Counted from the first letter of the stretch, positions 1 to 64,000 are shown. The stretch is DNA of 64,000 nt from Anaerolineales bacterium (GCA_919902735.1 CAKKRM010000077.1:1-64000), one strand, 5' to 3'. The notes: generated by a model from the sequence alone, not told the origin. Numbers and translations are program-made.

Positions 1-61
1 CAAAAATTTTGTTTCCTATCACTTTTCAGTTGTTAAGGTGCTTGCCATTTGAGCGAGCCGT

Positions 62-91
62 ATTCTACCCGCTACTATAACCGCCTGTCAA
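62..91 (-). promoter_or_regulatory. Strong sigma70-type promoter (downstream one of two)
   Basis: On the minus strand TTGACA is followed after 18 bases by TAGAAT. It is tandem to the promoter at 247-274. Tandem near-consensus promoters are typical of rRNA operons; the gene they drive lies outside the window. Confidence 0.6.
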
Positions 92-111
92 GGTTTTACA
101 CAGACTAAAAT

Positions 112-135
112 ACCGATGCTTTCTTTCGCATCGGT
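112..135 (-). terminator. Weak terminator-like hairpin
   Basis: An eight-base perfect stem (ACCGATGC / GCATCGGT) closes an eight-base loop. On the minus strand it is followed by TATTTTAG, a poor T-run. It lies between the two outward promoters, so it could end recR-operon transcripts or be a leader structure. Confidence 0.35.
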
Positions 136-246
136 TCATCAGGCTGCAAAACTTATTTGCTTTGTGTCTCTGATGTAAGACGGTTACTCAGTTGTCAATG
201 ATTTGTCTGGGAGACGAAATCTTTTGTTTTGTACTGGCGAATGGCA

Positions 247-274
247 ATTATATGCATTACCTAAAACTTGTCAA
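247..274 (-). promoter_or_regulatory. Strong sigma70-type promoter (upstream one of two)
   Basis: On the minus strand TTGACA is followed after 16 bases by TATAAT, a full match to both consensus hexamers. It lies downstream of the recR stop and points out of the window to the left. Confidence 0.6.
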
Positions 275-498
275 TGGAAAAAAGGGTTTTGAACCTTAAA
301 GAATTGCACCAATTTAAATCAAATTTTTAGAACACAGAATCTAGATTGTTTTTGAATTGAGAAACATGCGACTCTATCCACATGATCGCGTTATTGACTC
401 TATTTTCGCCTCTTATGTTTTGACCGATAACCTGTATGCGCTCACGAACAACATTCGACTCCGCCTCAGCAATTGCCTGGCCAATCTACCACTTGATT

Positions 499-1104
499 CT
501 AATTCATTTCCTGTCTTCCAGATAACGCTCTCAACAAAGTATTTTGATCGGCATACTCAAGGTCGCCGCCTACGGGCAGACCTCTTGCGAGGCGAGTGAC
601 ATGCACATCGTAATGCTTCAACTGTCCCTGCAAATATTGCGCAGTGGCATCACCTTCCATGCTGGGGTTTGTGGCAAGGATAATCTCCTTCACTCCCCCA
701 CTAGCGACACGCGCCACCAATTGCTTGATCTTCAAGTCGTCAGGACCGACGCCTTCGATGGGCGAGAGCACGCCCTGCAAGACATGATATTTGCCGTGAA
801 AGCCACTCGTGCGTTCAATGGCGAGGACATCCAAGGCTTCTTCGACCACACAAATGAGCGAACTGTCTCGCTTGTGTGACTCGCAGATTTCACAACGCTC
901 GCGGCCTGCTTCAGTAAAGTTGAAGCACTCCTGACAAAAGGCCGTATTTGCCTTGAGATTCGCCAGCGCAACAGACAAATCCAACGCAACATCTTCGGAG
1001 GTGCGCAGCAAATAGAAAGCCAGCCGTGAAGCGGACTTTGGCCCAATGCCTGGCAGGCGTTCGAGGGCGGTGATCAGGGATTGGATGGATTCGGGGAGGT
1101 GCAT
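499..1104 (-). CDS. recR: Recombination protein RecR
   Basis: RecR acts with RecO (and RecF) to load RecA at gaps in DNA. The 201-residue protein has the family's usual length. It shows an N-terminal helix-hairpin-helix with LPGIGPKSA (residues 18-26), a zinc finger with Cys57, Cys60, Cys71 and Cys74, and a Toprim domain from about residue 80 beginning ICVVEEALD. It is the last gene of the dnaX-ybaB-recR cluster, which is conserved in many bacteria. A tract of seven-base repeats (about 1109-1165) separates it from ybaB, and no clear Shine-Dalgarno precedes the ATG, so it is probably translated from the operon message. Confidence 0.95.
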   Translation of the reverse strand: MHLPESIQSLITALERLPGIGPKSASRLAFYLLRTSEDVALDLSVALANLKANTAFCQECFNFTEAGRERCEICESHKRDSSLICVVEEALDVLAIERTSGFHGKYHVLQGVLSPIEGVGPDDLKIKQLVARVASGGVKEIILATNPSMEGDATAQYLQGQLKHYDVHVTRLARGLPVGGDLEYADQNTLLRALSGRQEMN

Positions 1105-1108
1105 GGGA

Positions 1109-1165
1109 AAGTTACAGGTTGCAGGTTACAAGTTGCAGGTATCTTTTAACCTTCAACTTGTAACG
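1109..1165. repeat. Seven-base repeat tract between ybaB and recR
   Basis: Units such as caggttg, caggtta and caagttg run in a seven-base period, with an inverted portion (cttcaacttgtaac). It belongs to the same family found at most gene junctions in this window. Confidence 0.75.
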
Positions 1166-1171
1166 TAAAAT

Positions 1172-1501
1172 TTAGAAGGGCAGCCCGCTCGCGAGCGGAC
1201 CCATCAACTTTTCCCGCAGGGCACGGGACTCGTCCAATGCCAAGTTGACAGCAGAGAGAACCATATCTTGCAGAAGTTCGGCGTCCGCGTCTTTGAGAAA
1301 TTCAGGGGAGATTTCGACGGATTTGCATTTCTGGTCGCCCGTCATGGTGACTTTGATGGCGCCGCCGCCTGCTGTTGCGCTGACGGTTAATTCGGCGAGT
1401 TTCGTCTGCGCCTCTTCCATTTGCTTTTGCATCCGCTGAATTTGCTGCATCATGCCAGCCTGTCCGCCGATTGCAGAGCCTTTATTGAATCCTTTTGCCA
1501 T
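1172..1501 (-). CDS. ybaB: YbaB/EbfC nucleoid-associated protein
   Basis: This is a small DNA-binding nucleoid protein of 109 residues, the usual size. The start MAKGFNKGSAIGGQAGMMQQ, the long N-terminal helix (QRMQKQMEEAQTKLAEL) and the core with GDQKCKSVEISPEFL and LLQDMVLSAVNLAL are typical of the family. The ATG has a good ribosome binding site, AGGAG seven bases upstream. In most bacteria it sits directly between dnaX and recR; here two unrelated genes separate it from dnaX. Confidence 0.93.
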   Translation of the reverse strand: MAKGFNKGSAIGGQAGMMQQIQRMQKQMEEAQTKLAELTVSATAGGGAIKVTMTGDQKCKSVEISPEFLKDADAELLQDMVLSAVNLALDESRALREKLMGPLASGLPF

Positions 1502-1539
1502 AAGTTAGTCTCCTGGTTTTTTATAAAAGAATTGCGATA

Positions 1540-2466
1540 CTATGCTTTTACTAATTTGAAGGTAATTTGATAACGATAAAAAGTAATATTTGGTGATACT
1601 GCAAGAGCACGACGAATTCTTTGATCATCTTCAAGCGCAATAATTACGCCTTTAACACTTTGACTCTCTTCTGCAAGTTCGTCTTGTACATACCCCATAT
1701 AACGAAGTGTTTGGCCCACAACAATATCACTAGCGCGACCTCGTTTCAACTCTAAAACCAATAAAGTCTTTTTGTCTTTACTTATTGCCAGAATGTCTAT
1801 AGGCCCAGTATCAGTAGGATATTGTTGCCCTACACTCTCGCCCTCTTCCTGATATATATCATACTCTCTTGCAAAATTTGTTTGAAACCAATTTTTTACT
1901 AAAAAATCTTCGAGGTGTTTTTCCATTGCAAAAGCAGACGGATCTTCAACTGTCTCATCAGTAGAAATAATCTTAGGTACTGAAACACCGCTAATAAAAC
2001 TTTCAATCTCGACATTATGTCCCGTGATATTACAAACTGTGCCAATCGACCCAGTAGACATCTTAAGCGGTTCACTCATTTCAGTACGACCAATGGTTTG
2101 ACTAAACCAATGTACTGGCCTACGATGAGGCAAAACTCCTCCAGATTGATAAAAATAATCTCCACTAACCTCGCCAACATGATAATGTCCTTCACCATCT
2201 GGGCAAAGTACAATGTCTCCTTTTTTAATACCCTTTGAAACTGTCCACAATGCTCCACAAGCTAAACCTGCTGCAACCTTGGTTTTATCAGGATGTAACT
2301 TTAAGAAGATAGGTGCAAATTCTCGGTTGAAAGCCCGCCATTCGTCGGGTAATTTATTTGCGAGGTCTTGATTGATTCCAAAGTCAGTGCCAACAAAATT
2401 TCCCGCAATACATTCTTGTGCATACACACTACCTTTGCCAAGCATAACCCGATAATAATATTTCAT
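1540..2466 (-). CDS. NucS/DUF91-like endonuclease
   Basis: The C-terminal third (about residues 180-290) matches the NucS/DUF91 restriction-fold nuclease. There is an MEKHLEDFLVKNW helix, then Asp224 in TGPIDIL, Glu239 and Lys241 in LVLELKRGR, and Gln252 in VGQTLRYMGYV, which together form the D-ExK-Q catalytic set. The N-terminal half (residues 1-150, with GDIVLCPDGEGHYHVGEV and HRRPVHWF) looks like a small beta-rich binding domain, perhaps PUA/EVE-like; that is a weak inference. The DNA is visibly more AT-rich than its neighbours. With the preceding gene it interrupts the dnaX-ybaB order, which suggests acquisition. A modified-DNA restriction or repair role is possible but not shown. Confidence 0.75.
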   Translation of the reverse strand: MKYYYRVMLGKGSVYAQECIAGNFVGTDFGINQDLANKLPDEWRAFNREFAPIFLKLHPDKTKVAAGLACGALWTVSKGIKKGDIVLCPDGEGHYHVGEVSGDYFYQSGGVLPHRRPVHWFSQTIGRTEMSEPLKMSTGSIGTVCNITGHNVEIESFISGVSVPKIISTDETVEDPSAFAMEKHLEDFLVKNWFQTNFAREYDIYQEEGESVGQQYPTDTGPIDILAISKDKKTLLVLELKRGRASDIVVGQTLRYMGYVQDELAEESQSVKGVIIALEDDQRIRRALAVSPNITFYRYQITFKLVKA

Positions 2467-2478
2467 GAACGAATTCTC

Positions 2479-2922
2479 CTAATCCCACCATATCGAAAGA
2501 ATTACTTGGGATTTGTTTATCACTTCGGTGGTTCCAAGCATATCCACTGCGCTGGAACTGCCAATCCAATGAATTTCATCGGCCTCAAATTGTTCTCTGA
2601 CTAATTCTTCAAGAGAAAACTGCCAGCCATCTTCGACATAAATGTAAAGAGTGTCTGCGTGCCATGAGTCATTTTCCAAATCTCTCAATGAGATGGAACT
2701 CAGCGGCAAGTAAACTGACCGCCATATTTTTCGATTTTCTTTCAACAACTCCACAATCTTTTTGCCGTTGAAGAAATTGAAATTCGTCCGCGCGATCAAA
2801 TCAAGTTGGAACTTTTGCGCCTTGCTTATCTTCGCATTCTTTCGAGGCGCAGGCCTCACTTCAACCTTGGGGGCGGTTCTTTCATCTTTCTTCTTTATAG
2901 TTATTTTCTTCTTTGCAGGCAT
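2479..2922 (-). CDS. Hypothetical partner of the NucS-like nuclease
   Basis: I do not recognise this 147-residue protein. The N-terminus is a lysine-rich, probably disordered tail (residues 1-35), followed by a mixed alpha/beta region with ARTNFNFFNGKKIVELL and a C-terminus ending QVILSIWWD. It ends 12 bases before the nuclease gene begins, on the same strand, so the two are very likely co-transcribed. It could be a specificity or immunity partner of the nuclease, but that rests on position only. Its base composition is also more AT-rich than that of dnaX. Confidence 0.7.
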   Translation of the reverse strand: MPAKKKITIKKKDERTAPKVEVRPAPRKNAKISKAQKFQLDLIARTNFNFFNGKKIVELLKENRKIWRSVYLPLSSISLRDLENDSWHADTLYIYVEDGWQFSLEELVREQFEADEIHWIGSSSAVDMLGTTEVINKSQVILSIWWD

Positions 2923-2953
2923 CGCTCATCCTTCAGTACGGATTACGGAGCAC

Positions 2954-2994
2954 GGGTCTCGATACGGCGGAAGAGCGCCGCCTACTCGACCACC
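2954..2994. repeat. Palindromic repeat, GGTCTCGATACG family, copy 1
   Basis: A short element begins with gggtctcgatacg and ends with ctactcgaccacc, with an imperfect palindrome (ggcggaagagcgccgcc) in the middle. The same ends with a different palindromic middle recur at 6634-6680. Confidence 0.75.
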
Positions 2995-3010
2995 AACGGA
3001 ACACGGAACA

Positions 3011-4588
3011 TCACTCATCCATATCCACGATTTCGCCGCCGTGTTGGATGGCGGTAGCGACCATGCCGTCTTGTGGGACGTTGGCGGGGATTTTGCCTTT
3101 GGCATTGGTGACAATGCAGCGAACGCCAATATCCACGCCGAAGTGGTCTTTGATCAACTTTTGAATGGCTTCGATCTGGTCGGGCTTATCAAGCTTTGAG
3201 ACCAGCACGTCACTTGCGAGGCCGAGCACGAGAGTTTTGCCTTGAATGTCGATCATCCTCACTGAATTCAGGAGTGCGGATAAATTTGCCTGCGCCTTCG
3301 GGAGTGATGCGGCCAACGACTTCCACGCCTTGATAATATCCGCTGAGTTGAGGACTGGCTTTTCAGACACAGACGACTCCCCTGCTGGAGGAGGCGCTTC
3401 GCTCTTAACCTCGGGCTTGGATTCTGCTCTTTGAGTTGTAGCAGGCTTGGGCGGAGTCTGACGCGGCGCGGTCCCCAAAGGGGATGATACGGCGGGTTGA
3501 TGAGATTCTGCTGGAGCGTCGAGCACTTCCGCGAGGGCAAGTTCCAAACTCAGAGATGGCTGCCAGCCGCCGCGCAAATCCACAGCGGCATTGTTGAAGA
3601 TTTTCATCATGCGCAGAACATCCGATGAATTGAATGTATCGGCATGGGTTTGCATTTGGGTTTTGACATCGCGCGTGGCTTCGACTTGATCAGGATTACC
3701 CATTTGAATGAGCATGAGGCCGCGCATGTATTCGACAATTTGACGGGCGAGGGAGCGCGGGTCTGCGCCAGAGTCGAGGGCGCGATGAATGGTTTCGAGA
3801 CCGCGCGCGGGTTGATTTTCAAGAACGGACGCGACGAGATCGAGAACAGTTTGACTGGTTGCCGTGCCAAGAACCTGCTGCGCGAGAGCGAGCGTGATCT
3901 TCGTGCCAGTGGAGGCGAGTTGATCGAGCAGAGATTGCGCGTCGCGCATCCCACCCGCCGATTGACGGGCGATGAGCGTGTAAGCTTCATCATCGGCTTG
4001 AATGTTTTCGGAGGCGGCGATCTGCTTTAAGTTTGCGACGATCTCATCAATGGGCACGCGGCGGAACTCGTGACGCTGACAGCGCGAGAGCACCGTGGCA
4101 GGGATTTTGTGAATTTCAGTGGTCGCCAAGACGAAGATGGCATGTGGCGGCGGCTCTTCGAGCGTTTTGAGAAGCGCGTTGAAGGCCGCAGTGGAAAGCA
4201 TGTGGACTTCATCGATGATGTAGATTTTATATTTACCCTGTGAGGGCGAGAAGTTGATCTTGTCGCGCAAGTCGCGGACATCGTCCACGCTTGTGTTGGA
4301 AGCCGCGTCGATCTCGATGAGATCCATAAAGCGGTTCTCGTTGACAGCCTGACAGTAATCACAGGTGTTATCGGGGCGCTGGGCGGGGTCTTCGTTGAGG
4401 CAGTTGACAGCCTTCGCAAGCAAACGCGCAACGGTTGTCTTGCCAGTTCCACGCGGGCCAGCGAAAAGATAGGCATGACCAACGCGGTCTGCTTTGATGG
4501 AATTCGTGAGGGTTTGGACGACGTGCTCCTGTCCGATCACGGAATCCCATTGTTTTGGGCGGTATTTGCGGTAGAGGGCTTGGGTCAT
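3011..4588 (-). CDS. dnaX: DNA polymerase III subunit gamma/tau
   Basis: This is the clamp-loader ATPase of the replicative polymerase. The 525-residue protein has Walker A GPRGTGKT (44-51), Walker B IIDEVHML, a sensor 1 ATTEIHKIP and an SRC arginine-finger motif. The zinc module shows only Cys63, Cys76 and Cys79, with Asp where a fourth Cys is common. After the three AAA+ domains comes a low-complexity linker rich in Pro, Ala, Glu and Ser (about 375-415), then a C-terminal domain, so this is a full tau-type protein. Seven-base repeats lie just upstream of the ATG (4590-4635). Confidence 0.95.
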   Translation of the reverse strand: MTQALYRKYRPKQWDSVIGQEHVVQTLTNSIKADRVGHAYLFAGPRGTGKTTVARLLAKAVNCLNEDPAQRPDNTCDYCQAVNENRFMDLIEIDAASNTSVDDVRDLRDKINFSPSQGKYKIYIIDEVHMLSTAAFNALLKTLEEPPPHAIFVLATTEIHKIPATVLSRCQRHEFRRVPIDEIVANLKQIAASENIQADDEAYTLIARQSAGGMRDAQSLLDQLASTGTKITLALAQQVLGTATSQTVLDLVASVLENQPARGLETIHRALDSGADPRSLARQIVEYMRGLMLIQMGNPDQVEATRDVKTQMQTHADTFNSSDVLRMMKIFNNAAVDLRGGWQPSLSLELALAEVLDAPAESHQPAVSSPLGTAPRQTPPKPATTQRAESKPEVKSEAPPPAGESSVSEKPVLNSADIIKAWKSLAASLPKAQANLSALLNSVRMIDIQGKTLVLGLASDVLVSKLDKPDQIEAIQKLIKDHFGVDIGVRCIVTNAKGKIPANVPQDGMVATAIQHGGEIVDMDE

Positions 4589-4628
4589 AGTATGTTTCAG
4601 GTACCAGGTTTCAGGTGTCAGGTTTTTT

Positions 4629-4702
4629 GAACCGCGAAGAGCACAAAGATCGCTAAGATTTTTAAGTGGTTTTCTTCGCGTTCTTAGCGTGCTTGGCGGT
4701 AA
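4629..4702. repeat. Imperfect inverted repeat, CGCAAAG/CTTAGCG family
   Basis: The left half (accgcgaagagcacaaagat) and the right half (cttagcgtgcttggcggt) are imperfect reverse complements around a short AT-rich centre. Related elements lie at 24370-24420 and about 27214-27310. Confidence 0.6.
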
Positions 4703-4705
4703 AGA

Positions 4706-5200
4706 TTACGGAACTCGATAAACAGCTCTCAAATTGCCTTGCGAATCAAACAAACGGGCATTCTCGCCAGAACTCCAAACGGCGTCGCCGATGCCCCAAT
4801 ACAGATCAATGACGGTATCTGTGCCTGTGGTGGTGTGGACTTGCACGGCTCCATTTGGGTATAGTGTGATTTCGGGGAAAGTGAATGTGTTACCGTCTTC
4901 GTCTTTCAATTGCCATGAAGCCAAATCCAACTGGCCTGCGCCTTCAAATTTGATCACGACGATCTCGGATGTAAACGTCCCTGCGCCGACCACGCTGCTG
5001 ATCTTAATCGGAACATCCGTCTGCAACTCAGCGATGGGAGTGCTGGACGAGTCACTCCCACTGACAGGCGCGGCCTGCTGAACCGAAGGCTGATTGGCCG
5101 CGCGAGAGTTGCGGTCATACCAGAACAGGATCGTCCCCGTCACACTCGCCGAGACGAAGATGTTTAGAAGCAGGTATTGGATAAGCTTTCGACGACCCAT
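4706..5200 (-). CDS. Membrane-anchored lamin-tail-domain protein
   Basis: I place the start at the ATG at 5200 (MGRRKLIQYLLLNIF). The longer reading frame upstream is only translated seven-base repeat and overlaps prmA. The 164-residue protein has one N-terminal membrane segment (about residues 6-25), an extracytoplasmic Gln/Ser/Pro-rich linker, and a lamin-tail (LTD) fold with ASWQLKDEDGNTFTFPEI, NGAVQVHTTTG and ENARLFDSQGNLRAVYRV. LTD domains in bacteria are Ig-like and often bind surfaces or DNA ends; the ligand here is unknown. Confidence 0.8.
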   Translation of the reverse strand: MGRRKLIQYLLLNIFVSASVTGTILFWYDRNSRAANQPSVQQAAPVSGSDSSSTPIAELQTDVPIKISSVVGAGTFTSEIVVIKFEGAGQLDLASWQLKDEDGNTFTFPEITLYPNGAVQVHTTTGTDTVIDLYWGIGDAVWSSGENARLFDSQGNLRAVYRVP

Positions 5201-5218
5201 AGATGGGTTGATGATAGC

Positions 5219-5262
5219 ACAAAACGTTTCAACGTTTGAACGTTTTAACGTTTCAACGAAAT
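5219..5262. repeat. Seven-base repeat tract at the prmA 3' end
   Basis: The units are variants of acgtttca and acgtttga in a seven-to-eight-base period. The tract runs into the last codons of prmA and explains the spurious N-terminal extension of the LTD gene. Confidence 0.65.
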
Positions 5263-6228
5263 CGCAACCCAATCGCCCATTTGACGAATCTCGCCCCGCT
5301 TCAACCCCTTGGCTTCTCCCGCCGCAATGACAGATTCCGCCTGATGATCGAGAATCCCGCTTAAGATGATTTCGCCATTCGGCTCGATCAAGTCTGCGAG
5401 GCCCACATCAAAGAGGCGGATGAGGATTGGGCCAAGGATATTCGCCACCACCAGCGGCGCGGACTTAATCTGGAAGCTGCCACTCAAAATCTCAGTCACT
5501 GACCCTTGCCCGAGCAGTAGTTCCTCCCCCACTCCGTTAGTATCCGCGTTCTCACGCGAATTTTTTACTGACTCGATGTCAATGTCCACACCGAGGACTT
5601 TGCTTGCGCCGAGTTTGAGAGCAGCAATGGAGAGAATGCCAGAGCCACAGCCGACATCAATAACGTTTATGTCATTCTGAGCGAGCCGTTCTTTGGCGAG
5701 CGAAGAATCTCCAACGCTGCGTAGAGACCCTTCGCTACGCTCAGGGTGACATCTATCAAACGATACTTCCATTAACTCCAAACACAATTGCGTCGTGGGA
5801 TGCGTCCCCGTCCCAAATGCCATGCCAGGGTCGATCTTGATCGGAATGCGTTTGGGTTCAGGGGACTCAAGCCACGCAGGCAGGATGAGAAGTCTCTGTC
5901 CGATGAGGATCGGCTTGTAGTGCAGCTTCCAGGCTTCCATCCAGTTTTGATCCGCGATCTGCTTGTAAGCAGGAGTCGGCACAGGCTTGATCATCCCCAA
6001 AAAATACAGCGACTCTTCGAGCTTCTGTCGCGTCTCTTCGAGTTGATCGTTCACCTCCAAATAAGCGCGAACGGTAATGGGGCCTGTCGCGGTACCTTCG
6101 TCTTCCTCGTCATTGAACTTCACGCCCTGCTCGGTCATCACGCCATTAGGCGCAAAACGCGCAAGCACATCCGCAACGGACTCGGCGAGTTCGCCGTCCA
6201 CAGTTAATGAAACTTCCAGCCAGTTCAT
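5245..6228 (-). CDS. prmA: Ribosomal protein L11 methyltransferase PrmA
   Basis: PrmA uses SAM to methylate lysines of ribosomal protein L11. The 327-residue protein has the N-terminal substrate domain, the conserved AFGTGTHPTTQLCLELM, and the SAM-binding VIDVGCGSGILSIAALKLGA followed by VLGVDID. Oddly, 27 residues (CHPERSEGSL..AQND) separate the THPTTQ helix from VIDVGCGSG, where relatives have only a short turn. Those residues are encoded by a dispersed palindromic repeat (5670-5752) that stayed in frame. All catalytic motifs are intact, so the enzyme is probably functional. Confidence 0.95.
   Translation of the reverse strand: MNWLEVSLTVDGELAESVADVLARFAPNGVMTEQGVKFNDEEDEGTATGPITVRAYLEVNDQLEETRQKLEESLYFLGMIKPVPTPAYKQIADQNWMEAWKLHYKPILIGQRLLILPAWLESPEPKRIPIKIDPGMAFGTGTHPTTQLCLELMEVSFDRCHPERSEGSLRSVGDSSLAKERLAQNDINVIDVGCGSGILSIAALKLGASKVLGVDIDIESVKNSRENADTNGVGEELLLGQGSVTEILSGSFQIKSAPLVVANILGPILIRLFDVGLADLIEPNGEIILSGILDHQAESVIAAGEAKGLKRGEIRQMGDWVAISLKR
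5670..5752. repeat. CHPERSEG-type palindromic repeat inside prmA
   Basis: The ends are tgtcattctgagcg and cgctcagggtgacat, with an inverted pair agcgaagaatct / agacccttcgct in between. A second copy lies at 39139-39210. Here the element is read in frame as part of PrmA. Confidence 0.85.
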
Positions 6229-6238
6229 TTATATCTCC

Positions 6239-6276
6239 AGTTATTAGTGAACAGTAATCAGTGGTCAGTGATTAGT
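6239..6276. repeat. Seven-base repeat tract between prmA and the DUF190 gene
   Basis: It consists of variants of cagtgat, cagtaat and cagtggt in a seven-base period. It belongs to the gene-junction repeat family. Confidence 0.65.
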
Positions 6277-6613
6277 TTTTGTCGGAGCGATAGAATTTGA
6301 TTTGCGCCTTTTCGAACGTGACCAAACCTGCTTTGATATGCCCGTCAATCGAGTCGAGAAATGCTTCCAGTTTTTCTTTTGTATCCACGATTTCAATCAC
6401 CATCGGCAGGTCTTCGGAAAGGCGCTCGATTTTGAAGGTGTGAATCACTCGTGTGTTCGCGCCAAAGCCCATCATACCGCGCAGAACGGTTGCGCCCGCC
6501 AGCCCCTGCTCGCGGGCTTGGAAAATGATCCATTCATAGAGCGGTTTATGTTCATGTCTATCTGATTCGCCGATGAAAATACGGAGCAGGTAACCTTCTT
6601 CTGGTAGGTGCAT
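6272..6613 (-). CDS. DUF190 family protein
   Basis: The start at 6613 (MHLPEEGYLLRIFIGESDRH) has a good ribosome binding site, GGAG six bases upstream. The longer frame would translate a palindromic repeat. The 113-residue protein has the family features: an N-terminal strand ending in FIGE, the YEWIIFQAREQGLAGATVLRG helix and turn, GFGA, and a C-terminal VIEIVD strand. The fold is like the PII/CutA proteins. DUF190 genes are often beside crcB, as here, so it may help the fluoride exporter; its biochemical role is not known. Confidence 0.88.
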   Translation of the reverse strand: MHLPEEGYLLRIFIGESDRHEHKPLYEWIIFQAREQGLAGATVLRGMMGFGANTRVIHTFKIERLSEDLPMVIEIVDTKEKLEAFLDSIDGHIKAGLVTFEKAQIKFYRSDKN

Positions 6614-6633
6614 GATTATCTCCAAGTCAAATG

Positions 6634-6680
6634 GGGTCTCGATACGCCCCGCGAAGTACACACGGGGCTACTCGACCACC
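6634..6680. repeat. Palindromic repeat, GGTCTCGATACG family, copy 2
   Basis: It shares ggtctcgatacg and ctactcgaccacc ends with the element at 2954-2994, around a different palindromic centre (gccccgcgaag / cacggggc). It lies between crcB and the DUF190 gene. Confidence 0.75.
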
Positions 6681-6691
6681 AGTACGATTTA

Positions 6692-7075
6692 TCATTTCCA
6701 AATCAAGTATGAAGCCGTACGTCCAAGCCAAACGGCCATGAGGCCGACGATCACATTCGCGCCGATGTTGGCAAGCGCACTCATCATCTGGCTGTCGCGC
6801 GCGAGATTAAGGGTCTCGTTCCCAAAGGATGAGAAGGTGGTGAAGCCGCCAAGAATGCCGACAAATACGAACAAACGTGCTTCACTCGTAAACATGCCGC
6901 GGCTTTCGGCAAGCTGGGCAAGGAACCCGATCACAAAACACCCAATGACATTGACCGCCAGCGTGCCGTAAGGAAAGCCCACGCTTTTGGTCGCCTGTTG
7001 AACATATCCACTTGCAAGATACCGCAGAATTGAACCGATAAATCCGCCAAAACCGACGAGAAGAATGTTTGTCAA
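6692..7075 (-). CDS. crcB: Fluoride ion exporter CrcB/Fluc
   Basis: CrcB forms a dimeric fluoride channel in the inner membrane. I choose a TTG start at 7075 (LTNILLVGFGGFIGSILRYL), with GAGGA about eight bases upstream; this gives 128 residues, the usual size. The upstream frame is translated seven-base repeat. Four membrane segments, the NVIGCFVIGFL motif and the signature GGFTTFSSFGNE are all present. It is followed by the DUF190 gene. I looked for a fluoride riboswitch in the leader and did not see one. Confidence 0.92.
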   Translation of the reverse strand: MTNILLVGFGGFIGSILRYLASGYVQQATKSVGFPYGTLAVNVIGCFVIGFLAQLAESRGMFTSEARLFVFVGILGGFTTFSSFGNETLNLARDSQMMSALANIGANVIVGLMAVWLGRTASYLIWK

Positions 7076-7103
7076 ATCATTTCCTCTTTTACCAAAAAAA
7101 TAA

Positions 7104-7170
7104 TTGACGATGGACCGTAGACCGTGGACGATGGAAAAACCTGTGGTCTGCCGTCCACCGTCTATCGTCG
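7104..7170. repeat. Seven-base repeat tract between the NUDIX gene and crcB
   Basis: The units are variants of gacgatg, gaccgta and gaccgtg, with an inverted part (ccgtccaccgtctatcgtcg). They create a false N-terminal extension of crcB. Confidence 0.7.
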
Positions 7171-7617
7171 AACTTCCTTTACTGCCCATTTTATCAATTC
7201 TTTTTCAGTAGTGAGCATCATGGCAGGCATTTCATCCACAGAAAAATATTTGATCTCCGAAATTTCATGAGACTCTTTGAATTCCCCGCTCACGATCCTG
7301 CACAAATAAACCATGCTGATGTGATGGTCTTCCCTTGCGCTGACCACAGTGAGCAACCGCTCAATTTCAATTTGCATACTTGTCTCTTCGTAAAATTCGC
7401 GCACAATCGCGTCCGCAGGTTGTTCGCGATATTCAACTCCGCCCGCAGGAATGCCCCACTCGAAATTGCGATAAGTATGCTTGAAGAGAAGGATTCGCCC
7501 CTGCTCATCGAAAATCAACGCTGCCACCGCCGCACGGAATCTGGGACGTGCCAGTTTCGCGGCGAGGATATGCATCCATAACGGCAGTGTACGCCAGAGG
7601 CGTAAAAGAGTTTTCAT
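7162..7617 (-). CDS. NUDIX hydrolase
   Basis: NUDIX enzymes cleave nucleoside diphosphates linked to another group; the substrate cannot be told here. The NUDIX box is complete: GGVEYREQPADAIVREFYEE. I choose the ATG at 7617 (MKTLLRLWRTLPLW), giving 151 residues. No ribosome binding site precedes it, but a perfect TATAAT lies six bases upstream, so the message may be leaderless; an ATG three bases earlier is equally possible. The N-terminal region (about residues 1-25) is basic and hydrophobic. It is upstream of crcB on the same strand, with a repeat tract between. Confidence 0.88.
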   Translation of the reverse strand: MKTLLRLWRTLPLWMHILAAKLARPRFRAAVAALIFDEQGRILLFKHTYRNFEWGIPAGGVEYREQPADAIVREFYEETSMQIEIERLLTVVSAREDHHISMVYLCRIVSGEFKESHEISEIKYFSVDEMPAMMLTTEKELIKWAVKEVRR

Positions 7618-7623
7618 CATGGC

Positions 7624-7629
7624 ATTATA
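7624..7629 (-). promoter_or_regulatory. -10 box for a probably leaderless NUDIX transcript
   Basis: On the minus strand TATAAT ends six bases before the ATG at 7617. This places the expected transcription start at or beside the start codon. Confidence 0.45.
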
Positions 7630-7721
7630 ACAACAGACCACAGACGACGGACGACGGACGACAAACCATCGTCCGTGGTCAATGGTCTGTCGTCCAAAAC
7701 AAAAACGAGCGGACTCTCATC

Positions 7722-7806
7722 CACTCGTCACTGATTACTGATCACTGATTACTGATTACTGATTACTGATTACTGATTACTGATTACTGATTACTGATCA
7801 CTGGCA
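7722..7806. repeat. Tandem seven-base repeat (actgatt) downstream of dnaJ
   Basis: About ten near-perfect head-to-tail copies of actgatt/actgatc lie between the dnaJ stop codon and the NUDIX gene. A related tract, seven-base variants of gacggac and gtccgtg, precedes it at 7625-7700. There are no spacers, so it is not a CRISPR array. Confidence 0.85.
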
Positions 7807-7813
7807 ACTGCTC

Positions 7814-8935
7814 TCACCCCCCCAACGTCTCATTCAGCCAATCCAAAAATCCCTTCTCCTGCGGCTTGACCGTGGTTCCCAAACTCTCGGCCAGCTTCTC
7901 GAACAACTCGCGCTGTTCCTTCGTTAGCTTGGTTGGGACAGCCACATTCACGATCACCAATTGATTGCCGCGGTCTTTGCGTCGCAAATAGGGCACACCT
8001 TTATTCCGAAGCGTAAACACCTTGCCAGGCTGTGTGCCTGCGGGGATTTTTAATTTCTCATCGCCGTCAATGGTTGGCACATCCACTTCCGCGCCCAAGA
8101 CGGCCTGCGCCACATTGATATCGAGATTCAGAACCAGGTCATTCTCACGACGTTTGAAGAATTGATGAGGTTGAACATCCAAAACTAAAAACAGGCTTCC
8201 CTGCGGGCCGCCATTTTCACCAGGCGCGCCCTCTCCCGTCAAACGGATCTGCGTGCCAACATCCACACCTGCGGGAATCTGTACCTTCTTCTTGATTTTC
8301 TTGCGCTCAAGCCCATTGCCGTGACAGGTTTTGCACGGGGATGCGATCATCTCACCGCGCCCGTTACAAGTTGGGCAGGTCGCCGTCTGCACCATCTGCC
8401 CTAAAAAGGTCTGGCGCACCTGACGCACTTCACCCTGTCCATGACAAGTGGAACACTTCACTGGCGATGTACCTGGCTCGGCGCCATTGCCTTTACAGTG
8501 CGAGCATGTCTCATCACGCGAGAACTCGATCTCTTTGTCCACGCCAAAGACGGCTTCTTCAAATTTCAATGTAACCTGCATCTGCAAGTCACGTCCACGG
8601 CGCGGAGATTTGCGCGAGCGGCGGCCTGAGGAAAATCCAAACCCGCCAAAGAGTTCATCGAAGATGTCTGTAAAATCCACCGTGTAATCACGCTGGGAGC
8701 CCCCACCCATGCCGCCAAGTCCCTCTTTGCCAAAGCGGTCATAGCGCGCGCGCTTCTCAGAATCCGAAAGCACGCCATACGCCTCGTTGATTTCCTTGAA
8801 CTTCTCTTCGGCGTGCTCTTCCTTACTTACATCAGGATGATACTGGCGCGCGAGTTTACGAAACGCGGCTTTGATCTCATCATCGCCCGCGCTCCGTCCC
8901 ACGCCCAGAGTTTCGTAATAATCTTGGTTGCTCAT
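7814..8935 (-). CDS. dnaJ: Chaperone DnaJ
   Basis: This is the J-domain co-chaperone that delivers clients to DnaK and stimulates its ATPase. The 373-residue protein has the J domain with YHPDVSKEE (HPD motif), a short Gly/Phe region ([11 protein letters not shown]), four zinc repeats ([32 protein letters not shown]), and the C-terminal substrate-binding domains. It is the last gene of hrcA-grpE-dnaK-dnaJ. A tract of seven-base repeats (8938-9020) separates it from dnaK. Confidence 0.96.
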
Positions 8936-8937
8936 GA

Positions 8938-9020
8938 TTTGGTTACAGGTTGAAGGTTCAAGGTTACAGGTAAGGTTTCAACTTGTAACCTTGAACCTGT
9001 AACCTTGAACCTGTAACTTT
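8938..9020. repeat. Seven-base repeat tract between dnaK and dnaJ
   Basis: Variants of caggttg, aaggttc and aaggtta are followed by the inverted series (ttcaacttgtaaccttgaac). They form a long imperfect inverted repeat that could fold in the message between dnaK and dnaJ. Confidence 0.75.
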
Positions 9021-9028
9021 CAACTCTT

Positions 9029-10918
9029 TTACTCCTTCACTTCGCCATCGACAACATCAGGCCCAGCATCAGTGGATGAGCCTTCGGCTTCCGCTTCGCC
9101 CTCCGCCGACGGTTGCCCCTGCTCATAAACAGATGCGCCAATCTTTTGAATGGCCAGCCCCAACGCCTCCGTAGCGGCTTTGATCTTCTCTACATCCTCG
9201 CCCTGCGCCACAGACTTGACTTCCGCTGCCTTGGCTTCAACATCACTCCGAACTTCCACAGGAACTTTGTCACCAAATTCGCGCAATGCTTTATCGGCAG
9301 CATAGGCCGTGTTATCGGCATTATTTCGCGCTTCAATCAAATCCTTACGCTTGCGGTCTTCATCTGCATGGGCTTCCGCATCCTTGCGCATATTTTCGAC
9401 TTCGCTGTCGCTCAAGCCAGAGGATGCGGTGATCGTAATATGCTGTGAACGCCCCGTCGCCTTATCCTTTGCGCTCACTTTCAAAATGCCGTTCGCGTCC
9501 ACATCGAAGGTCACTTCAATTTGAGGGACGCCGCGCGGTGAAGGTGGAATACCATCCAAAATGAATTTACCCAACGACTTGTTATCATTCGCCATCGGAC
9601 GTTCGCCTTGCAGCACATGGATTTCAACCTGAGTCTGGTTATCGCCAGCGGTTGAAAATACCTGTGAACGGCGAGTCGGAATGGTTGTGTTGCGTTCAAT
9701 TTGAGCTGTGGCAACGCCGCCCAATGTTTCAATTGCAAGTGTAAGCGGAGCAACATCCAACAAAAGAATATCTTTGACTTCGCCGCCAAGCACGCCCGCC
9801 TGAATCGCTGCACCGATGGCAACCACTTCGTCAGGGTTGACGCCTTTGTGCGGGTCTTTGCCAAAGAAGGCGCGTACGCGGTCTTGAATGGCGGGCATTC
9901 GGGTCATACCGCCCACCAGAACAATTTCGTCGATGTTGCCAGCATTTAATCCAGCGTCAGCCAATGCCTGCTTGACAGGAGCAATCGTTCGGTCGACAAG
10001 ATCGGCTGTAATTTGTTCCAGCTTGGCGCGGGTCATGGTCATCACCAAATGTTTGGGGCCGCTTGCATCCGCCGTCAAATAAGGCAGGTTGATCTCGGTC
10101 TGCATCACCGTGGAAAGTTCGATCTTCGCTTTTTCAGAGGCTTCCTTCAAACGCTGCAAGGCCTGGCGGTCATTGTTCAGGTCAATGCCATTATCTTTCT
10201 TGAAGGTCTCGATCAAATGATCCATGATGCGCAGGTCGAAATCATCGCCGCCGAGGAAGGTATCGCCGCTCGTGGCGCGCACTTGGAACACGCCGTCACC
10301 CACATCCAAAATGGATACATCGAAAGTGCCGCCGCCGAGATCGTACACAACAATCACTTCGTTCTTCTTTTTATCAAGGCCATACGCCAGAGAAGAAGCA
10401 GTTGGCTCATTGATGATTCGCAAGACTTCAAGGCCCGCGATCTTGCCTGCATCTTTTGTGGCGTTGCGCTGCGCGTCGTTGAAGTACGCGGGGACAGTGA
10501 TGACCGCCTGCGTGATGGTTTCACCAAGATAGGCTTCCGCATCCGCCTTGATTTTTGCAAGGATCATCGCTGAAACTTCGGGCGCAGAATAATCCTTCTC
10601 GCCCAACGTCACACGCACATCGCCGTTGTCCGCGCCCTTCACGGCGTACGGCACACGCTTGCGAGTGCGTTCCACTTCGGGGTCATCGGCCTTGCGTCCC
10701 ATAAAACGCTTCACCGAGAAAATCGTATTCTGCGGATTCGTGATCGCCTGATTGCGCGCCACACGTCCCACCAAACGCTCGCCGTTCTTATTCATCGCCA
10801 CCACCGAAGGCACGAGTCTTTCACCCTCCGCAGATGGAATCACAACAGGCTCCCCGCCAGACATAACAGCGGCCACCGAGTTGGTCGTGCCAAGATCAAT
10901 TCCTATAATTTTTGCCAT
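9029..10918 (-). CDS. dnaK: Chaperone DnaK (Hsp70)
   Basis: This is the ATP-driven protein-folding chaperone of the cytoplasm. The 629-residue protein begins [18 protein letters not shown] and has the phosphate loops ([22 protein letters not shown]), the adenosine-site motif [13 protein letters not shown], the interdomain linker region [12 protein letters not shown], and the substrate-binding domain with a helical lid and acidic tail. Its length is normal. It follows grpE in the CIRCE-controlled operon, with a seven-base repeat tract (10926-10990) between them. Confidence 0.97.
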
Positions 10919-10925
10919 GATTGCT

Positions 10926-10990
10926 CCTAAGTTTCAAGTTAAAAGTCGAAGGTTTATGCAAACTTGAAACCTGTAACCTTCAACCTTTAA
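10926..10990. repeat. Seven-base repeat tract between grpE and dnaK
   Basis: Variants of gtttcaa, gttaaaa and aaggttt are followed by inverted copies (cttgaaacctgtaacc). It belongs to the junction repeat family. Confidence 0.7.
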
Positions 10991-10996
10991 CCGAAT

Positions 10997-11542
10997 TTAC
11001 TGTGCCACCCGCACCAATGCAGGTCGTATCACTCGTTCGCCGAGCATGTATCCATTCTGCACCACATCGATGACGTGTTCGCTTTCAACATCATCGTTTG
11101 GTTCATGCGAGATCGCCTCGTGGAAGTTGGGGTCGAAGGCCATGCCCTTTGCCTCGATGCGTTTCAAGCCTTCGCCATCCAGCATGTTTTGCAATTTACG
11201 CGCGATCAACTCGATGCCGCCCGCCCACGCATCATCCGCGGGACGGTTTTGCAGGGCGCGTTCCAAATCATCGAGCGCGGGCAAGACCTTCTTGATGATG
11301 TCGCCTTTCATGCTGGCGTACATCAACTCATTGTCGCGTTCAATGCGTTTCTTATAATTTTGGAATTCAGCCTGAGACCGCGCCCACCCATCTTTATATT
11401 CGGACATCTTTGCCTCAGCTTCTTTCAGTTGATTAATCAACGCCTCCCGCTCCGCCGACGCCTGATCGCCCTCAACAGGTATTTCTTCCGCTGGGGCTTG
11501 ATTCTCATTGAATTCATCCTGTCTATTTTTCGCTTTTGCCAT
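10997..11542 (-). CDS. grpE: Nucleotide exchange factor GrpE
   Basis: GrpE releases ADP from DnaK. I choose the ATG at 11542 (MAKAKNRQDEFNENQ), with GAG-rich sequence upstream, rather than a TTG five codons earlier. The 181-residue protein has an acidic disordered N-terminus, a long coiled coil (about residues 35-85, with FQNYKKRIERDNELMYASM), and the C-terminal beta domain with GMAFDPNFHEAI and VIDVVQNGYMLGERVIRPALV. It is co-transcribed with hrcA and dnaK. Confidence 0.95.
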   Translation of the reverse strand: MAKAKNRQDEFNENQAPAEEIPVEGDQASAEREALINQLKEAEAKMSEYKDGWARSQAEFQNYKKRIERDNELMYASMKGDIIKKVLPALDDLERALQNRPADDAWAGGIELIARKLQNMLDGEGLKRIEAKGMAFDPNFHEAISHEPNDDVESEHVIDVVQNGYMLGERVIRPALVRVAQ

Positions 11543-11554
11543 GTTTCTCACTCT

Positions 11555-11618
11555 CAAATTGGTAATTAGTAATTGGTAATTGGTAATTTCATTTACAAAT
11601 TACCAATTACTAATTACG
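11555..11618. repeat. Seven-base repeat tract between hrcA and grpE
   Basis: It consists of variants of ggtaatt and agtaatt, then the inverted aattaccaattactaattac. The two halves can form a long AT-rich hairpin. Confidence 0.75.
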
Positions 11619-11623
11619 TTTTT

Positions 11624-12667
11624 TTATTCACCCGAAATCGTATCGTTCACCAAATCGCTTAATAAGCCAGCGACATATCTCACGGTTGGGATGGTCTTTG
11701 CATAAGACATTCGCATCGGCCCCAGCACGCCCAATGTACCCGTGGCCATGCCAGGGACGCCGTATCTCGCAATGACCATTGAGCATTGGCGGAACTCGTC
11801 CAACTCACCCTCGCCGCCGATCAATACTTGCAGTCCGCCGATGTTGCTGTTGGTTGTGGTGCGAGCCAGCAAATCCTGCAAGGTGGAACGTTCTTCAAAA
11901 AGTTTCAAGGTCTTGCGCGCTTCATCTGATCCTGAAAATTCAGGTTCGTTGAGCATGTTGGTTAATCCATCCGTGTAAATTTCACCGGAGACGCGGCTCG
12001 CCGAGCTGCGCATGTCCTGAAGGATGAGAATCAGGATATCCTGATCGAGCGGGTCAGAGCGATGTGTCAGCGAGGAAATTGCGTCCACGGCCAGACCAGC
12101 TAACAGGGTGTTAAGACGCGCGGCAGTTTGGCTGAGTCGCTCCTGTGGCACAGGTTCCGTCAGCGTGAGAATCTGCTGGGAGACTTCCCCACCCGCCATC
12201 ACCAGCACCATTAATATTTGCCTTCCCTGCGTGGAGATTAACTCGACATGCTTGTACTTTGCCTGCTCCGAATGGGGAGCCGTGACTACCGAGACGCCCT
12301 GCGATTGGTTGGCAAGGATGGATGCCGCGAGAGTCATCCACTGATCCATGTCGGCGCGGGATTGGTAGAACTGGTGCGAGATGGTGTGCTGCACGCTTTC
12401 GGGCAGTTCCGCATCCTGCATCATCTGGCTGACAAAATAGCGATAGCCTTCTTCAGATGGAACGCGCCCCGCCGAGGTGTGAGGCTGGCGCAGGTAGCCC
12501 ATTTCTGTGAGCGCGGCCATTTCATTACGAATGGTTGCCGCCGATAGCCCGAGATGGTAATGCTCCGTAAGCCGCTTCGAGCCAACGGGCTGAGCGGATT
12601 CTATGTAATCCCGTATGATAAGAAGAAGCAGGGTCTTCTGGCGTTCGGTGAGGTTGCTCATATTCAT
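11624..12667 (-). CDS. hrcA: Heat-inducible transcription repressor HrcA
   Basis: HrcA binds the CIRCE operator and represses class I heat-shock genes. The 347-residue protein has the N-terminal winged helix (LTERQKTLLLLIIRDYIESAQPVGSKRL in outline) with SAATIRNEMAALTEMGYL, followed by HTSAGRVPSEEGYRYFV, all diagnostic. It heads the operon hrcA-grpE-dnaK-dnaJ and should control itself through the operator at 12672-12696. The start could also be the ATG two codons later. Confidence 0.96.
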   Translation of the reverse strand: MNMSNLTERQKTLLLLIIRDYIESAQPVGSKRLTEHYHLGLSAATIRNEMAALTEMGYLRQPHTSAGRVPSEEGYRYFVSQMMQDAELPESVQHTISHQFYQSRADMDQWMTLAASILANQSQGVSVVTAPHSEQAKYKHVELISTQGRQILMVLVMAGGEVSQQILTLTEPVPQERLSQTAARLNTLLAGLAVDAISSLTHRSDPLDQDILILILQDMRSSASRVSGEIYTDGLTNMLNEPEFSGSDEARKTLKLFEERSTLQDLLARTTTNSNIGGLQVLIGGEGELDEFRQCSMVIARYGVPGMATGTLGVLGPMRMSYAKTIPTVRYVAGLLSDLVNDTISGE

Positions 12668-12671
12668 AATG

Positions 12672-12696
12672 TAGCGCTCCCGAAGCGAGAGCGCTA
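12672..12696. promoter_or_regulatory. CIRCE operator (HrcA binding site)
   Basis: A perfect eight-base inverted repeat, TAGCGCTC and GAGCGCTA, is separated by exactly nine bases. This is the CIRCE layout (consensus TTAGCACTC-N9-GAGTGCTAA) with GC in place of AC/GT in the arms. It sits just downstream of the predicted hrcA transcription start and five bases upstream of the hrcA ATG. Confidence 0.92.
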
Positions 12697-12710
12697 TTTA
12701 TCGTACAATA

Positions 12711-12739
12711 ATGATAACAGTGGGAAAAAGGGAAGTCAA
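12711..12739 (-). promoter_or_regulatory. Promoter of the hrcA-grpE-dnaK-dnaJ operon
   Basis: On the minus strand TTGACT is followed after 17 bases by TATCAT, a good housekeeping promoter. The start point should fall near 12704, so the CIRCE element lies in the first bases of the transcript, as in other HrcA-controlled operons. Confidence 0.8.
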
Positions 12740-12763
12740 TAAGAGGAGTGTAAGAATTATTGA

Positions 12764-12890
12764 CTTCCGTCATTGCGAGGAGGATGCACTTCCCGGCGAA
12801 GCAATCTCCCTCACGGTACATGGGATTGCTTCGCCAACGAACGGCTCGCAATGACGTAACTGAGGGAAGTTATATTTTTATGAACCCTAA
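12764..12890. repeat. GAAGCAATCTCC-type palindromic repeat, copy 1
   Basis: This 127-base element contains tcattgcgagg, gaagcaatctccc, gggattgcttcgcc and ctcgcaatgacg as nested inverted parts. Its reverse complement at 30128-30254 differs at only three positions by direct comparison. Less similar copies lie at 20637-20728, 24505-24607 and, in part, 28073-28130. Confidence 0.9.
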
Positions 12891-12910
12891 GGGGAGTTAT
12901 TTACAAAAGG

Positions 12911-12948
12911 AAAAAAAGAGGAAAGATCAAAATGATCTTTCCTCTTTT
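12911..12948 (-). terminator. Rho-independent terminator of the kinase gene
   Basis: A 15-base perfect stem (AAAAGAGGAAAGATC and its complement) with a five-base loop is followed on the minus strand by seven T. It begins five bases after the stop codon of the kinase-propeller gene. Confidence 0.88.
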
Positions 12949-12952
12949 GGAT

Positions 12953-15181
12953 CTATGGGGTGGTTGTTACGCTGGGCCGCCAGGCGGGATGGAAATCCAA
13001 TTCCGGGTCGGTTGTAAGGCGGGTACGGCCTCCGCCTGCGGCGGTCATGTAGAAAATATCCACATTACTCTCCTCTTCCACGCCTTCGTAGGCAAGGTAG
13101 AAGCCATCCGGGGAGTAGCCCACATTTTGGATGATGGTCAGGTTGACCTGCATCCGCGTGCCTTGTTCCAGGGTATGGTCTGTGGCGGAAATGCTCATCA
13201 AATAAGGGTTGCAAAATACGGTGGCGCAGCGTTGGTTGAAGATGATCAGTTCGCCGTTGGGCGACCATGCGGGAAGATAATCTGTGTAGGCCACGCCGCT
13301 GCGGACGATCTGCTGTGGTTCTGTGCCATCGGCATTCATCATCCAAATTTGATAGACGCCAAAGCGTTTTACCGCATATACGATCTGGGAGCCATCGCGC
13401 GAAAATGAGGGCTGGCGGGATTCCACGCGCAGCGCTCCTTTGGTGATTTGTGAGAATTTCGAAAGGTCATCCACGCTGACGGAGAAAATTTCCATTTGCC
13501 CGCTGCGCAACGAAGTGAAGAAGATGGATTCTCCGTCAGGCGACCAGACGGGGTCAAAATCTCCGCCGGGGCCGGGGGCAATTTGAGTTAAGCCTGTGCC
13601 ATCGGCATTGATAATGTATAAACTGGCATTGTAGTAAATATCATCCATGCCTTTGCATGGGGAGATGAAGACCAACTTCGAGCCATCCGGCGACCAGGCG
13701 GGCTGGCAGGCTCCGTTGGACATATCGGTTAGTTGGATGGCGCCGTTGACCGCTATGTCAAGCAGGTATAGCTGGGGTAATCCGCTGCGATTGGATGCAA
13801 ACGCAATCTGCCCCGTGCCCCCGCCTAAAGGAACAGAGGTGCTCGGAAGGGCCGTGTCCGTTGGCACAACAGTATCCACAACGCCTGGGATGACCGTATT
13901 GGTGGGCACGCTGGTTGCTGTGGGGGGCTTTTTGGTTGCAGTGGGGATGGAAGTTGAAGTGGCTGTAAAGGTGGGCAGGCTTGTGGGAATCGGCGAAGTG
14001 GGCGTAGCGGATGGTGTGGCTGTATTGGTGGGCACAAGGAAGGGGATGATCCCGCGTATATCAGCCGGCAACACGCCCGGCGTAAAATATGCAACGCCGC
14101 CCAAAACCAGAAATAACAATAAAGTAAGAACCACAAAGCGAATAAACGTGGAACGGCGTTTCCGTTCACGTTCCTTTTGTCTCTTAAGCGGTGAAATAAA
14201 AGGCTGATCCTCTTCCACAGTGGTGGCAGAGGGAAGGGGCCCTTTTGGGGCAACGCGAACGGGAGTCTTTTCTTTAAGAGGGGTCGCCGCCGCTTCATCA
14301 ATTTCCCTTGCAGGGAAGGTATCTGCGGGGGGAGGGGCAACCATATAACTGCCGGGTATCTGCTGGGTTTTGGATTTTGCGCCAAGCAATGCCTTCTTGA
14401 ATTCCTCGGCAGTTTGGAAGCGGTCACTTGGGTCCACGCCCATGGCCTTCTCAATGGAAGCCGCCAACCGACGGGACACCTTTGAATTGCGCTTCCTTAA
14501 AGGAGTCAACTGCGCGTTGTCCATTGCGCGCGCAAGCCCATCTTCAGGAATGATGCCACTTAACGCCGCGTATAACGTGGCGCCTAATGAATAAATATCC
14601 GTGCGCGGATCGGTGCGCGCAGTTCCGTATTGTTCAGGCGGGGAATAACCGGGGGTCATGGCGCGCGCACCGGTAGTGGTTGCCTGGCTTGCGTTTTGAT
14701 ACACCTTGGCCAAACCAAAATCCACTAAAAAAATATGACCATCCGGCGTGATCTTGACATTGCCGGGTTTGATATCGCGGTGCAAAATGGGGGGTTTGCG
14801 CGAGTGCAAATACGCGAGCGCATCGCAAATGGCGGCGCCAATATGAACGGCGTCATCTTCGGTGAGCATACCGAGGCGTTCCATGCGGAAGCGCAAATCC
14901 TCGCCCTCGATAAAATCCATGACGAGGTATTGGCCCTGGTCTCCCAGCACAATATGGTCTGAAACACGCGGCAGGTTTGGATGCCTGAGGTTGGCAAGGA
15001 TGACCGCTTCCAAACGGAATTGGCGCGCATATTCATCCGTTGTGAAGAGATTTTCCTTGAGCGCAATCTGAACGCCAAGGTTTTCATCTATGGCGCGGTA
15101 CACAGAGCCCATGCCGCCCTGGCCAAGAATATCAATAATTCGATAACGATTATGAAGGAGAGTGTCTTTTTCGAGCGTCAT
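12953..15181 (-). CDS. Ser/Thr protein kinase with extracellular TolB-like propeller
   Basis: The N-terminal 270 residues are a Hanks-type kinase: glycine loop GQGGMGSVYRA, Lys in IALKEN, catalytic HRDIKPGNVKI, DFGLAK, and the activation and substrate loops GTARTDPRTDIYSLG. A juxtamembrane stretch is followed by one membrane segment (RFVVLTLLLFLVLGGVAYF) and a Pro/Ser/Thr-rich spacer. The C-terminal 300 residues carry repeated TolB/PD40 motifs (GQIAFASNRSGLPQLYLLD, WSPDGSKLVFIS, WSPDGESIFFTS). I infer an outside propeller that senses or binds something and signals to the cytoplasmic kinase. The usual PASTA repeats are absent. Confidence 0.92.
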   Translation of the reverse strand: MTLEKDTLLHNRYRIIDILGQGGMGSVYRAIDENLGVQIALKENLFTTDEYARQFRLEAVILANLRHPNLPRVSDHIVLGDQGQYLVMDFIEGEDLRFRMERLGMLTEDDAVHIGAAICDALAYLHSRKPPILHRDIKPGNVKITPDGHIFLVDFGLAKVYQNASQATTTGARAMTPGYSPPEQYGTARTDPRTDIYSLGATLYAALSGIIPEDGLARAMDNAQLTPLRKRNSKVSRRLAASIEKAMGVDPSDRFQTAEEFKKALLGAKSKTQQIPGSYMVAPPPADTFPAREIDEAAATPLKEKTPVRVAPKGPLPSATTVEEDQPFISPLKRQKERERKRRSTFIRFVVLTLLLFLVLGGVAYFTPGVLPADIRGIIPFLVPTNTATPSATPTSPIPTSLPTFTATSTSIPTATKKPPTATSVPTNTVIPGVVDTVVPTDTALPSTSVPLGGGTGQIAFASNRSGLPQLYLLDIAVNGAIQLTDMSNGACQPAWSPDGSKLVFISPCKGMDDIYYNASLYIINADGTGLTQIAPGPGGDFDPVWSPDGESIFFTSLRSGQMEIFSVSVDDLSKFSQITKGALRVESRQPSFSRDGSQIVYAVKRFGVYQIWMMNADGTEPQQIVRSGVAYTDYLPAWSPNGELIIFNQRCATVFCNPYLMSISATDHTLEQGTRMQVNLTIIQNVGYSPDGFYLAYEGVEEESNVDIFYMTAAGGGRTRLTTDPELDFHPAWRPSVTTTP

Positions 15182-15289
15182 CTAAAACCTAATGGCCTGC
15201 CTAAAATCAATAACGCGCCATGCAATGGATTTGCGCGTTAAAAACAAATTGGATTGTTGATTGAATTTCCTGAACGAGCGCATATTATA

Positions 15290-16288
15290 TCAGATTGAAG
15301 TTTTACTCCTGCCAACTTCAATCAACTTGAAACGAATAAAAACCCACGGCGCGCCGCCTGTCACCCACCAGCCCACCAGCGCGTAGCGAATGAAGCGCAG
15401 GGAATACACAAGCGCGCCGTCGCCGCGCGGGAAAATTTCGCCCAACCCCATCCATAGGATGAGGATGCCGATCAGGCCGATGACGTAACGAAGAGCGCGC
15501 ATCCAAACCGGACCGTTGGCCTGATACCCGCCCATCGACATGATCCACGCGAGACCAAAGCCCAGCCCGAAGAAAGTCCCTGCTGAGGTGTAGATTCCGT
15601 TTGGGTCCACCGGGGCAGGCAACTCGGTCCCGGCAAGAAGCGCATTGTCCATCCAGAGGGCAGGGACTTGATATCCGTTCCTCAATGAAACAACTGCCAT
15701 TCCCAACACAACGAAAATCATCGAACCCATGAACGCATAGACGGTTTGCTGAATCAATGATTTTTTCCCTACCCATGCGGCAAGCGGTTCCCAAAATCGG
15801 GCGAAGGCCCACAGAAACACCCCACCCAACAGCCACCCTGCGATGACATCGTGCGGGAAGTGTGAGCCAAGATACAAGCGCGAGAAGCCGATAAAAAAGA
15901 TGAGCGCAATCGCAGCCGCCCAAACCCAAACCTGTTTGCGATATGCCGCAATGATGCCCCACACGCTCATGGCATTTTGGGCGTGACCTGATGGAATGCC
16001 AAAGGATGTTTCGGGCCAAAGCGCGCGGACGTGTGAACTCACCCAATACGGACGCGGGCCTGCAAAAAGCAATTTACCCATGTAGTTGAACATGCTGCTT
16101 GTCACCAGAATAAACCCCACTCGCAGACCCAGCGCAGAGTCTACGCTCCAGTAGATGAGGGGCAGGACGAGGAAAAAGAAATCTTCTGTTCCGAGGTAGC
16201 TGAAAAAACGCATGGGCAGGGTGAGCCAGTCCCCCAGGCCTTGAAGGCCGATAATAAAGGCGATACCGCCGTCAATAAGAGTCTGCAT
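15290..16288 (-). CDS. PAP2-family membrane phosphatase
   Basis: Type 2 phosphatidic acid phosphatases remove phosphate from lipid or isoprenoid phosphates at the membrane surface. The three motifs are present: GKLLFAGPRPYW, PSGHAQNAMSVWG and SRLYLGSHFPHDVIAGW. The 332-residue protein has about eight hydrophobic segments and an acidic, low-charge C-terminal half. It could be undecaprenyl-diphosphate phosphatase-like, but the substrate is not shown. It is transcribed away from the transglutaminase gene, sharing a 71-base intergenic region. Confidence 0.88.
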   Translation of the reverse strand: MQTLIDGGIAFIIGLQGLGDWLTLPMRFFSYLGTEDFFFLVLPLIYWSVDSALGLRVGFILVTSSMFNYMGKLLFAGPRPYWVSSHVRALWPETSFGIPSGHAQNAMSVWGIIAAYRKQVWVWAAAIALIFFIGFSRLYLGSHFPHDVIAGWLLGGVFLWAFARFWEPLAAWVGKKSLIQQTVYAFMGSMIFVVLGMAVVSLRNGYQVPALWMDNALLAGTELPAPVDPNGIYTSAGTFFGLGFGLAWIMSMGGYQANGPVWMRALRYVIGLIGILILWMGLGEIFPRGDGALVYSLRFIRYALVGWWVTGGAPWVFIRFKLIEVGRSKTSI

Positions 16289-16323
16289 ATAGTCCTCCAG
16301 TAGGGTTTATTAGCGTGTCGCAA

Positions 16324-16353
16324 TTGACGAACATACATCCTTCATTGTACACT
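16324..16353 (+). promoter_or_regulatory. Promoter for a probably leaderless transglutaminase transcript
   Basis: TTGACG is followed after 18 bases by TACACT, and the -10 box ends six bases before the ATG at 16360. There is no ribosome binding site, so transcription is expected to start at the ATG itself. Confidence 0.6.
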
Positions 16354-16359
16354 CAATGA

Positions 16360-18705
16360 ATGGAAAAATCATCCGCGCGATGGTGGGATCTTCCCGCTGC
16401 CATCTTTTTATTTTTGGCAATCCTGTTTTCAGCATGGCGGCTGCAATCCACCGATTGGGTGGAGGGGCTTGAACACGTCCGCAACGTGGCGCTGCTTGGA
16501 TTGGTCGTTGGGCTGGCGCTGGGGCAAAGCACATTTCAGAAACGCGGTGTGATCTTTTTATCCATCGGTTATATGCTGGCGGTGTTTACCTGGCAATGGT
16601 TCGGGTACATTGAATTTTCAGCGGAAGAATCCTACCTGGGGAACAGGTTCATCATCCTGGCTGGCAGGCTGTTGACGGGGTCGAGCGAGTTTGCAGCCGG
16701 CAGGCCGGTCAAAGACCCGTTGTTCTTTATCGCCTTATTGTTCATTCCCTTTTGGTGGACCGCGCTGGCAGGAGGATTCCAATTAACCCGCCATGCCAAC
16801 GCGCTGGCCGCTGCCCTGCCCAGCGGAATCCTGATGTTCTTCATTTATTTAAATCATTACACCACCCGCGATTACAACTGGCTGTTCGGCGCGTACCTGT
16901 TCGCGGTCTTGCTCCTGCTTGGGCGCGTCAAATACATCGTGGACCGAAAAAAATGGAGGGAGCAGCGGGTGCAGGTTTCGGCAGAAAGCAGCATGGATTT
17001 CAACAACGCCATCGTGGTGAGCGCGGCGGCGTTGATCCTGGCGGTATGGGCCCTTCCCTACACCCTGCCATTCAACTCGCAAGCCAGGAAAGCCTGGCAG
17101 AGCGTATCTGCAAACTGGTCGGAGAACGAGCGGATGGATAACATGTTTGCCGCGGTAAAAAAGGATAATGTTCCTTCCAGTGATTTTTACCGCAATGAAC
17201 TGCCGCTGGGTACGCGCGCCGCGCAAAGCGAAGCCATTGCTTTTCTGGTATACACGCCGCCTGCCGCGCAGGATTTTCCACGCCTGTATTGGCGGGGACG
17301 AGTTTATGATCAATTTGAAGAGGGGCGCTGGCGAATATCGCAGGTGGAGAACGCCACATATGCCCCGCAGGACGGTGATTTTGAAATCCCTGATTTGAAA
17401 AAACGCTTCAACTTAAACTTTACCTACAGCGTTTATAGAAAAGGGCAGACCATTCTCTATTCGGCGGCGCAACCGATCTGGACGAGCCACCCTGCCAGTA
17501 TTGCGCATGTGGTCATCCCCGGGGAAAATGATGAGGCGGAGATCATGGATATCGTGGCGTTGCAGGCGTCGCCGTATTTGGAAGCGGGGGAAACGTATCA
17601 CACCAGGGCCATGCTTGCCAACCCCACCATCACCGAATTGCGCGAAGCCGGGCGGGAATACCCTGCCTGGGTGACGGATAGATACCTGCAATTGCCCGCG
17701 GATTTTTCGGTGCGCATCCAGGCGCGGGCATTTGACATTACATCCGATTTCGATAATCCATACGACCAGGCCGCCGCCATCACCAGCTACCTGCGCTCGG
17801 AAATTACATACAACCCGCTCATGTCCTTTCCCGAAGGGACGGAAGACCCGCTGGATTATTTTTTATTCGAAGGCAAACAGGGCTTTTGCAATTATTACGC
17901 CAGCGCCGAAGTGCTGATGCTGCGCTCGATTGGCGTGCCGGCGCGGCTGGCCGTGGGGTTTGCGCAGGGCGAACCCAATTTACAAAACACCTTTTACACC
18001 GTGCGCGAACGCGACGCCCATGCCTGGCCCGAAGTATATTTCCCCGGCTATGGCTGGATCGAGTTTGAACCGACGGGCAACCAGGAACCTGTGGAACGTC
18101 CGTTGGAGCGGGAGCAGAAACCTGAAAACGAAAACCCGATCAACAATCCGCTTGAGGTGGAGGCGATTGCCCAGCAGGAACCCCAAACCAACGAAGCCCT
18201 CGAACAATCGCCCGTGGATTTTAGAGCGCGCGCGCAAATCATCCAGCTCGGCATTGCAGGGGGGCTGGGACTGCTGTTTATGATCGCCTTCTTCCTTAAA
18301 CGACGCTACGCCCCAAACATGCGGGCGGCGGCGGTTCTGAAAACGGTGGTTGAACGCAACGGCTGGGAAACCCCCGCCTGGCTGAATCGCTGGACGCTTT
18401 GGACAGCGCTGGCCCCCATCGAAAAATATTTTCACAGTATTAATCTCAGCCTGCGTTGGATGGATGCGCCACAGCCTGTTCACGCCACCCCCGCAGAACG
18501 CGCGGGCATTCTTCAAAATCTTATTCCTTCGGCATTCGAGCCGATTGAAATTTTATTACGTGAATATCAAGCCACCTTGTTTAGTAAACGCATGGGCAGC
18601 GTCAGGTCGGCCCGCCGCGCGGCATGGAAGATTCTCCAGCAAACCTTGTCTACACGTCTAAAAATCTTCATCTTAGGATACAATTACGGAGTATCGCAAA
18701 AATAA
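16360..18705 (+). CDS. TgpA-like membrane transglutaminase (DUF3488/transglutaminase core)
   Basis: The 781-residue protein resembles TgpA. It has a cluster of membrane segments in the first 240 residues, an extracytoplasmic region with the transglutaminase/protease core, another membrane segment near residue 640 and a cytoplasmic DUF4129-like tail. Catalytic Cys510 (QGFCNYYASAEVLMLRS in outline) and His554 (DAHAWPEVYFPGYGWIEF) are present. The third residue of the triad, normally Asp in EFDPT, reads Glu in EFEPT. Such proteins often sit near MoxR ATPases and DUF58 proteins; neither is here. Start chosen from the promoter spacing. Confidence 0.88.
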   Translation: MEKSSARWWDLPAAIFLFLAILFSAWRLQSTDWVEGLEHVRNVALLGLVVGLALGQSTFQKRGVIFLSIGYMLAVFTWQWFGYIEFSAEESYLGNRFIILAGRLLTGSSEFAAGRPVKDPLFFIALLFIPFWWTALAGGFQLTRHANALAAALPSGILMFFIYLNHYTTRDYNWLFGAYLFAVLLLLGRVKYIVDRKKWREQRVQVSAESSMDFNNAIVVSAAALILAVWALPYTLPFNSQARKAWQSVSANWSENERMDNMFAAVKKDNVPSSDFYRNELPLGTRAAQSEAIAFLVYTPPAAQDFPRLYWRGRVYDQFEEGRWRISQVENATYAPQDGDFEIPDLKKRFNLNFTYSVYRKGQTILYSAAQPIWTSHPASIAHVVIPGENDEAEIMDIVALQASPYLEAGETYHTRAMLANPTITELREAGREYPAWVTDRYLQLPADFSVRIQARAFDITSDFDNPYDQAAAITSYLRSEITYNPLMSFPEGTEDPLDYFLFEGKQGFCNYYASAEVLMLRSIGVPARLAVGFAQGEPNLQNTFYTVRERDAHAWPEVYFPGYGWIEFEPTGNQEPVERPLEREQKPENENPINNPLEVEAIAQQEPQTNEALEQSPVDFRARAQIIQLGIAGGLGLLFMIAFFLKRRYAPNMRAAAVLKTVVERNGWETPAWLNRWTLWTALAPIEKYFHSINLSLRWMDAPQPVHATPAERAGILQNLIPSAFEPIEILLREYQATLFSKRMGSVRSARRAAWKILQQTLSTRLKIFILGYNYGVSQK

Positions 18706-18758
18706 CTAAACCAGTACTCGAATTTTCACTCATAATTTCGCCAAAAAGTTAGTAAATT

Positions 18759-20546
18759 ATGCTGCAAGCGATAGAAAAAAAGGCGAGAAAGCATCGCATC
18801 AGACCCTTTTCAACCTGCCAATTGGTATCCTTTATGACCTCTGAACAAACACGCCCCCGAACCCTGCACGACCAACTGCTTGCCCTCAGCACCCAGGCGG
18901 GAAAGATTCGCACTGAGTTGGAAGCAGGCAAATCAAAACTTCCCAAAGATACAACGGAAGAACTGCGTATCCTGCAAACGTCCCTGATCCAAATGGCCGA
19001 AGGGATGGAGGTATCCCAACGCGAAAACAGCAACATGCTGGCGCTGGCCGATGTGGGACAGGTCATCAATTCATCGCTGGAACTCGATGAAGTTCTGCGC
19101 ATCGTGATGGACAACATCGTGCGCCTCACCAAGGCCGAACGCGGCTTTCTCATGCTGCGCGATGACAAAGGCCAAATGGCCATCCGCATGGGACGCAATT
19201 GGGAAATGGAATCCATCAATTCATCCGAGAAGAACGTCAGCCGCACGGTGGTACAGCGCGTGATCGACTCGGGCGAAGCCATCGTCACCACCAACGCGCA
19301 GGAAGACCAGCGCTTTTTGGGGCAGGAAAGCATCGTGGCCTTCAACCTGCGTTCCATTTTATGCGTGCCGCTTAAAGTAAAAAATGAACTCATCGGCGTG
19401 ATCTATGCCGACAACCGCATCCGCACGGGCATCTTTGCAGAGACCGAACGCGACCTGCTGGCTGCGTTTTCAAACCAGGCCGCCGTTGCCATCGAGAACG
19501 CGCGCCTGTTCTCCTCGCTCAAACAAACCCTCGAAGAAGTAACCGGCCTCAAGAACCTGATGGATAACGTCTTCGCATCCATTGCCAGCGGCGTGATCAC
19601 TGCGGATTTTCAAGACAAGGTGACGCTTGCCAACAAAGCCGCGGAAAATATCCTCGGCGCCGCTTCGATTGACATCATCGGTCATTATCTTAACGAGGCG
19701 CTTGCTTCTGTTTCGAGTGAGCTGGGTCCGCATCTGATTCAGGTCCGCGATACAGACAAAGCCATCGTAGACCTTGAGATCAGCCACATCCTCCCCAACC
19801 GCGGCGCAGTAGACTGGCGTTTGAATCTCTCTCCGCTCAAAGACGCAGGACAGAAAACCCAGGGCGTGGCGATTGTCCTCGACGACCTCACAGAACGAAA
19901 GAAGCTGGAAGCGCAGCGCCGCCTCTTCGAGCGCATGGTCTCCCCCGCTGTCATCGAACAGCTTGACCCGAACAGCCTGCAACTCGGCGGCAAACGCACA
20001 AACATCAGCGTGCTGTTCGCAGACATCCGCGGCTTCACAACCTACAGCGAAAGCCTCGCGCCAGAAAAACTGGTTTTCATTTTGAACCGCTACCTGGCCG
20101 CCATGGCCGAAGCCGTGCTCGCGCAGGAAGGCACCATCGACAAGTTCATGGGCGACGCCATCATGGCCTGGTTCAACGCCCCCGTGCCCCAGCCAGACCA
20201 TACCCTGCGAGCCGTAAAAACCGCGCTGGCCATCCGCGAATCGGTGGAGAATTTATACAAGGAACTGCCAGCCGATTCACACCTTGCCTTCGGCGTGGGC
20301 ATTCATTACGGCGACGCCGTGCTCGGTTTGATCGGCACCGAAAAACGCCTGGAATACACCGCCATCAGTGACAGCGTGAACACGGCCAAACGCATTCAGG
20401 AAAACTCTGGCAGGAACCAGATCCTCATCAGCAGGGAAGCCTACGAGCGCGTGAAAAAAGATGTGGAAGCGAAACCCCACGCAGATATGAGCGTGAAAGG
20501 CAAGACCCAGCCGATAGCGGTGTTCGAGGTGCTGGGGTTGAAGTGA
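18759..20546 (+). CDS. GAF-PAS class III adenylate/guanylate cyclase
   Basis: The order is an N-terminal helical segment, a GAF domain (about residues 75-240, with RGFLMLRDDKGQMA and ILCVPLKVKNELIGVIYADN), a PAS domain (about 255-375, ending VLDDLTERKKLEAQRR), then a class III cyclase domain (about 380-560). Metal-binding VLFADIRGFTTYSE and FMGDAIMAWFN and the catalytic YTAISDSVNTAKRIQ are intact, so it should make cAMP or cGMP. It is soluble, with no membrane segment. No clear ribosome binding site is seen; a second ATG at 18834 (MTSEQTRPRTLHDQ) is an alternative start. Confidence 0.9.
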   Translation: MLQAIEKKARKHRIRPFSTCQLVSFMTSEQTRPRTLHDQLLALSTQAGKIRTELEAGKSKLPKDTTEELRILQTSLIQMAEGMEVSQRENSNMLALADVGQVINSSLELDEVLRIVMDNIVRLTKAERGFLMLRDDKGQMAIRMGRNWEMESINSSEKNVSRTVVQRVIDSGEAIVTTNAQEDQRFLGQESIVAFNLRSILCVPLKVKNELIGVIYADNRIRTGIFAETERDLLAAFSNQAAVAIENARLFSSLKQTLEEVTGLKNLMDNVFASIASGVITADFQDKVTLANKAAENILGAASIDIIGHYLNEALASVSSELGPHLIQVRDTDKAIVDLEISHILPNRGAVDWRLNLSPLKDAGQKTQGVAIVLDDLTERKKLEAQRRLFERMVSPAVIEQLDPNSLQLGGKRTNISVLFADIRGFTTYSESLAPEKLVFILNRYLAAMAEAVLAQEGTIDKFMGDAIMAWFNAPVPQPDHTLRAVKTALAIRESVENLYKELPADSHLAFGVGIHYGDAVLGLIGTEKRLEYTAISDSVNTAKRIQENSGRNQILISREAYERVKKDVEAKPHADMSVKGKTQPIAVFEVLGLK

Positions 20547-20636
20547 GGGGGTTGGAGAATTAGAGAATTAGAGAGTAGAGACTGGAGATTGGGCTTCCGA
20601 GGTGAAAATGACCTCGGAAGTTTTTTGTTGTGTGCC

Positions 20637-20728
20637 ATGTCGTTGCGAGGGCGCTCTTGTTCCGCATGTTTTCGCGGCCCGAAGCAATCTCTTGTTTCCG
20701 CAGGGAAAACCGCTCGCAATGACATCTA
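20637..20728. repeat. GAAGCAATCTC-type palindromic repeat, diverged copy
   Basis: It begins catgtcgttgcgagggcgct, contains cgaagcaatctcttg, and ends cgctcgcaatgacat. It lies immediately upstream of the promoter region of the NACHT-FGE gene. Confidence 0.8.
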
Positions 20729-20801
20729 CTCGAAATGACAATTGGGTGGGGGTAAAATACAGCAGGTAAAAACGATTCAGACCCAACCAGTGAGGCAAAG
20801 C

Positions 20802-23800
20802 ATGGACATTCCCCAATTGGTGATAGACGCCGCAAGAATTTTGACGCCCTTTCTGCCCTATCTTTTGAAAGGCGCAAAGACTGCCGCGCAGAAAGCGTTT
20901 GAAGAAGCGGGCCGGGAATTCGCGGAATCGGCCTGGAAGCAAGCCGAGACCTTGTGGGAAAAGGTAAAACCGAAAGCGGATGCCAGCCCCGAAACCAAAA
21001 AGGCGCTCGAACGCGTGGCCGAAAAGCCCGAAGAAAAACGCGCAAACCTGCTCGAATTTCAATTCGAGGATATGTTCAACGAAGACCCGATCTTTGCCGA
21101 GCAGGTGGAACAAATCATCCGTGCGGGAGACGGCAGCTTGGTGGTGGGCAGGGATGCAAACTACAGTAAATTTGCGATGGGGCAAAACCCGCAGGTGGCG
21201 GATACCATCATTAATATTCATCGCGAAAAGACCCCGCCCGCTTCCTTTTCCGTGGAACAGTTGACACATGAATACCTGCAAACCCTTGCCGCAGAATGTG
21301 AGAAATTGCCGCTCGGCACAATTCATGTCACCCTTGAAAAAGCCGAACACGAAGCCTCCATTTCTTTGGAGGATGTTTATATTGACCTGGACATTCGCCC
21401 TCGCACGCGCGGACAACAAAAAGAGAAAGAGATGGAAGCCGCAGAACGCGAGCCGCAGCGCATTCCCATCGCACAGGCGTTGGAAGATGAAAAATTGCGC
21501 CGCGTGGTTTTGTTGGGAGAGGCAGGTTCAGGCAAGACAACCTGCGTTCATTACCTAACGATTGCGCTTGCCGCGATTCAGCAAAATGTAATCGCGAAAA
21601 AGCCCCTGCCCAAGGATTCGACGCTGGCGCGTTATTTTCCGATCCGCCTGATTTTGCGCGACGTGACGATTCCGACAGATATAAAAACAGACGGTGTGGA
21701 TATTCTTTGGAATGCCTTGCGCGCAGACCTGGCAAAAAAAATCGGCAAAGAGCAGGCGGACCAACTCTTTCCCCATCTGCAAAAGCGCATCAAAACCACG
21801 CCCTGCCTGATTATGCTGGACGGTTTGGATGAAGTGCCAGAATCGGAAGAACGCCGCCCGCGTTTATTGGAAGCGATTGAAAATTTTGCCGCCCCTCTCA
21901 AACAAAGCATTGTGATAGTGACGGCCAGGCCCTACGCCTACGACAACCCCAAATGGCATTTGCCGCATTTTGAAATACTTGACCTGCTGGATTTCAGTTC
22001 CGAACAGATCGAGAGTTTCATTTCCCGTTTCTATGATTCCGTGCAAGTCGTGAAAAACTGGGACGACGCGCTGGTTGCATTGCGAAAAAGCGGATTAAAC
22101 GAGGCCGTCCAAAGCAGGGAATATTTATACAAACTGGCGGAACGCCCCCTGTTATTAACCCTGATCGCCTCTGTGGATAGCAGCGGCTCGCAACTACCCG
22201 AAGGCCGCGCCGAATTATACAAGGAGACCATTGACCTGTTACTGCAACGCTGGCATCGGAGAAAGGAAAACAGCGTTACCGAACAGGAAATTGTCAAGTT
22301 CTTTTCAACGGACTCCAGCAAGGTTCTTGACATCCTGCAAAAACTCGCCTACAAAGTACACGAAAGGCAGGGCCGGGAATCGAAACCCAATGAGCAGGCT
22401 CCCGCCGACATTGACAGGGACGAAATCTGGGCCGCTTTTTCCCCTTCCCTGCCGAAAGACATCGATATGGACTCGCTGTTGAACTTTTTGGAAAAACGCG
22501 CGGGGCTGCTTTTGGATCGCGGGGAAGGGATTTATGTTTTCCCGCATCGCTCTTTTCAGGAATACCTTGCCGCAGGGTTTTTGAACACGCAGTCGGACGA
22601 AAAATTTCATCTCGACGCAATCTTTCGTAGTGAATCGAAATGGTGGCGTGAAGTGGTTCTGCTTGGCATTGCCCGAATGTTGCCCAACTTAAAAAACGCC
22701 GCCGATGAAGTGAATGCGCTTGCGCCATGCGATATCGAAAAAATGGAACAGGAAATTACCCCAACCGACTGGCAAGCCGCCGCGCTGGCAGGGCAAGCCC
22801 TGCTCGAAATACGCTTGAAAGAAAAAGGCGGCGACCAGATAAAGTACAAGACCATCATCAAGCGAGTTGTAAACTGGCTCGTTCAACTGCTCGAACAAAA
22901 CGCCCTCACCCCGCGCGAACGCGCCGAAGCGGGAGATACCCTCGCCAAACTGAGTGACCCGCGCATTGGCGTAACAAACGATTTCCTTTTTTGCGAAATC
23001 CCCGCAGGCAAATTCTGGATGGGCAGCAAGGAAGGCGAGAAAGATTCTCAGAAAAGTGAAACCCCACAATTCGAGTACAACATTCCCAACAATTATTTCA
23101 TGTCGCGTTACCCGATCACCAACGCGCAATTTGACCTGTTCGTAAAAGCGGACGGGTATAAGATCGAAAATTATTGGGGCGAAGCAAAACAGGCAGGCTA
23201 TTGGAGCGCGGATGGATTCAAAGGCAGATATGATGATCAAGCCAGAAATGAGCCTGTCGATTATGGAGCGCCATTTAACTTATCCAACCATCCCGTCGTG
23301 GGCGTGACGTGGTACGAATCGGCGGCGTTTTGCAGATGGCTGACAAACCAGTTTCAAGTTTCAAGTTCCAGGTTTCAGGTTTACGACCCAAAAACTCATT
23401 CTATTTTTGAAGATGACAGTCTGAAATCCAAAATCGTCAATCGTAAATATGAAATCCGCCTGCCCACTGAAGCCGAATGGGAACAAGCTGCACGCGCAGG
23501 AAAAAATAAGCCCTACCCCTGGGACGATGAGATCACGCCCGGCCATGCAAATTATTCAGACACTCAACTCAATGTTACCAGCGCGGTGGGTGCATTTCCT
23601 TTAGGTGTGAACGGTTATGGTTTGCTCGACATGAGCGGCAATGTTTACGAATGGTGCGCCACTGAATGGCTTGACGACTACAATGATTATTTGAATAAGG
23701 AAAACAACAAGCCTGAAGGCGATGGTCTCCGTGTGTTGCGCGGGGGTTCGTTCTACTATAATGATGGGCGCGTGCGGTGCGCCTTTCGTGACTGGCTCAA

Positions 23801-23870
23801 CCCGCACTACAGGAACCACTTCATCGGTTTTCGTGTGGTGGTGTGTGCGGTGTTCTCCCATTTTTCCTAA
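20802..23870 (+). CDS. NACHT ATPase with DGR-type variable FGE domain
   Basis: I start at the ATG at 20802 (MDIPQLVIDAARILTPFLPY), which has GAGG six bases upstream; the frame opens earlier only at a TTG. The 1022-residue protein has a helical N-terminus, a glycine motif AGDGSLVVGRDANYSKFAMG (about residues 114-133), a NACHT ATPase (Walker A GEAGSGKTT near 239, Walker B LIMLDGLDEV near 340), a helical stretch, and an FGE-sulfatase/C-type-lectin-fold domain from about 731. The last 45 residues (RGGSFYYND..IGFRVVV) look like a DGR variable region. Seven-base repeats are read in frame inside the FGE domain. The next gene is avd. I infer an NLR-like sensor with a diversifiable binding face. Confidence 0.9.
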   Translation: MDIPQLVIDAARILTPFLPYLLKGAKTAAQKAFEEAGREFAESAWKQAETLWEKVKPKADASPETKKALERVAEKPEEKRANLLEFQFEDMFNEDPIFAEQVEQIIRAGDGSLVVGRDANYSKFAMGQNPQVADTIINIHREKTPPASFSVEQLTHEYLQTLAAECEKLPLGTIHVTLEKAEHEASISLEDVYIDLDIRPRTRGQQKEKEMEAAEREPQRIPIAQALEDEKLRRVVLLGEAGSGKTTCVHYLTIALAAIQQNVIAKKPLPKDSTLARYFPIRLILRDVTIPTDIKTDGVDILWNALRADLAKKIGKEQADQLFPHLQKRIKTTPCLIMLDGLDEVPESEERRPRLLEAIENFAAPLKQSIVIVTARPYAYDNPKWHLPHFEILDLLDFSSEQIESFISRFYDSVQVVKNWDDALVALRKSGLNEAVQSREYLYKLAERPLLLTLIASVDSSGSQLPEGRAELYKETIDLLLQRWHRRKENSVTEQEIVKFFSTDSSKVLDILQKLAYKVHERQGRESKPNEQAPADIDRDEIWAAFSPSLPKDIDMDSLLNFLEKRAGLLLDRGEGIYVFPHRSFQEYLAAGFLNTQSDEKFHLDAIFRSESKWWREVVLLGIARMLPNLKNAADEVNALAPCDIEKMEQEITPTDWQAAALAGQALLEIRLKEKGGDQIKYKTIIKRVVNWLVQLLEQNALTPRERAEAGDTLAKLSDPRIGVTNDFLFCEIPAGKFWMGSKEGEKDSQKSETPQFEYNIPNNYFMSRYPITNAQFDLFVKADGYKIENYWGEAKQAGYWSADGFKGRYDDQARNEPVDYGAPFNLSNHPVVGVTWYESAAFCRWLTNQFQVSSSRFQVYDPKTHSIFEDDSLKSKIVNRKYEIRLPTEAEWEQAARAGKNKPYPWDDEITPGHANYSDTQLNVTSAVGAFPLGVNGYGLLDMSGNVYEWCATEWLDDYNDYLNKENNKPEGDGLRVLRGGSFYYNDGRVRCAFRDWLNPHYRNHFIGFRVVVCAVFSHFS
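23351..23381. repeat. In-frame seven-base repeats inside the FGE domain
   Basis: Four consecutive units (gtttcaa, gtttcaa, gttccag, gtttcag) are read as QFQVSSSRFQV. They sit between CRWLTN and IRLPTEAEW, which are nearly adjacent in ordinary FGE domains. Confidence 0.8.
23742..23837 (+). other. Candidate DGR variable region (VR)
   Basis: The variable positions between the fixed RGGS and IGFRVV are encoded mostly by codons that end in C or T and could all derive from AAC or AAT by changing only A: TTC, TAC, TAT, AAT, GAT, TTT, GAC, CTC, AAC, CAC, TAC, AAC, CAC, TTC. That is the mark left by adenine-specific mutagenic retrohoming. The position at the very 3' end of an FGE/C-type-lectin gene, followed by avd, fits the class. 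No template copy was found in the window. Confidence 0.7.
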
Positions 23871-23924
23871 ACTCTGATTCTCTGGAAACTCTGAATCTCT
23901 GGCGTCTCTGATTCTTTGGGGGGT

Positions 23925-23945
23925 ATGGGGGGCTATGCCCCCCAT
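23925..23945. promoter_or_regulatory. Perfect GC hairpin between VR and avd
   Basis: ATGGGGGGC and GCCCCCCAT pair perfectly over nine bases around a three-base loop. In the Bordetella phage DGR a GC hairpin just 3' of the VR promotes retrohoming; this one sits about 85 bases past the VR. It could instead be a terminator, but no T-run follows directly (an A7-T6 block comes a few bases later). Confidence 0.55.
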
Positions 23946-23972
23946 TACTTAAAAAAATTTTTTGGAGAAACT

Positions 23973-24317
23973 ATGGCTCAAACAGAAATGCCCATCTTTA
24001 CCCGCACCTTTGATTTCCTAACCTGGCTGTTGCCCGCCACAAATCACTTCCCCACTGCGCACAGGCATACTTTTACGAAACGCCTGCTGGACGCCGCCTT
24101 TGACCTGCGCGAACAGTTGGAAGCCGCAAATCACCGTATGGGCAAGGAGCGGCTGGATTATCTCAAAGCGGCGGATGAATCTCTTGATAAAATAAGAACC
24201 TACCTGCGCCTTGCCGCAGGCTGGGCCTGGCTCAACAAGGGGCAATATTTGCATGTTTCGCAAATGGTGGCTGAAATTGGCCGCCTGCTTGGCGGTTGGA
24301 AAAAGGTAACTCAATAA
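23973..24317 (+). CDS. avd: DGR accessory variability determinant Avd
   Basis: Avd is a small four-helix-bundle protein that forms a pentamer, binds the DGR reverse transcriptase and template RNA, and is needed for mutagenic retrohoming. The 114-residue protein matches the family along its length. It has FLTWLLPATNHFPTAHRHTF in helix 1, a long helix with LLDAAFDLREQLEAA, the LDYLKAADESLDKIRTYLRL segment, and the C-terminal VAEIGRLLGGWKK, which closely parallels VAEVGRILGSW-type ends of known Avd proteins. A good ribosome binding site (GGAG, five bases) precedes the ATG. It follows the NACHT-FGE gene in the order target-hairpin-avd, but no template repeat or reverse transcriptase follows. Confidence 0.85.
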   Translation: MAQTEMPIFTRTFDFLTWLLPATNHFPTAHRHTFTKRLLDAAFDLREQLEAANHRMGKERLDYLKAADESLDKIRTYLRLAAGWAWLNKGQYLHVSQMVAEIGRLLGGWKKVTQ

Positions 24318-24369
24318 TTCACCTTACGCAATCCGCTCTGCAGGGTGGGATACTTGCCCAAAACATCTA

Positions 24370-24420
24370 ACGCAAAGACGCGAAGGCCCAAAGGGAAATA
24401 AAACTTCGCGTCTTTGCGGC
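24370..24420. repeat. Inverted repeat, CGCAAAGACGCGAAG family
   Basis: AACGCAAAGACGCGAAG and CTTCGCGTCTTTGCGG are almost perfect reverse complements around an 18-base centre. Confidence 0.8.
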
Positions 24421-24504
24421 TTGGCGTTAAAATTTTCGGCAAAGAGTTCTTCCGTGCGTAAGGTCAGTTATTAACTCACCTTACGCAGTTTTGAGAAAAA
24501 GTGA

Positions 24505-24607
24505 TGTCGTTGCGAGCCGCGCACTTGGTTTTAGCGGCGAAGCAATCTCCGAGACGGCTAGGAGATTGCTTCGGACAAAGAACAAGAGCGTCCTCGCAAC
24601 GACATAC
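24505..24607. repeat. GAAGCAATCTCC-type palindromic repeat, diverged copy
   Basis: The ends are gatgtcgttgcgag and ctcgcaacgacatac, with gaagcaatctccgag / aggagattgcttc as an inner inverted pair. Confidence 0.85.
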
Positions 24608-24643
24608 CATTACTGCGTAAGGTCAGTTAGTAATAGTAAAAAA

Positions 24644-24698
24644 CGTCCCGAAGGTTGCCGCCAGACGCTTAAATTGCTCGAAATAAACCTTCGGGACG
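24644..24698. repeat. CGTCCCGAAGG / CCTTCGGGACG inverted repeat, copy 1
   Basis: ACGTCCCGAAGGTT and AAACCTTCGGGACG are separated by about 27 bases. A second copy lies at 42453-42505. Confidence 0.8.
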
Positions 24699-24750
24699 GC
24701 GCTTGCGTCAACTGCCCACTGATCACTGATCACTGCCCACTGATCCCTTT

Positions 24751-25854
24751 TTACTTCTCACTCCCTCCCACCCTCTCCACAAACCTCACCACACTATTCA
24801 TTCCCAACTCAATCGGCTTCACATCGATAAACTCATTCACCGTATGCGCCCCGCCGCCGGTGGTGATGCCCATCACCACCGCAGGGATCCCCTCGCTCAA
24901 CGGAATATTCGCATCCGTCGAACCCGCAGTGAGGATCGCCTCCAGCCCCTGCTCCTGCGTACAATGCACCGCAAGCTGCACCATCTCATGCTCGGCAGGA
25001 ATTTCACCCGCAGGCCGCTCCCCGATCACCTCCGCCGTGATCTTGACCCCCTCGCGGCTCGCCTTCACCAGCACATCCTCCACTTGATGAACGAGCTTCG
25101 CAAGGGTGGCTGGTTCCTCCGAGCGCAAATCCAATTCACATTTTGCCTCTGCCGCCAGCACATTTATTCCCGTCCCTCCGACAATTGTGCCGATGTTCAT
25201 CGTGGTGCGCGGCTCGCGCGGCAAACGGATGGATGTCAACTGCGTCACCAGCGCGGCCAGTTCATGCACCGCCGAAGGCTGGCCGTAGTCCGACCATGAA
25301 TGTCCGCCCGCCGTCTTCGCCGTAATTCGATAACGCTTCACCCCAATCGCGCGATGATAAACGTGCCCAAGCGCCAGCCCCTCCAGCACAAAATAGCCAA
25401 GGATGTCCGCGCCAAAACGCTCCACCACGCCGCGCATCCCGCGCAGGTCGCCAAGCCCCTCCTCGCCCACATTCGCCACAAACCACACATCCTGCCTGAG
25501 CACAATCTCTCTTTCACGCAGCGACCAGAGAATGCCAAACAACGCCGCCACACCGATGGAATTATCCCCAATCCCCGGTGCGATGACGCGCTGCGCTTCT
25601 CTCCTAATCTGCAAGTTGATACTCGGCGGAAATACGGTATCCAAATGAGCAGTTACCACCAACTCTTTGGCCTTTTTCTGTTTCCCCGGCAGCCGCGCAA
25701 AGACATTCCCCAGTGAATCCATGGAAACATCTTTGAGTTTCTCCTTCAAGAAAAGATCACGCACAAATTCAGCGCGCGGCCCCTCCGCAAAAGTGGGCGC
25801 AGCGATCTGCTGAATTTGAATGGCAAGGTCGAGGATTTTGTCTGTGAGTGTCAT
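24751..25854 (-). CDS. M20-family metallopeptidase
   Basis: This is a zinc amidohydrolase/peptidase of the M20 group (peptidase T or carboxypeptidase G2-like). Metal ligands and catalytic residues are visible: His and Asp in TAHLDTVFPP, Asp in GIGDNSIGVAAL, the Glu-Glu pair in VGEEGLGDLRG, and a C-terminal His in GGAHTVNEF. The 367-residue protein has the inserted dimerisation domain (GGHSWSDYGQPSAVHELAAL). It has no signal peptide, so it probably acts on cytoplasmic peptides; the exact substrate is not evident. It converges with avd across the repeat cluster. Confidence 0.88.
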   Translation of the reverse strand: MTLTDKILDLAIQIQQIAAPTFAEGPRAEFVRDLFLKEKLKDVSMDSLGNVFARLPGKQKKAKELVVTAHLDTVFPPSINLQIRREAQRVIAPGIGDNSIGVAALFGILWSLREREIVLRQDVWFVANVGEEGLGDLRGMRGVVERFGADILGYFVLEGLALGHVYHRAIGVKRYRITAKTAGGHSWSDYGQPSAVHELAALVTQLTSIRLPREPRTTMNIGTIVGGTGINVLAAEAKCELDLRSEEPATLAKLVHQVEDVLVKASREGVKITAEVIGERPAGEIPAEHEMVQLAVHCTQEQGLEAILTAGSTDANIPLSEGIPAVVMGITTGGGAHTVNEFIDVKPIELGMNSVVRFVERVGGSEK

Positions 25855-26061
25855 GGCGTTATGAAATCCTTTGCGTGTGTTTCATTTTTTCATTTCAGTT
25901 GAAGCCTTGCAGTATGTAACATGTTGCGTGTCTCATAAACCTTCAAAACGGAACACGCAACACAGCTTTCTCTCACCTCATTTGCGAAGTAACTGCGCCT
26001 TTCAGTTGAAACACACCCAGTTGTAATTCCGCATTCCGTACTCTGCATTCCGCATCACGCA

Positions 26062-27072
26062 CTAAACTTCTCGCGCAATTTCTTTTAATGAATGCAGCCT
26101 TGCTTCGGCCAGCCCGGGTAAAACATCCAACGGGTAGAAAGGGCCGCTGCCTTCTATCTTCAGCGAAGCAGAGACATTTCCATACAAAGCCGCGGTGAGA
26201 GGGTCATTTGATTTTTCAAAACCTGCCAGGAAACCGCCGCAAAAAGCGTCGCCAACACCTGTTGGGTCTGCAAGCCTTGATTGATACGCGGGAATCTCAT
26301 AACGATGATTACCGGCCGCATCATACAACCACTGCCCCAATGGGCCGCGCTTGATCACAATGACCCGCGGGCCATAGTCACTGACCTTGCGCGCCATTTC
26401 CCACAAGTCATTCGTCTCGCCCCAAAAGAGGGATCGTAATTCCTCCTCTGATGGATGAAAGATCGTCACACCCTGCAAGACCAAACGCAGGTCGCGCCAA
26501 AAGCGTGGCTTCATGTAGCTCGGAGCAGGATCCAGGCTGAGGGTCTGGTCTGAACCGCCTTTGAAGAGATTGACCATCTGACTCTGGCTGGTAAAGTCAA
26601 AGGGACAGATATGCACATGGCGGACATCCCGAAAATCCTTTGGCACATCCAGCGCGGCGGGCGAAGCGATATCAGGTTCGCGCAAGTCTTCGCGCGAGCC
26701 ATCCACAGGCTGGTAGCCAAGCAGGGCTTTGGGAAAGGTAAGCTGGCGGCGCGCAAAATGCGAGACGGCATTGGAATGACTGCGTTCATTGTTTTCTGTG
26801 TAGGCAATAAAAGAGCGCAGGTCTATATTTTTTTCTTCGCGGACGGTGTGAATGCCAGTTGTGTGAAACCCAAGTTTTTCGAGATCGCGCAGCCACTGGT
26901 GCGGATAATCCTCCCCCACGCGGGCAACCAGGCCTGCGTTCGCATCCCACACGGCCAGCCCGCCTGCGGCATACAGCAGGTTGCCGCCGGGTGAATCCAT
27001 CAGCGGATTGCCCAGGGGCGGCAGGATGTATTCGCGGTTGAGTCTTCCAGCAATGACGAATTTGGGCGGCAT
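26062..27072 (-). CDS. PfkB/ribokinase-family sugar kinase
   Basis: I choose the ATG at 27072 (MPPKFVIAGRLNREYILPP). The longer frame would begin in a CCTGAG..TCGAAGGG repeat. The 336-residue protein has the PfkB C-terminal signature with anion hole and base, DPTGVGDAFCGGFLAGF, and the N-terminal substrate region (GGNLLYAAGGLAVW). A TATACT box lies ten bases upstream of the ATG. PfkB members phosphorylate sugars or nucleosides; the substrate cannot be told. The neighbours are unrelated and separated by repeat-filled gaps (25855-26061 and 27073-27422). Confidence 0.85.
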   Translation of the reverse strand: MPPKFVIAGRLNREYILPPLGNPLMDSPGGNLLYAAGGLAVWDANAGLVARVGEDYPHQWLRDLEKLGFHTTGIHTVREEKNIDLRSFIAYTENNERSHSNAVSHFARRQLTFPKALLGYQPVDGSREDLREPDIASPAALDVPKDFRDVRHVHICPFDFTSQSQMVNLFKGGSDQTLSLDPAPSYMKPRFWRDLRLVLQGVTIFHPSEEELRSLFWGETNDLWEMARKVSDYGPRVIVIKRGPLGQWLYDAAGNHRYEIPAYQSRLADPTGVGDAFCGGFLAGFEKSNDPLTAALYGNVSASLKIEGSGPFYPLDVLPGLAEARLHSLKEIAREV

Positions 27073-27213
27073 GGTTGCCCCAAGTATAACGTGAACCGTA
27101 CCGCAACCCTTCGATAAACTCAGGGCAAGCATTTAGGTTTCGTGTTTTTTGAAGTGAAACCGCCGCTCGCAAGATATACTACTGGGCGCGGTCATGAATT
27201 ACGGTTTCCTTTT

Positions 27214-27310
27214 TAACGCCAAGCCGCAAAGTCGCAAAGATTCAAGGGCTTTTCCTTCGCGCCTGCCCTGGCACTGCCCGCCAGGGCATGTGTGCGCCTT
27301 CGCGTTAAGA
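27214..27310. repeat. Imperfect CGCAAAG-family repeat with internal ccctggc units
   Basis: It runs from aacgccaagccgcaaag to cttcgcgttaagaattt and contains an internal palindrome (tgccctggcac / gccagggca) that recurs at about 27328-27362. The gene-like frame across it is translated repeat. Confidence 0.55.
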
Positions 27311-27422
27311 ATTTCATTCGGCACACCTGCCCTGGTACGGCTTAAGCCGCACGGCGCCAGGGAAAGCGCAATTTGTTCCTGCGTTCAGTATAAATCTTGC
27401 GATACATGAGCTTCTTCAGTTT

Positions 27423-27968
27423 TTACTTTTTCATCCAGGCGGGTTTTTGCGCGGCCACCTTTTTGAAAATGGGGCAATCCTTTTGGTGCGCGCCCGCCAA
27501 ATACCCCGTAGACATAAGAAACTCGTTCACGATCTCGCCGCCGGTGAAGACGAAAGTTTTCCTGAATAATTTTGTCCACTCCTCTTTTGTCAGCGGGTGA
27601 TGCGCATTGAGCCAGCTTTTGAAGGAGCCATGTTCCTTTTTGAGTTCAAGTATCTTCTGCGCGTTGACAATAGCCGCGTTGACCTTCAACCGATTGCGAA
27701 TAATGCCCGCATCTGCCAGCAGACGGGCGCGGTCTTTTTCGGTGTACCTGGCAATTTTCGCGATGTTGAATTTGCTATAGGCTTTGTGGAAGTTATCCGC
27801 CTTTTTCAGGATCGTGATCCACGAAAGCCCCGCCTGATTTATTTCAAGCACGAGACGCTCGAATAATTCATCGTCACTTTTTAGCGGAAAGCCATATTGG
27901 GTGTCGTGATAGTTTTTATGAAAGGTGTCTTCGGGGTGGGAGTTGCAGTAATCGCAGTAGGTTGTCAT
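27423..27968 (-). CDS. tag: DNA-3-methyladenine glycosylase I
   Basis: Tag removes 3-methyladenine from alkylated DNA in base-excision repair. The 181-residue protein matches the family. It has an N-terminal zinc region (CDYCNSHPEDTFHKNYHDTQYG), LFERLVLEINQAGLSWITIL with the catalytic Glu, ADAGIIRNRLKVNAAIVNA, and the C-terminal TGYLAGAHQKDCP with the remaining zinc ligands. Length and order are normal. It stands alone between repeat-filled gaps and is probably monocistronic. Confidence 0.93.
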   Translation of the reverse strand: MTTYCDYCNSHPEDTFHKNYHDTQYGFPLKSDDELFERLVLEINQAGLSWITILKKADNFHKAYSKFNIAKIARYTEKDRARLLADAGIIRNRLKVNAAIVNAQKILELKKEHGSFKSWLNAHHPLTKEEWTKLFRKTFVFTGGEIVNEFLMSTGYLAGAHQKDCPIFKKVAAQKPAWMKK

Positions 27969-28072
27969 TTAAAAAATCTCCGCGTGCTCAGTGTACCGAT
28001 ATGAAAATAAACACGACCCTTTCGTAGGTCACGTTACAAACGTGACGTTTTCTGCATAGCGTTGGCAGGGAT

Positions 28073-28130
28073 TGCTTCGGGCAAGAACAAGAGCGCCCTC
28101 GCACATCGTCCCCGAATGGGGAATGACGAA
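28073..28130. repeat. Partial GAAGCAATC-type repeat
   Basis: It contains gggattgcttcgggcaagaa, caagagcgccctcgca and gaatgacg, recognisable pieces of the family at 24505-24607. It follows a GTCACG-TTACAAA-CGTGAC palindrome at about 28028-28046, related to units near 42386 and 42530. Confidence 0.65.
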
Positions 28131-28137
28131 ATACGAT

Positions 28138-29244
28138 TTACCCCACCACCCGAATCTCCCGCGGCATATCGGACAAACTCTCCGCGCCATCCTCGGTGAT
28201 GACGAGATTATCTTCAATCCGCACACCGTTACGGCCTGCAAGATAAATGCCAGGCTCCACGGTGAAGGCCATGCCGGGTTCGAGCAGCTGCATATTATCG
28301 CCGCGCATGTAGGGGGGTTCGTGGCCTTCCATGCCAATGCCGTGACCGGTGCGATGCGTGAAGTATTTTCCATAGCCAGCTTTTTCGATCACATCCCGCG
28401 CAGCAATGTCCACGTTTGCGCATGGGTCGCCGGGCTTCGCGGCGGCGCGGCCCGCAGCATTGGATGCCTGCACGATCTTGTGGATTTTTTTATATTCCTC
28501 GTCCACCTCACCCACTGCGAAGGTGCGAGTCAAATCCGAAATATAGCCATCGTAGGCCGCACCCCAATCCACCACCAGCAAATCGCCTGCTTCAATTTTT
28601 CTTTTGGTCGGCGAGGCGTGCGGGTTGGCAGAGTTCGGGCCAGCCGAAACAATCGGCGCAAAAGGCATCTCCGATTCAGAGCCGTGCTTTAGCAATTGCA
28701 TCACCAATTCAGACGATAATTCCTTTTCGGTCATCCCAATTTTGATCTGCGGAATCACCGCCTCCAACGCATCTTGAGCGATCTTCACGGCCTGGCGCAT
28801 CGCATCCACTTCGGCTTTATCTTTTTTGAGACGCAGTTCCGAAAGCACATCCGTGGCATCGGGAAAATCCGCTTCGGGAGCGCCCGCTTTTATATGACGG
28901 AATTCCAGCAAACGCATTTGACGCGGCTCGACTCCAATCCGCTTCCCATCCAGACTGAGAGCCTGCGCAGCCTTTCGAAAAGCATCCTCCCACTCTGACG
29001 GATTTTCGCCGTACGCGAAGGCCTGAATTTTGTATGGGAACAAATCCACTTTGAGGAGTTCGAGTTCGGGCAATATGAGAACAGGGTTCTGGCCTGGCGA
29101 AACCAGCAGCACCACAGGGCGTTCCATCAAATGAAAGCTGATCCCCGATAAATACGTCAGCGTGGGACCAGGATTGATGGCAACAGCGGACAGGCCCGAG
29201 TTAAGTAATGAAGCGGTAAGTTTGTCGAGGCGGGATTGAGTCAT
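28138..29244 (-). CDS. M24-family Xaa-Pro aminopeptidase
   Basis: This pita-bread-fold metallopeptidase removes N-terminal residues before proline. The five metal ligands are all visible: Asp in VVDWGAAYDGYISDLTRTF (two Asp), His in HRTGHGIGMEGHEPP, Glu in FTVEPGIYL and Glu in VRIEDNLVI. The first 120 residues form the creatinase-like N-terminal domain (LNSGLSAVAINPGPTLTYLS). The 368-residue length is typical of the short prokaryotic form. It starts nine bases from the end of the upstream SDR gene on the same strand, so the two are probably one operon. Confidence 0.92.
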   Translation of the reverse strand: MTQSRLDKLTASLLNSGLSAVAINPGPTLTYLSGISFHLMERPVVLLVSPGQNPVLILPELELLKVDLFPYKIQAFAYGENPSEWEDAFRKAAQALSLDGKRIGVEPRQMRLLEFRHIKAGAPEADFPDATDVLSELRLKKDKAEVDAMRQAVKIAQDALEAVIPQIKIGMTEKELSSELVMQLLKHGSESEMPFAPIVSAGPNSANPHASPTKRKIEAGDLLVVDWGAAYDGYISDLTRTFAVGEVDEEYKKIHKIVQASNAAGRAAAKPGDPCANVDIAARDVIEKAGYGKYFTHRTGHGIGMEGHEPPYMRGDNMQLLEPGMAFTVEPGIYLAGRNGVRIEDNLVITEDGAESLSDMPREIRVVG

Positions 29245-29253
29245 GTGAGTCTC

Positions 29254-30063
29254 CTACTCCAATTTATGTTTTGACTTTGAAAAGGCGTATGAAATCCAAT
29301 CCACAAGTACGGGGAAAAGCGTATCAATGGTGGTGACGATGCGAAACCACCAGGGGATGACGAGGCTGCGGCGCGGACGTTTGGCAACATCCACCACGCG
29401 TTTGGCGACATATTCAGAAGACATGCGCATCCTGAATTTGGATCGGAAGGAACCATAGGTCTTGCTGCTGCCAATATGCTGACCAAACTCGGTGGCGGCG
29501 GGGCCGGGATAAATGCCGCTGACCTTGATGCCCAGCGGGGCAACTTCGCGGCGAAGGGCATCGGTAAATGCGCGCGCGCCGAATTTACTTGCGGAATAGG
29601 ATGCGATCAACGGCGGGGCGATGAGACCTGCAACAGAAGACATATTAATGATATGACCGTTCCCCTGCTCGATCATTTGAGGCAGCACCGCGCGCGTGAC
29701 CTGCATGAGGCCGATGAGGTTGACTCGGATGAGCAGGTCAATATCGCGTTCGGGGGTGTGATTCTCGAACCAGTCCACACGGCCAATGCCTGCGTTGTTA
29801 AAGAGAATGTCGATGCGGCCATACAGGGCAACGGCAGATTGCGCCATGTTTTCAATATCATCCGCATTGGTGATGTTCATTGGAATGGCGATGGCTTCTC
29901 CGCCTTCATCCTGAATGCGGGCGGCGAGAGTTTGCAGGCGGTCGATGCGGCGGGCGGCCAGCACCAGCTTGCACCCTTCGGCAGCGAAGAACCAGGCGGC
30001 ATCCTCGCCAAAGCCGGAGGATGCGCCCGTGATGAGGACAACTTTATCTTTGAGTGAAGGCAT
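29254..30063 (-). CDS. Short-chain dehydrogenase/reductase
   Basis: This is an NAD(P)-dependent oxidoreductase of the classical SDR type. Its motifs are complete: cofactor loop TGASSGFGEDAA, NNAG, catalytic Ser in MSSVAG, and YSASKFG with the catalytic Tyr and Lys. The C-terminal tail (LVIPWWFRIVTTIDTLFPVL) is hydrophobic, so the protein may associate with the membrane. Its substrate is unknown. It is probably co-transcribed with the M24 peptidase gene that follows. Confidence 0.9.
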   Translation of the reverse strand: MPSLKDKVVLITGASSGFGEDAAWFFAAEGCKLVLAARRIDRLQTLAARIQDEGGEAIAIPMNITNADDIENMAQSAVALYGRIDILFNNAGIGRVDWFENHTPERDIDLLIRVNLIGLMQVTRAVLPQMIEQGNGHIINMSSVAGLIAPPLIASYSASKFGARAFTDALRREVAPLGIKVSGIYPGPAATEFGQHIGSSKTYGSFRSKFRMRMSSEYVAKRVVDVAKRPRRSLVIPWWFRIVTTIDTLFPVLVDWISYAFSKSKHKLE

Positions 30064-30098
30064 ATTTTGTAACCCGTTGTGATGTGTGGAATTTAATT

Positions 30099-30299
30099 CT
30101 GGAGTCCATCAGCTTGCTGATGGGGATTTAGGGTTCATAAAAATATAACTTCCCTCAGTTACGTCATTGCGAGCCGTTCGTTGGCGAAGCAATCCCATGT
30201 ACCGTGAGGGAGATTGCTTCGTCGGGAAGTGCGCCCTCCTCGCAATGACGGAAGTAATTAATTTACAAACCCTTAGGGCAGCAAGCTGCCCGAGTCCAG
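30099..30299. repeat. Composite element with terminal inverted repeats
   Basis: The left end CTGGAGTCCATCAGCTTGCT and the reverse complement of the right end, CTGGACTCGGGCAGCTTGCT, are similar. Between them lie ttagggttcat / accctta units and the 127-base GAAGCAATCTCC-type repeat. A left-end-like unit recurs at about 40937-40965. Confidence 0.65.
30128..30254. repeat. GAAGCAATCTCC-type palindromic repeat, copy 2 (inverted)
   Basis: It is the reverse complement of 12764-12890 with three differences in 127 bases. The two copies face each other and bracket about 17 kb. Confidence 0.92.
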
Positions 30300-30312
30300 A
30301 TAAAGGCTAAAC

Positions 30313-30347
30313 AAAAAGATGCGGCTATTCTAACATCCGCATCTTTT
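30313..30347 (-). terminator. Terminator of the toxin-antitoxin operon
   Basis: AAAAGATGCGG and CCGCATCTTTT form an 11-base stem with a 12-base loop. On the minus strand it ends in five T. It lies about 40 bases after the toxin stop codon. Confidence 0.7.
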
Positions 30348-30385
30348 GAAATCGATTTTGTTATGACAATATCATTCAGTTTTAT

Positions 30386-30757
30386 TTATGGATAAATTGA
30401 CAACCCTGCAATGTATCGAAAATCTTTAATGTTCAAGGTGTAAAGCGGCATCGCGAAGCGCAGAGCCGTTGCAGCTATTAAAGCATCCGGGATGCTCAAC
30501 CTATGACTCAAAGCATATTTTTCCAACAAGCCCAAATAAACGGTTGAAACTTCTTCGTCTATCGAAAATTGTTGCATTAATGAAGTATGTTCACGCAAAC
30601 TTCGGAGTTCACGTTTGTCACGCGCGCCGTAAAATAGTTCCCCCACCGTTACCACGCTCACCGCTAAATTAGAAACTCCAACCGCGCTGAAGACTTCCAC
30701 CACTTCAGCGCGGCCTTTATAAAATTCGATCAAAATATTGGTGTCGCACAGAATCAT
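30386..30757 (-). CDS. vapC: PIN-domain toxin, VapC-like
   Basis: VapC toxins are metal-dependent ribonucleases, usually cutting tRNA or rRNA. The 123-residue protein has the PIN acidic residues: Asp in MILCDTNILIEF, Glu in VTVGELFYGA, Asp in SIPDALIAATAL and Asp in IKDFRYI. The start overlaps the end of the upstream antitoxin gene by four bases (ATGA), the usual translational coupling of such modules. A terminator follows. Confidence 0.88.
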   Translation of the reverse strand: MILCDTNILIEFYKGRAEVVEVFSAVGVSNLAVSVVTVGELFYGARDKRELRSLREHTSLMQQFSIDEEVSTVYLGLLEKYALSHRLSIPDALIAATALRFAMPLYTLNIKDFRYIAGLSIYP

Positions 30758-30978
30758 ATGCGCTTTGGCCAGGCATTGTGCCGAAGAGTTTCAAGCGTTA
30801 TATCCCGATCAGCCCAAACGCCTGCCATCGCAAAAAAATCGCTCTTTTTTCGTCGAACCGAAGCAGGGACGCGCAGATTGGCTATTGTAATCTTCTCCAC
30901 ATAATCAAGGGATTTCAAAAAATCCCTCAGGGCGCGGGCTTTGCGTCGGTCACTAATTTGAATTGTGATCTGTTCCAT
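30754..30978 (-). CDS. Antitoxin partner of the VapC-like toxin
   Basis: The 74-residue protein is a small basic protein with an N-terminal beta strand (MEQITIQISDRRKARALRDF), so it may be a dimerising DNA-binding antitoxin, and a C-terminal WADRDITLETLRHNAWPKR tail that could wrap the toxin. It does not closely resemble the common AbrB- or Phd-type antitoxins. The call rests mainly on gene order, its size and the four-base overlap with the toxin gene. Confidence 0.7.
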   Translation of the reverse strand: MEQITIQISDRRKARALRDFLKSLDYVEKITIANLRVPASVRRKKSDFFAMAGVWADRDITLETLRHNAWPKRI

Positions 30979-31008
30979 TAAATCACCTCAACTCAATCAT
31001 TATACCGC

Positions 31009-33477
31009 TTACTCTTCCGCATTTTCTTCCCCACGCTTTTTCGGGCGCGGCGGTTCCACAGTTACTTTGTCCGAAAGCGCAATCGCCAGTACATCGTCCA
31101 TGTGTTTGATCGGGATGATCTTCAACTCAGTCCTGGCGGTCTTGGGGAGTTCCACCAAATCCTTCATATTCTTCTCTGGCAGAAGCACGGTTTTCAACCC
31201 CGCACGATGCGCGGCAAGGACTTTCTCGCGCACGCCGCCGATGGGCAATACACGTCCGCGCAGGGTGATCTCACCCGTCATCCCCACGTGACGATGGACA
31301 GCGCGCCCCGTCAGCGCAGAGATGATGGCCGTCGCCATCGTAATCCCAGCGGATGGGCCATCCTTCGGGATGCCGCCTTCCGGCATGTGGATGTGAATGT
31401 CCAAACGCTCGAAGGCTTCCATATCTATTTTCAACGCCGCCGCACGGGACTTGATGTAGGTGAGCGCCGCCTGACCCGATTCCTGCATCACCTCGCCCAT
31501 CTGACCGGTCATCTGCATCCCGCCCTTGCCTTCGATGATGGCAACTTCCACGGGCATGATCTCGCCGCCATTTTCCGTCCACGCCAGGCTGGTAGCCACG
31601 CCCACTTCATCGGTCCGCTCGGCTTCGGAGGGGAAAACCTGCTGCGGGCCGAGTAATTTTTCGATCATCTCCGGCGCAATCGAGGCGGGGTACTTCTTCC
31701 CCTCCGCTTTCAAGCGCGCCACTTTGCGGCACACGCGGCTGATCTCGCGCTCCAGTCCGCGCACACCGGCTTCATACGTATATTCGCGGATGATACGCTG
31801 CAAAGCGGCTGGCTCAAAGACCAGGCCAAGGGTTTCAATGCCATTCTCTTCCATCTGGCGTGGAATGAGATAACGGTTCGCGATCTCGATCTTTTCTTCT
31901 TCGATGTAGCCGGGGAACTCGATCACTTCCATGCGGTCCAACAGCGGAGCGGGAATCGTGGAAAGCGAATTGGCCGTTGTCACGAACATGACCTTGGAAA
32001 GGTCAAAAGGCAGTTCGAGGTAGTGGTCGCTAAAAGCATAGTTCTGCTCCGGGTCCAGCACCTCAAGCATGGCCGAAGCAGGATCGCCGCGGAAGTCTGA
32101 ATACAGCTTGTCAATCTCATCCAGCATGAAAAGCGGATTGGCCGTCCCTGCCCGTTTCATCGTCTGAATGATGCGCCCGGGCAACGCGCCGATGTAGGTG
32201 CGGCGATGCCCGCGGATTTCGGCTTCATCACGCACGCCGCCGAGGGAAACGCGCACAAACTTGCGGCCAAGCGCATCGGCAATCGAACGTCCGAGCGAAG
32301 TCTTGCCAACGCCGGGCGGCCCAACGAAACAAAGGATCGGCTGACGTTCCTTTTTCGGTTTCAAGGAACGCACAGCAATGTATTCCAAAATTCTTTCTTT
32401 GGCTTTCTTCAAGCCGTAATGATCGCGCTCCAAAATCTTCGCGGCATTTTTTACGTCCAGATTATCAGGCGAAGAGTTGGCCCACGGCAGGTCCACGATC
32501 CAATCAATATAGGTGCGGATGATGCCCACTTCGGGCGCCATCGGCGGCATTTGATTCAGGCGTTCCAATTCCTTCATTGCAACGTTCTTCGCCTCTTCGG
32601 GCAGATTCGCCGCGTCCACTTTTTTCTTCAAATCCGAAGCGTCGCGGGTGAAGATATCGCCTTCGCCCAACTCGGTCTGGATCTGTTTCATTTGCTCGCG
32701 CAGGTAAAACTCACGCTGGCTTTTATCCACTTCATTTTGCACGCGTGAATGGATTTCATCTTCCAGTTCGAGCACATCCACTTCCTGGGCCAGCAAATTA
32801 TTCAACTGTCCCAAACGCGCCTTCGGGTCGAGGATCAACAGCAAACGCAGCCTGGCTTCATACGTCAACGCAAGCGATGTGGAAATCATATCCGACAGCC
32901 AGCCGGGTTCCGCAATGTTCAAGGCAAACAAATGCGCCTCTTCAGGGATCGAACGATCCAACTGCACACAACGCTCGAACAGACTCAACACCGAGCGCAT
33001 CATGGCCTGCGTTTGCCTGTCTGCTGTTTGCGGTTCATGGATCACGCGCGCGCGCACTTTGATGTACGGCTTCAAGCGGATAAACTCCACGATCTCCACG
33101 CGGCGGCGTCCCTGCACCAGCGCGGAACGCGAACCATCGGGCATACTCAACAAACGCCCCACCGCCATCTCCACGCCAATCGGCAGAAAATCCTCCGCGC
33201 TGGGGTCATCCAACTCCGGGTCTTTTTGAGTCAAGCCAATTACTGTTTGCTCTTTGTGTTGCGCTTCCTGCACAGCCAATAAAGAAGCCTCGCGCCCCAC
33301 AAAGATCGGCGAAACCATGCGCGGAAAAATAACCATATCCCGCAGCGGCAAAACCACCGCCTCGATCAAGCCGTCCGCTTTCGGCTCCATGTTCGGGATG
33401 CGATACAACTCCTCGGTGCGCTGCGAGAGCGTCAGGTCAAAATTATCTTCTTCTTCATTCCAATTTGGTTGACTCAT
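31009..33477 (-). CDS. lon: ATP-dependent protease Lon
   Basis: Lon unfolds and degrades damaged and regulatory proteins in the cytoplasm. The 822-residue protein has the N-terminal LAN domain (VVLPLRDMVIFPRMVSPIFV), the coiled region, an AAA+ module with Walker A GPPGVGKTSLG and Walker B PLFMLDEIDKL, and a protease domain with catalytic Ser in KDGPSAGITMATA and Lys in IGGVREKVLAAHRAG. Length and order are normal. It lies downstream of folC. Two GC-rich hairpins (about 33510-33545) separate them and might act as an attenuator. No CIRCE site is visible. Confidence 0.96.
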   Translation of the reverse strand: MSQPNWNEEEDNFDLTLSQRTEELYRIPNMEPKADGLIEAVVLPLRDMVIFPRMVSPIFVGREASLLAVQEAQHKEQTVIGLTQKDPELDDPSAEDFLPIGVEMAVGRLLSMPDGSRSALVQGRRRVEIVEFIRLKPYIKVRARVIHEPQTADRQTQAMMRSVLSLFERCVQLDRSIPEEAHLFALNIAEPGWLSDMISTSLALTYEARLRLLLILDPKARLGQLNNLLAQEVDVLELEDEIHSRVQNEVDKSQREFYLREQMKQIQTELGEGDIFTRDASDLKKKVDAANLPEEAKNVAMKELERLNQMPPMAPEVGIIRTYIDWIVDLPWANSSPDNLDVKNAAKILERDHYGLKKAKERILEYIAVRSLKPKKERQPILCFVGPPGVGKTSLGRSIADALGRKFVRVSLGGVRDEAEIRGHRRTYIGALPGRIIQTMKRAGTANPLFMLDEIDKLYSDFRGDPASAMLEVLDPEQNYAFSDHYLELPFDLSKVMFVTTANSLSTIPAPLLDRMEVIEFPGYIEEEKIEIANRYLIPRQMEENGIETLGLVFEPAALQRIIREYTYEAGVRGLEREISRVCRKVARLKAEGKKYPASIAPEMIEKLLGPQQVFPSEAERTDEVGVATSLAWTENGGEIMPVEVAIIEGKGGMQMTGQMGEVMQESGQAALTYIKSRAAALKIDMEAFERLDIHIHMPEGGIPKDGPSAGITMATAIISALTGRAVHRHVGMTGEITLRGRVLPIGGVREKVLAAHRAGLKTVLLPEKNMKDLVELPKTARTELKIIPIKHMDDVLAIALSDKVTVEPPRPKKRGEENAEE

Positions 33478-33547
33478 TCAATACTTTCCATTTCATTTTA
33501 TTGCTCCCTTCGCCGTCTCGGCGAAGGAGTCGCCGCCGGGACGGCGG

Positions 33548-34927
33548 CTAGAGCGAAGTTAGTGATTTCCATTCTTTCATGACTTCCGCCGTCACAAACA
33601 TCGATCCAGCGGATAGAACTATGCTACCATCTTTTGACGATAAATCCAACGCCCGCGCCAAAGCGTCCTTCACTGGGACAATCGCCTCAGACTCCGCCCC
33701 AGCCTGCCCGGCCAACTGTTGAATTTTTTCCACTTCCAAAGCCCGCGGATGATCGGCGCGCGTGACAATAACCTTCTTGATCTTCGGCTTCATCTCTTCA
33801 AACATCCCAGGGATATTCTTATCCTCCGAAGCGCCAAAGATAAGATAAACCTGTTTGCCGGGAAAATACGTTTCCAAGGTCTCGCGCAATTTCTCGAACG
33901 AATCCTGATTATGCGCTGAGTCAAAAATCACAGGCGGTTCACGTCTCGCCACCTCGAAGCGGGCGCGCCATTTTACCTGAGAAAACCCTTTTTGAATCTG
34001 CTCATCCGAAATTGGAATCCCGCTGGCTTTTAATGCGGCGTAGGCGGTGGCGGCGTTTTCAAGTTGGTGGTTGCCGAGCAAAGGAATTTGCAGCCTGACC
34101 ACAGACGACAGACCACCGACCACAGATAACTGACCTTCAACCTGCAACATTTGACCGCTAAAAGCTGACCGCTGATAGCTGACAGCCAGCCCTTGCCCCT
34201 CCAAAGATGACTCGATCAACTCAAACTTTACATCTTTTCCAACCAGTGTAAACTCACACCCCTTTAGTTTGGCTACGCGCTCCAAAACTTCAAGCGCCTC
34301 ATCTTTTTGCGGGGATGAAACCACAGGCACGCCATTCTTGATAATGCCTGCCTTTTCCCCTGCTATCAAAGCCAGAGTATTTCCCAGCACTGCTGTATGA
34401 TCGTACGACAACGAAGTAATGACCGACACCTTCGGGGTAACGATATTGGTTGCATCCAACCTGCCGCCGAGTCCCACTTCAAAGACTGCCGCATCCACGC
34501 CGTATTTCCCAAATGCCATAAATGCCAGCGCGGTGGTAATTTCAAACGTCGTCAAAAACGGAACACGCAACACGGCGGGTTTAATTTCCTCCACCAACCC
34601 TGCCAGTTGCTCATGCGTAATCGGCTCGCCGTTGATCTGAATCCGCTCGCAATAATCCAGCAAATGCGGAGACGTGTACAACCCGACGGTGTATCCCGCC
34701 GTCCCCAACCCCGCCGCACACAGCGCGGACGTGGAACCCTTGCCTTTCGTCCCCGCCACGTGGATGATGGGATACTTCTTCTGCGGATTCCCCAGCGACT
34801 CCATCAGCGCAAACATGCGGTCCAAATTAAAGTCTGCCTTCGCCAACTCGGACGAATGTTTCAGGCTATAATCGACAAAACTATACAGGTAATCAAGGGC
34901 TTGGTTGTATGCAGTTTCTATGTCCAT
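33548..34927 (-). CDS. folC: Folylpolyglutamate/dihydrofolate synthase with repeat insert
   Basis: FolC adds glutamate to folates, in some cases also making dihydrofolate. The 459-residue protein has the ATP loop VAGTKGKGSTSALCAAGL, the Mg site VFEVGLGGRLDATNIV and the Mur-ligase C-terminal domain with FDSAHNQDSFEKL and GASEDKNIPGMF. It is longer than most relatives. About 30 residues (SYQRSAFSGQML to SSVVRLQIPLL) are encoded by tandem seven-base repeats (34098-34190) that lie in frame just before the conserved GNHQLENAATAYAAL. The insert is in a surface segment, so function is probably kept. Confidence 0.93.
   Translation of the reverse strand: MDIETAYNQALDYLYSFVDYSLKHSSELAKADFNLDRMFALMESLGNPQKKYPIIHVAGTKGKGSTSALCAAGLGTAGYTVGLYTSPHLLDYCERIQINGEPITHEQLAGLVEEIKPAVLRVPFLTTFEITTALAFMAFGKYGVDAAVFEVGLGGRLDATNIVTPKVSVITSLSYDHTAVLGNTLALIAGEKAGIIKNGVPVVSSPQKDEALEVLERVAKLKGCEFTLVGKDVKFELIESSLEGQGLAVSYQRSAFSGQMLQVEGQLSVVGGLSSVVRLQIPLLGNHQLENAATAYAALKASGIPISDEQIQKGFSQVKWRARFEVARREPPVIFDSAHNQDSFEKLRETLETYFPGKQVYLIFGASEDKNIPGMFEEMKPKIKKVIVTRADHPRALEVEKIQQLAGQAGAESEAIVPVKDALARALDLSSKDGSIVLSAGSMFVTAEVMKEWKSLTSL
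34098..34190. repeat. In-frame seven-base repeats inside folC
   Basis: On the minus strand the units run ggttgaa, ggtcagt, tatctgt, ggtcggt, ggtctgt, cgtctgt, ggtcagg, after a related ggtcagc series. This is the same family as the tract at 7625-7700 in the NUDIX leader. Confidence 0.85.
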
Positions 34928-35019
34928 GCGTGGGATTGTAAGACGTAATGTGTAATTCGTAAACTTGCATTAAGCTTATCAAAATGACTAAAATCAAAAA
35001 TCGGTAAACAAAAATTCCC

Positions 35020-35088
35020 ATGCTCGCCACCCTCACCATCCACCTTCACCTGCCTGCTCGCTGGCGCAGTTCCTCAAAGAATAGCGTA
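35020..35088 (+). pseudogene. 5' fragment of a DUF503 gene
   Basis: The sequence from about 34990 to 35088 is a diverged copy of the start of the intact DUF503 gene at 36050-36155. It includes the leader aaatcaaaaatcg and the codons for MLATLTIHLHLPA, then loses the frame. The fragment keeps an ATG where the intact gene has TTG. The two copies flank the DUF433/DUF5615 gene pair. Confidence 0.7.
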
Positions 35089-35144
35089 GATGAAAATAAT
35101 TCGCCCTGCTGTATAATAAATTCACTGGAAAGTGAAGGCATACT

Positions 35145-35639
35145 ATGGAACAGAAACCACCTCCCAAGCCACTAGATGAACGGATTGCCAAACTGGAAGA
35201 AGAATCTCGGCGGCTGCAAAAGGAACTGGCTGTCTTACGTTCGGAAAAACTCATCCAAACGATGATAACCATGGATGGTCCCATTCCGCGCGAGAACCGC
35301 ACGGTGATCCGTACCCAAAACGGGCTGACGGTCAACGGTACACGTCTTAACCTGTTTCACATCATGGACGAAATGCAGGGAAAAAACTCCCTAAAAAACG
35401 TCCGCGATATTTACGAGCTGACCGACGAGGAAATGCTGGATATTCTTGATTACATGCACCTGAACAAAGAGGATTTCGAGAAGGAATACAAGCAGATTTT
35501 AAGATCCGCCGAAGAAAACAGAAAATATTGGGAGAAAAGAAACAAGGAGGTGTCAAAAGCCAATTACAAACAACACGAGGCAACTATTACGAAACTGCAG
35601 GAATGGCAGGAAAAATATCGCACGGAAAACAAACCATGA
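35145..35639 (+). CDS. DUF433-like antitoxin
   Basis: The 164-residue protein has an N-terminal coiled coil (about residues 8-38, DERIAKLEEESRRLQKELAVL), a DUF433-type HTH-like domain (about 60-120, NGTRLNLFHIMDEMQGKNSL and LTDEEMLDILDYMHLN) and a charged helical tail (SAEENRKYWEKRNKEVSKAN). DUF433 proteins are commonly antitoxins of DUF5615 PIN-like toxins, the family of the next gene, and the two genes overlap by four bases. A TATAAT box (35112-35117) and an AAGG ribosome binding site precede the ATG. Confidence 0.75.
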   Translation: MEQKPPPKPLDERIAKLEEESRRLQKELAVLRSEKLIQTMITMDGPIPRENRTVIRTQNGLTVNGTRLNLFHIMDEMQGKNSLKNVRDIYELTDEEMLDILDYMHLNKEDFEKEYKQILRSAEENRKYWEKRNKEVSKANYKQHEATITKLQEWQEKYRTENKP

Positions 35640-36028
35640 AAATCCTGCTCGACCATCATATGAAAAAGCAGGGGATATTGCTTTGGTCCATCATGGAAAA
35701 TGCAGGCTGGCTCAAATTAATGGATATTCCAATGCTGACTTTTGCCGATATAGGAATGCCTATAGACGCTCCCGACCGTAAAATTTGGCGTTTTGCCCAG
35801 GAACATCAACTTATTTTACTTACTGGAAATCGAAACGGCGAAGGGATAGACTCTCTGGAGCAAACAATCCGAGAAGAAAATGTTTCAACTTCCCTGCCTG
35901 TGCTTACCATCGGCGTGCCTGATCGCATGAAAGAAAGCAACTATCGTATAAAATGCGCGGAAAGAATTGTGGATATTGTCCTGAATCTCGAAAACTATCT
36001 TGGTGCGGGGCGAATTTATATTCCATAA
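35636..36028 (+). CDS. DUF5615 PIN-like toxin
   Basis: The 130-residue protein shows the PIN-like pattern of DUF5615 toxins. It has an N-terminal MKILLDHHMKKQ with the first acidic residue, a middle PDRKIWRFAQEHQLILLTGN strand with the next ones, and RNGEGIDSLEQTIREEN. It is probably a ribonuclease toxin neutralised by the overlapping upstream DUF433-like gene (ATGA overlap at 35636). The call comes from motif spacing and gene order; nuclease activity is inferred. Confidence 0.72.
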   Translation: MKILLDHHMKKQGILLWSIMENAGWLKLMDIPMLTFADIGMPIDAPDRKIWRFAQEHQLILLTGNRNGEGIDSLEQTIREENVSTSLPVLTIGVPDRMKESNYRIKCAERIVDIVLNLENYLGAGRIYIP

Positions 36029-36080
36029 ACCACCCTGTTTTTCCAAACACAAATCAAAAATCGTAAATCGAAAATTCCCC

Positions 36081-36362
36081 TTGCTCGCCACCCTCACCAT
36101 TCACCTTCACCTCCCAGCCTGCGCTTCCCTCAAAGAAAAGCGCGGACGGATTAAGCCGCTCATCTCGCGTTTGCACCGCGAGTTCAATATATCCGTTGCA
36201 GAGATGGGCTTGCAGGATAAATGGGACGAAGCCATCATCACCTGCGCGATGGTGGGAAATGACCATACCTTTTTACAATCTGCGTTACAAAATGTGGCAA
36301 AATGGGTGGATGCGAACTGGACAGATGGGGATGTTTGGGAGCAGAAGATAGAAGTAGTTTGA
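36081..36362 (+). CDS. DUF503 family protein
   Basis: DUF503 proteins are small conserved proteins of unknown function, often near rbfA and translation genes. I start at a TTG (36081) because it matches LATLTIHLHLPACASLKEKR, the family's usual N-terminus, and the upstream frame translates noncoding leader sequence. The 93-residue protein continues with RIKPLISRLHREFNISVAEMGLQDKWDEAIITCAMVG-type residues, all typical. The 5' end exists twice around the toxin-antitoxin pair. This copy has lost the ATG seen in the fragment at 35020, so its expression may be weakened. Confidence 0.82.
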   Translation: MLATLTIHLHLPACASLKEKRGRIKPLISRLHREFNISVAEMGLQDKWDEAIITCAMVGNDHTFLQSALQNVAKWVDANWTDGDVWEQKIEVV

Positions 36363-36420
36363 AAGTTGAAGGTTACAGGTTGAAAGTTCAAATCCTGTAA
36401 CCTTCAACCTGCAACTTGTA
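36362..36420. repeat. Seven-base repeat tract between the DUF503 and SDR genes
   Basis: Units aagttga, aggttac, aggttga, aagttca are followed by the inverted set (tgtaaccttcaacctgc), forming a long hairpin-like structure. Confidence 0.8.
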
Positions 36421-36439
36421 ACAAATACAGGAGCAAACA

Positions 36440-37231
36440 ATGGACTTAAGACTCAAAGACAAACGCGCGCTCGTAACCGCCTCTTCACGCGGGCTGGGTT
36501 ATGCCGCTGCTTTGGCGCTTGCAAAAGAAGGCTGCAAAGTCGCCATCAATGGGCGGGATGAAGCGAAGATAAAAGCTGTGGCGGAGAAGTTGAGCAGGGA
36601 AACAGGCACACAGGTCATTGGCTTGGCAGGCGATGTGAGTTTGCCTGATGTTCCCGAAAAACTGATCCAGCAAACTGCCGAGGCGTTTGACGGATTGGAT
36701 ATTCTCATCACCAATGCGGGCGGGCCTACGCCCGGCACCATCGATTCATTGGATGAAGCCGCATGGCAGAAAGGCATTGACCTGTGCCTGATGGCGCATG
36801 TCCGTTTGATAAAATCTGCGCTTCCGTTCTTGCGGAAATCTGACTCGGCCAGCATTTTGACCGTCACCTCGCTTTCGGTGAAACAGCCGATACAAAATTT
36901 GCTGATCTCGAACAGCGTGCGCTCGGCGACGGTTGGGTTGACCAAGTCGCTCTCGTTGGAACTTGGCAGGGAGAACATCCGCGTCAATTCCATTTTGCCA
37001 GGCTGGACGGAGACGGAACGTGTCACAGAGTTGATGAATGCCCGGGCAAAAGCCAACAACTCGACGGTAGAGGAAGAGGCGCAGCGGCAGGCAGCAGAGA
37101 GTCCGTTTGGGAGGATGGGCCAACCCGAAGAGTTCGCCAATGCCGCTGCGTTCATCGTATCGCCTGCCGCTTCTTACATCACGGGCGCGATGCTGAGCGT
37201 GGATGGCGGGATGTATAAAGGGACGTTATGA
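36440..37231 (+). CDS. SDR oxidoreductase lacking the usual catalytic Tyr-Lys
   Basis: The 263-residue protein has a Rossmann fold with VTASSRGLGYAAALALAKEG, GDVS, ITNAGG and the C-terminal SYITGAMLSVDGGM, close to 3-oxoacyl-ACP reductase-like SDRs. Where classical members have YxxxK, it reads SNSVRSATVGLTKSLSLEL, so the catalytic Tyr appears as Ser and the Lys as Arg. A subset of SDRs carries this SNxxR form. A good AGGAG ribosome binding site precedes the ATG. The substrate is unknown, and it may work by a different mechanism or act as a binding protein. Confidence 0.9.
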   Translation: MDLRLKDKRALVTASSRGLGYAAALALAKEGCKVAINGRDEAKIKAVAEKLSRETGTQVIGLAGDVSLPDVPEKLIQQTAEAFDGLDILITNAGGPTPGTIDSLDEAAWQKGIDLCLMAHVRLIKSALPFLRKSDSASILTVTSLSVKQPIQNLLISNSVRSATVGLTKSLSLELGRENIRVNSILPGWTETERVTELMNARAKANNSTVEEEAQRQAAESPFGRMGQPEEFANAAAFIVSPAASYITGAMLSVDGGMYKGTL

Positions 37232-37312
37232 AGGTTGAAGGTTGCAGGTTGCAGGTTGAAAGTTTCAAACCTGCAACTTTCAACCTGCAACCTATAATCT
37301 GTAACCCATTGG
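37228..37312. repeat. Seven-base repeat tract downstream of the SDR gene
   Basis: Units aaggttg, caggttg, caggttg, aaagttt are followed by the complementary series (aacctgcaactttcaacc), a near-perfect long inverted repeat. Confidence 0.8.
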
Positions 37313-37319
37313 AGAACCC

Positions 37320-37508
37320 ATGAACGAAAATGAAAAAGTATGCTTGAACTGCAACCGCACGGATGAACAAATTCCGTTGCTGACCCTTTCCTTCAAAAGC
37401 GAGCCGAAATATATTTGCGCGCAGTGTTTCCCAACACTCATTCACAAAATCCACCTGCTGGCAGATAAACTTCCGGGCGTGGAACTTCCGCCAACCCTTG
37501 ATAACTGA
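37320..37508 (+). CDS. Small zinc-ribbon-like protein
   Basis: The 62-residue protein has two Cys pairs, CLNC (near residue 8) and CAQC (near residue 33), suited to one zinc site, and an amphipathic C-terminal helix (LIHKIHLLADKLPG). The ATG has GGAG eight bases upstream. It is not a family I can name. It lies between the SDR gene and murJ on the same strand, flanked on both sides by seven-base repeats. Confidence 0.7.
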   Translation: MNENEKVCLNCNRTDEQIPLLTLSFKSEPKYICAQCFPTLIHKIHLLADKLPGVELPPTLDN

Positions 37509-37576
37509 TCACTGATTACTGATCACTGATTACTGATCACTGATTACTGATCACTGATTACTGATCACTGCCTACT
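37502..37576. repeat. Tandem repeat, 14-base unit (tgatcactgattac)
   Basis: About five alternating tgatcac and tgattac heptamers run from the stop codon of the zinc-ribbon gene to the start of murJ. There are no spacers, so it is not a CRISPR array. Confidence 0.85.
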
Positions 37577-37584
37577 GGAACTCC

Positions 37585-39090
37585 ATGAACAAACTCTCCC
37601 GCCTCACCCGCAACTCCCTCATCATCGCGTTTTTCTTTTTGATAGACAAAGCGCTGGCCTTCGTGCGGACGGGCATCGTCTCGCGTCAGTACACAGACGA
37701 AGTGCATCTGCTGGATACCTTCAACGCGGCCAATAATTTACCCGATGTGTTGTTCGCGCTCATTTCGGGCGGCGCGCTGGCGATGGCGTTCATTCCCCTG
37801 CTGACGGAATATCTCACCACCAAAGACCGCGCCGCCGCATGGGACTTGTTTTCGCGCGTGGCAAATATCGGTTTTTTGGTGACAGGCTCGATTGCGATTC
37901 TGATCGCGATCTTCGCGCAGCAGCTTGTGGATGCGAAACTCGGCATCGCTCCGGGCTTCGGCGAGGAACAGCGCAAATTGCTCGCTGAATTGATGCGCTT
38001 GAATTTAATCGGCACGGTCATTTTTTCGATCAGCGGCCTGGTGATGGCGTCGCTGCAAGCGAACCAGCATTTTGTTCTGCCCGCGATTGCGCCGAGCATG
38101 TATAACGTCGGCCAGATCATCGGCGCAATTTTTCTCACGCCGCGTTTTGGGATTTATGGGCTTGTGTACGGCGTAATTCTCGGCGCGGTATTTCACCTGC
38201 TTATTCAAGTACCCGCGCTCTTTATGTTCGGCTTCCGCTGGACGCGCTCATTGAATTTGCGTCATACAGGTTTGATCGAAGCCTTGAAGTTAATGGCCCC
38301 GCGTTTGCTAACCATGGGCGGCATCCAATTGATTTTTCTTGCGCGTGACAACCTCGCTTCGCGGCTTGATCAAGTCGGCGCGGTCACTTCACTCACCTAC
38401 GGCTGGATGATTATGCAAGTGCCTGAGACAATTCTTGGGACAGCCATCGCCACCGCCATGCTGCCAGCCCTTTCGGAACTCGCTTCGCGCGGCGACTGGG
38501 CAGGCTTCCGGTCTACGGTGGAACGCGCCCTGCGAGTTTTGATCTCTCTCACCCTGCCGATTGCGGCGGTCATGGCCGCAGGGATTCATCCGCTCGTGCG
38601 CGGCGTCTTCGGTTTTGACGAAGTCACATCCACCCTCATCACCTGGACAACCCGCGCCTACCTGATGGCATTGACAGGCTACACCATCCACGAGGTTGCG
38701 GTGCGTGCCTTCTATGCCCGCAAAGAGCCGCTGTTCCCGCTTTATGCCGTACTTTTACGCATCGTCATGTTTTTGGGAATTGGCATCATGGGCATCACTT
38801 TCTTTAAAGATGTCGGCGCGCCGATTATTGCCTTTGCTGAAATCGCCCTCTTAATTGAAGCCACCATCTTATTTGGCTGGCTCTCCAAACGGACACACGT
38901 TCCGCTTGAAACTGGAAGTTCGGTCAGCAAAGGACTCATTGCCGCGGTCATCGGCGGAGCGGTCACCTATGCGGTTGCGTACTACTTGCCCGGCGGCGCG
39001 ATTGTCACAGCGCTGGTCGGTATGGTTGTCGGCGGCTTGGTCGCGCTGGGCATTGTCTGGTCTGAGGCAAAGCAGTTGATTCATTTGTAA
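37585..39090 (+). CDS. murJ: Lipid II flippase MurJ (MviN)
   Basis: MurJ moves lipid II across the membrane for peptidoglycan synthesis. The 501-residue protein has about 14 membrane segments. It contains the N-terminal region with AFVRTGIVSRQYTDEVHLLDTF and LFALISGGALAMAFIPLL, the central TLPIAAVMAAGIHPLVRGVFG, and AYLMALTGYTIHEVAVRAFYARKE-type sequence, all typical of MviN/MurJ. No membrane regulatory domain is fused. It follows a tandem heptamer tract rather than an obvious promoter. Confidence 0.92.
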   Translation: MNKLSRLTRNSLIIAFFFLIDKALAFVRTGIVSRQYTDEVHLLDTFNAANNLPDVLFALISGGALAMAFIPLLTEYLTTKDRAAAWDLFSRVANIGFLVTGSIAILIAIFAQQLVDAKLGIAPGFGEEQRKLLAELMRLNLIGTVIFSISGLVMASLQANQHFVLPAIAPSMYNVGQIIGAIFLTPRFGIYGLVYGVILGAVFHLLIQVPALFMFGFRWTRSLNLRHTGLIEALKLMAPRLLTMGGIQLIFLARDNLASRLDQVGAVTSLTYGWMIMQVPETILGTAIATAMLPALSELASRGDWAGFRSTVERALRVLISLTLPIAAVMAAGIHPLVRGVFGFDEVTSTLITWTTRAYLMALTGYTIHEVAVRAFYARKEPLFPLYAVLLRIVMFLGIGIMGITFFKDVGAPIIAFAEIALLIEATILFGWLSKRTHVPLETGSSVSKGLIAAVIGGAVTYAVAYYLPGGAIVTALVGMVVGGLVALGIVWSEAKQLIHL

Positions 39091-39100
39091 TTTATTTTTG

Positions 39101-39286
39101 AGACCCTAAGAGACTGTTTAATAACTCACTCTCCGCAATGTCATTCTGAGCGCCAGCGAAGAATCTCTGAGAGTATCGTAGAGACCCTTCGCTAGCGCTC
39201 AGGGAATCACGGTAGGGTGCGTAAGGAGAGTTGGTAAAATCGAGTTATTAAACAGCTTCTAAAGGTCTTGAAGACCTTTAGGGTCT
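39101..39286. repeat. MITE-like element with terminal inverted repeats and nested repeat
   Basis: The outer ends are agaccctaa and ttagggtct. Inside are a 17-base pair of inverted repeats (CTGTTTAATAACTC at 39114 and its complement GAGTTATTAAACAG at 39242), inner actctcc / ggagagt units, and a CHPERSEG-type palindrome (39139-39210). A perfect AAAGGTCTT / AAGACCTTT palindrome closes the right side. No coding capacity is seen. Confidence 0.7.
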
Positions 39287-39335
39287 ATTTGGATAAAACC
39301 GAAATAAGAAAAAATCCCATCACTTCAAAGGGAAG

Positions 39336-39341
39336 TATAAT
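39336..39341 (+). promoter_or_regulatory. -10 box for a probably leaderless transcript
   Basis: TATAAT ends seven bases before the ATG at 39349, with no ribosome binding site at a useful distance. The -35 region is not obvious. Confidence 0.4.
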
Positions 39342-39348
39342 CATTCCC

Positions 39349-40383
39349 ATGTCTGAACAAACTGGAACCACACAACCTATTCAACCCATCAAGGAAGATG
39401 ACACACAACCCATCAAACCGATCAAAAAGCCATCACGCTGGAAATCGACATTAATCAGCGTTTTGGGTTTTCTCCTGCTCATCGGTTTGGGCGGGTTTGG
39501 CGGATATTCTTCCGGTATCGGCGTCCGCCAAAATGCAAAGGACTCGATCATTTCCCAGCAGCTCTCCGAGCAATTTTCTTATGCGCTGGTGGATATTGAG
39601 TTTGGCCGCTTTGAAGTCGCCAAACAGCGTCTCGAATTCATCATTGACAGCGACCCCAGCTTCCCCGGCGCACAGCAAAAATTGACCGAGGTTCTGGTGT
39701 TGAGCGCCATCCCCACCGCCACGCTCGCGCCAACCCTCACCGCCACCCCCGATTTCAGCGGCGCAGAAAACGCCTTCCAACGCGCACAACAACTCATCAG
39801 CGCACAGGATTGGCCCGGTGCGGTCACAGCGCTCGACACCATCCGCAAATTGGACTCAACCTACAAAACCGCCCAGGTGGACGGCATGTACTACTTTGCC
39901 CTCCGCAACCAGGGATACGACCTGATCACCAAACAAGGCAACCTCGAAGGCGGCATCTACTACCTGAACCTCGCCGAACGCTTCGGTCCATTGGATAACA
40001 ACTCAGTCGGCCTGCGCGACGGCGCGCGCGCCTACATCACTGGCGCAAGTTTCTGGGAACTGGACTGGGCGCAAGCCGTAACCTATTTCGAGCAAGTCGG
40101 CGCTGGCTGGCCCTCCATGTGGGATGGAACCATGACCGCCTCCCAGCGTTACTTCATAGCGCTGACGAGTTACGCCAATGAACTCTTCATCAAAGAGGAG
40201 TATTGCGCCGCCTACGATGTATACCAAACCGCCGCCTCCATCGGCGCGTTGGATGCAGGCTCCGCCAATAACGCAGCCCAGGCATACGCTCAATGCTACC
40301 CGCCCACCGAGGTTATTTTGCCCACAGCCACCATAGAAACCGCCCCCACCGCAACGGAACCTGCGGCAACCGCAACCCCGTAA
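39349..40383 (+). CDS. Membrane-anchored TPR-like protein
   Basis: I start at the ATG at 39349 (MSEQTGTTQPIQPIKEDD). The upstream frame runs into the MITE-like element. The 344-residue protein has an acidic Thr/Gln/Pro-rich cytoplasmic N-terminus with repeated QPIKPIK units, one membrane segment (STLISVLGFLLLIGLGGFGGY), and about 250 extracytoplasmic residues. Those residues show TPR-like helical pairs (AENAFQRAQQLISAQDWPGAV, GNLEGGIYYLNLAERFG). The C-terminus is a Thr/Ala/Pro tail (TATIETAPTATEPAATATP). The function is unknown. Confidence 0.78.
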   Translation: MSEQTGTTQPIQPIKEDDTQPIKPIKKPSRWKSTLISVLGFLLLIGLGGFGGYSSGIGVRQNAKDSIISQQLSEQFSYALVDIEFGRFEVAKQRLEFIIDSDPSFPGAQQKLTEVLVLSAIPTATLAPTLTATPDFSGAENAFQRAQQLISAQDWPGAVTALDTIRKLDSTYKTAQVDGMYYFALRNQGYDLITKQGNLEGGIYYLNLAERFGPLDNNSVGLRDGARAYITGASFWELDWAQAVTYFEQVGAGWPSMWDGTMTASQRYFIALTSYANELFIKEEYCAAYDVYQTAASIGALDAGSANNAAQAYAQCYPPTEVILPTATIETAPTATEPAATATP

Positions 40384-40386
40384 TTC

Positions 40387-40893
40387 ATGGCCTCACCCTC
40401 CCCATGGATTTTGGCGATCATCTACTGGCTGCACATGCTCGCAACCGTCACATGGATTGGAAGCCTCGCCGCGATCAACATTCTCATCCTCCCCGCCTCC
40501 CAACGGACCTTGAAGCTGGTCGACCAACTCAGCTTTATCTCCGCCCTTCAAAAAAGACTCGAACCCCTCGCGTGGTTCTGCATGGGATTATTGCTGGTGA
40601 CAGGCTTGATCCAACTCAGCACCAGCCCGCATTATGACGGCTTTCTATCCCTGAGCACGCAATGGTCTTTTGCCATCCTCGTCAAACATGGGCTGGCGGT
40701 TGTCATGGTGGTAGTCAGCGCCATCCAAACCTGGGAAGTGCTCCCCGCCATCCACCGCACGTTGATGAAAAAAGAAAAAGCGGATGAAGGCGAACTCGCC
40801 AAACTACAAGGAAAAGAATTACTCATCCTGCGGATCAATCTGCTGCTCTCCGCACTGATCCTCGCAGCCACCGCATTCGCAAGAGTATCGTAA
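40387..40893 (+). CDS. CopD-like integral membrane protein
   Basis: The 168-residue protein has four membrane segments with histidines placed as in CopD/DUF2269-like proteins: IYWLHMLATVTWIGSLAAIN, LVTGLIQL, FAILVKHGLAVVMVVVSAIQTW and a C-terminal segment. These His residues may bind heme or copper. It begins three bases after the TPR-like gene, so the two are co-transcribed. A strong terminator follows. Its exact role is not known. Confidence 0.75.
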   Translation: MASPSPWILAIIYWLHMLATVTWIGSLAAINILILPASQRTLKLVDQLSFISALQKRLEPLAWFCMGLLLVTGLIQLSTSPHYDGFLSLSTQWSFAILVKHGLAVVMVVVSAIQTWEVLPAIHRTLMKKEKADEGELAKLQGKELLILRINLLLSALILAATAFARVS

Positions 40894-40937
40894 ATCAAAA
40901 AGAAGCCGTTGCCAAAAGCAACGGCTTCTTTTTGATT
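40893..40937. terminator. Strong bidirectional terminator
   Basis: A 20-base perfect stem around AAAAAGAAGCCGTTGC with a five-base loop is flanked by A-rich and T-rich arms. It can stop transcription of the CopD-like gene on the plus strand and of rimO on the minus strand. Confidence 0.92.
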
Positions 40938-41019
40938 CTGGAGTCCATCAGCCTGTTGATGGAGAGCTCAGTCGGACAGTACACCCTAACGGGTACGAGA
41001 GCTGTCCGACCCCAAAGTA

Positions 41020-42369
41020 TTACAACCTTATCAAACTCGGTTCCACCAGCGCGCCTGTCAAATCATACGCCATCGCGCCCGTAATTCTCACAGGGACGAT
41101 CTCCCCCACCTTTGCCTTACCTTCAACGAGAACCATGCCGTCGATTTCAGGCGCATCGCGGTACGACCTGCCAATGGAGATGCCGTTATCGAATCCCTCG
41201 ATCAGCACATCCAATGTCTTGCCAACATAGGATTGATTCACCTGAAGCGAAATGTTCTGCTGAAGCTCCATCAGCCTCTCGAATCGCTCCTGTTTGACAG
41301 AAGCAGGCACGGGGTCGCCCAGAGGCGCGGAGGTTGTCCCCGGCTCGAAGGAAAATTGGAACGTCCCCACACGGTCGAATCGAATCTCTTTCACAAAATC
41401 ATACAAGGCTTGAAATTCCTCGTCCGTTTCACCGGGGTATCCAACAATGAAAGTCGTGCGCATGGACAAGTCCTTCACCGTCGCGCGCATTTTGCCAATC
41501 GTCTTATACACCCAATCCATATTGGACGGGCGTTTCATGCGGTACAAAGTTTTCGGGTGCGCGTGCTGGAGCGGCATATCGAGGTAAGGCAAAACCTGTT
41601 TGCGGGCTGCCATCACTTCGATGAGACGGTCTGTGACGTAGCCCGGGTACGCATACATCACGCGCACCCAATCCATATCAGGGACAGCGGCCGTCAACTG
41701 CTCGAGCAGAATCGCGAGGCCGTCTTTCATGCCGAGATCATGGCCGTAATCTGTCGTATCCTGCGCGATCAACACCAGTTCGCGCACACCTGAATCTCGC
41801 AGCATCCGCGCTTCGTGCAGGATGGCTTCAACAGGGCGTGAGACAGCTGTTCCTTTAATTAAGGGAATCGCGCAAAACGCACAGGGACGGCGGCAGCCAT
41901 CCGCCACTTTGATATACGCGCTCGCACCCGCAATGCTGACGCGCAAGGCATCGTACTCATCCGTGCCAACCGTTGCGGTTTCAGGCAGGTGATAGATCGG
42001 TTCGGGGTGTTTCCCTTTGCGGACTTCCTTCACCACTTGCACAATATCCATCCAGCGGCGCGTGCCGAGAATGCCGTCGATGCCCGGCACCTTTTTGGCA
42101 ACTTCCACGCCGTAGCGCTGCGTGAGACAGCCCGCCGCAATAAGCACCTGCCCATCGAGTTTTGATTCGGCAAGCTCGCCCAATACACGATAGGATTCCT
42201 CTTTAGCAGGGCCAATGAACCCGCAGGTATTCACGATCAACACCGCCGCTTTGGACGGATCATCCATCGAACGATAACCGTCACGCAAAAGCAATTGCGC
42301 CATCGAATCCGAATCAACCGTATTCTTTGCACAGCCGAGCGACACTAAATGAAAAGTATTTTTAGACAC
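41020..42369 (-). CDS. rimO: Ribosomal protein S12 methylthiotransferase RimO
   Basis: RimO is a radical-SAM enzyme with two iron-sulfur clusters that methylthiolates an Asp of ribosomal protein S12. The 449-residue protein begins with the UPF0004 domain (HLVSLGCAKNTVDSDSMA), which distinguishes RimO from MiaB. It has the radical-SAM cluster in ADGCRRPCAFCAIPLIKG and ends with a TRAM domain (VGKTLDVLIEGFDNG and GEIVPVRITGAMAYDLTG). All six cluster cysteines appear present. It may be monocistronic, ending near the bidirectional terminator. Confidence 0.95.
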   Translation of the reverse strand: MSKNTFHLVSLGCAKNTVDSDSMAQLLLRDGYRSMDDPSKAAVLIVNTCGFIGPAKEESYRVLGELAESKLDGQVLIAAGCLTQRYGVEVAKKVPGIDGILGTRRWMDIVQVVKEVRKGKHPEPIYHLPETATVGTDEYDALRVSIAGASAYIKVADGCRRPCAFCAIPLIKGTAVSRPVEAILHEARMLRDSGVRELVLIAQDTTDYGHDLGMKDGLAILLEQLTAAVPDMDWVRVMYAYPGYVTDRLIEVMAARKQVLPYLDMPLQHAHPKTLYRMKRPSNMDWVYKTIGKMRATVKDLSMRTTFIVGYPGETDEEFQALYDFVKEIRFDRVGTFQFSFEPGTTSAPLGDPVPASVKQERFERLMELQQNISLQVNQSYVGKTLDVLIEGFDNGISIGRSYRDAPEIDGMVLVEGKAKVGEIVPVRITGAMAYDLTGALVEPSLIRL

Positions 42370-42548
42370 GTTGTTTTCCTAAAGTATGTCACGCTTACAG
42401 CGTGACGATTCCAATAAAATCTATAGGGTGTGTTTCGTTTCAGTTGAAACAACCGTCCCGAAGGTTTGAAAAACGGCAAAAGTATTCGAGAAAACCTTCG
42501 GGACGTTCCAACCTTCAACTCATTTGAAACACGCCTTACAAACGTGAC
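42370..42548. repeat. Nested repeat stretch between rimO and the RodZ-like gene
   Basis: From outside in there are GTCACG-TTACA-CGTGAC-type units, then GTGTTTC / GAAACAC arms, and in the centre CGTCCCGAAGGTTT / AAAACCTTCGGGACG at 42453-42505, the second copy of the element at 24644-24698. Confidence 0.7.
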
Positions 42549-44144
42549 CTACCCGCCATCCGGTGGAGTCACCGTCGGCGAAGCAGTTGGCGTGGAAGTC
42601 GGTGTGGGCGTGGATGTCACCAGCGGAGTCACCGTTGGCGTGGGTGGAATGGTGGCGGTAGGCGTCACTACCCCCGAAATCAAATAAACACGGCTCACCA
42701 CTTCTCCAATGCCGCCCATCAAACCCAGGTCCTGCCCATTATAGGTGATGCGCAATGCCGAGGCATTCCCCGTCAGAATCACCACTTGATTCTTCGCGTT
42801 GAACACTTTCGTTTCACGCGGAGCCATGCGGCCTTCAAAAACTACCGCCCCATCCACAGAGATTCTCACAAAGGTACGCTCCAGCGCAAAAATGCTCACC
42901 GTCACATTTGCGGCAACGCCTTCCGTCGGCGTTTGCGGCGTAACGGGCACACTCGCGCCAGCCAACGAAGTAGCGACAAGGTTTTCATCCACCGCCGCAA
43001 AAGTAGCTTGCAATGAAGCCGTCGGCAGCGGCACATTGCCAAGCGCCTCCACAATGGAAGGCGCAGTAGCTTCAGCGAATTCACCTTGCTCATCCTGCGA
43101 ACTGACCAGACGCCCAAAACCCCAGATCGCAAGCGCGGCCAAAATCGCGATCATCACCACGCCGAAGATCAAATCGCCCGCAATAAATGTCCGCAGCCAG
43201 GGGATGGATGCAACTACTTCCGTTTGAATTTTCTCGCGCGGCGTCTCGGCATATTTCTCGCGCCGCCGCGCTTGCAGCACATCCGCAAAACGCAGCAAAA
43301 TCGCGTCGGTATCCAAATCAAGAAACGCCGCATAATTCGCAAGCATCCCGCGCATTTGCACAGGCGAAGGCAGCCTGTCCATCGCGCCGTCTTCCAGCGC
43401 CTTCAAAAACACCGCGCGCAAATGCGTATGCCGTTCCACTTCCTCCAGCGTCAGGCTGATCAACTCGCGCCGCTCCCGCAGCTTCGCGCCAATCTCCACA
43501 AAGATCACATCCGCAGGCAGGCTCGGCGCGGATGCCTTTTCCTCTTCGACGATATCCTCTTCTACCTCTTCTGCAATCGGAATGGATTCAGATTCCCTCC
43601 TCGCAAAACGGGATTGGATGGATAAAGCCAGCCTTGCAAGCAGAAGCGATTCCGCCTCTTCCCTACCCGCAGCATGTTCGGCCTCGGTTGGCAGAATCTG
43701 CGCTGCGGGTTTTATCTCCGTCACTCCGGCGTTGTCCTGAGCCTGTCGAAGGGTGGATTCGGTTTCAGGGTTGGCAACTGCCTTCGGACGGCGGCCAAGC
43801 CAGGACAAGAATCGAGGCGCGGGCTTTTCCGCCTGCGAATCAGTCAACGACGGAATATCCGTCTCAACGAGATTGACCTGCGGCAACGGCCCGCTCACTT
43901 CAGCAGGGGCAGGCGCGCTGTGCTGAATCTCTGCGATCATCTCGTCGATGTTGAGTTCGAGGTAAGCGGCATAATTGCGCAAAAAGCCGCGTCCCTGCGC
44001 CGCAGACGGAATGACTGAATAATCATCCGACTCTAAGGCCTGCAAAAAAACGGTGCGAATGCGCGTATCATCCGCCGCTCGTTCGAGCGTGAGATACCGC
44101 GCTTCGCGCGCCTGCTTCAGGCGTTGGCCAATGGAGATTGACAT
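42549..44144 (-). CDS. RodZ-like membrane protein with two HTH domains
   Basis: The 531-residue protein carries two Xre/RodZ-type HTH domains: residues 3-75 (IGQRLKQAREARYLTLERAA) and about 222-290 (IGAKLRERRELISLTLEEVE). These are followed by one membrane segment near residue 337 (LIFGVVMIAILAALAIWGF), an extracytoplasmic DUF4115-like domain (GRMAPRETKVFNAKNQVVIL) and a Thr/Pro-rich tail. RodZ normally has one HTH domain and links MreB to the cell wall machinery. A short dispersed repeat is read in frame as TLRQAQDNAG (43733-43755). It follows rplI. Confidence 0.85.
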   Translation of the reverse strand: MSISIGQRLKQAREARYLTLERAADDTRIRTVFLQALESDDYSVIPSAAQGRGFLRNYAAYLELNIDEMIAEIQHSAPAPAEVSGPLPQVNLVETDIPSLTDSQAEKPAPRFLSWLGRRPKAVANPETESTLRQAQDNAGVTEIKPAAQILPTEAEHAAGREEAESLLLARLALSIQSRFARRESESIPIAEEVEEDIVEEEKASAPSLPADVIFVEIGAKLRERRELISLTLEEVERHTHLRAVFLKALEDGAMDRLPSPVQMRGMLANYAAFLDLDTDAILLRFADVLQARRREKYAETPREKIQTEVVASIPWLRTFIAGDLIFGVVMIAILAALAIWGFGRLVSSQDEQGEFAEATAPSIVEALGNVPLPTASLQATFAAVDENLVATSLAGASVPVTPQTPTEGVAANVTVSIFALERTFVRISVDGAVVFEGRMAPRETKVFNAKNQVVILTGNASALRITYNGQDLGLMGGIGEVVSRVYLISGVVTPTATIPPTPTVTPLVTSTPTPTSTPTASPTVTPPDGG

Positions 44145-44162
44145 GGATTTATTGTATTACAA

Positions 44163-44190
44163 AACATCACCGACATTCGCCGGTGATGTT
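44163..44190 (-). terminator. Hairpin after rplI
   Basis: AACATCACCG and CGGTGATGTT form a ten-base stem with an eight-base loop. On the minus strand it is followed by TTGTAATA, so termination is probably partial. Confidence 0.5.
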
Positions 44191-44198
44191 GGTTGTTT

Positions 44199-44759
44199 TT
44201 ATTCGGCTGTGGCGGCGGGGGCTTCTGCCGCGGCTTCTTCGGCTGGCTGTTCAGCCTTTTTCGTTTTCTTTGCCTTTTCAGGTTCGGCCTGTTCGGCGGC
44301 GCTTTCGGCGCTTTCCCCTTCGCGGTGGACGATGATCTTGATCTCAGGGACAAGGTCCATGGTCAGGCGAATGTGGGCGGTGAATTCACCGAGCGTGCGG
44401 ATGGGTTGGATATCCACCTGCTGGCGTTTGACTTCGTAGCGAACCTGTTCGGTAAGCGCGGTGGCGATATCCTGGGTGGTGATGGAGCCGTATAATTTAC
44501 CGGTATCGCCAGCCTTGGCGGGGAAAGTGAGGGTCACTTCCTTGATGAGGTCGGCAACGCCTTTCAGTTCGCTGTTCTGGGTATTGCGGCGAACCTCCGC
44601 CTGTGACTTGATCCTCTGCACCTGTTTCATGGCGCCTTCGGTGGCGAGAACAGCAAAGCCCTGCGGAAGGAGGAAGTTACGGCCATAGCCGTCGGCCACT
44701 TTCTTAATATCCCCGGCGTGACCAAGTTTGTACACGTCTTTAACAAGCATTACTTTCAT
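44199..44759 (-). CDS. rplI: 50S ribosomal protein L9
   Basis: L9 binds 23S rRNA with its N-terminal domain and is involved in fidelity. The first 150 residues are classical, with MKVMLVKDVYKLGHAGDIKK, VADGYGRNFLLPQGFAVLAT, the connecting helix, and TGKLYGSITTQDIATAL in the C-terminal domain. The 186-residue protein is longer than usual by a tail of about 36 Ala, Glu, Lys and Pro residues (SAAEQAEPEKAKKTKKAEQ). Such tails are common in Chloroflexota and related lineages. The AAAGGGCTT ribosome binding region precedes the ATG. Confidence 0.95.
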   Translation of the reverse strand: MKVMLVKDVYKLGHAGDIKKVADGYGRNFLLPQGFAVLATEGAMKQVQRIKSQAEVRRNTQNSELKGVADLIKEVTLTFPAKAGDTGKLYGSITTQDIATALTEQVRYEVKRQQVDIQPIRTLGEFTAHIRLTMDLVPEIKIIVHREGESAESAAEQAEPEKAKKTKKAEQPAEEAAAEAPAATAE

Positions 44760-44884
44760 TTTCTTTAAGCCCTTTCTGGCAAAGTGAATGTCAGAGCGAA
44801 GGGTACTACGCTCTGCATGAGCAGGATATTACCGCACTGAACGTGGGATTTTGGCCTGCGGGGCGAAATTGTACCATAAAAGGA

Positions 44885-44914
44885 TTTGCAAATGCGGGAA
44901 AATACGATTAAGAT
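44885..44914 (+). promoter_or_regulatory. Promoter for a probably leaderless FtsB-like transcript
   Basis: TTTGCA is followed after 18 bases by TAAGAT, which ends six bases before the ATG at 44921. The AAAGG next to the ATG is too close to serve as a ribosome binding site. Confidence 0.45.
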
Positions 44915-44920
44915 AAAGGT

Positions 44921-45298
44921 ATGAATCAGTTTCCCATCAGTCTGCGGCGCGTGGCAGCATTTGCGGGTATTTTTATTTTGATCTTATTTGTCATCGAGTT
45001 CAATTCGCGTCTCGAAGAACTAAACCGCTTGAATGACCAGCGTGACCAGATGCGCGCGCTCGCCACACAAGCCATGCAGACCCAGATGGCAATGCAAACG
45101 CAGGTTGCGTATGCGGGGTCCACGGCGGCGGTGGAGGAATGGGCGCGCACGGATGGGCGTTATCTCCAGGAAGGCGATCATCCTGTAATTCCCGTGGGGT
45201 TGCCGGGCAGTGAGCCGGTGATCGTCTCCACTCCCCTCCCGGTCCTCCCCCCAATGCAAAATTGGGAAGTCTGGTGGAGTTTATTCTTTAGCAAGTAA
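44921..45298 (+). CDS. FtsB/DivIC-like septum formation initiator
   Basis: The 125-residue protein has the FtsB/DivIC layout: a short cytoplasmic N-terminus, one membrane segment (VAAFAGIFILILFVIEF), an extracytoplasmic coiled coil (about residues 28-66, LEELNRLNDQRDQMRAL), and a C-terminal part with VEEWARTDGRYLQEGDHPVI. Such proteins join FtsL and FtsQ in the divisome. The short Gln/Met-rich coiled coil (QAMQTQMAMQTQVAY) is unusual. It is transcribed away from rplI. Confidence 0.78.
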   Translation: MNQFPISLRRVAAFAGIFILILFVIEFNSRLEELNRLNDQRDQMRALATQAMQTQMAMQTQVAYAGSTAAVEEWARTDGRYLQEGDHPVIPVGLPGSEPVIVSTPLPVLPPMQNWEVWWSLFFSK

Positions 45299-45610
45299 CC
45301 AAAGGAAAAATGTCAGATTCGATCCCACAGATCATCTTTGAGATCACACACCAGAGAGGATACTGTGGTTTTTTTATAGTAGGACTTTCGCTCAATCTCG
45401 CTTTTTCATGTCACCCTCCCGAATGACAAGCGAAAGTCCTGTATAGGTAACTTGTAAAGCCAAAATAAGTGAAGTGGATTGTAATGAAAAAAATACATCT
45501 TTACAGCAATCATCGTTGGATAATGGATGTAAGGTCACTTCCTCTTCAAGGCGGCCTGTAACGGGCCTCGGATATCCATTAGGGAAATATCCGCGGCCTA
45601 TTTTCAAATA
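45299..45610. other. Gene-free stretch holding a CTTTCGCTTGTCATTC repeat
   Basis: No gene is visible. At 45381-45440 lies an inverted repeat with aggactttcgct and agcgaaagtcct ends and a tcaccctcccgaatgaca centre, similar to 55676-55750. The remainder contains the probable control region of the diguanylate cyclase gene but no clear promoter. Confidence 0.6.
45381..45440. repeat. CTTTCGCTTGTCATTC inverted repeat, copy 1
   Basis: AGGACTTTCGCT and AGCGAAAGTCCT are perfect reverse complements at the two ends. The second copy (55676-55750) shares gctttttc, gtcaccctcccga and gaatgacaagcgaaag. Confidence 0.8.
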
Positions 45611-45616
45611 TTGAAT

Positions 45617-48600
45617 ATGTATCCCGGCTCCCTTCCTTTTGCACTGCCCATGCTGGCTATTGCCGGCCTTACCGCGGGAATAGCTATTTATGCCTTCAAC
45701 CGCTCGAATCAACCGGGGGCAATCACTTTTGGATGGTTGATGACAAGCATGACGCTCTGGAGCGCCTTCAGCGTTCTCGAATTTATTGCGCCTTCCCTTT
45801 CCGGAAAAATCATCGCAGCCAAGTTGGAATACATCGGCATTGCATCCATCTCCTTGCTCTGGCTGGCTTTTGCGCTGGAATACACCGGTCACGCAGACTG
45901 GCTGACGCGTAACAGACGCTATGTTTTGACCGCCTTCGTCACCCTGACTTTTGGCCTGGCGCTCACCAACGAGTTCCATCATTTGATCTGGAGGGAAACA
46001 AGCCTCGACCCAAACGGGTTTCCACCCCTGGTGGTGACAAGCCATGGCGCTTGGTTTTGGATATTTACATCATTATCGTATGGCCTTATTTTTGCCGGGA
46101 TTGCATTGTACCTGACCGCTTTTGCCAGAACGCATCACCTCTTCCGGCAACAAATCAGCGTAATGGTTATTGGCTCTATCGTCCCATTGATCGGGAACAC
46201 TTTCACCCTGATTGTTCCACTCCCCTTGCTGCACGGCTTCGACCTAACTCCCTTCACATTTGCTTTCTCCAGCATCTTTCTGGCCATCGGCCTCTTTCGA
46301 TATGGACTGCTCAACCTGGCGCCCATTGCGGCGGCGCTGGTTATCGAAAATCTGCGCGATGCGGTCATTGTAGTGGATGCCCGCCAGCGGGTTGTGGATT
46401 TGAATTCCACCGCCCGAACCTGGCTGAACGCAGGCGATGATGTCATCGGCGGCAACGCGAGCAAGGAATTGACTCTGCTGGAACCCCTCTGGAAAAATTG
46501 GCAGGATGATGCGCCGCCAATCCTTCTCACCCTGGGTGAGCATGAACAGCGCCGCTGGTTCGACATTGCCATCTCTCCCGTGCGGGACATGAACAAAATT
46601 TTGCTGGGAAGCGTGATCATCGCACGGGATATAAGCCGCGAGCAGGAATTGCTGTCCACAGAACGCCGTTACGCGCATCAGATGGAATTACTCAACTCAA
46701 TTACCCTTGCATCCCTCGAAACGAACACCCTTCAAGAAATACTCCAGATATTGGCAGATCACCTCGGCGAACTGTTGGAAGCAGATGGGGCGTTTTTAAC
46801 GCTCTGGGATGAGACGCAGAAAAAAGCAATCCCAACCGCGGCCTATGGCAAATTGCGCGAAATGTATCCAAAATTAATATTCAAACCAAACGAAACCACA
46901 CTGACTGAAAGTGTATTACGCCTTAAAAAATCCCTGGCTGTGGATGATGTATTCGATACTCCGTATATAAGCCCCAGCATCGCAGCGCAATTTCCCGCCC
47001 GCTCCATCCTGGGATTGCCTCTCATCATACGCGAACAAAAACTGGGCGCCGCCCTGATTGCGTTCAACCAGCCTCACCACTTTACCGAGCAGGAAATTGC
47101 CATCGGCGAACAGGCGGCGGCTCAAATAGCGCTGGCGGTCAGCAAGTTCCAACTCTTCGATTCGGTCTCGCATCGTGCGGTGCAGCTCAGCCTGCTTGAT
47201 GAAGTGAGCAGGCAAATGACCGAAAGCCTCGATGAAAAGGAAATTTGCGAGCGCACCGTTCAGGCCATCGTTAATGTTTTTGGTTATGACGAAGCGGCAA
47301 TCTCCCTGTTGATCGGGAACGAATTGGAATTGATCTCGGTCGGCGGCACAGTGGACCTGGGATACAGCCCAGGCTTTCGTCAAAAAGTGGGGCAGGGCAT
47401 CATGGGCCATGTAGCTGAAACCCGCGAATCCTACTTTGCGCGTGATGTCACCAACGACCCCTATTATTACCATCCCTTCAGCAAGGGCAGCGGCTCGGCT
47501 TTGGGAACGCCCGTCTTATACGAGGGAAAATTACTTGGCGCGGTATATATCCAGAGCGCCCCCCCAAACCCCATATTCCCGGAAGATATCCTCACCATGC
47601 AAACCCTGGCCAGCCACCTTGCCATTGCCATCCAGAAAGCGCACTTGTACGCTACAGCCCGCGAACATCTCACCACTATGACCACCCTGCAATCCGTCAC
47701 TGAAACCGTCACCTCTTCGCTGGAACTCGATAACATCTTCAAAACCGTGGTGCAGTTATTGAAGGAAACCTATGGCTATACTTATGTCAGCCTCTACCTG
47801 CTGGAAGATTCAACCCTGAAGCTTGGCGCCCAGGCGGGTTACCCGCAAGAACTCATCATCCATGAAATTCCCGTCAACATGGGAATTGCAGGGAAAACCG
47901 TCCGCACCAAACAGGGACAGTTCATCCAAAACGTCCGCACCGACCCAACCTTTTTGGTTGCCTCCTACGAAGTGCAAAGTGAAATCTGCGTGCCATTACT
48001 AAAGAATGGCGCTATCTTGGGCGTGCTCAACATCGAATCAGATTCCAGCCGCCCGCTCACCGAAAAGGATGTGAACCTGCTAACCTCCTTCGCCAGCCCC
48101 GTAGCCATGGCAATTGACAATGCCCGCCTGCACGCCAGAGTCACCTCGCTGGTGCTCAAAGACGGCATGACCGGTCTCTTCAACCGCCGCGCCTTCGATC
48201 AATTCCTCGAAACCGAGGTTAACCGCGCAGAGCGCTACGGCCACCTGCTTTCGCTCATCATCCTCGATATGGACTCCTTCAAGGAATACAACGATACCTA
48301 CGGCCACCCCGCCGGGGATGAACGCCTGAAAGCCATCGCCGCCATCCTGTATGATAACGTGCGCGACCCTGACGTCGCCGCCCGCTATGGAGGCGAGGAA
48401 TTTGCCATCATCCTGCCGCACACCACCAAAGAAGGCGCCACCATCCTGGCAGAAAGGCTGCGGGCAACCGCCGAGGAACAGGCGCCCGGTGAACCCGGCG
48501 ATCACGCATATATTCCCGGATACACCATCAGCCTGGGAGTGGCAACCTTCCCTTATGATGGCGACACCACCGCCGCCCTCCTGCGCGCGGCAGACAATGC

Positions 48601-48676
48601 CGAGCTGAACGCCAAACGCCTCGGAAAGAACCGCATCTGCATTGCTGAAACATCGGAAAACCTGCCCAGTGAATAG
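45617..48676 (+). CDS. Membrane diguanylate cyclase with PAS and three GAF domains
   Basis: The 1019-residue protein has an N-terminal seven-helix membrane domain (first 230 residues, HisKA_7TM type), a PAS domain (about 240-340), three GAF domains (about 360-520, 530-690, 700-855), and a GGDEF domain at the end. The active site reads YGGEEFAIIL, with metal-binding LDMDSFKEYNDTYGH, so it should make c-di-GMP. An inhibitory I-site RDPD lies five residues before GGEEF, so product feedback is likely. I choose the ATG at 45617 over a TTG two codons before. It overlaps lysA by eight bases. Confidence 0.92.
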   Translation: MYPGSLPFALPMLAIAGLTAGIAIYAFNRSNQPGAITFGWLMTSMTLWSAFSVLEFIAPSLSGKIIAAKLEYIGIASISLLWLAFALEYTGHADWLTRNRRYVLTAFVTLTFGLALTNEFHHLIWRETSLDPNGFPPLVVTSHGAWFWIFTSLSYGLIFAGIALYLTAFARTHHLFRQQISVMVIGSIVPLIGNTFTLIVPLPLLHGFDLTPFTFAFSSIFLAIGLFRYGLLNLAPIAAALVIENLRDAVIVVDARQRVVDLNSTARTWLNAGDDVIGGNASKELTLLEPLWKNWQDDAPPILLTLGEHEQRRWFDIAISPVRDMNKILLGSVIIARDISREQELLSTERRYAHQMELLNSITLASLETNTLQEILQILADHLGELLEADGAFLTLWDETQKKAIPTAAYGKLREMYPKLIFKPNETTLTESVLRLKKSLAVDDVFDTPYISPSIAAQFPARSILGLPLIIREQKLGAALIAFNQPHHFTEQEIAIGEQAAAQIALAVSKFQLFDSVSHRAVQLSLLDEVSRQMTESLDEKEICERTVQAIVNVFGYDEAAISLLIGNELELISVGGTVDLGYSPGFRQKVGQGIMGHVAETRESYFARDVTNDPYYYHPFSKGSGSALGTPVLYEGKLLGAVYIQSAPPNPIFPEDILTMQTLASHLAIAIQKAHLYATAREHLTTMTTLQSVTETVTSSLELDNIFKTVVQLLKETYGYTYVSLYLLEDSTLKLGAQAGYPQELIIHEIPVNMGIAGKTVRTKQGQFIQNVRTDPTFLVASYEVQSEICVPLLKNGAILGVLNIESDSSRPLTEKDVNLLTSFASPVAMAIDNARLHARVTSLVLKDGMTGLFNRRAFDQFLETEVNRAERYGHLLSLIILDMDSFKEYNDTYGHPAGDERLKAIAAILYDNVRDPDVAARYGGEEFAIILPHTTKEGATILAERLRATAEEQAPGEPGDHAYIPGYTISLGVATFPYDGDTTAALLRAADNAELNAKRLGKNRICIAETSENLPSE

Positions 48677-49967
48677 ACTTGACCTCTTCCCCGATACCGC
48701 CAAAATAAAAGATGATTCCCTCTTCATTGCAGGTCACTCCCTCGCCTCCCTCGCGGATACATACGGGACTCCATTCTACTTATATGATCGCGCCACATTG
48801 GATAACGCGGCGGCAGGATATAAAACCGCGCTCGCTTCGCACTACCCGACAACTGCTTCTGTTACCTATGCAGGCAAGGCATTCCTCTGCATTGCCATCG
48901 CGCAATGGACTCAGCCTCACGGCTTGTATGTGGACTGCACCGGCGAAGGCGAGATCGCCATTGCCCTGGCAGGCGGAGCGCCGCGTGAGCGTATCCTCGT
49001 GCATGGCGTCAATAAATCCATCCATGATCTAAAATCAGCCATCCAACACGCAGGCACAATTGTTGTTGACAATCTCACCGAACTCCATCGAATTGCCAGC
49101 ATTTTTACGGAACACACAACACGCAACACGTCCCTCTGGCTGCGCCTCCTCCCAGGTGTAACGGTAACCACCCACCACACCCACACGCAGACAGGCCAGC
49201 ACGAAAGCAAGTTCGGCATGACCCGCGAAGAGATTTTGGAAGCGGCAAATTTTTGCAAACAGCACAACCTGCCATTGAACGGAATTCATTTTCATCAAGG
49301 CTCTAACTTTCGGGATGCGAGTCCGTTGAAAGCGGCAATCGAGCTGGGACTCGATCTCGCAAAAGAAATTGGATTTGCGAATAAATGGCATTTTTGCCCC
49401 GGCGGCGGATGGGGCGTGGCCTATCACGAGGATGAACTTCCACAGCCTGATGTAAATGAGTATGTGCGCGTGATCGCGGAGAATGTGATCGCAGGCTGTG
49501 CGTCTCGCGGACTCACCCTGCCTCATTTACATTTGGAACCTGGGCGCAGTTTGGCGGCGCGGGCGGGTGTGGCTGTTTACAGGGTGGGCGCAGTCAAAAG
49601 ACGCGGCGATAAAGTTTGGATATTAACCGACGGCGGCATGACGGATAATCCGCGCCATGCAATGTATGGAGCGAGATACTCTTGTTTAACGGTATCAGGC
49701 CCGGGCGGGGAGAGAAGCGAGGTGGTCTCCATCGCGGGGCCGTATTGCGAGTCAGGGGATGTGATCATCGAAGACCTGCCCATGCCGAAAATCAAAGAAG
49801 GGGATTTGATCGCCATCCCGGTTTCGGGCGCGTATCATTTGAGCATGGCATCCAATTACAATGGCTCACGCAAGCCAGCGGTATTGTGGCTTGAAAACGG
49901 CTCGGTCAAAATAATTCAAAGGCGGGAAACAGCGGATGATCTTATGCGGCGCGACGAAGCGTTATAG
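48669..49967 (+). CDS. lysA: Diaminopimelate decarboxylase
   Basis: LysA is the PLP enzyme that makes lysine from meso-diaminopimelate. The PLP lysine is in SVTYAGKAFLC. Also present are GIHFHQGSNF, CPGGGWGVAY, HLEPGRSLAARAGV with the glycine loop, and the C-terminal active-site Cys in GPYCESGD with AYHLSMASNYNG. I choose the GTG at 48669 (VNRLDLFPDTAKIKDDS); the upstream TTG would overlap the cyclase gene by 35 bases. The 432-residue length is normal. Its position directly behind a diguanylate cyclase gene is unusual and may just be read-through. Confidence 0.93.
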   Translation: MNRLDLFPDTAKIKDDSLFIAGHSLASLADTYGTPFYLYDRATLDNAAAGYKTALASHYPTTASVTYAGKAFLCIAIAQWTQPHGLYVDCTGEGEIAIALAGGAPRERILVHGVNKSIHDLKSAIQHAGTIVVDNLTELHRIASIFTEHTTRNTSLWLRLLPGVTVTTHHTHTQTGQHESKFGMTREEILEAANFCKQHNLPLNGIHFHQGSNFRDASPLKAAIELGLDLAKEIGFANKWHFCPGGGWGVAYHEDELPQPDVNEYVRVIAENVIAGCASRGLTLPHLHLEPGRSLAARAGVAVYRVGAVKRRGDKVWILTDGGMTDNPRHAMYGARYSCLTVSGPGGERSEVVSIAGPYCESGDVIIEDLPMPKIKEGDLIAIPVSGAYHLSMASNYNGSRKPAVLWLENGSVKIIQRRETADDLMRRDEAL

Positions 49968-50009
49968 TTTAGGGGGGTTTCATTTCAGTTGAAACGCCTC
50001 CATATAATT

Positions 50010-53000
50010 TCATTCAATTTCCAATGAGAAAAATACTTCCACAATACGCGGGTCAAATTGTTTGCCTGCGCGTTCGATGATATATTCGCGGGTTTTTTTC
50101 TTCGACCAGGCCTTGCGATAGGGGCGATCTGAAGTCAGCGCATCCCAAACATCTATGATCGAAAAGATACGCGCGGAAAGCGGAATTTGCTCGCCTTTTA
50201 ATCCGCGCGGGTAGCCTGCGCCGTTCCAGTATTCGTGATGACAAAAAGGAATATCGATGGCGGGTTGCAAAAATGAGATGGATGAAAGCATGTCGTAGGC
50301 ATATTGTGTATGCTGCTGCATGATGGTTCGTTCCTGCGCGGTGAAGGGGCCGGGTTTATGTAAAATCGAATCCGGGATTCCCATTTTGCCGATGTCGTGC
50401 AGGAGCGCGCCGCGGCGGATATGCTCAATTTCATTTTCGGGGATTTTGAGAGCATGGGCAAATTTCAAGGTTAATTCGGTGACGCGGCGGGTGTGGCCTT
50501 CGGTGATCTCATCACGAAGTTCGAGCGCGCGCGCCCAGCCCGCCAGGGTATTGTCATACGCGAGGGCAAGTTCATCGGCATGTTGAAGCGTTTGCTCGAA
50601 TAACATGGCGCGGTGAATGGCATTGCCAGCCGTTTCTGCAAAAGCAATCAGGATGCGTATTTCTGTTTCGCTAAAAATATGCCGCTCAAACATCCAAATA
50701 TGCAGTACGCCGATAATTTTTTCCTGCGCGTGCAGCGGCAGGGAGATGCCGCCGTGTAATTTTTGCAGTCTTTTCTTTTCTCCATCCAGCATAACCATGA
50801 CGGGGTCTTTTTGCATATCTTCTGTCACATAAATCTCGCCGGTTATGGCAACATGGCCGGTAATGCCTTCGCCGGGGCGATGGCGGAGGATGGATTCATC
50901 CTTCAATTTATTTTTAGACTCCCCTCTTGCAGAAAACCAGCCATGCGAGACGTAATCGCCGCTTTCAGAGTCAAGCAGAAAGATGGAGCCATAATCGCCT
51001 GCAACCGCGCGCATGGCCTGTTTTGCCAAAACCGGAACCATCTCTGTCACGCTTTGCGCGGTACGCAAAGCGGCAGAAGCGGCGGCTAAAGCCTCCAGTT
51101 CATGCGCATGATGGCGAAGTTCATCTTCGGCGCGTTTGCGCTCGGTAATATCCACCATCACGCCTTCAATGTATTGCACGTTGCCCGCATCGTCTGCCAC
51201 GCCCGCTCCCCATTCATCCACCCAGCGCCATTCGCCAGATGTATGGCGGATACGATAAGTGATATGAAAAGACCCCTGGTTGGCAGTTGCAATTTTAGCG
51301 GTGGAAGACAGGGGAATATTCACCAGGTCGTCTGGATGATACAGATCAAAGAAGCTAAGCCCCTCCTCCAAAAATTCCTTTTTGGAATGACCGCTAAGTT
51401 CCTCAATCGAATCGTTCAAGTAAAGAAAGGTGTAACGTTCATCGTTTTTACATAAATAAACAACGCTGGGGATATTTTCAGCCAGCGTGCGGAATTTCAT
51501 TTCGCTTGCCTTTAGCGCATCTTCAGCTTGTTTGCGCTCGGTGATAGTACGTATGATGCCTTCAGTGCTAATTGGCTGTCCGGCAGCGTCAAAAATGGCG
51601 TGCGCCGTAATGGAGACGAAGGCTAAATTTTCATCCTTCCGCTTGAGGCGCGCTTCAAAGTCGTTGACCGAACCTTTCTTTTCAATCACCGCAACCAGAG
51701 CGTTATAATCTTCCGGGAAGGCATAGAATTCCGTAACATTATGACCAATGACTTCTTCCTGCTTATATCCTGTCTGCTTTTCGACGGAGGGACTTATGTC
51801 AGTGAGAATGCCGTGATAATCTGTTCGGTAATGCATATCTTCAAGGTTTTCATAAATTCGCCGATATTTTTCCTCGCTTTCACGCAACGCGATATTCATC
51901 TGCTTGCGTTCCGTAATATCGCGGTAGTTTGCGACAATGCCATTTATATACGGATCATCCAACATGTTGTGACCGGTGACCTCAAAATGACGCCATTCCC
52001 CGTCCTTCCGCTGAAAGCGATATTCAGTCGTTCGGACTACGCCCGGAGTTGCTGCGCCTTCTGCGAAAGTTTCCAACACTCTGGGGATATCCTGCGGGTG
52101 GATATATCGGAATGCGCTTTGACCTAATATTTCCTCGGGGGTGTACCCCGTCAAGCGCTCCCCCGAAGGGGCAATGTAACGGGCAATTCCCTCCCCATCC
52201 ACAATCACCACACCCTCGGCAGAGTTCTCGATCAGCACACGGAAATACGCCTCGCGCTCTGCAAGCGCCTTTTCAACGCGTTTGCGCTCGCTGATATCGC
52301 GGACAATGCCCTGCAAAAATCCATTGGGCAGCATTCGGGCGCTGATCTCAACCGGTATCGGAGAACCATCCTTCCGTTTGAGCAGGCGCTCGACGATCAA
52401 TATTTTTCCAGCGCGCAGGTCTTCGATCCGAAAGGGGACCGCGGATAATTCTTCTGAAGAGATAATATCATCCATGCGCATTGCCAGAAGTTCCTCGCGC
52501 GAATAGCCCAGCATGGCACATCCGCTTGGGTTCACATCCACATAACGACGCTCGGTATCCGCCAGGAAAATGCCGTCTGAAGCCTGTTCAACCAGGGTGC
52601 GGTAGCGGGTTTCGGACATGCGAACTTCATTAACAAGATTCGCATTCTCGATGATAAAGGCAGCGTGCCCGGCCATTGCTTTTGCAAGCCGAATATCCGC
52701 CGGGGTAAATTCACGCCGGCGGCGGCTTTCCCAAATTTCGATATCGCCGAACAATTGACCATGAGCCATGATCGGCACAAACATCATGGATTTGATTCCG
52801 TAAACCGCAAATTGCTCGCGCTCGACGGGACTCATCACTTCATCATCCGCGTGCATAATGACCACTTCGCCATCTTGCATGGCGATCATAATGGTTGCGT
52901 AATCGCTATTTAGATAGACCTGCCCCAAATCCTGATGAACTTCGGAGGAGGATGCCTCCTCAGCCCAGTACTCCCCCACCACCTGCATGGTTCCATCAGC

Positions 53001-54830
53001 CAGATTTACCGCCATGATGTTGCCGCTGGTGGCTTGCAGGGCCTCCGTCATATGACGCGCAAGTTTCGCAAGTAATTCATGCGGATCCATGATGCTGGCG
53101 GTCATATCCTGCGCGGCGGCATATAATTGTTCGAGTTCGGCGGCTTTTGTTCGAATATCGGCATCGAGCCCGGCTTTCACCATGGAAAGGGCAATTTGCC
53201 TGGCGGCCTGCTCCGCCAGTTCAACTTCATCCATGGAGAACTGATGATGTTCTCGAAAGCCAAACACAAGCGTGCCCAGCTTACGGTCATTTGCAATAAG
53301 CGGCAGCCCCAGGGCAGAATGGGCCGGAAATAGCGCGGCAAGATGCGGGCTGATGTGAACTGAATTTCTTATATCCTCCACCGCCAAAACCTGGCCGCTC
53401 TCCAGAATGGAACGGCTGAATATCTTCTCGCCGGGTTTTACGTTTGAGTAAAGCGAAAGGGGAACTTTGAACATTTCGGAACTGATAAATTTCCCGGGCT
53501 GCTGGGCGCTTTCGTCCCAAAGTGAGAAATAAAATCCATCTGCGCTTAAGGCTTTTTCAAGCACTGCAATGAATTTTTCAAGCATGGCTTCGAGGTTTGG
53601 CGTTTCAAGGGTGGTTTGAGTAATTTCATTCAGGAGCGCCTGATGACGGGCATAGGTCAATATCCGCTGTTCCGATTCTATTTTTTCGAGCGCATAGGCC
53701 AGGTCGTCCGCCAGTTCGGTCAACAAATTGATTTCTTCCGCGTCAAATATGCCGGATGGAGACGGATGCACCACGGTGAGAACGCCAAAGATACGCGCTT
53801 CTCGAACGATGGGCAATGCCAGCGAAGAGCGGCGCGGATATTTCTTCAAGAGCGGGCAGGCAGGGCATGGATCGTTTTCGGCAGGCTCGACGAGGAAGGG
53901 CTGTTTGGAACGAACCGCCGTGGCAACGCATGAAGGTCCGCTTCCCTCCCCATCCAGCCTGGTAGTAAACAATGTTGAATCAATCGTTTCCCCGGCAGAT
54001 GAGGCCAAATTGAGCGTAACGCCGTCCGCCGCCAGCAGGCTGATCCAGGAAAATATATAGCCGCGCTCGACGATAAGAATTTCACAAGTTCGCTGGAGTA
54101 TCCGTGCGGCATCCTGTTCGCGAACGATGAGTTGATTAACATCGCTCAGCGTGCGCAGGAGGCGGCTGAGGCGTTGTTCGCGCGCCAGAAGTTCACGCGA
54201 CCTTTCGAGATTCTTTCCCAAAACTCCCAACAAGTATGTGATCGATATCAAGATGGCAATGCTCAAAATCAGGAAAACCACCGTGCCGCTCACCCAGGCC
54301 CCGCCATCCACCGAGTTGATCTGGCGCGCAGGCGGGACAATTATGTGCCCATTCACCTGAAGCCAGCCAACCACGATCATCGTAATAAGGCTGATGAAGA
54401 ATGTTGTCAGGCTGTAGCGAAGATCCAAGAATACCGCTGAAAGAATGACAAAAGCGAAGAGAAAAATTCGCCCGTCGCCGCTGAGGGATGATTGAACCAG
54501 CCCAATGCTCCCGAGCGCGTAAAAAATAAAGAGCAGGCTCCCCGCGCGGATGGTGAACGGTACTTTACGGGCAAATGTAATCGCCGCGAGCAGGGCTGTT
54601 GTACCCACATAAATAGTTAATGTTAAAGCAGCCAAAAACAGCGGGTTGGCGGCGCCTTCCGCTTCTATCTGGTATGTTTGGTAAACATTATTAATCCCCG
54701 CCAGGAGACCGACGATCCAAATGGCGAGTATTCCGCGTAAAATCCCCTCCAAAATATACTCGCGCCATTCTTGAAGGTCACGCGAGGCAAATGGATCAAA
54801 TAATGAAGTGGGAGATGGAAAGGGTTTCAT
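50010..54830 (-). CDS. Multi-domain HD-GYP c-di-GMP phosphodiesterase
   Basis: The 1606-residue protein begins with about six membrane segments (residues 25-210). It continues with at least three GAF domains and four PAS/PAC modules (repeated RDITERK- and VDITERKRAEDELR-type ends), then another GAF, and ends with an HD-GYP domain. That domain has GHTRRVTEL, LLHDIGKMGIPDSILHKPG and HHEYWNGAGYPRGLKGEQIP; the usual Asp of HHExxDGxGYP is Asn here, a variation also seen in relatives. It should degrade c-di-GMP. It converges with lysA and the cyclase gene. One GAF resembles a GAF of the cyclase at 45617. Confidence 0.92.
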   Translation of the reverse strand: MKPFPSPTSLFDPFASRDLQEWREYILEGILRGILAIWIVGLLAGINNVYQTYQIEAEGAANPLFLAALTLTIYVGTTALLAAITFARKVPFTIRAGSLLFIFYALGSIGLVQSSLSGDGRIFLFAFVILSAVFLDLRYSLTTFFISLITMIVVGWLQVNGHIIVPPARQINSVDGGAWVSGTVVFLILSIAILISITYLLGVLGKNLERSRELLAREQRLSRLLRTLSDVNQLIVREQDAARILQRTCEILIVERGYIFSWISLLAADGVTLNLASSAGETIDSTLFTTRLDGEGSGPSCVATAVRSKQPFLVEPAENDPCPACPLLKKYPRRSSLALPIVREARIFGVLTVVHPSPSGIFDAEEINLLTELADDLAYALEKIESEQRILTYARHQALLNEITQTTLETPNLEAMLEKFIAVLEKALSADGFYFSLWDESAQQPGKFISSEMFKVPLSLYSNVKPGEKIFSRSILESGQVLAVEDIRNSVHISPHLAALFPAHSALGLPLIANDRKLGTLVFGFREHHQFSMDEVELAEQAARQIALSMVKAGLDADIRTKAAELEQLYAAAQDMTASIMDPHELLAKLARHMTEALQATSGNIMAVNLADGTMQVVGEYWAEEASSSEVHQDLGQVYLNSDYATIMIAMQDGEVVIMHADDEVMSPVEREQFAVYGIKSMMFVPIMAHGQLFGDIEIWESRRRREFTPADIRLAKAMAGHAAFIIENANLVNEVRMSETRYRTLVEQASDGIFLADTERRYVDVNPSGCAMLGYSREELLAMRMDDIISSEELSAVPFRIEDLRAGKILIVERLLKRKDGSPIPVEISARMLPNGFLQGIVRDISERKRVEKALAEREAYFRVLIENSAEGVVIVDGEGIARYIAPSGERLTGYTPEEILGQSAFRYIHPQDIPRVLETFAEGAATPGVVRTTEYRFQRKDGEWRHFEVTGHNMLDDPYINGIVANYRDITERKQMNIALRESEEKYRRIYENLEDMHYRTDYHGILTDISPSVEKQTGYKQEEVIGHNVTEFYAFPEDYNALVAVIEKKGSVNDFEARLKRKDENLAFVSITAHAIFDAAGQPISTEGIIRTITERKQAEDALKASEMKFRTLAENIPSVVYLCKNDERYTFLYLNDSIEELSGHSKKEFLEEGLSFFDLYHPDDLVNIPLSSTAKIATANQGSFHITYRIRHTSGEWRWVDEWGAGVADDAGNVQYIEGVMVDITERKRAEDELRHHAHELEALAAASAALRTAQSVTEMVPVLAKQAMRAVAGDYGSIFLLDSESGDYVSHGWFSARGESKNKLKDESILRHRPGEGITGHVAITGEIYVTEDMQKDPVMVMLDGEKKRLQKLHGGISLPLHAQEKIIGVLHIWMFERHIFSETEIRILIAFAETAGNAIHRAMLFEQTLQHADELALAYDNTLAGWARALELRDEITEGHTRRVTELTLKFAHALKIPENEIEHIRRGALLHDIGKMGIPDSILHKPGPFTAQERTIMQQHTQYAYDMLSSISFLQPAIDIPFCHHEYWNGAGYPRGLKGEQIPLSARIFSIIDVWDALTSDRPYRKAWSKKKTREYIIERAGKQFDPRIVEVFFSLEIE

Positions 54831-54963
54831 GAATTTGCTCGGATTATACAGTTCAAAAAGACAAAAATTAGATTAGTGTCTCCGACTCTCCGTGAATTGC
54901 CGTGATATACCCCTAGATGTAGGTCGGATTGCCAGGCAGACTTACGCCGTACCGCCAGATGTC

Positions 54964-55656
54964 TTACAGCTCCCACACATAGTGGACGAGGGCAGTGATG
55001 GCTGGCTTGCCTGCAAGATGATCCATGCCGACGGCCCAGGTTTGCCAGTCGAGCTGGCCGAATTCGTCCGTGCCGGGGAAGTAGACGGAGTAATAATTCA
55101 TGCCAGGGTAGGGCCATTCAGGGATATAGGTTGCGCCGCCGGTTTGCAGTTGACTGCAAACGATCAATGAGTTTGGCGTGAACACCTGCTGTAGTGTCGG
55201 CAGGATAATTTCCTGAAACGAGCCAATGGTGGATTCACCACTCCCAAAGGATAAGCCCCAATCAGCCTGGAAGGTGGTTTCAAAAACAAACTTCGCATGT
55301 TCCACGTCATAATTAATGACATTGCCATTGCGATAATATCGAACAGCCATGCCATTGGATGAGGACACAAGCGAGGCCAGCAGGGCGCCATCTTTGGTTG
55401 CAACGGCTTTGGACAGGGAGTTGATCAACTCCGTGCCGCGGATGTCGGCGCAAAAATCGGGGGGCTGGGTTGGGATGGGCGTCTGAGTGAAAACGGGGGG
55501 CTGTGTCAGCGTGGGGATGGCAGTCAAGGTTGGGGAGGCAGCCAATGCCGGTTGGGGCGTATCAGTTGGCAGGGCGGTGGGAGGCGGAGGCTCATCCACG
55601 GGAACTGCGCAGGAGGCGAGAGTCAACAGCAATAACGATAAAAGTATGCGTCTCAT
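54964..55656 (-). CDS. Secreted lipoprotein of unknown function
   Basis: I start at the ATG at 55656 (MRRILLSLLLLTLASCAVP), with AAGGA seven bases upstream. The lipobox LASC is clear, so the 230-residue protein should be lipidated and held at the outer face of the membrane. A Thr/Pro-rich linker (about 20-65) leads to a domain with DFCADIRGTELINSLSKAVA, WGLSFGSGESTIGSF and WPYPGMNYYSVYFPGTDEFG. I do not recognise the family. It is probably a separate unit, between the HD-GYP gene and the repeat at 55676-55750. Confidence 0.8.
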   Translation of the reverse strand: MRRILLSLLLLTLASCAVPVDEPPPPTALPTDTPQPALAASPTLTAIPTLTQPPVFTQTPIPTQPPDFCADIRGTELINSLSKAVATKDGALLASLVSSSNGMAVRYYRNGNVINYDVEHAKFVFETTFQADWGLSFGSGESTIGSFQEIILPTLQQVFTPNSLIVCSQLQTGGATYIPEWPYPGMNYYSVYFPGTDEFGQLDWQTWAVGMDHLAGKPAITALVHYVWEL

Positions 55657-55675
55657 TTTTCTTCCTTTCACAAAT

Positions 55676-55750
55676 ACAGGATTTTCGCTCGCTTTCGCTT
55701 TTTCGTGTCACCCTCCCGATGTCCTTCGGGAGAATGACAAGCGAAAGCCT
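55676..55750. repeat. CTTTCGCTTGTCATTC inverted repeat, copy 2
   Basis: The ends are aggattttcgctcgctttcg and gacaagcgaaagcct. Within it, ccctcccgatgtccttcgggag forms a further small palindrome. Confidence 0.75.
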
Positions 55751-55752
55751 CC

Positions 55753-55782
55753 AAAAAAAAACTGGCGGGATGTCCCGCCAGT
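55753..55782 (-). terminator. Terminator of the NACHT-FGE 2 operon
   Basis: ACTGGCGGG and CCCGCCAGT form a nine-base perfect stem with a four-base loop. On the minus strand it is followed by eight T. It lies eight bases after the stop codon of the small partner gene. Confidence 0.9.
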
Positions 55783-55789
55783 CATTGTA

Positions 55790-56206
55790 CTATTTTACGC
55801 CCGCGGCTGTTTCTTCCGCCGCCTTTTTGAGGATGCGTTTGACCACCTCCGTCACACCGCCGACTGGATTCTTTAAAGTTTCAAAAGCTATTTCGGCAAT
55901 TTCGGGAGCCATGCGTTTTAGGTTGCGAAAACGGCGCGCGAGAAAAGTTTCATCAGGCGTTGGTTCTTCGAGCGCGGTTTGAATCTCCTGCAATTCAGCC
56001 CGCACATCATTTTTATCTTCCGATTTTATGTCTTGTTTCGCATCAAGTTTTTTGTAAATTTCATCGAACAGGGGCGCAATGTTTATCGATTGATTGGAAA
56101 CCTTGTTATTGTTCCCAACCACGATATTGCTGCCCTGCACACTGCCGCCAATGACGATGCTGTTATCCCCGGCGCGTAAACCGTTTTTATCATTTTTAGC
56201 CGTCAT
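55790..56206 (-). CDS. Small partner of NACHT-FGE 2 with a shared glycine motif
   Basis: The 138-residue protein begins with a glycine-rich repeat (RAGDNSIVIGGSVQGSNIVV, residues 11-30) that closely matches the motif in both NACHT-FGE proteins of this window. The rest is helical and charged (LFDEIYKKLDAK, TFLARRFRNLKRMAPEIAEI). It starts 18 bases after the NACHT-FGE 2 stop codon and ends at a strong terminator, so the two form one operon. I infer it may bind the NACHT protein through the shared motif. Its biochemical role is unknown. Confidence 0.75.
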   Translation of the reverse strand: MTAKNDKNGLRAGDNSIVIGGSVQGSNIVVGNNNKVSNQSINIAPLFDEIYKKLDAKQDIKSEDKNDVRAELQEIQTALEEPTPDETFLARRFRNLKRMAPEIAEIAFETLKNPVGGVTEVVKRILKKAAEETAAGVK

Positions 56207-56224
56207 GTTTTCCTCCGATATAGT

Positions 56225-58858
56225 TTAGACAACCTTCGGCGCGATCACCACGCGAAAGCCGAGATCATCATTGAACATGAGCGGGATGGACCAGTTGCAA
56301 AACGATGAACGCGCAAACCATTGATACCCGATCCACGACCCGCCGCGCACGATGCGGTATTTTTTATCTTCATCGTACCACGAGCCTGTCCATTCCCAAA
56401 CGTTGCCGCTCATATCCCAGGCATCCGTTGGGCTGACGCCCTGTGGAAACGTGCAGACCACGGTGGTGCCGCCCAGCCCCGAGCCTGTCGAGTCGCTGTC
56501 CCAGGTATTGGCGGCGGCTTTATCAAAGCCTTCGCCCCAGGGATACTCGCTGCCATGGTCTCCCCTTGCGGCGCGTTCCCATTCATCATCGCGCGGCAGG
56601 CGGATGGTGTAGCCCTCCGGCACAGCCACGATCTTTTTCGCAAGCCAGCTGCAATAGGCCTGCGCTTCATACCAACTGACTCCCACCACCGGCACAATTG
56701 GGTTGCTCAACTCGATGTTATGCCAGTAATAAGGCATGTTGCGTTTTGCAAGCGGACGATGCTCCAGCCAATCCCGCGAGACGGCTTCCATTGTGCGCGC
56801 ATCATATTTTCCGGTGCGCCACTCCCAGCCTTCGTCGCTCCAAAATTCGCGGGTCTGGTATCCGTCCTCTTTGACGAAGCGGGCATACTGGATGTTGGTA
56901 ACTTGATATTTGCCGATGAAATACATATATGGGATTTCTCGCGCTTCTTTCTTAACCCCGGCCTGATACTCACCAGCAGGCACTTCCACAAACCGATCCA
57001 GGTCGCCGGGCCGCCAGCCAAGCCGCCCCAACAGCAGGCCTGCGTGTCTTCGTATCTCCGGGCGGATGCTGCTGCCCTGCATAGTGGTGACCAAAGATTG
57101 CGTAACGTGTTCCTTGCTCTGCAAAGGAACGCCGCCCGGCCATGTATCCAACACGGCATCGCCGGCCAGCACAACCGCTTCACCGGGGGGGCCAGGTTGA
57201 CGGTCCACCAGCGCTTCCACAACTTCACCGGACACCTTTGGCAGTTGCTGGCGAATGCCAAGATAGCCGATGGTGAGCAGGGTCACTTCACGCCAGGCCT
57301 GCTCCCCCACATGCTGGGAAAGAGTCTCGATGATCGGCGTAGAGTTACCCTGTCCCTTTAAAGCAAGCGCAACAGCGGCGAGATATTCTTCAAAAGTCAG
57401 GTGAATGAATCCATATTCACCTGGCCCGCGCTCCAAAAGGATGGCGGCGTGATCGTGCACATCGGTAAGAAATTGGCGCGCAGCCTGATGCGGTGACGGG
57501 TCGCCGCGTTCCAGAAAAAGCTCCTCCAATTTGCGGCGCATGTCTTCGCGCCCCACCAGCCCAACCCCAGGGCTGACTTCGTGCATCCACAACGCCAGCG
57601 GCGCAAGGATGCGGATCGTTTGGATCTCGTCGATGTCGCGTCCGGGCGCGCGTCCGCTGATACTGCGGGCGCGATTCCAGGTGGAAAGCAAAGTGTTTAC
57701 ATATTGGTCGTAGAGCTGCACACGGCGTTCGGGCAGTGACACACCCTGCCGTTTCATCAACGCAAGAATGGTGAGCAGTAATGGCGTGGATGCCAGTTGC
57801 CGCACGCCGGGGTTTTGTTGAATGGCGTCCAGAAGTTCGCGGCGGTCTGTTTCAGCGTCGGCGCGGGCTACGGCGGTATTCCCTTGCGCCTGTTTTTCAA
57901 GGGCAGTTGTCCAATGCCCCACAAATTCCTCGATCTCATCCTCTTCGAAATCGACGATGGTACATTCCACCAAATCCTCCGCCGAGGGACGCACGGCGCG
58001 ATACCCAACCACGCGGCTGGTGAGAACGAACTTATTGCCCTCGCGGCGGTGGAAAGCGAAGAAGTCCACCACGCGCTCGACTACTGTGTTGCGCATGTTC
58101 AAATCGCGGACTTCATCGAGACCGTCCAGCAAAATCAACGCCCGCCCGGCTTTGAGCGCTTCATGCAGCATGGGGCCCACCGGCAAATCCGCGCCGATGC
58201 CGTCAAAATATTCGGCGATGAAATCATCCAAACGAATATCGCGGGTTTGCAGTGAATTTGCAAAAGCCGCCAGAGGCAGAAGGATGGGCAGAAAATCATC
58301 CAACCCAATCATTTGCCCCTCTCCGCGGGCAAGGCGCAGCGCCAGATATTTTACAAAAGTGGTTTTCCCGGCTCCGGGGTCTCCCAGCACGATCACGCCG
58401 GAATGTTTTTGTAATACATCCAAAAGCGGAACGGGATCCCCAAAGTGAAGGAGTTCCTGGTCATGGTCGGTGATTTCGCGCCCGGCCAGGCTGAGGTCGC
58501 GCTTCCATGTATCGCCTTCGGGAAGTTCCATGCGCGCCTTGAGCGGAACGTACAAGTCGAGCAGTTTTAATTTAAGCGGAACACGGTCTGAAACCCCCAT
58601 GCCTTTCATGCTGAGGTAATAATGGCGGTCGGTCAGGTAGTTGAGATATGCCGCAGTGGACTCCCGAATCGTCTCGGCTGGCAGAGCAGGCTGAAGGTCC
58701 CGCCAGAAGCGATCTGCAAGCACAATGGTCTGCCCGTGGATAATGGCGCTGTCTGTCACAGCCCCGCCGATGGCAATGCTCTGGTCGCCTGCCTGTATTT
58801 CCATCTCAGATTTTGTTTGTTTGGTGGTTTTTTTAGGGGGTGTTCTTTTTTCGGTCAT
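56225..58858 (-). CDS. NACHT ATPase with FGE domain, second copy
   Basis: The 877-residue protein has a lysine-rich start, the glycine motif AGDQSIAIGGAVTDSAIIHG (residues 23-42), a NACHT ATPase (Walker A LGDPGAGKTT, 158-167; Walker B LILLDGLDEV, 241-250), helical repeats, and a C-terminal FGE-sulfatase/C-type-lectin-fold domain from about 635. The FGE part has SWYEAQAYCSWLAKK, RLPRDDEWERAARGDHGSEYPWGE, WDMSGNVWEWTG and a tail RGGSWIGYQWF..LGFRVV. The FGE catalytic cysteines of sulfatase activation are missing, so a binding role is likely. It may be a second DGR target (see 56255-56344). Confidence 0.9.
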   Translation of the reverse strand: MTEKRTPPKKTTKQTKSEMEIQAGDQSIAIGGAVTDSAIIHGQTIVLADRFWRDLQPALPAETIRESTAAYLNYLTDRHYYLSMKGMGVSDRVPLKLKLLDLYVPLKARMELPEGDTWKRDLSLAGREITDHDQELLHFGDPVPLLDVLQKHSGVIVLGDPGAGKTTFVKYLALRLARGEGQMIGLDDFLPILLPLAAFANSLQTRDIRLDDFIAEYFDGIGADLPVGPMLHEALKAGRALILLDGLDEVRDLNMRNTVVERVVDFFAFHRREGNKFVLTSRVVGYRAVRPSAEDLVECTIVDFEEDEIEEFVGHWTTALEKQAQGNTAVARADAETDRRELLDAIQQNPGVRQLASTPLLLTILALMKRQGVSLPERRVQLYDQYVNTLLSTWNRARSISGRAPGRDIDEIQTIRILAPLALWMHEVSPGVGLVGREDMRRKLEELFLERGDPSPHQAARQFLTDVHDHAAILLERGPGEYGFIHLTFEEYLAAVALALKGQGNSTPIIETLSQHVGEQAWREVTLLTIGYLGIRQQLPKVSGEVVEALVDRQPGPPGEAVVLAGDAVLDTWPGGVPLQSKEHVTQSLVTTMQGSSIRPEIRRHAGLLLGRLGWRPGDLDRFVEVPAGEYQAGVKKEAREIPYMYFIGKYQVTNIQYARFVKEDGYQTREFWSDEGWEWRTGKYDARTMEAVSRDWLEHRPLAKRNMPYYWHNIELSNPIVPVVGVSWYEAQAYCSWLAKKIVAVPEGYTIRLPRDDEWERAARGDHGSEYPWGEGFDKAAANTWDSDSTGSGLGGTTVVCTFPQGVSPTDAWDMSGNVWEWTGSWYDEDKKYRIVRGGSWIGYQWFARSSFCNWSIPLMFNDDLGFRVVIAPKVV
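56255..56344 (-). other. Possible second DGR variable region
   Basis: Between RGGS and GFRVV most variable codons end in C or T and could derive from AAC/AAT/ATC by changing A only (ATC, TAT, TTT, TTT, TGC, AAC, TCC, ATC, CTC, TTC, AAT, GAT, GAT, CTC). The support is weaker than for 23742-23837: no avd is nearby, and ordinary FGE domains share the RGGS..GFRV frame. Confidence 0.45.
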
Positions 58859-58938
58859 GCCCGGCCTCGTTGGTTAAAGGCAGTATACAATAATTCGAGT
58901 CAACCGGTCTTTACCGAATTGAAAGGTGGTTTTCCATT

Positions 58939-58967
58939 AAAAAAGCCCGCCTGTGCAGGCCGGGCTT
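58939..58967 (-). terminator. Terminator of the histidine kinase-FIST operon
   Basis: AAGCCCG and CGGGCTT, with CCTG/CAGG inside and one bulged base, form a stem followed on the minus strand by six T. It lies about 35 bases past the FIST stop codon. Confidence 0.8.
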
Positions 58968-59001
58968 CTCATATTTCAAAATTCAGTAAACCACAGTTTG
59001 C

Positions 59002-60159
59002 CTATTTTTGTTGAGCTTCCCCAAAAACAATCACAACAATATGCTGGTTCAGAAATTTGGGCGCGATTCCCTGGGTTGAAGTAACCTGCCCCAGGGTATA
59101 CCCGCCAGCCACGGGGACATTCTTCCCCAAAATTTCCTGTACCGCAGTGATCTCAGCGCCGGGTTGCGCTTTTAACAGCATTTGCCAGGCAACATCCACA
59201 AGCACGAGCGCCAGGGCGGGTTTGGCATTGCCAAGCTGCAGCAAGGCTTGTTGCGTGGCCTGCCTTGCCGCACGTTCACAGGCGGCGCGGCTGCCCACCA
59301 GCAAAAAGGCGTCGATGCCATCGCGGATGGTTGCATTCATGCGGAAACTGCCATCCGCCTCCACACGAATGGGCGCGCGCACCACCAGACTTTCACCCTG
59401 CTCCACACCCAGCGGATATAACCGCGCAAGATGGCTTAAAGGAGGGAAGGCCCAGTCCCGCGCGGGATAGCCGAAAAGGCTTGAATAGGTTTCCGAAGCG
59501 GGGCGGCCATCCAAAGTGCGAAGCCAAAATCCGCGGGAACGCGTTACCCGAAACTGGTTGCCAACCGGGTCCCAGCCATGGTCGTAACCAACCCCCATTT
59601 TCAGGTTTCCGCGCAGAAAAGCCGCAACCAGGCCGCCGGTGCCCGTTTGAGTGCCCGTCATTTGATAGGTATTACCGGTGTGCAAATCGCCGCTGGAAAG
59701 CGCCCCTGTGGCGTTTATTTCGGATGTGATCCCGCCGCAAAACTGCTCGGCGTCACCATTGAAACCGTCTGCAAAAAATAGCATGGACTGTCGTTCGACC
59801 CGCGCCGATACATGCTGCTCGACCTTTGCAGCTGTTTCCCGCCCAGACTGGGCATAGCCCGGAAACCAGAGCGTATCCGCTTCAAAGTCACCGCTTAGCA
59901 GGGCCACCGCCACAGCATGGGGATGATGGCCCTCCCCGGTTAACCCGGCAGGCGAACTAAAGCCGATCATGGGCACATCACCCAAAAGGCTGGTAACGCC
60001 GTTCAACACCTCGCGCGGCTGGTATTGATGAGAGGCGATCACCAGGACAAGCCCAGGTGCGTTTGCTCCCAGTCGATTCAAGGCCTTATTCGCCGCCTTT
60101 AAACCAGCTTCGCGGCCATCCAGCGCCTGCGCAAATCCTACGGATGCATTCATTGTCAT
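59002..60159 (-). CDS. FIST domain sensory protein
   Basis: FIST proteins are signal-input proteins thought to bind small ligands such as amino acids. The 385-residue protein has FIST-N (residues 1-210, NRLGANAPGLVLVIASHQYQ, GFSSPAGLTGEG, MLFFADGFNGDAEQF, FLRGNLKMGVGYDHGW) and FIST-C (about 225-380, ending PVAGGYTLGQVTSTQG). It has no output domain and no signal peptide. It begins nine bases after the upstream histidine kinase gene on the same strand, so the two are very likely a signalling pair in which FIST provides the input. Confidence 0.88.
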   Translation of the reverse strand: MTMNASVGFAQALDGREAGLKAANKALNRLGANAPGLVLVIASHQYQPREVLNGVTSLLGDVPMIGFSSPAGLTGEGHHPHAVAVALLSGDFEADTLWFPGYAQSGRETAAKVEQHVSARVERQSMLFFADGFNGDAEQFCGGITSEINATGALSSGDLHTGNTYQMTGTQTGTGGLVAAFLRGNLKMGVGYDHGWDPVGNQFRVTRSRGFWLRTLDGRPASETYSSLFGYPARDWAFPPLSHLARLYPLGVEQGESLVVRAPIRVEADGSFRMNATIRDGIDAFLLVGSRAACERAARQATQQALLQLGNAKPALALVLVDVAWQMLLKAQPGAEITAVQEILGKNVPVAGGYTLGQVTSTQGIAPKFLNQHIVVIVFGEAQQK

Positions 60160-60168
60160 GCTACCTCA

Positions 60169-63100
60169 TCACCCTTCAGCAACCGGGATCGTGAAATGGA
60201 ATGCTGTGCCCTTACGAAATTCACTCTCGAACCAGATGCGTCCACCCTGCATTTCAACCAGGCTCTTGGTGATGTTCAAACCCAGCCCTGTGCCGGGCGC
60301 CTCACGCGCTTTGGGGTCATCAGAGCGGAAGAACTTCTGGAACATTTTTTGCTGGTCTTCCGGCGTCATCCCAATACCGTTATCCTTCACCCACAGGTGA
60401 ATCACGCGCGGCGCGCCATCCTCATCCCAATGGTTTTCAGACTCCTCCACCCCAACCTGAAGCAATCCGTTTTCCGGAGTGTATTTATAGGCATTGCTGA
60501 GCAGATTGGTAAGCACCTGCCCAACGCGAATACGGTCTGCCCACATGAGCGGAAGGTTCTCCGGGATAACGGTCTCTAGGGTTTGTTTTTTATCTTCGAT
60601 CTGACGCTTCATGGTTCGGGAAACTTCATCCACAAGATCGGCGGCGCTTGCAGCTTTATATTCCAGGCGCAAACGTCCCGCTTCGATCTTGGAGTTATCG
60701 TTCAAATCCGAAACCAGCGTAGACATGCGTTCGACGTTTGACTTAATCGTGTGCAGGAAGTTCGTCTGCATTTCGTTGATCTGCCCCACCGCCCCGCCAG
60801 CCAGCAATTCGGTATAGCCTTTGATGGAGGTCATCGGGTTCTTTAATTCATGCGCCACAAAAGAGACAAAGTCGCTTTTGGCGAGGTTGGCGCGCTGCAC
60901 TTCGCCATACAACTGCGCGTTGGAAATGGCAATGGCAGCGTGGTCGGTCAGGCGGGTAAGGAAATCAATATCCACCTGCGAGTCAATGATGCTTTCCAGG
61001 TATAGCAGGCCGATCACGGTCGTTTCACGGCGGATGGGAATGACCATTTGAGTATGCGAGGCAACTAACAGCTTGTCTTTCGAAGCGGCAACCGTCAATT
61101 GCTGGGGCACACCCGTATCCACAGCCCTGGACATGGCAGGCAATTCCACTTTCATGGTTTGATCGGGCAGACTGGCGATGTAATCATCGAACCCGACATA
61201 CGACATGACGCGAAGTTTTCCCTCCTCCAACATGCCGATCAATCCCGCTTCCGCGCCGGATTGTCTCAGCGCCCAATCCAGGGTGATGCGCATGGCGCGG
61301 TCCATTTCGAGGCTGGCATTCAACTCGCGGTCGATCCTCTGCATCACCGAGAGTTCCTCCACGCGGGCGGCAAGCTCCTGATCTGTCAGGGTATAGAGGC
61401 GGGCATTTTCAATCGCAACCGCGGCCTGGCCTGCAAAGGCGGTCAGCAGGGTCTGGTCATCCAGCACAAATGGAAGGCCATCGCGGCGGTTAATCACTTC
61501 GACCACGCCGGTGACATGGTCTTTTACCTGCAACGGAACGGCCATCAACGAACGGCTGACAAAGCCGGTCTGCTGGTCTACACCTTTGAAACGTGAAGCT
61601 GAATGCTGATCTTCATTTTCGATCACAGGGCCGCGGGTTTGCACGGCGCGCCCAACGATACCGGTGCCCGGCGGCAAACGCTTGCCAACCAGGTTCGTTG
61701 CCACAGGGCCGACAGTCACCCTGAAAACAAGTTCGCCGGTCTGGTCATCCACCAAAAACAAACTGCCTGCCTCACAGTTCAAGATCCCAACCGCGTTTTC
61801 AAGGATATTTTGCAGCAGGGGGTCGAGGTCGAGCGTGGAGGTTAGTTGACGTGTGATCTCGTTCAGCGTGGAAAGCTGATGGGCGCGTTGTTGCGTCTCT
61901 TCAAGCAGGCGGGCTTTGACAATGGCGCCAGCGGTTTGGTCTGCAATGGCTTGCAACAACTCCAGCTGGCCGCGGGTATACACGATGACGCCATCGCGGC
62001 TGGCAATGCTCAATGCGCCGATGGACACGGCGCCCGCATTAAGCGGTACGCCCATCCAGGCAAAAGCGTTTTCAAGAACGGGAGTATATCCGCGCGCCTG
62101 GCATTCACGCAGGTAATCCTGTGTGATGATCGGGCGACTCTTGCGGATCACTTCCGGTCCCAGGCCTGTGGTCTTCGAAAATGGCAGGTTTTCCCGCTCT
62201 TGAATTCTCTCGTTATTTTCAAGGCAAAAGCCATAATAAAAATAATCGCTATCCTTGTTATACAGGGTGATATGAAAATGCGAGGTGGGGATGATCTGCG
62301 CGGTTTGGGCGTAGATCAGTTCGAGCACATCGTCAAAGGTAAGGGTCACGTTCACACCCTGAGAGACGCGGGTAAGCGCGTTCATTTCCAAAATTCGGCG
62401 CTCAAGATGGGCAACCGTTTGCACCCGTTCGATGGCAATGGAGGCCTGGTCGCAGATATTTTCAAGGAATCTCAGGTCACGCGGGGTATAGGCATGGCCG
62501 GATAAGCGCGACCCCAATGCCAGCCAGCCATTGGGACGTTCCTTGCCGGGCAATACAATGAAGAGCCGCGCTCCAAGCAATGCCAGGCGAGACTGTTCCG
62601 ATTGCAGGGATGCGGGCAATACGGCGGTGTTGTCCAGATACAATGGCAGGCGTTCCGTTTCAAAGTAACGCGCCAGCGGACTCGCGGCTGTAAAGCGGAT
62701 GTCGCTGGTGGAACGTCTGTTGGCGCCGGGCAGGGCGGAGAAAAAGTCGTTGAGTGAATCGTATGTATAGACGTGAATCCTGCTCGGGGTCAGGGTGGAG
62801 GCGATCTGCTCGCTCAGGATCATGCCGATTGTGTTGAGGTCCAATGCCGTGGTGAGCCTGTGAGAGAAATCCTCCAGTTGTTCTGCAAAAGCGCGCTCAC
62901 CACGGAAGAAAATCGTATCTACTGTGTTTTGCAAACGTGTGCGAAGCGGCTCCAGCAGGATCGCGATCAAAAAGATATAGCCGCCCACCAAAAAGGCATT
63001 GTTTGCGGGTAAATTGGGGTTGAAGAACAAGCCAGCGCCTGTCACAAGCAGGGCATACCCGATCATCACCATCAAGCTAAGGGTCACATACATGAATCCG

Positions 63101-64000
63101 CGGCGGACAAAATCATCCGTTCGCAGGAAGCGAAAACGCAAAATGGTATAGCCGATGACGAGCGGAAAGATTGCCAGCGGCAGAAAGAGGTATGGCGAGA
63201 AATTGGACGGTCGGATAAAGCCATATCCCAGCCAGGCGCTTAAGGGAACGAAGGCTAATACTGCGCCAAAAAGAATGGCGCGGGATTGGGTTTTGACCAC
63301 TGGCGATTGATCGTAAAATGCGTGATACAGATTCGTAAGAAGATAAAAGACCGCACTGGCTGAAACAAAGCCGTAGATATATTGCCAGCTTCGAATGTAA
63401 TCCGTTGGCTGGTCGAAATTAAACAGGTCTGGCAGGGCATTGACGGCAAGGAGCAGGCCAAACAGAACCCCGCCCCAGCGCAGGAAGGGACGGTTGATAA
63501 CAAAGCGCGGTTCGGCTGGAAATACAAGCGCGAGGTTGATCAATGCGCCACCTGCAAGCCCACAGGCCAGCGTCCACACGATTGTAAATTCGTGGGTGGT
63601 GATCAGATTGAAGTATGCGCCTGTAACAATGGCTAGGGAGGATGTAAAGAGGGAGAATGCACGGCCAGCCGATTCGTTGCGGCGAAAACCAAAAATCCAC
63701 AAACTGACTGCAAGGAAGATCGCGCCCAATGCCGAGGGAACGATGAAATAAAGCGTACGGCTGGATTCCGGGAAGGAATATAAAGTGATATCAAAAGTGC
63801 GTTCTTCCCCGCTCGTTAACAGGACGGTGGCTGTAATATTTTCCCCGGGCACACGCTCCTGTAAAATCTCCCTAACTTCACGTGAATTGCCGACCGTCGT
63901 CCCGTTAATGAAAATCAACCGATCCCCCAGGTTTACTTCCTTGTACAATGCCCAGGCAGGTTCAAACTCCTGCGGGCCGGTGCCATTGAAGACCAGCGTG
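60169..64000 (-). CDS. Membrane histidine kinase with PDZ-like and GAF domains (partial)
   Basis: The reading frame stays open to the right edge of the window, so the true start lies outside. The visible 1276 residues begin with a PDZ-like region (GDRLIFINGTTVGNSREV), then about ten membrane segments (residues 75-345 of the part from 63948). Three or four GAF domains follow (for example YVTRGQLELLQAIADQTAGA-type and RSLMAVPLQVKDHVTGVVEV), then a HisKA box with the phosphorylated His in FVAHELKNPMTSIKGY, and a HATPase_c domain with NAYKYTPENG, VKDNGIGMTPEDQQ and GTGLGLNI. No receiver domain is fused and no response regulator is nearby. It is followed by the FIST gene. Confidence 0.93.
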   Translation of the reverse strand, partial: TLVFNGTGPQEFEPAWALYKEVNLGDRLIFINGTTVGNSREVREILQERVPGENITATVLLTSGEERTFDITLYSFPESSRTLYFIVPSALGAIFLAVSLWIFGFRRNESAGRAFSLFTSSLAIVTGAYFNLITTHEFTIVWTLACGLAGGALINLALVFPAEPRFVINRPFLRWGGVLFGLLLAVNALPDLFNFDQPTDYIRSWQYIYGFVSASAVFYLLTNLYHAFYDQSPVVKTQSRAILFGAVLAFVPLSAWLGYGFIRPSNFSPYLFLPLAIFPLVIGYTILRFRFLRTDDFVRRGFMYVTLSLMVMIGYALLVTGAGLFFNPNLPANNAFLVGGYIFLIAILLEPLRTRLQNTVDTIFFRGERAFAEQLEDFSHRLTTALDLNTIGMILSEQIASTLTPSRIHVYTYDSLNDFFSALPGANRRSTSDIRFTAASPLARYFETERLPLYLDNTAVLPASLQSEQSRLALLGARLFIVLPGKERPNGWLALGSRLSGHAYTPRDLRFLENICDQASIAIERVQTVAHLERRILEMNALTRVSQGVNVTLTFDDVLELIYAQTAQIIPTSHFHITLYNKDSDYFYYGFCLENNERIQERENLPFSKTTGLGPEVIRKSRPIITQDYLRECQARGYTPVLENAFAWMGVPLNAGAVSIGALSIASRDGVIVYTRGQLELLQAIADQTAGAIVKARLLEETQQRAHQLSTLNEITRQLTSTLDLDPLLQNILENAVGILNCEAGSLFLVDDQTGELVFRVTVGPVATNLVGKRLPPGTGIVGRAVQTRGPVIENEDQHSASRFKGVDQQTGFVSRSLMAVPLQVKDHVTGVVEVINRRDGLPFVLDDQTLLTAFAGQAAVAIENARLYTLTDQELAARVEELSVMQRIDRELNASLEMDRAMRITLDWALRQSGAEAGLIGMLEEGKLRVMSYVGFDDYIASLPDQTMKVELPAMSRAVDTGVPQQLTVAASKDKLLVASHTQMVIPIRRETTVIGLLYLESIIDSQVDIDFLTRLTDHAAIAISNAQLYGEVQRANLAKSDFVSFVAHELKNPMTSIKGYTELLAGGAVGQINEMQTNFLHTIKSNVERMSTLVSDLNDNSKIEAGRLRLEYKAASAADLVDEVSRTMKRQIEDKKQTLETVIPENLPLMWADRIRVGQVLTNLLSNAYKYTPENGLLQVGVEESENHWDEDGAPRVIHLWVKDNGIGMTPEDQQKMFQKFFRSDDPKAREAPGTGLGLNITKSLVEMQGGRIWFESEFRKGTAFHFTIPVAEG

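Follow-up and report, generated by a model that had tools for sequence, protein, structure and literature searches.

We describe a locus in an Anaerolineales bacterium that is best explained as an ordinary cellular diversity-generating retroelement (DGR) that lost its template repeat (TR) and reverse transcriptase (RT), so that an NLR-like sensor, now frozen, and an orphaned Avd remain; we put the probability of this reading at roughly 0.77. The locus lies in a 64,000-nucleotide stretch of DNA (GCA_919902735.1 CAKKRM010000077.1:1-64000, here called the window) from a MAG of 356 contigs that is 96% complete. The tail of a NACHT-FGE gene in the window carries an adenine footprint, relatives have complete DGRs in syntenic position, and both a cognate TR and an intact RT are absent from the assembly. 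Features are listed in Table 1.

Table 1. Features of the locus and its flanks, in window coordinates
Feature	Position	Strand	Description or evidence
Cyclase gene, left flank, outside the DGR	18759..20546	+	Synteny with relatives
NACHT-FGE target gene	20802..23870	+	STAND/NLR-like NTPase with C-terminal FGE (C-type-lectin-type) domain; 1022 aa, intact
Former variable repeat (VR)	23729..23848	+	Changes in conserved-A versus conserved non-A columns against relatives' TRs
GC hairpin between VR and avd	23925..23945	+	ATGGGGGGC-TAT-GCCCCCCAT; fold z -2.6 versus shuffles
avd	23973..24317	+	Intact, 114 aa; no RT adjoining
TR/RT site of syntenic relatives	24318..24750	.	Repeats only in the window; TR and RT of G052 stand there
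MITE-like repeat A	24319..24474	.	Begins right after the avd stop codon; inverted ends
MITE-like repeat B	24468..24633	.	Overlaps end of A; inverted arms 24468-24489/24612-24633; long hairpin, z -10.3
Short dispersed hairpin repeat	24644..24698	.	CGTCCCGAAGGTT...AACCTTCGGGACG
Peptidase gene, right flank, outside the DGR	24751..25854	-	Orthologue flanks complete DGR in G052, L144 and L146; convergent with avd

The target protein matches NACHT over the Pfam cut-off at residues 233-410 and FGE-sulfatase (PF03781) at residues 732-1013 of 1022; as a candidate antiviral NACHT/STAND NTPase it gave only a weak PADLOC match. The VR is C-terminal, within the C-type-lectin/FGE domain. We compared this tail (RGGSFYYNDGRVRCAFRDWLNPHYRNHFIGFRVV) with eight TRs from relatives with complete DGRs, counting a column as conserved if at least all but one of the eight TRs agreed on the base. 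The window tail differed at 12 of 22 conserved-adenine columns and at 2 of 45 conserved non-adenine columns (p=6.8e-6); against the TR of genome G033 alone, 20/37 adenines and 15/107 other positions were changed (p=3.7e-6). When each TR was compared with the remaining TRs in a leave-one-out control, the adenine excess was absent (p 0.16-1). At positions where relatives' TRs read AAC or AAT, the window codons are TAC, TAT, CGC, GAC, CTC, CAC, TAC, AAC, CAC and TTC, with the third position kept. A non-DGR FGE paralogue from the same genome (contig C82) gave 12/22 conserved-adenine versus 18/45 other columns (p=0.3), and the tail of a second NACHT-FGE gene in the window (56246-58807), likewise no DGR target, set against the DGR TRs, gave 13/22 versus 11/45 (p=0.0075); in both paralogues numerous non-adenine columns were changed too. 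The adenine-biased differences from related TRs indicate that the target gene was rewritten through adenine-specific mutagenesis, and the tail is a true DGR variable repeat. The initial annotation had proposed, from the sequence alone, a NACHT-FGE gene with a DGR-like variable tail, which the Pfam domains and the footprint bear out.

The second NACHT-FGE protein of the window, encoded on the minus strand, is ~30% identical to the target, and many genomes of the genus encode an orthologue of it. Its gene has neither an avd match nor an RT match beside it.

The hairpin that follows the target is followed by an A/T tract. A similar hairpin and A/T tract occupy the same place in G033, and a different hairpin is found there in G052 and G058. 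The product of the next gene scores 87.5 bits against NCBIfam NF033474, 'diversity-generating retroelement protein Avd' (curated cut-off 80), exceeds the cut-off for bAvd (PF22296) and matches the PHROG 'Avd protein of DGR'; we rejected a TTG start at 23916 in favor of the ATG at 23973. Both the GC hairpin and the gene matching Avd along its length had been called beforehand, and both calls held up, the hairpin by its fold score against shuffles and the gene by these profile matches. The window Avd is 85-88% identical to the Avds of complete DGRs L144, L145/G033 and L146. Its dN/dS against Avds of complete DGRs is ~0.06, the same value as among those Avds, and because dS is saturated this is weak evidence, which would fit recent RT loss and, with lower probability, a role that Avd has kept. 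Other bAvd matches in the genome (C180, C79 and C58) were set aside as generic four-helix-bundle proteins beside unrelated genes.

Between avd and the peptidase gene (24318-24750) we found neither an RT nor a TR, and no remnant of either above dinucleotide-shuffled sequence, except at the peptidase-side junction common to G052. This search confirmed the annotators' view that avd is followed by short repeats and then a peptidase gene, with no TR or RT. Repeat A (156 bp) has, among scored matches, ~24 further copies in the genome at 96-99% identity, and repeat B ~15 at 82-99%, again among scored matches. Families A and B often stand side by side in the genome, with their inverted ends joined. 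A match to L144 within the gap was considered as an RT remnant and rejected, being a dispersed hairpin repeat. In G052, a hairpin similar to the one at 24644-24698 lies between TR and RT.

The cassette is flanked by what is presumably a GAF/PAS adenylate-cyclase-like gene on the left and by what we take to be an M20-type peptidase gene on the right, both products being assigned from sequence. At the identical chromosomal site, G052 (contig C4), of the same genus, has a complete DGR comprising NACHT-FGE, avd, TR and RT. Gene order there is transglutaminase, cyclase, NACHT-FGE, avd, TR, RT, peptidase, kinase; the window has this order minus TR and RT, with flanks ~90% identical in DNA, and both G052 elements (TR, L097:8634-8767; RT, L097:9175-10272) stand between avd and the peptidase gene. 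The G052 DGR resembles the window in its flanks, its target family (78% identity; the G033 and G042 orthologues are 72% and 60% identical) and its order up to avd, but differs in that TR and an intact RT are present and its Avd belongs to another lineage, ~50% identical to that of the window. Complete DGRs with the same neighbors on both sides also occur in L144 (JABWAU010000024.1) and L146 (JAJTXU010000055.1), GTDB contigs from Anaerolineales MAGs of other lineages. The RT adjoins the peptidase orthologue in G005 and likewise in G043, whose cassette is divided between the ends of two contigs. Across most of the genus, the cyclase gene directly neighbors the peptidase gene, with <400 bp between them and no DGR (the sequences of nine such gaps were included). 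Given complete DGRs in some relatives and a bare site in most of the genus, this is a site where NACHT-FGE DGRs come and go.

Target DNA is ~90% identical to that of G052 across 21350-22850, yet the VR and avd are closer to G033 than to G052. Together with the two divergent Avd lineages, this shows exchange of the 3' part of the cassette at the cyclase/peptidase site, and so a mosaic history. On another contig, L147 (CAILYI010000191.1), the single TR of a DGR matches the VRs of two targets on the same contig (3138 and 6558), and a third NACHT-FGE-like gene lies at 9159.

RT-less loci were also found elsewhere. In G058, from another genus, the avd behind the target breaks off near residue 64. 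Next comes WSLRRAILNL*, directly before the peptidase gene; it matches the end of relatives' RTs (WRLRxAILN) and represents the last ten RT codons. This is an independent deletion that ran from avd into the last RT codons and left a scar. In G011 (L106, G011:C20) and G053 (L105, G053:C335) the target stands alone and inverted at the cyclase/peptidase site, without avd there. The G011 assembly has no RT match at all, and the tail of its target keeps an adenine excess (11/22) with more non-adenine change (5/45). Trans service of the RT-less targets in G058 and G053 was considered, and no TR of their RT loci matches either target; this speaks against it in G053, whereas the G058 comparison covers only as much of the RT locus as its contig holds, which ends near the RT. 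Across 121 genomes, avd matches lacking an RT match on the same contig were those of the window, the truncated G058:C14, G043:C198 and G058:C11, which sit at contig ends, and G079:C107, which is marginal (26% identity), so that, of the copies found without an RT, the window avd is the sole intact one not at the end of a contig. The presumed loss of TR and RT from the window is well supported by the complete DGRs at the same site and by the independent, scarred deletion in G058.

A second DGR is present in the same genome at C201 (L002, G000:C201; 2223-5862), in the order target, RT, avd, TR. Its target combines a TIR-type domain (PADLOC and NCBIfam matches), a region resembling a coiled coil, and an FGE domain that bears the VR. 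TR and VR differ at 12 of 35 adenines and 1 of 82 other sites, so this DGR was recently active. The reading frame of its RT is interrupted ahead of the catalytic YVDD by an in-frame TAG (L002:4773), which lies within an insert of 24 nt. The insert (L002:4755-4778) is also found at the homologous place in the RT of L160 (G005:C59), the two RTs being otherwise rather different; it reads PSTGSG*G in C201, where the asterisk is the TAG, and is open in G005 (PSTGSGQG).

With 23 mismatches at 70 non-adenine positions, the TR of C201 was rejected as the source of the window VR, and the C201 DGR cannot obviously serve the window target. No RT was found on the window contig, and a DGR RT query returned no further RT in the assembly above chance, whole or fragmentary, besides that of C201. 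No cognate TR was recovered from the 96%-complete assembly either by BLAST of the VR or by a pattern search with the adenine-free 5' part of the VR, allowing 3 mismatches. Apart from the VR itself, the matches were to C82, another FGE gene, and to C144, a DAHP-synthase-like gene at a contig end, neither of them a TR. The annotation had suggested looking through the genome for a group-II-like DGR RT and an AAC-rich near-copy of 23742-23850; this yielded the TAG-interrupted C201 RT alone and no cognate TR. It had also left two choices, a cassette that depends on a DGR elsewhere in the genome or a DGR whose RT has been lost. The syntenic complete DGRs and the G058 scar favor loss, and the C201 stop codon and TR mismatches speak against trans service.

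The main rival to loss is an artefact of assembly or binning, in which TR and RT truly lie between avd and the peptidase gene and the contig was joined across repeats, leaving a 1.7-kb piece unbinned. It is the main rival because the gap consists of high-copy repeats, where an assembler could misjoin: repeats A and B have the ~24 and ~15 further copies noted among scored matches, those of A near-identical, and a copy of repeat A forms the very start of at least one contig (C177), so such repeats do break contigs. Structural variants with an intact RT have been reported at loci broken in the reference (Dore et al., PMC10907252), and in a MAG of this fragmentation and completeness a small unbinned contig may carry TR and RT. 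Avd, moreover, shows no relaxed selection, unlike the expectation for a protein whose partner is long dead, dS being saturated in this comparison. We nevertheless consider an artefact unlikely, given that a second RT, whole or partial, was not found anywhere in the assembly, that read pairs could bridge the 156 bp of repeat A, that most copies of B differ from that of the window by several per cent, and that G058 shows real loss to occur at this site.

That target and avd form a remote cassette on which the C201 RT, or an unseen RT and TR, acts in trans is very unlikely. A DGR RT and TR do exist at C201, trans diversification has been reported for Thiohalocapsa PB-PSB1 (PMC10907252), and Avd is intact and conserved; against this, the C201 TR matches its own VR at all but 1 of 82 non-adenine sites and fails at 23 of 70 in the window VR, the C201 RT is interrupted before YVDD, and no other TR was found in the assembly. 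The orphan Avd might instead be kept by selection because it acts with the NACHT-FGE protein or its DNA in a way that needs no RT, which would agree with the intact frame and with a dN/dS like that among Avds of complete DGRs. We regard it as highly improbable, as nearly all other avd copies in the 121 genomes lie beside an RT, a recent loss of the RT accounts for these observations as well, the avd of G058 became truncated once its RT was gone, and the G011 and G053 targets have no avd at the site. That Avd and the frozen receptor are selected without a local RT and TR, or that target and Avd form a portable cassette borrowing RT and TR from an unassembled DGR, is in our view quite unlikely. 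There is next to no chance that target and avd have an origin other than a DGR, with a NACHT-FGE gene having come to lie beside a gene for a four-helix-bundle (23S IVP-like) protein by accident. Proteins of that superfamily unrelated to DGRs do occur at C180, C79 and C58, but the window Avd exceeds a curated cut-off and is 85-88% identical to Avds of complete DGRs, and chance is already contradicted by the adenine footprint in the VR and by the complete DGRs at the same site in L144 and L146.

Under the preferred reading, in which a DGR was stripped of TR and RT, the ancestral locus would have been arranged as G052 is today, with the NACHT-FGE target followed by avd, TR and RT. While it was intact, and by analogy with known DGRs, RT and Avd would have made adenine-mutated cDNA from TR RNA, and this cDNA would have taken the place of the VR. 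Some dozen ligand-facing residues in the FGE (C-type-lectin) sensor would have been altered in this way. That sensor would sit on an NLR-like NTPase, a role suggested by the NLR-like architecture and by Dore et al. (PMC10907252). In the window lineage TR and RT would then have been deleted, with MITE-like repeats now filling the gap. Deletion of TR and RT would have frozen the last-written VR, so that the NACHT-FGE protein may persist as a fixed sensor and Avd without a partner. The intact avd, its dN/dS of ~0.06 and the clean third codon positions suggest that the deletion was recent. The annotation's description of a somatically variable recognition protein would probably apply to the ancestor; the present copy, without a TR or an intact RT, looks frozen.

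The DGR of Bordetella phage BPP-1 has a VR ending a CLec-type target, a downstream hairpin, avd next to the target and an adenine-specific footprint; it is phage-borne and complete, and its target is a tail-fibre adhesin. The window locus is like it in VR position, hairpin, avd and footprint, whereas the BPP-1 DGR is complete and phage-borne. Closer in architecture are the STAND/NACHT NTPase and CLec/FGE targets of DGRs in multicellular bacteria, filamentous chloroflexi being named among their hosts (Dore et al. 2024, PMC10907252; Kaur et al. 2020, PMC7159879). Like the window target, these fuse a central NACHT NTPase to a C-terminal FGE/CLec domain with the VR; the window differs in having no TR or RT. 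FGE domains and DGRs have been discussed in conflict systems (PMC7159879), and NACHT/STAND-FGE targets, service in trans, and DGR loci that are incomplete or carry MITE-like repeats have all been described (PMC10907252). Incomplete loci of Thiohalocapsa PB-PSB1 (PMC10907252) resemble the window locus in their disrupted local RT and TR and in their MITE-like repeats; some of their targets agree with a remote TR at every non-adenine site and undergo diversification in trans, whereas a TR matching the window VR is absent from the assembly.

The window locus is a further, degraded member of these described systems, and its individual parts are already in the literature. What is useful is the graded series at a single chromosomal site in related genomes: no DGR in most genomes, a complete DGR, target plus avd, target plus cut avd with an RT scar, and target alone. 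This series lets one ask what becomes of an NLR-like sensor that was hypervariable after its diversification has ended, and if a single frozen specificity stays useful.
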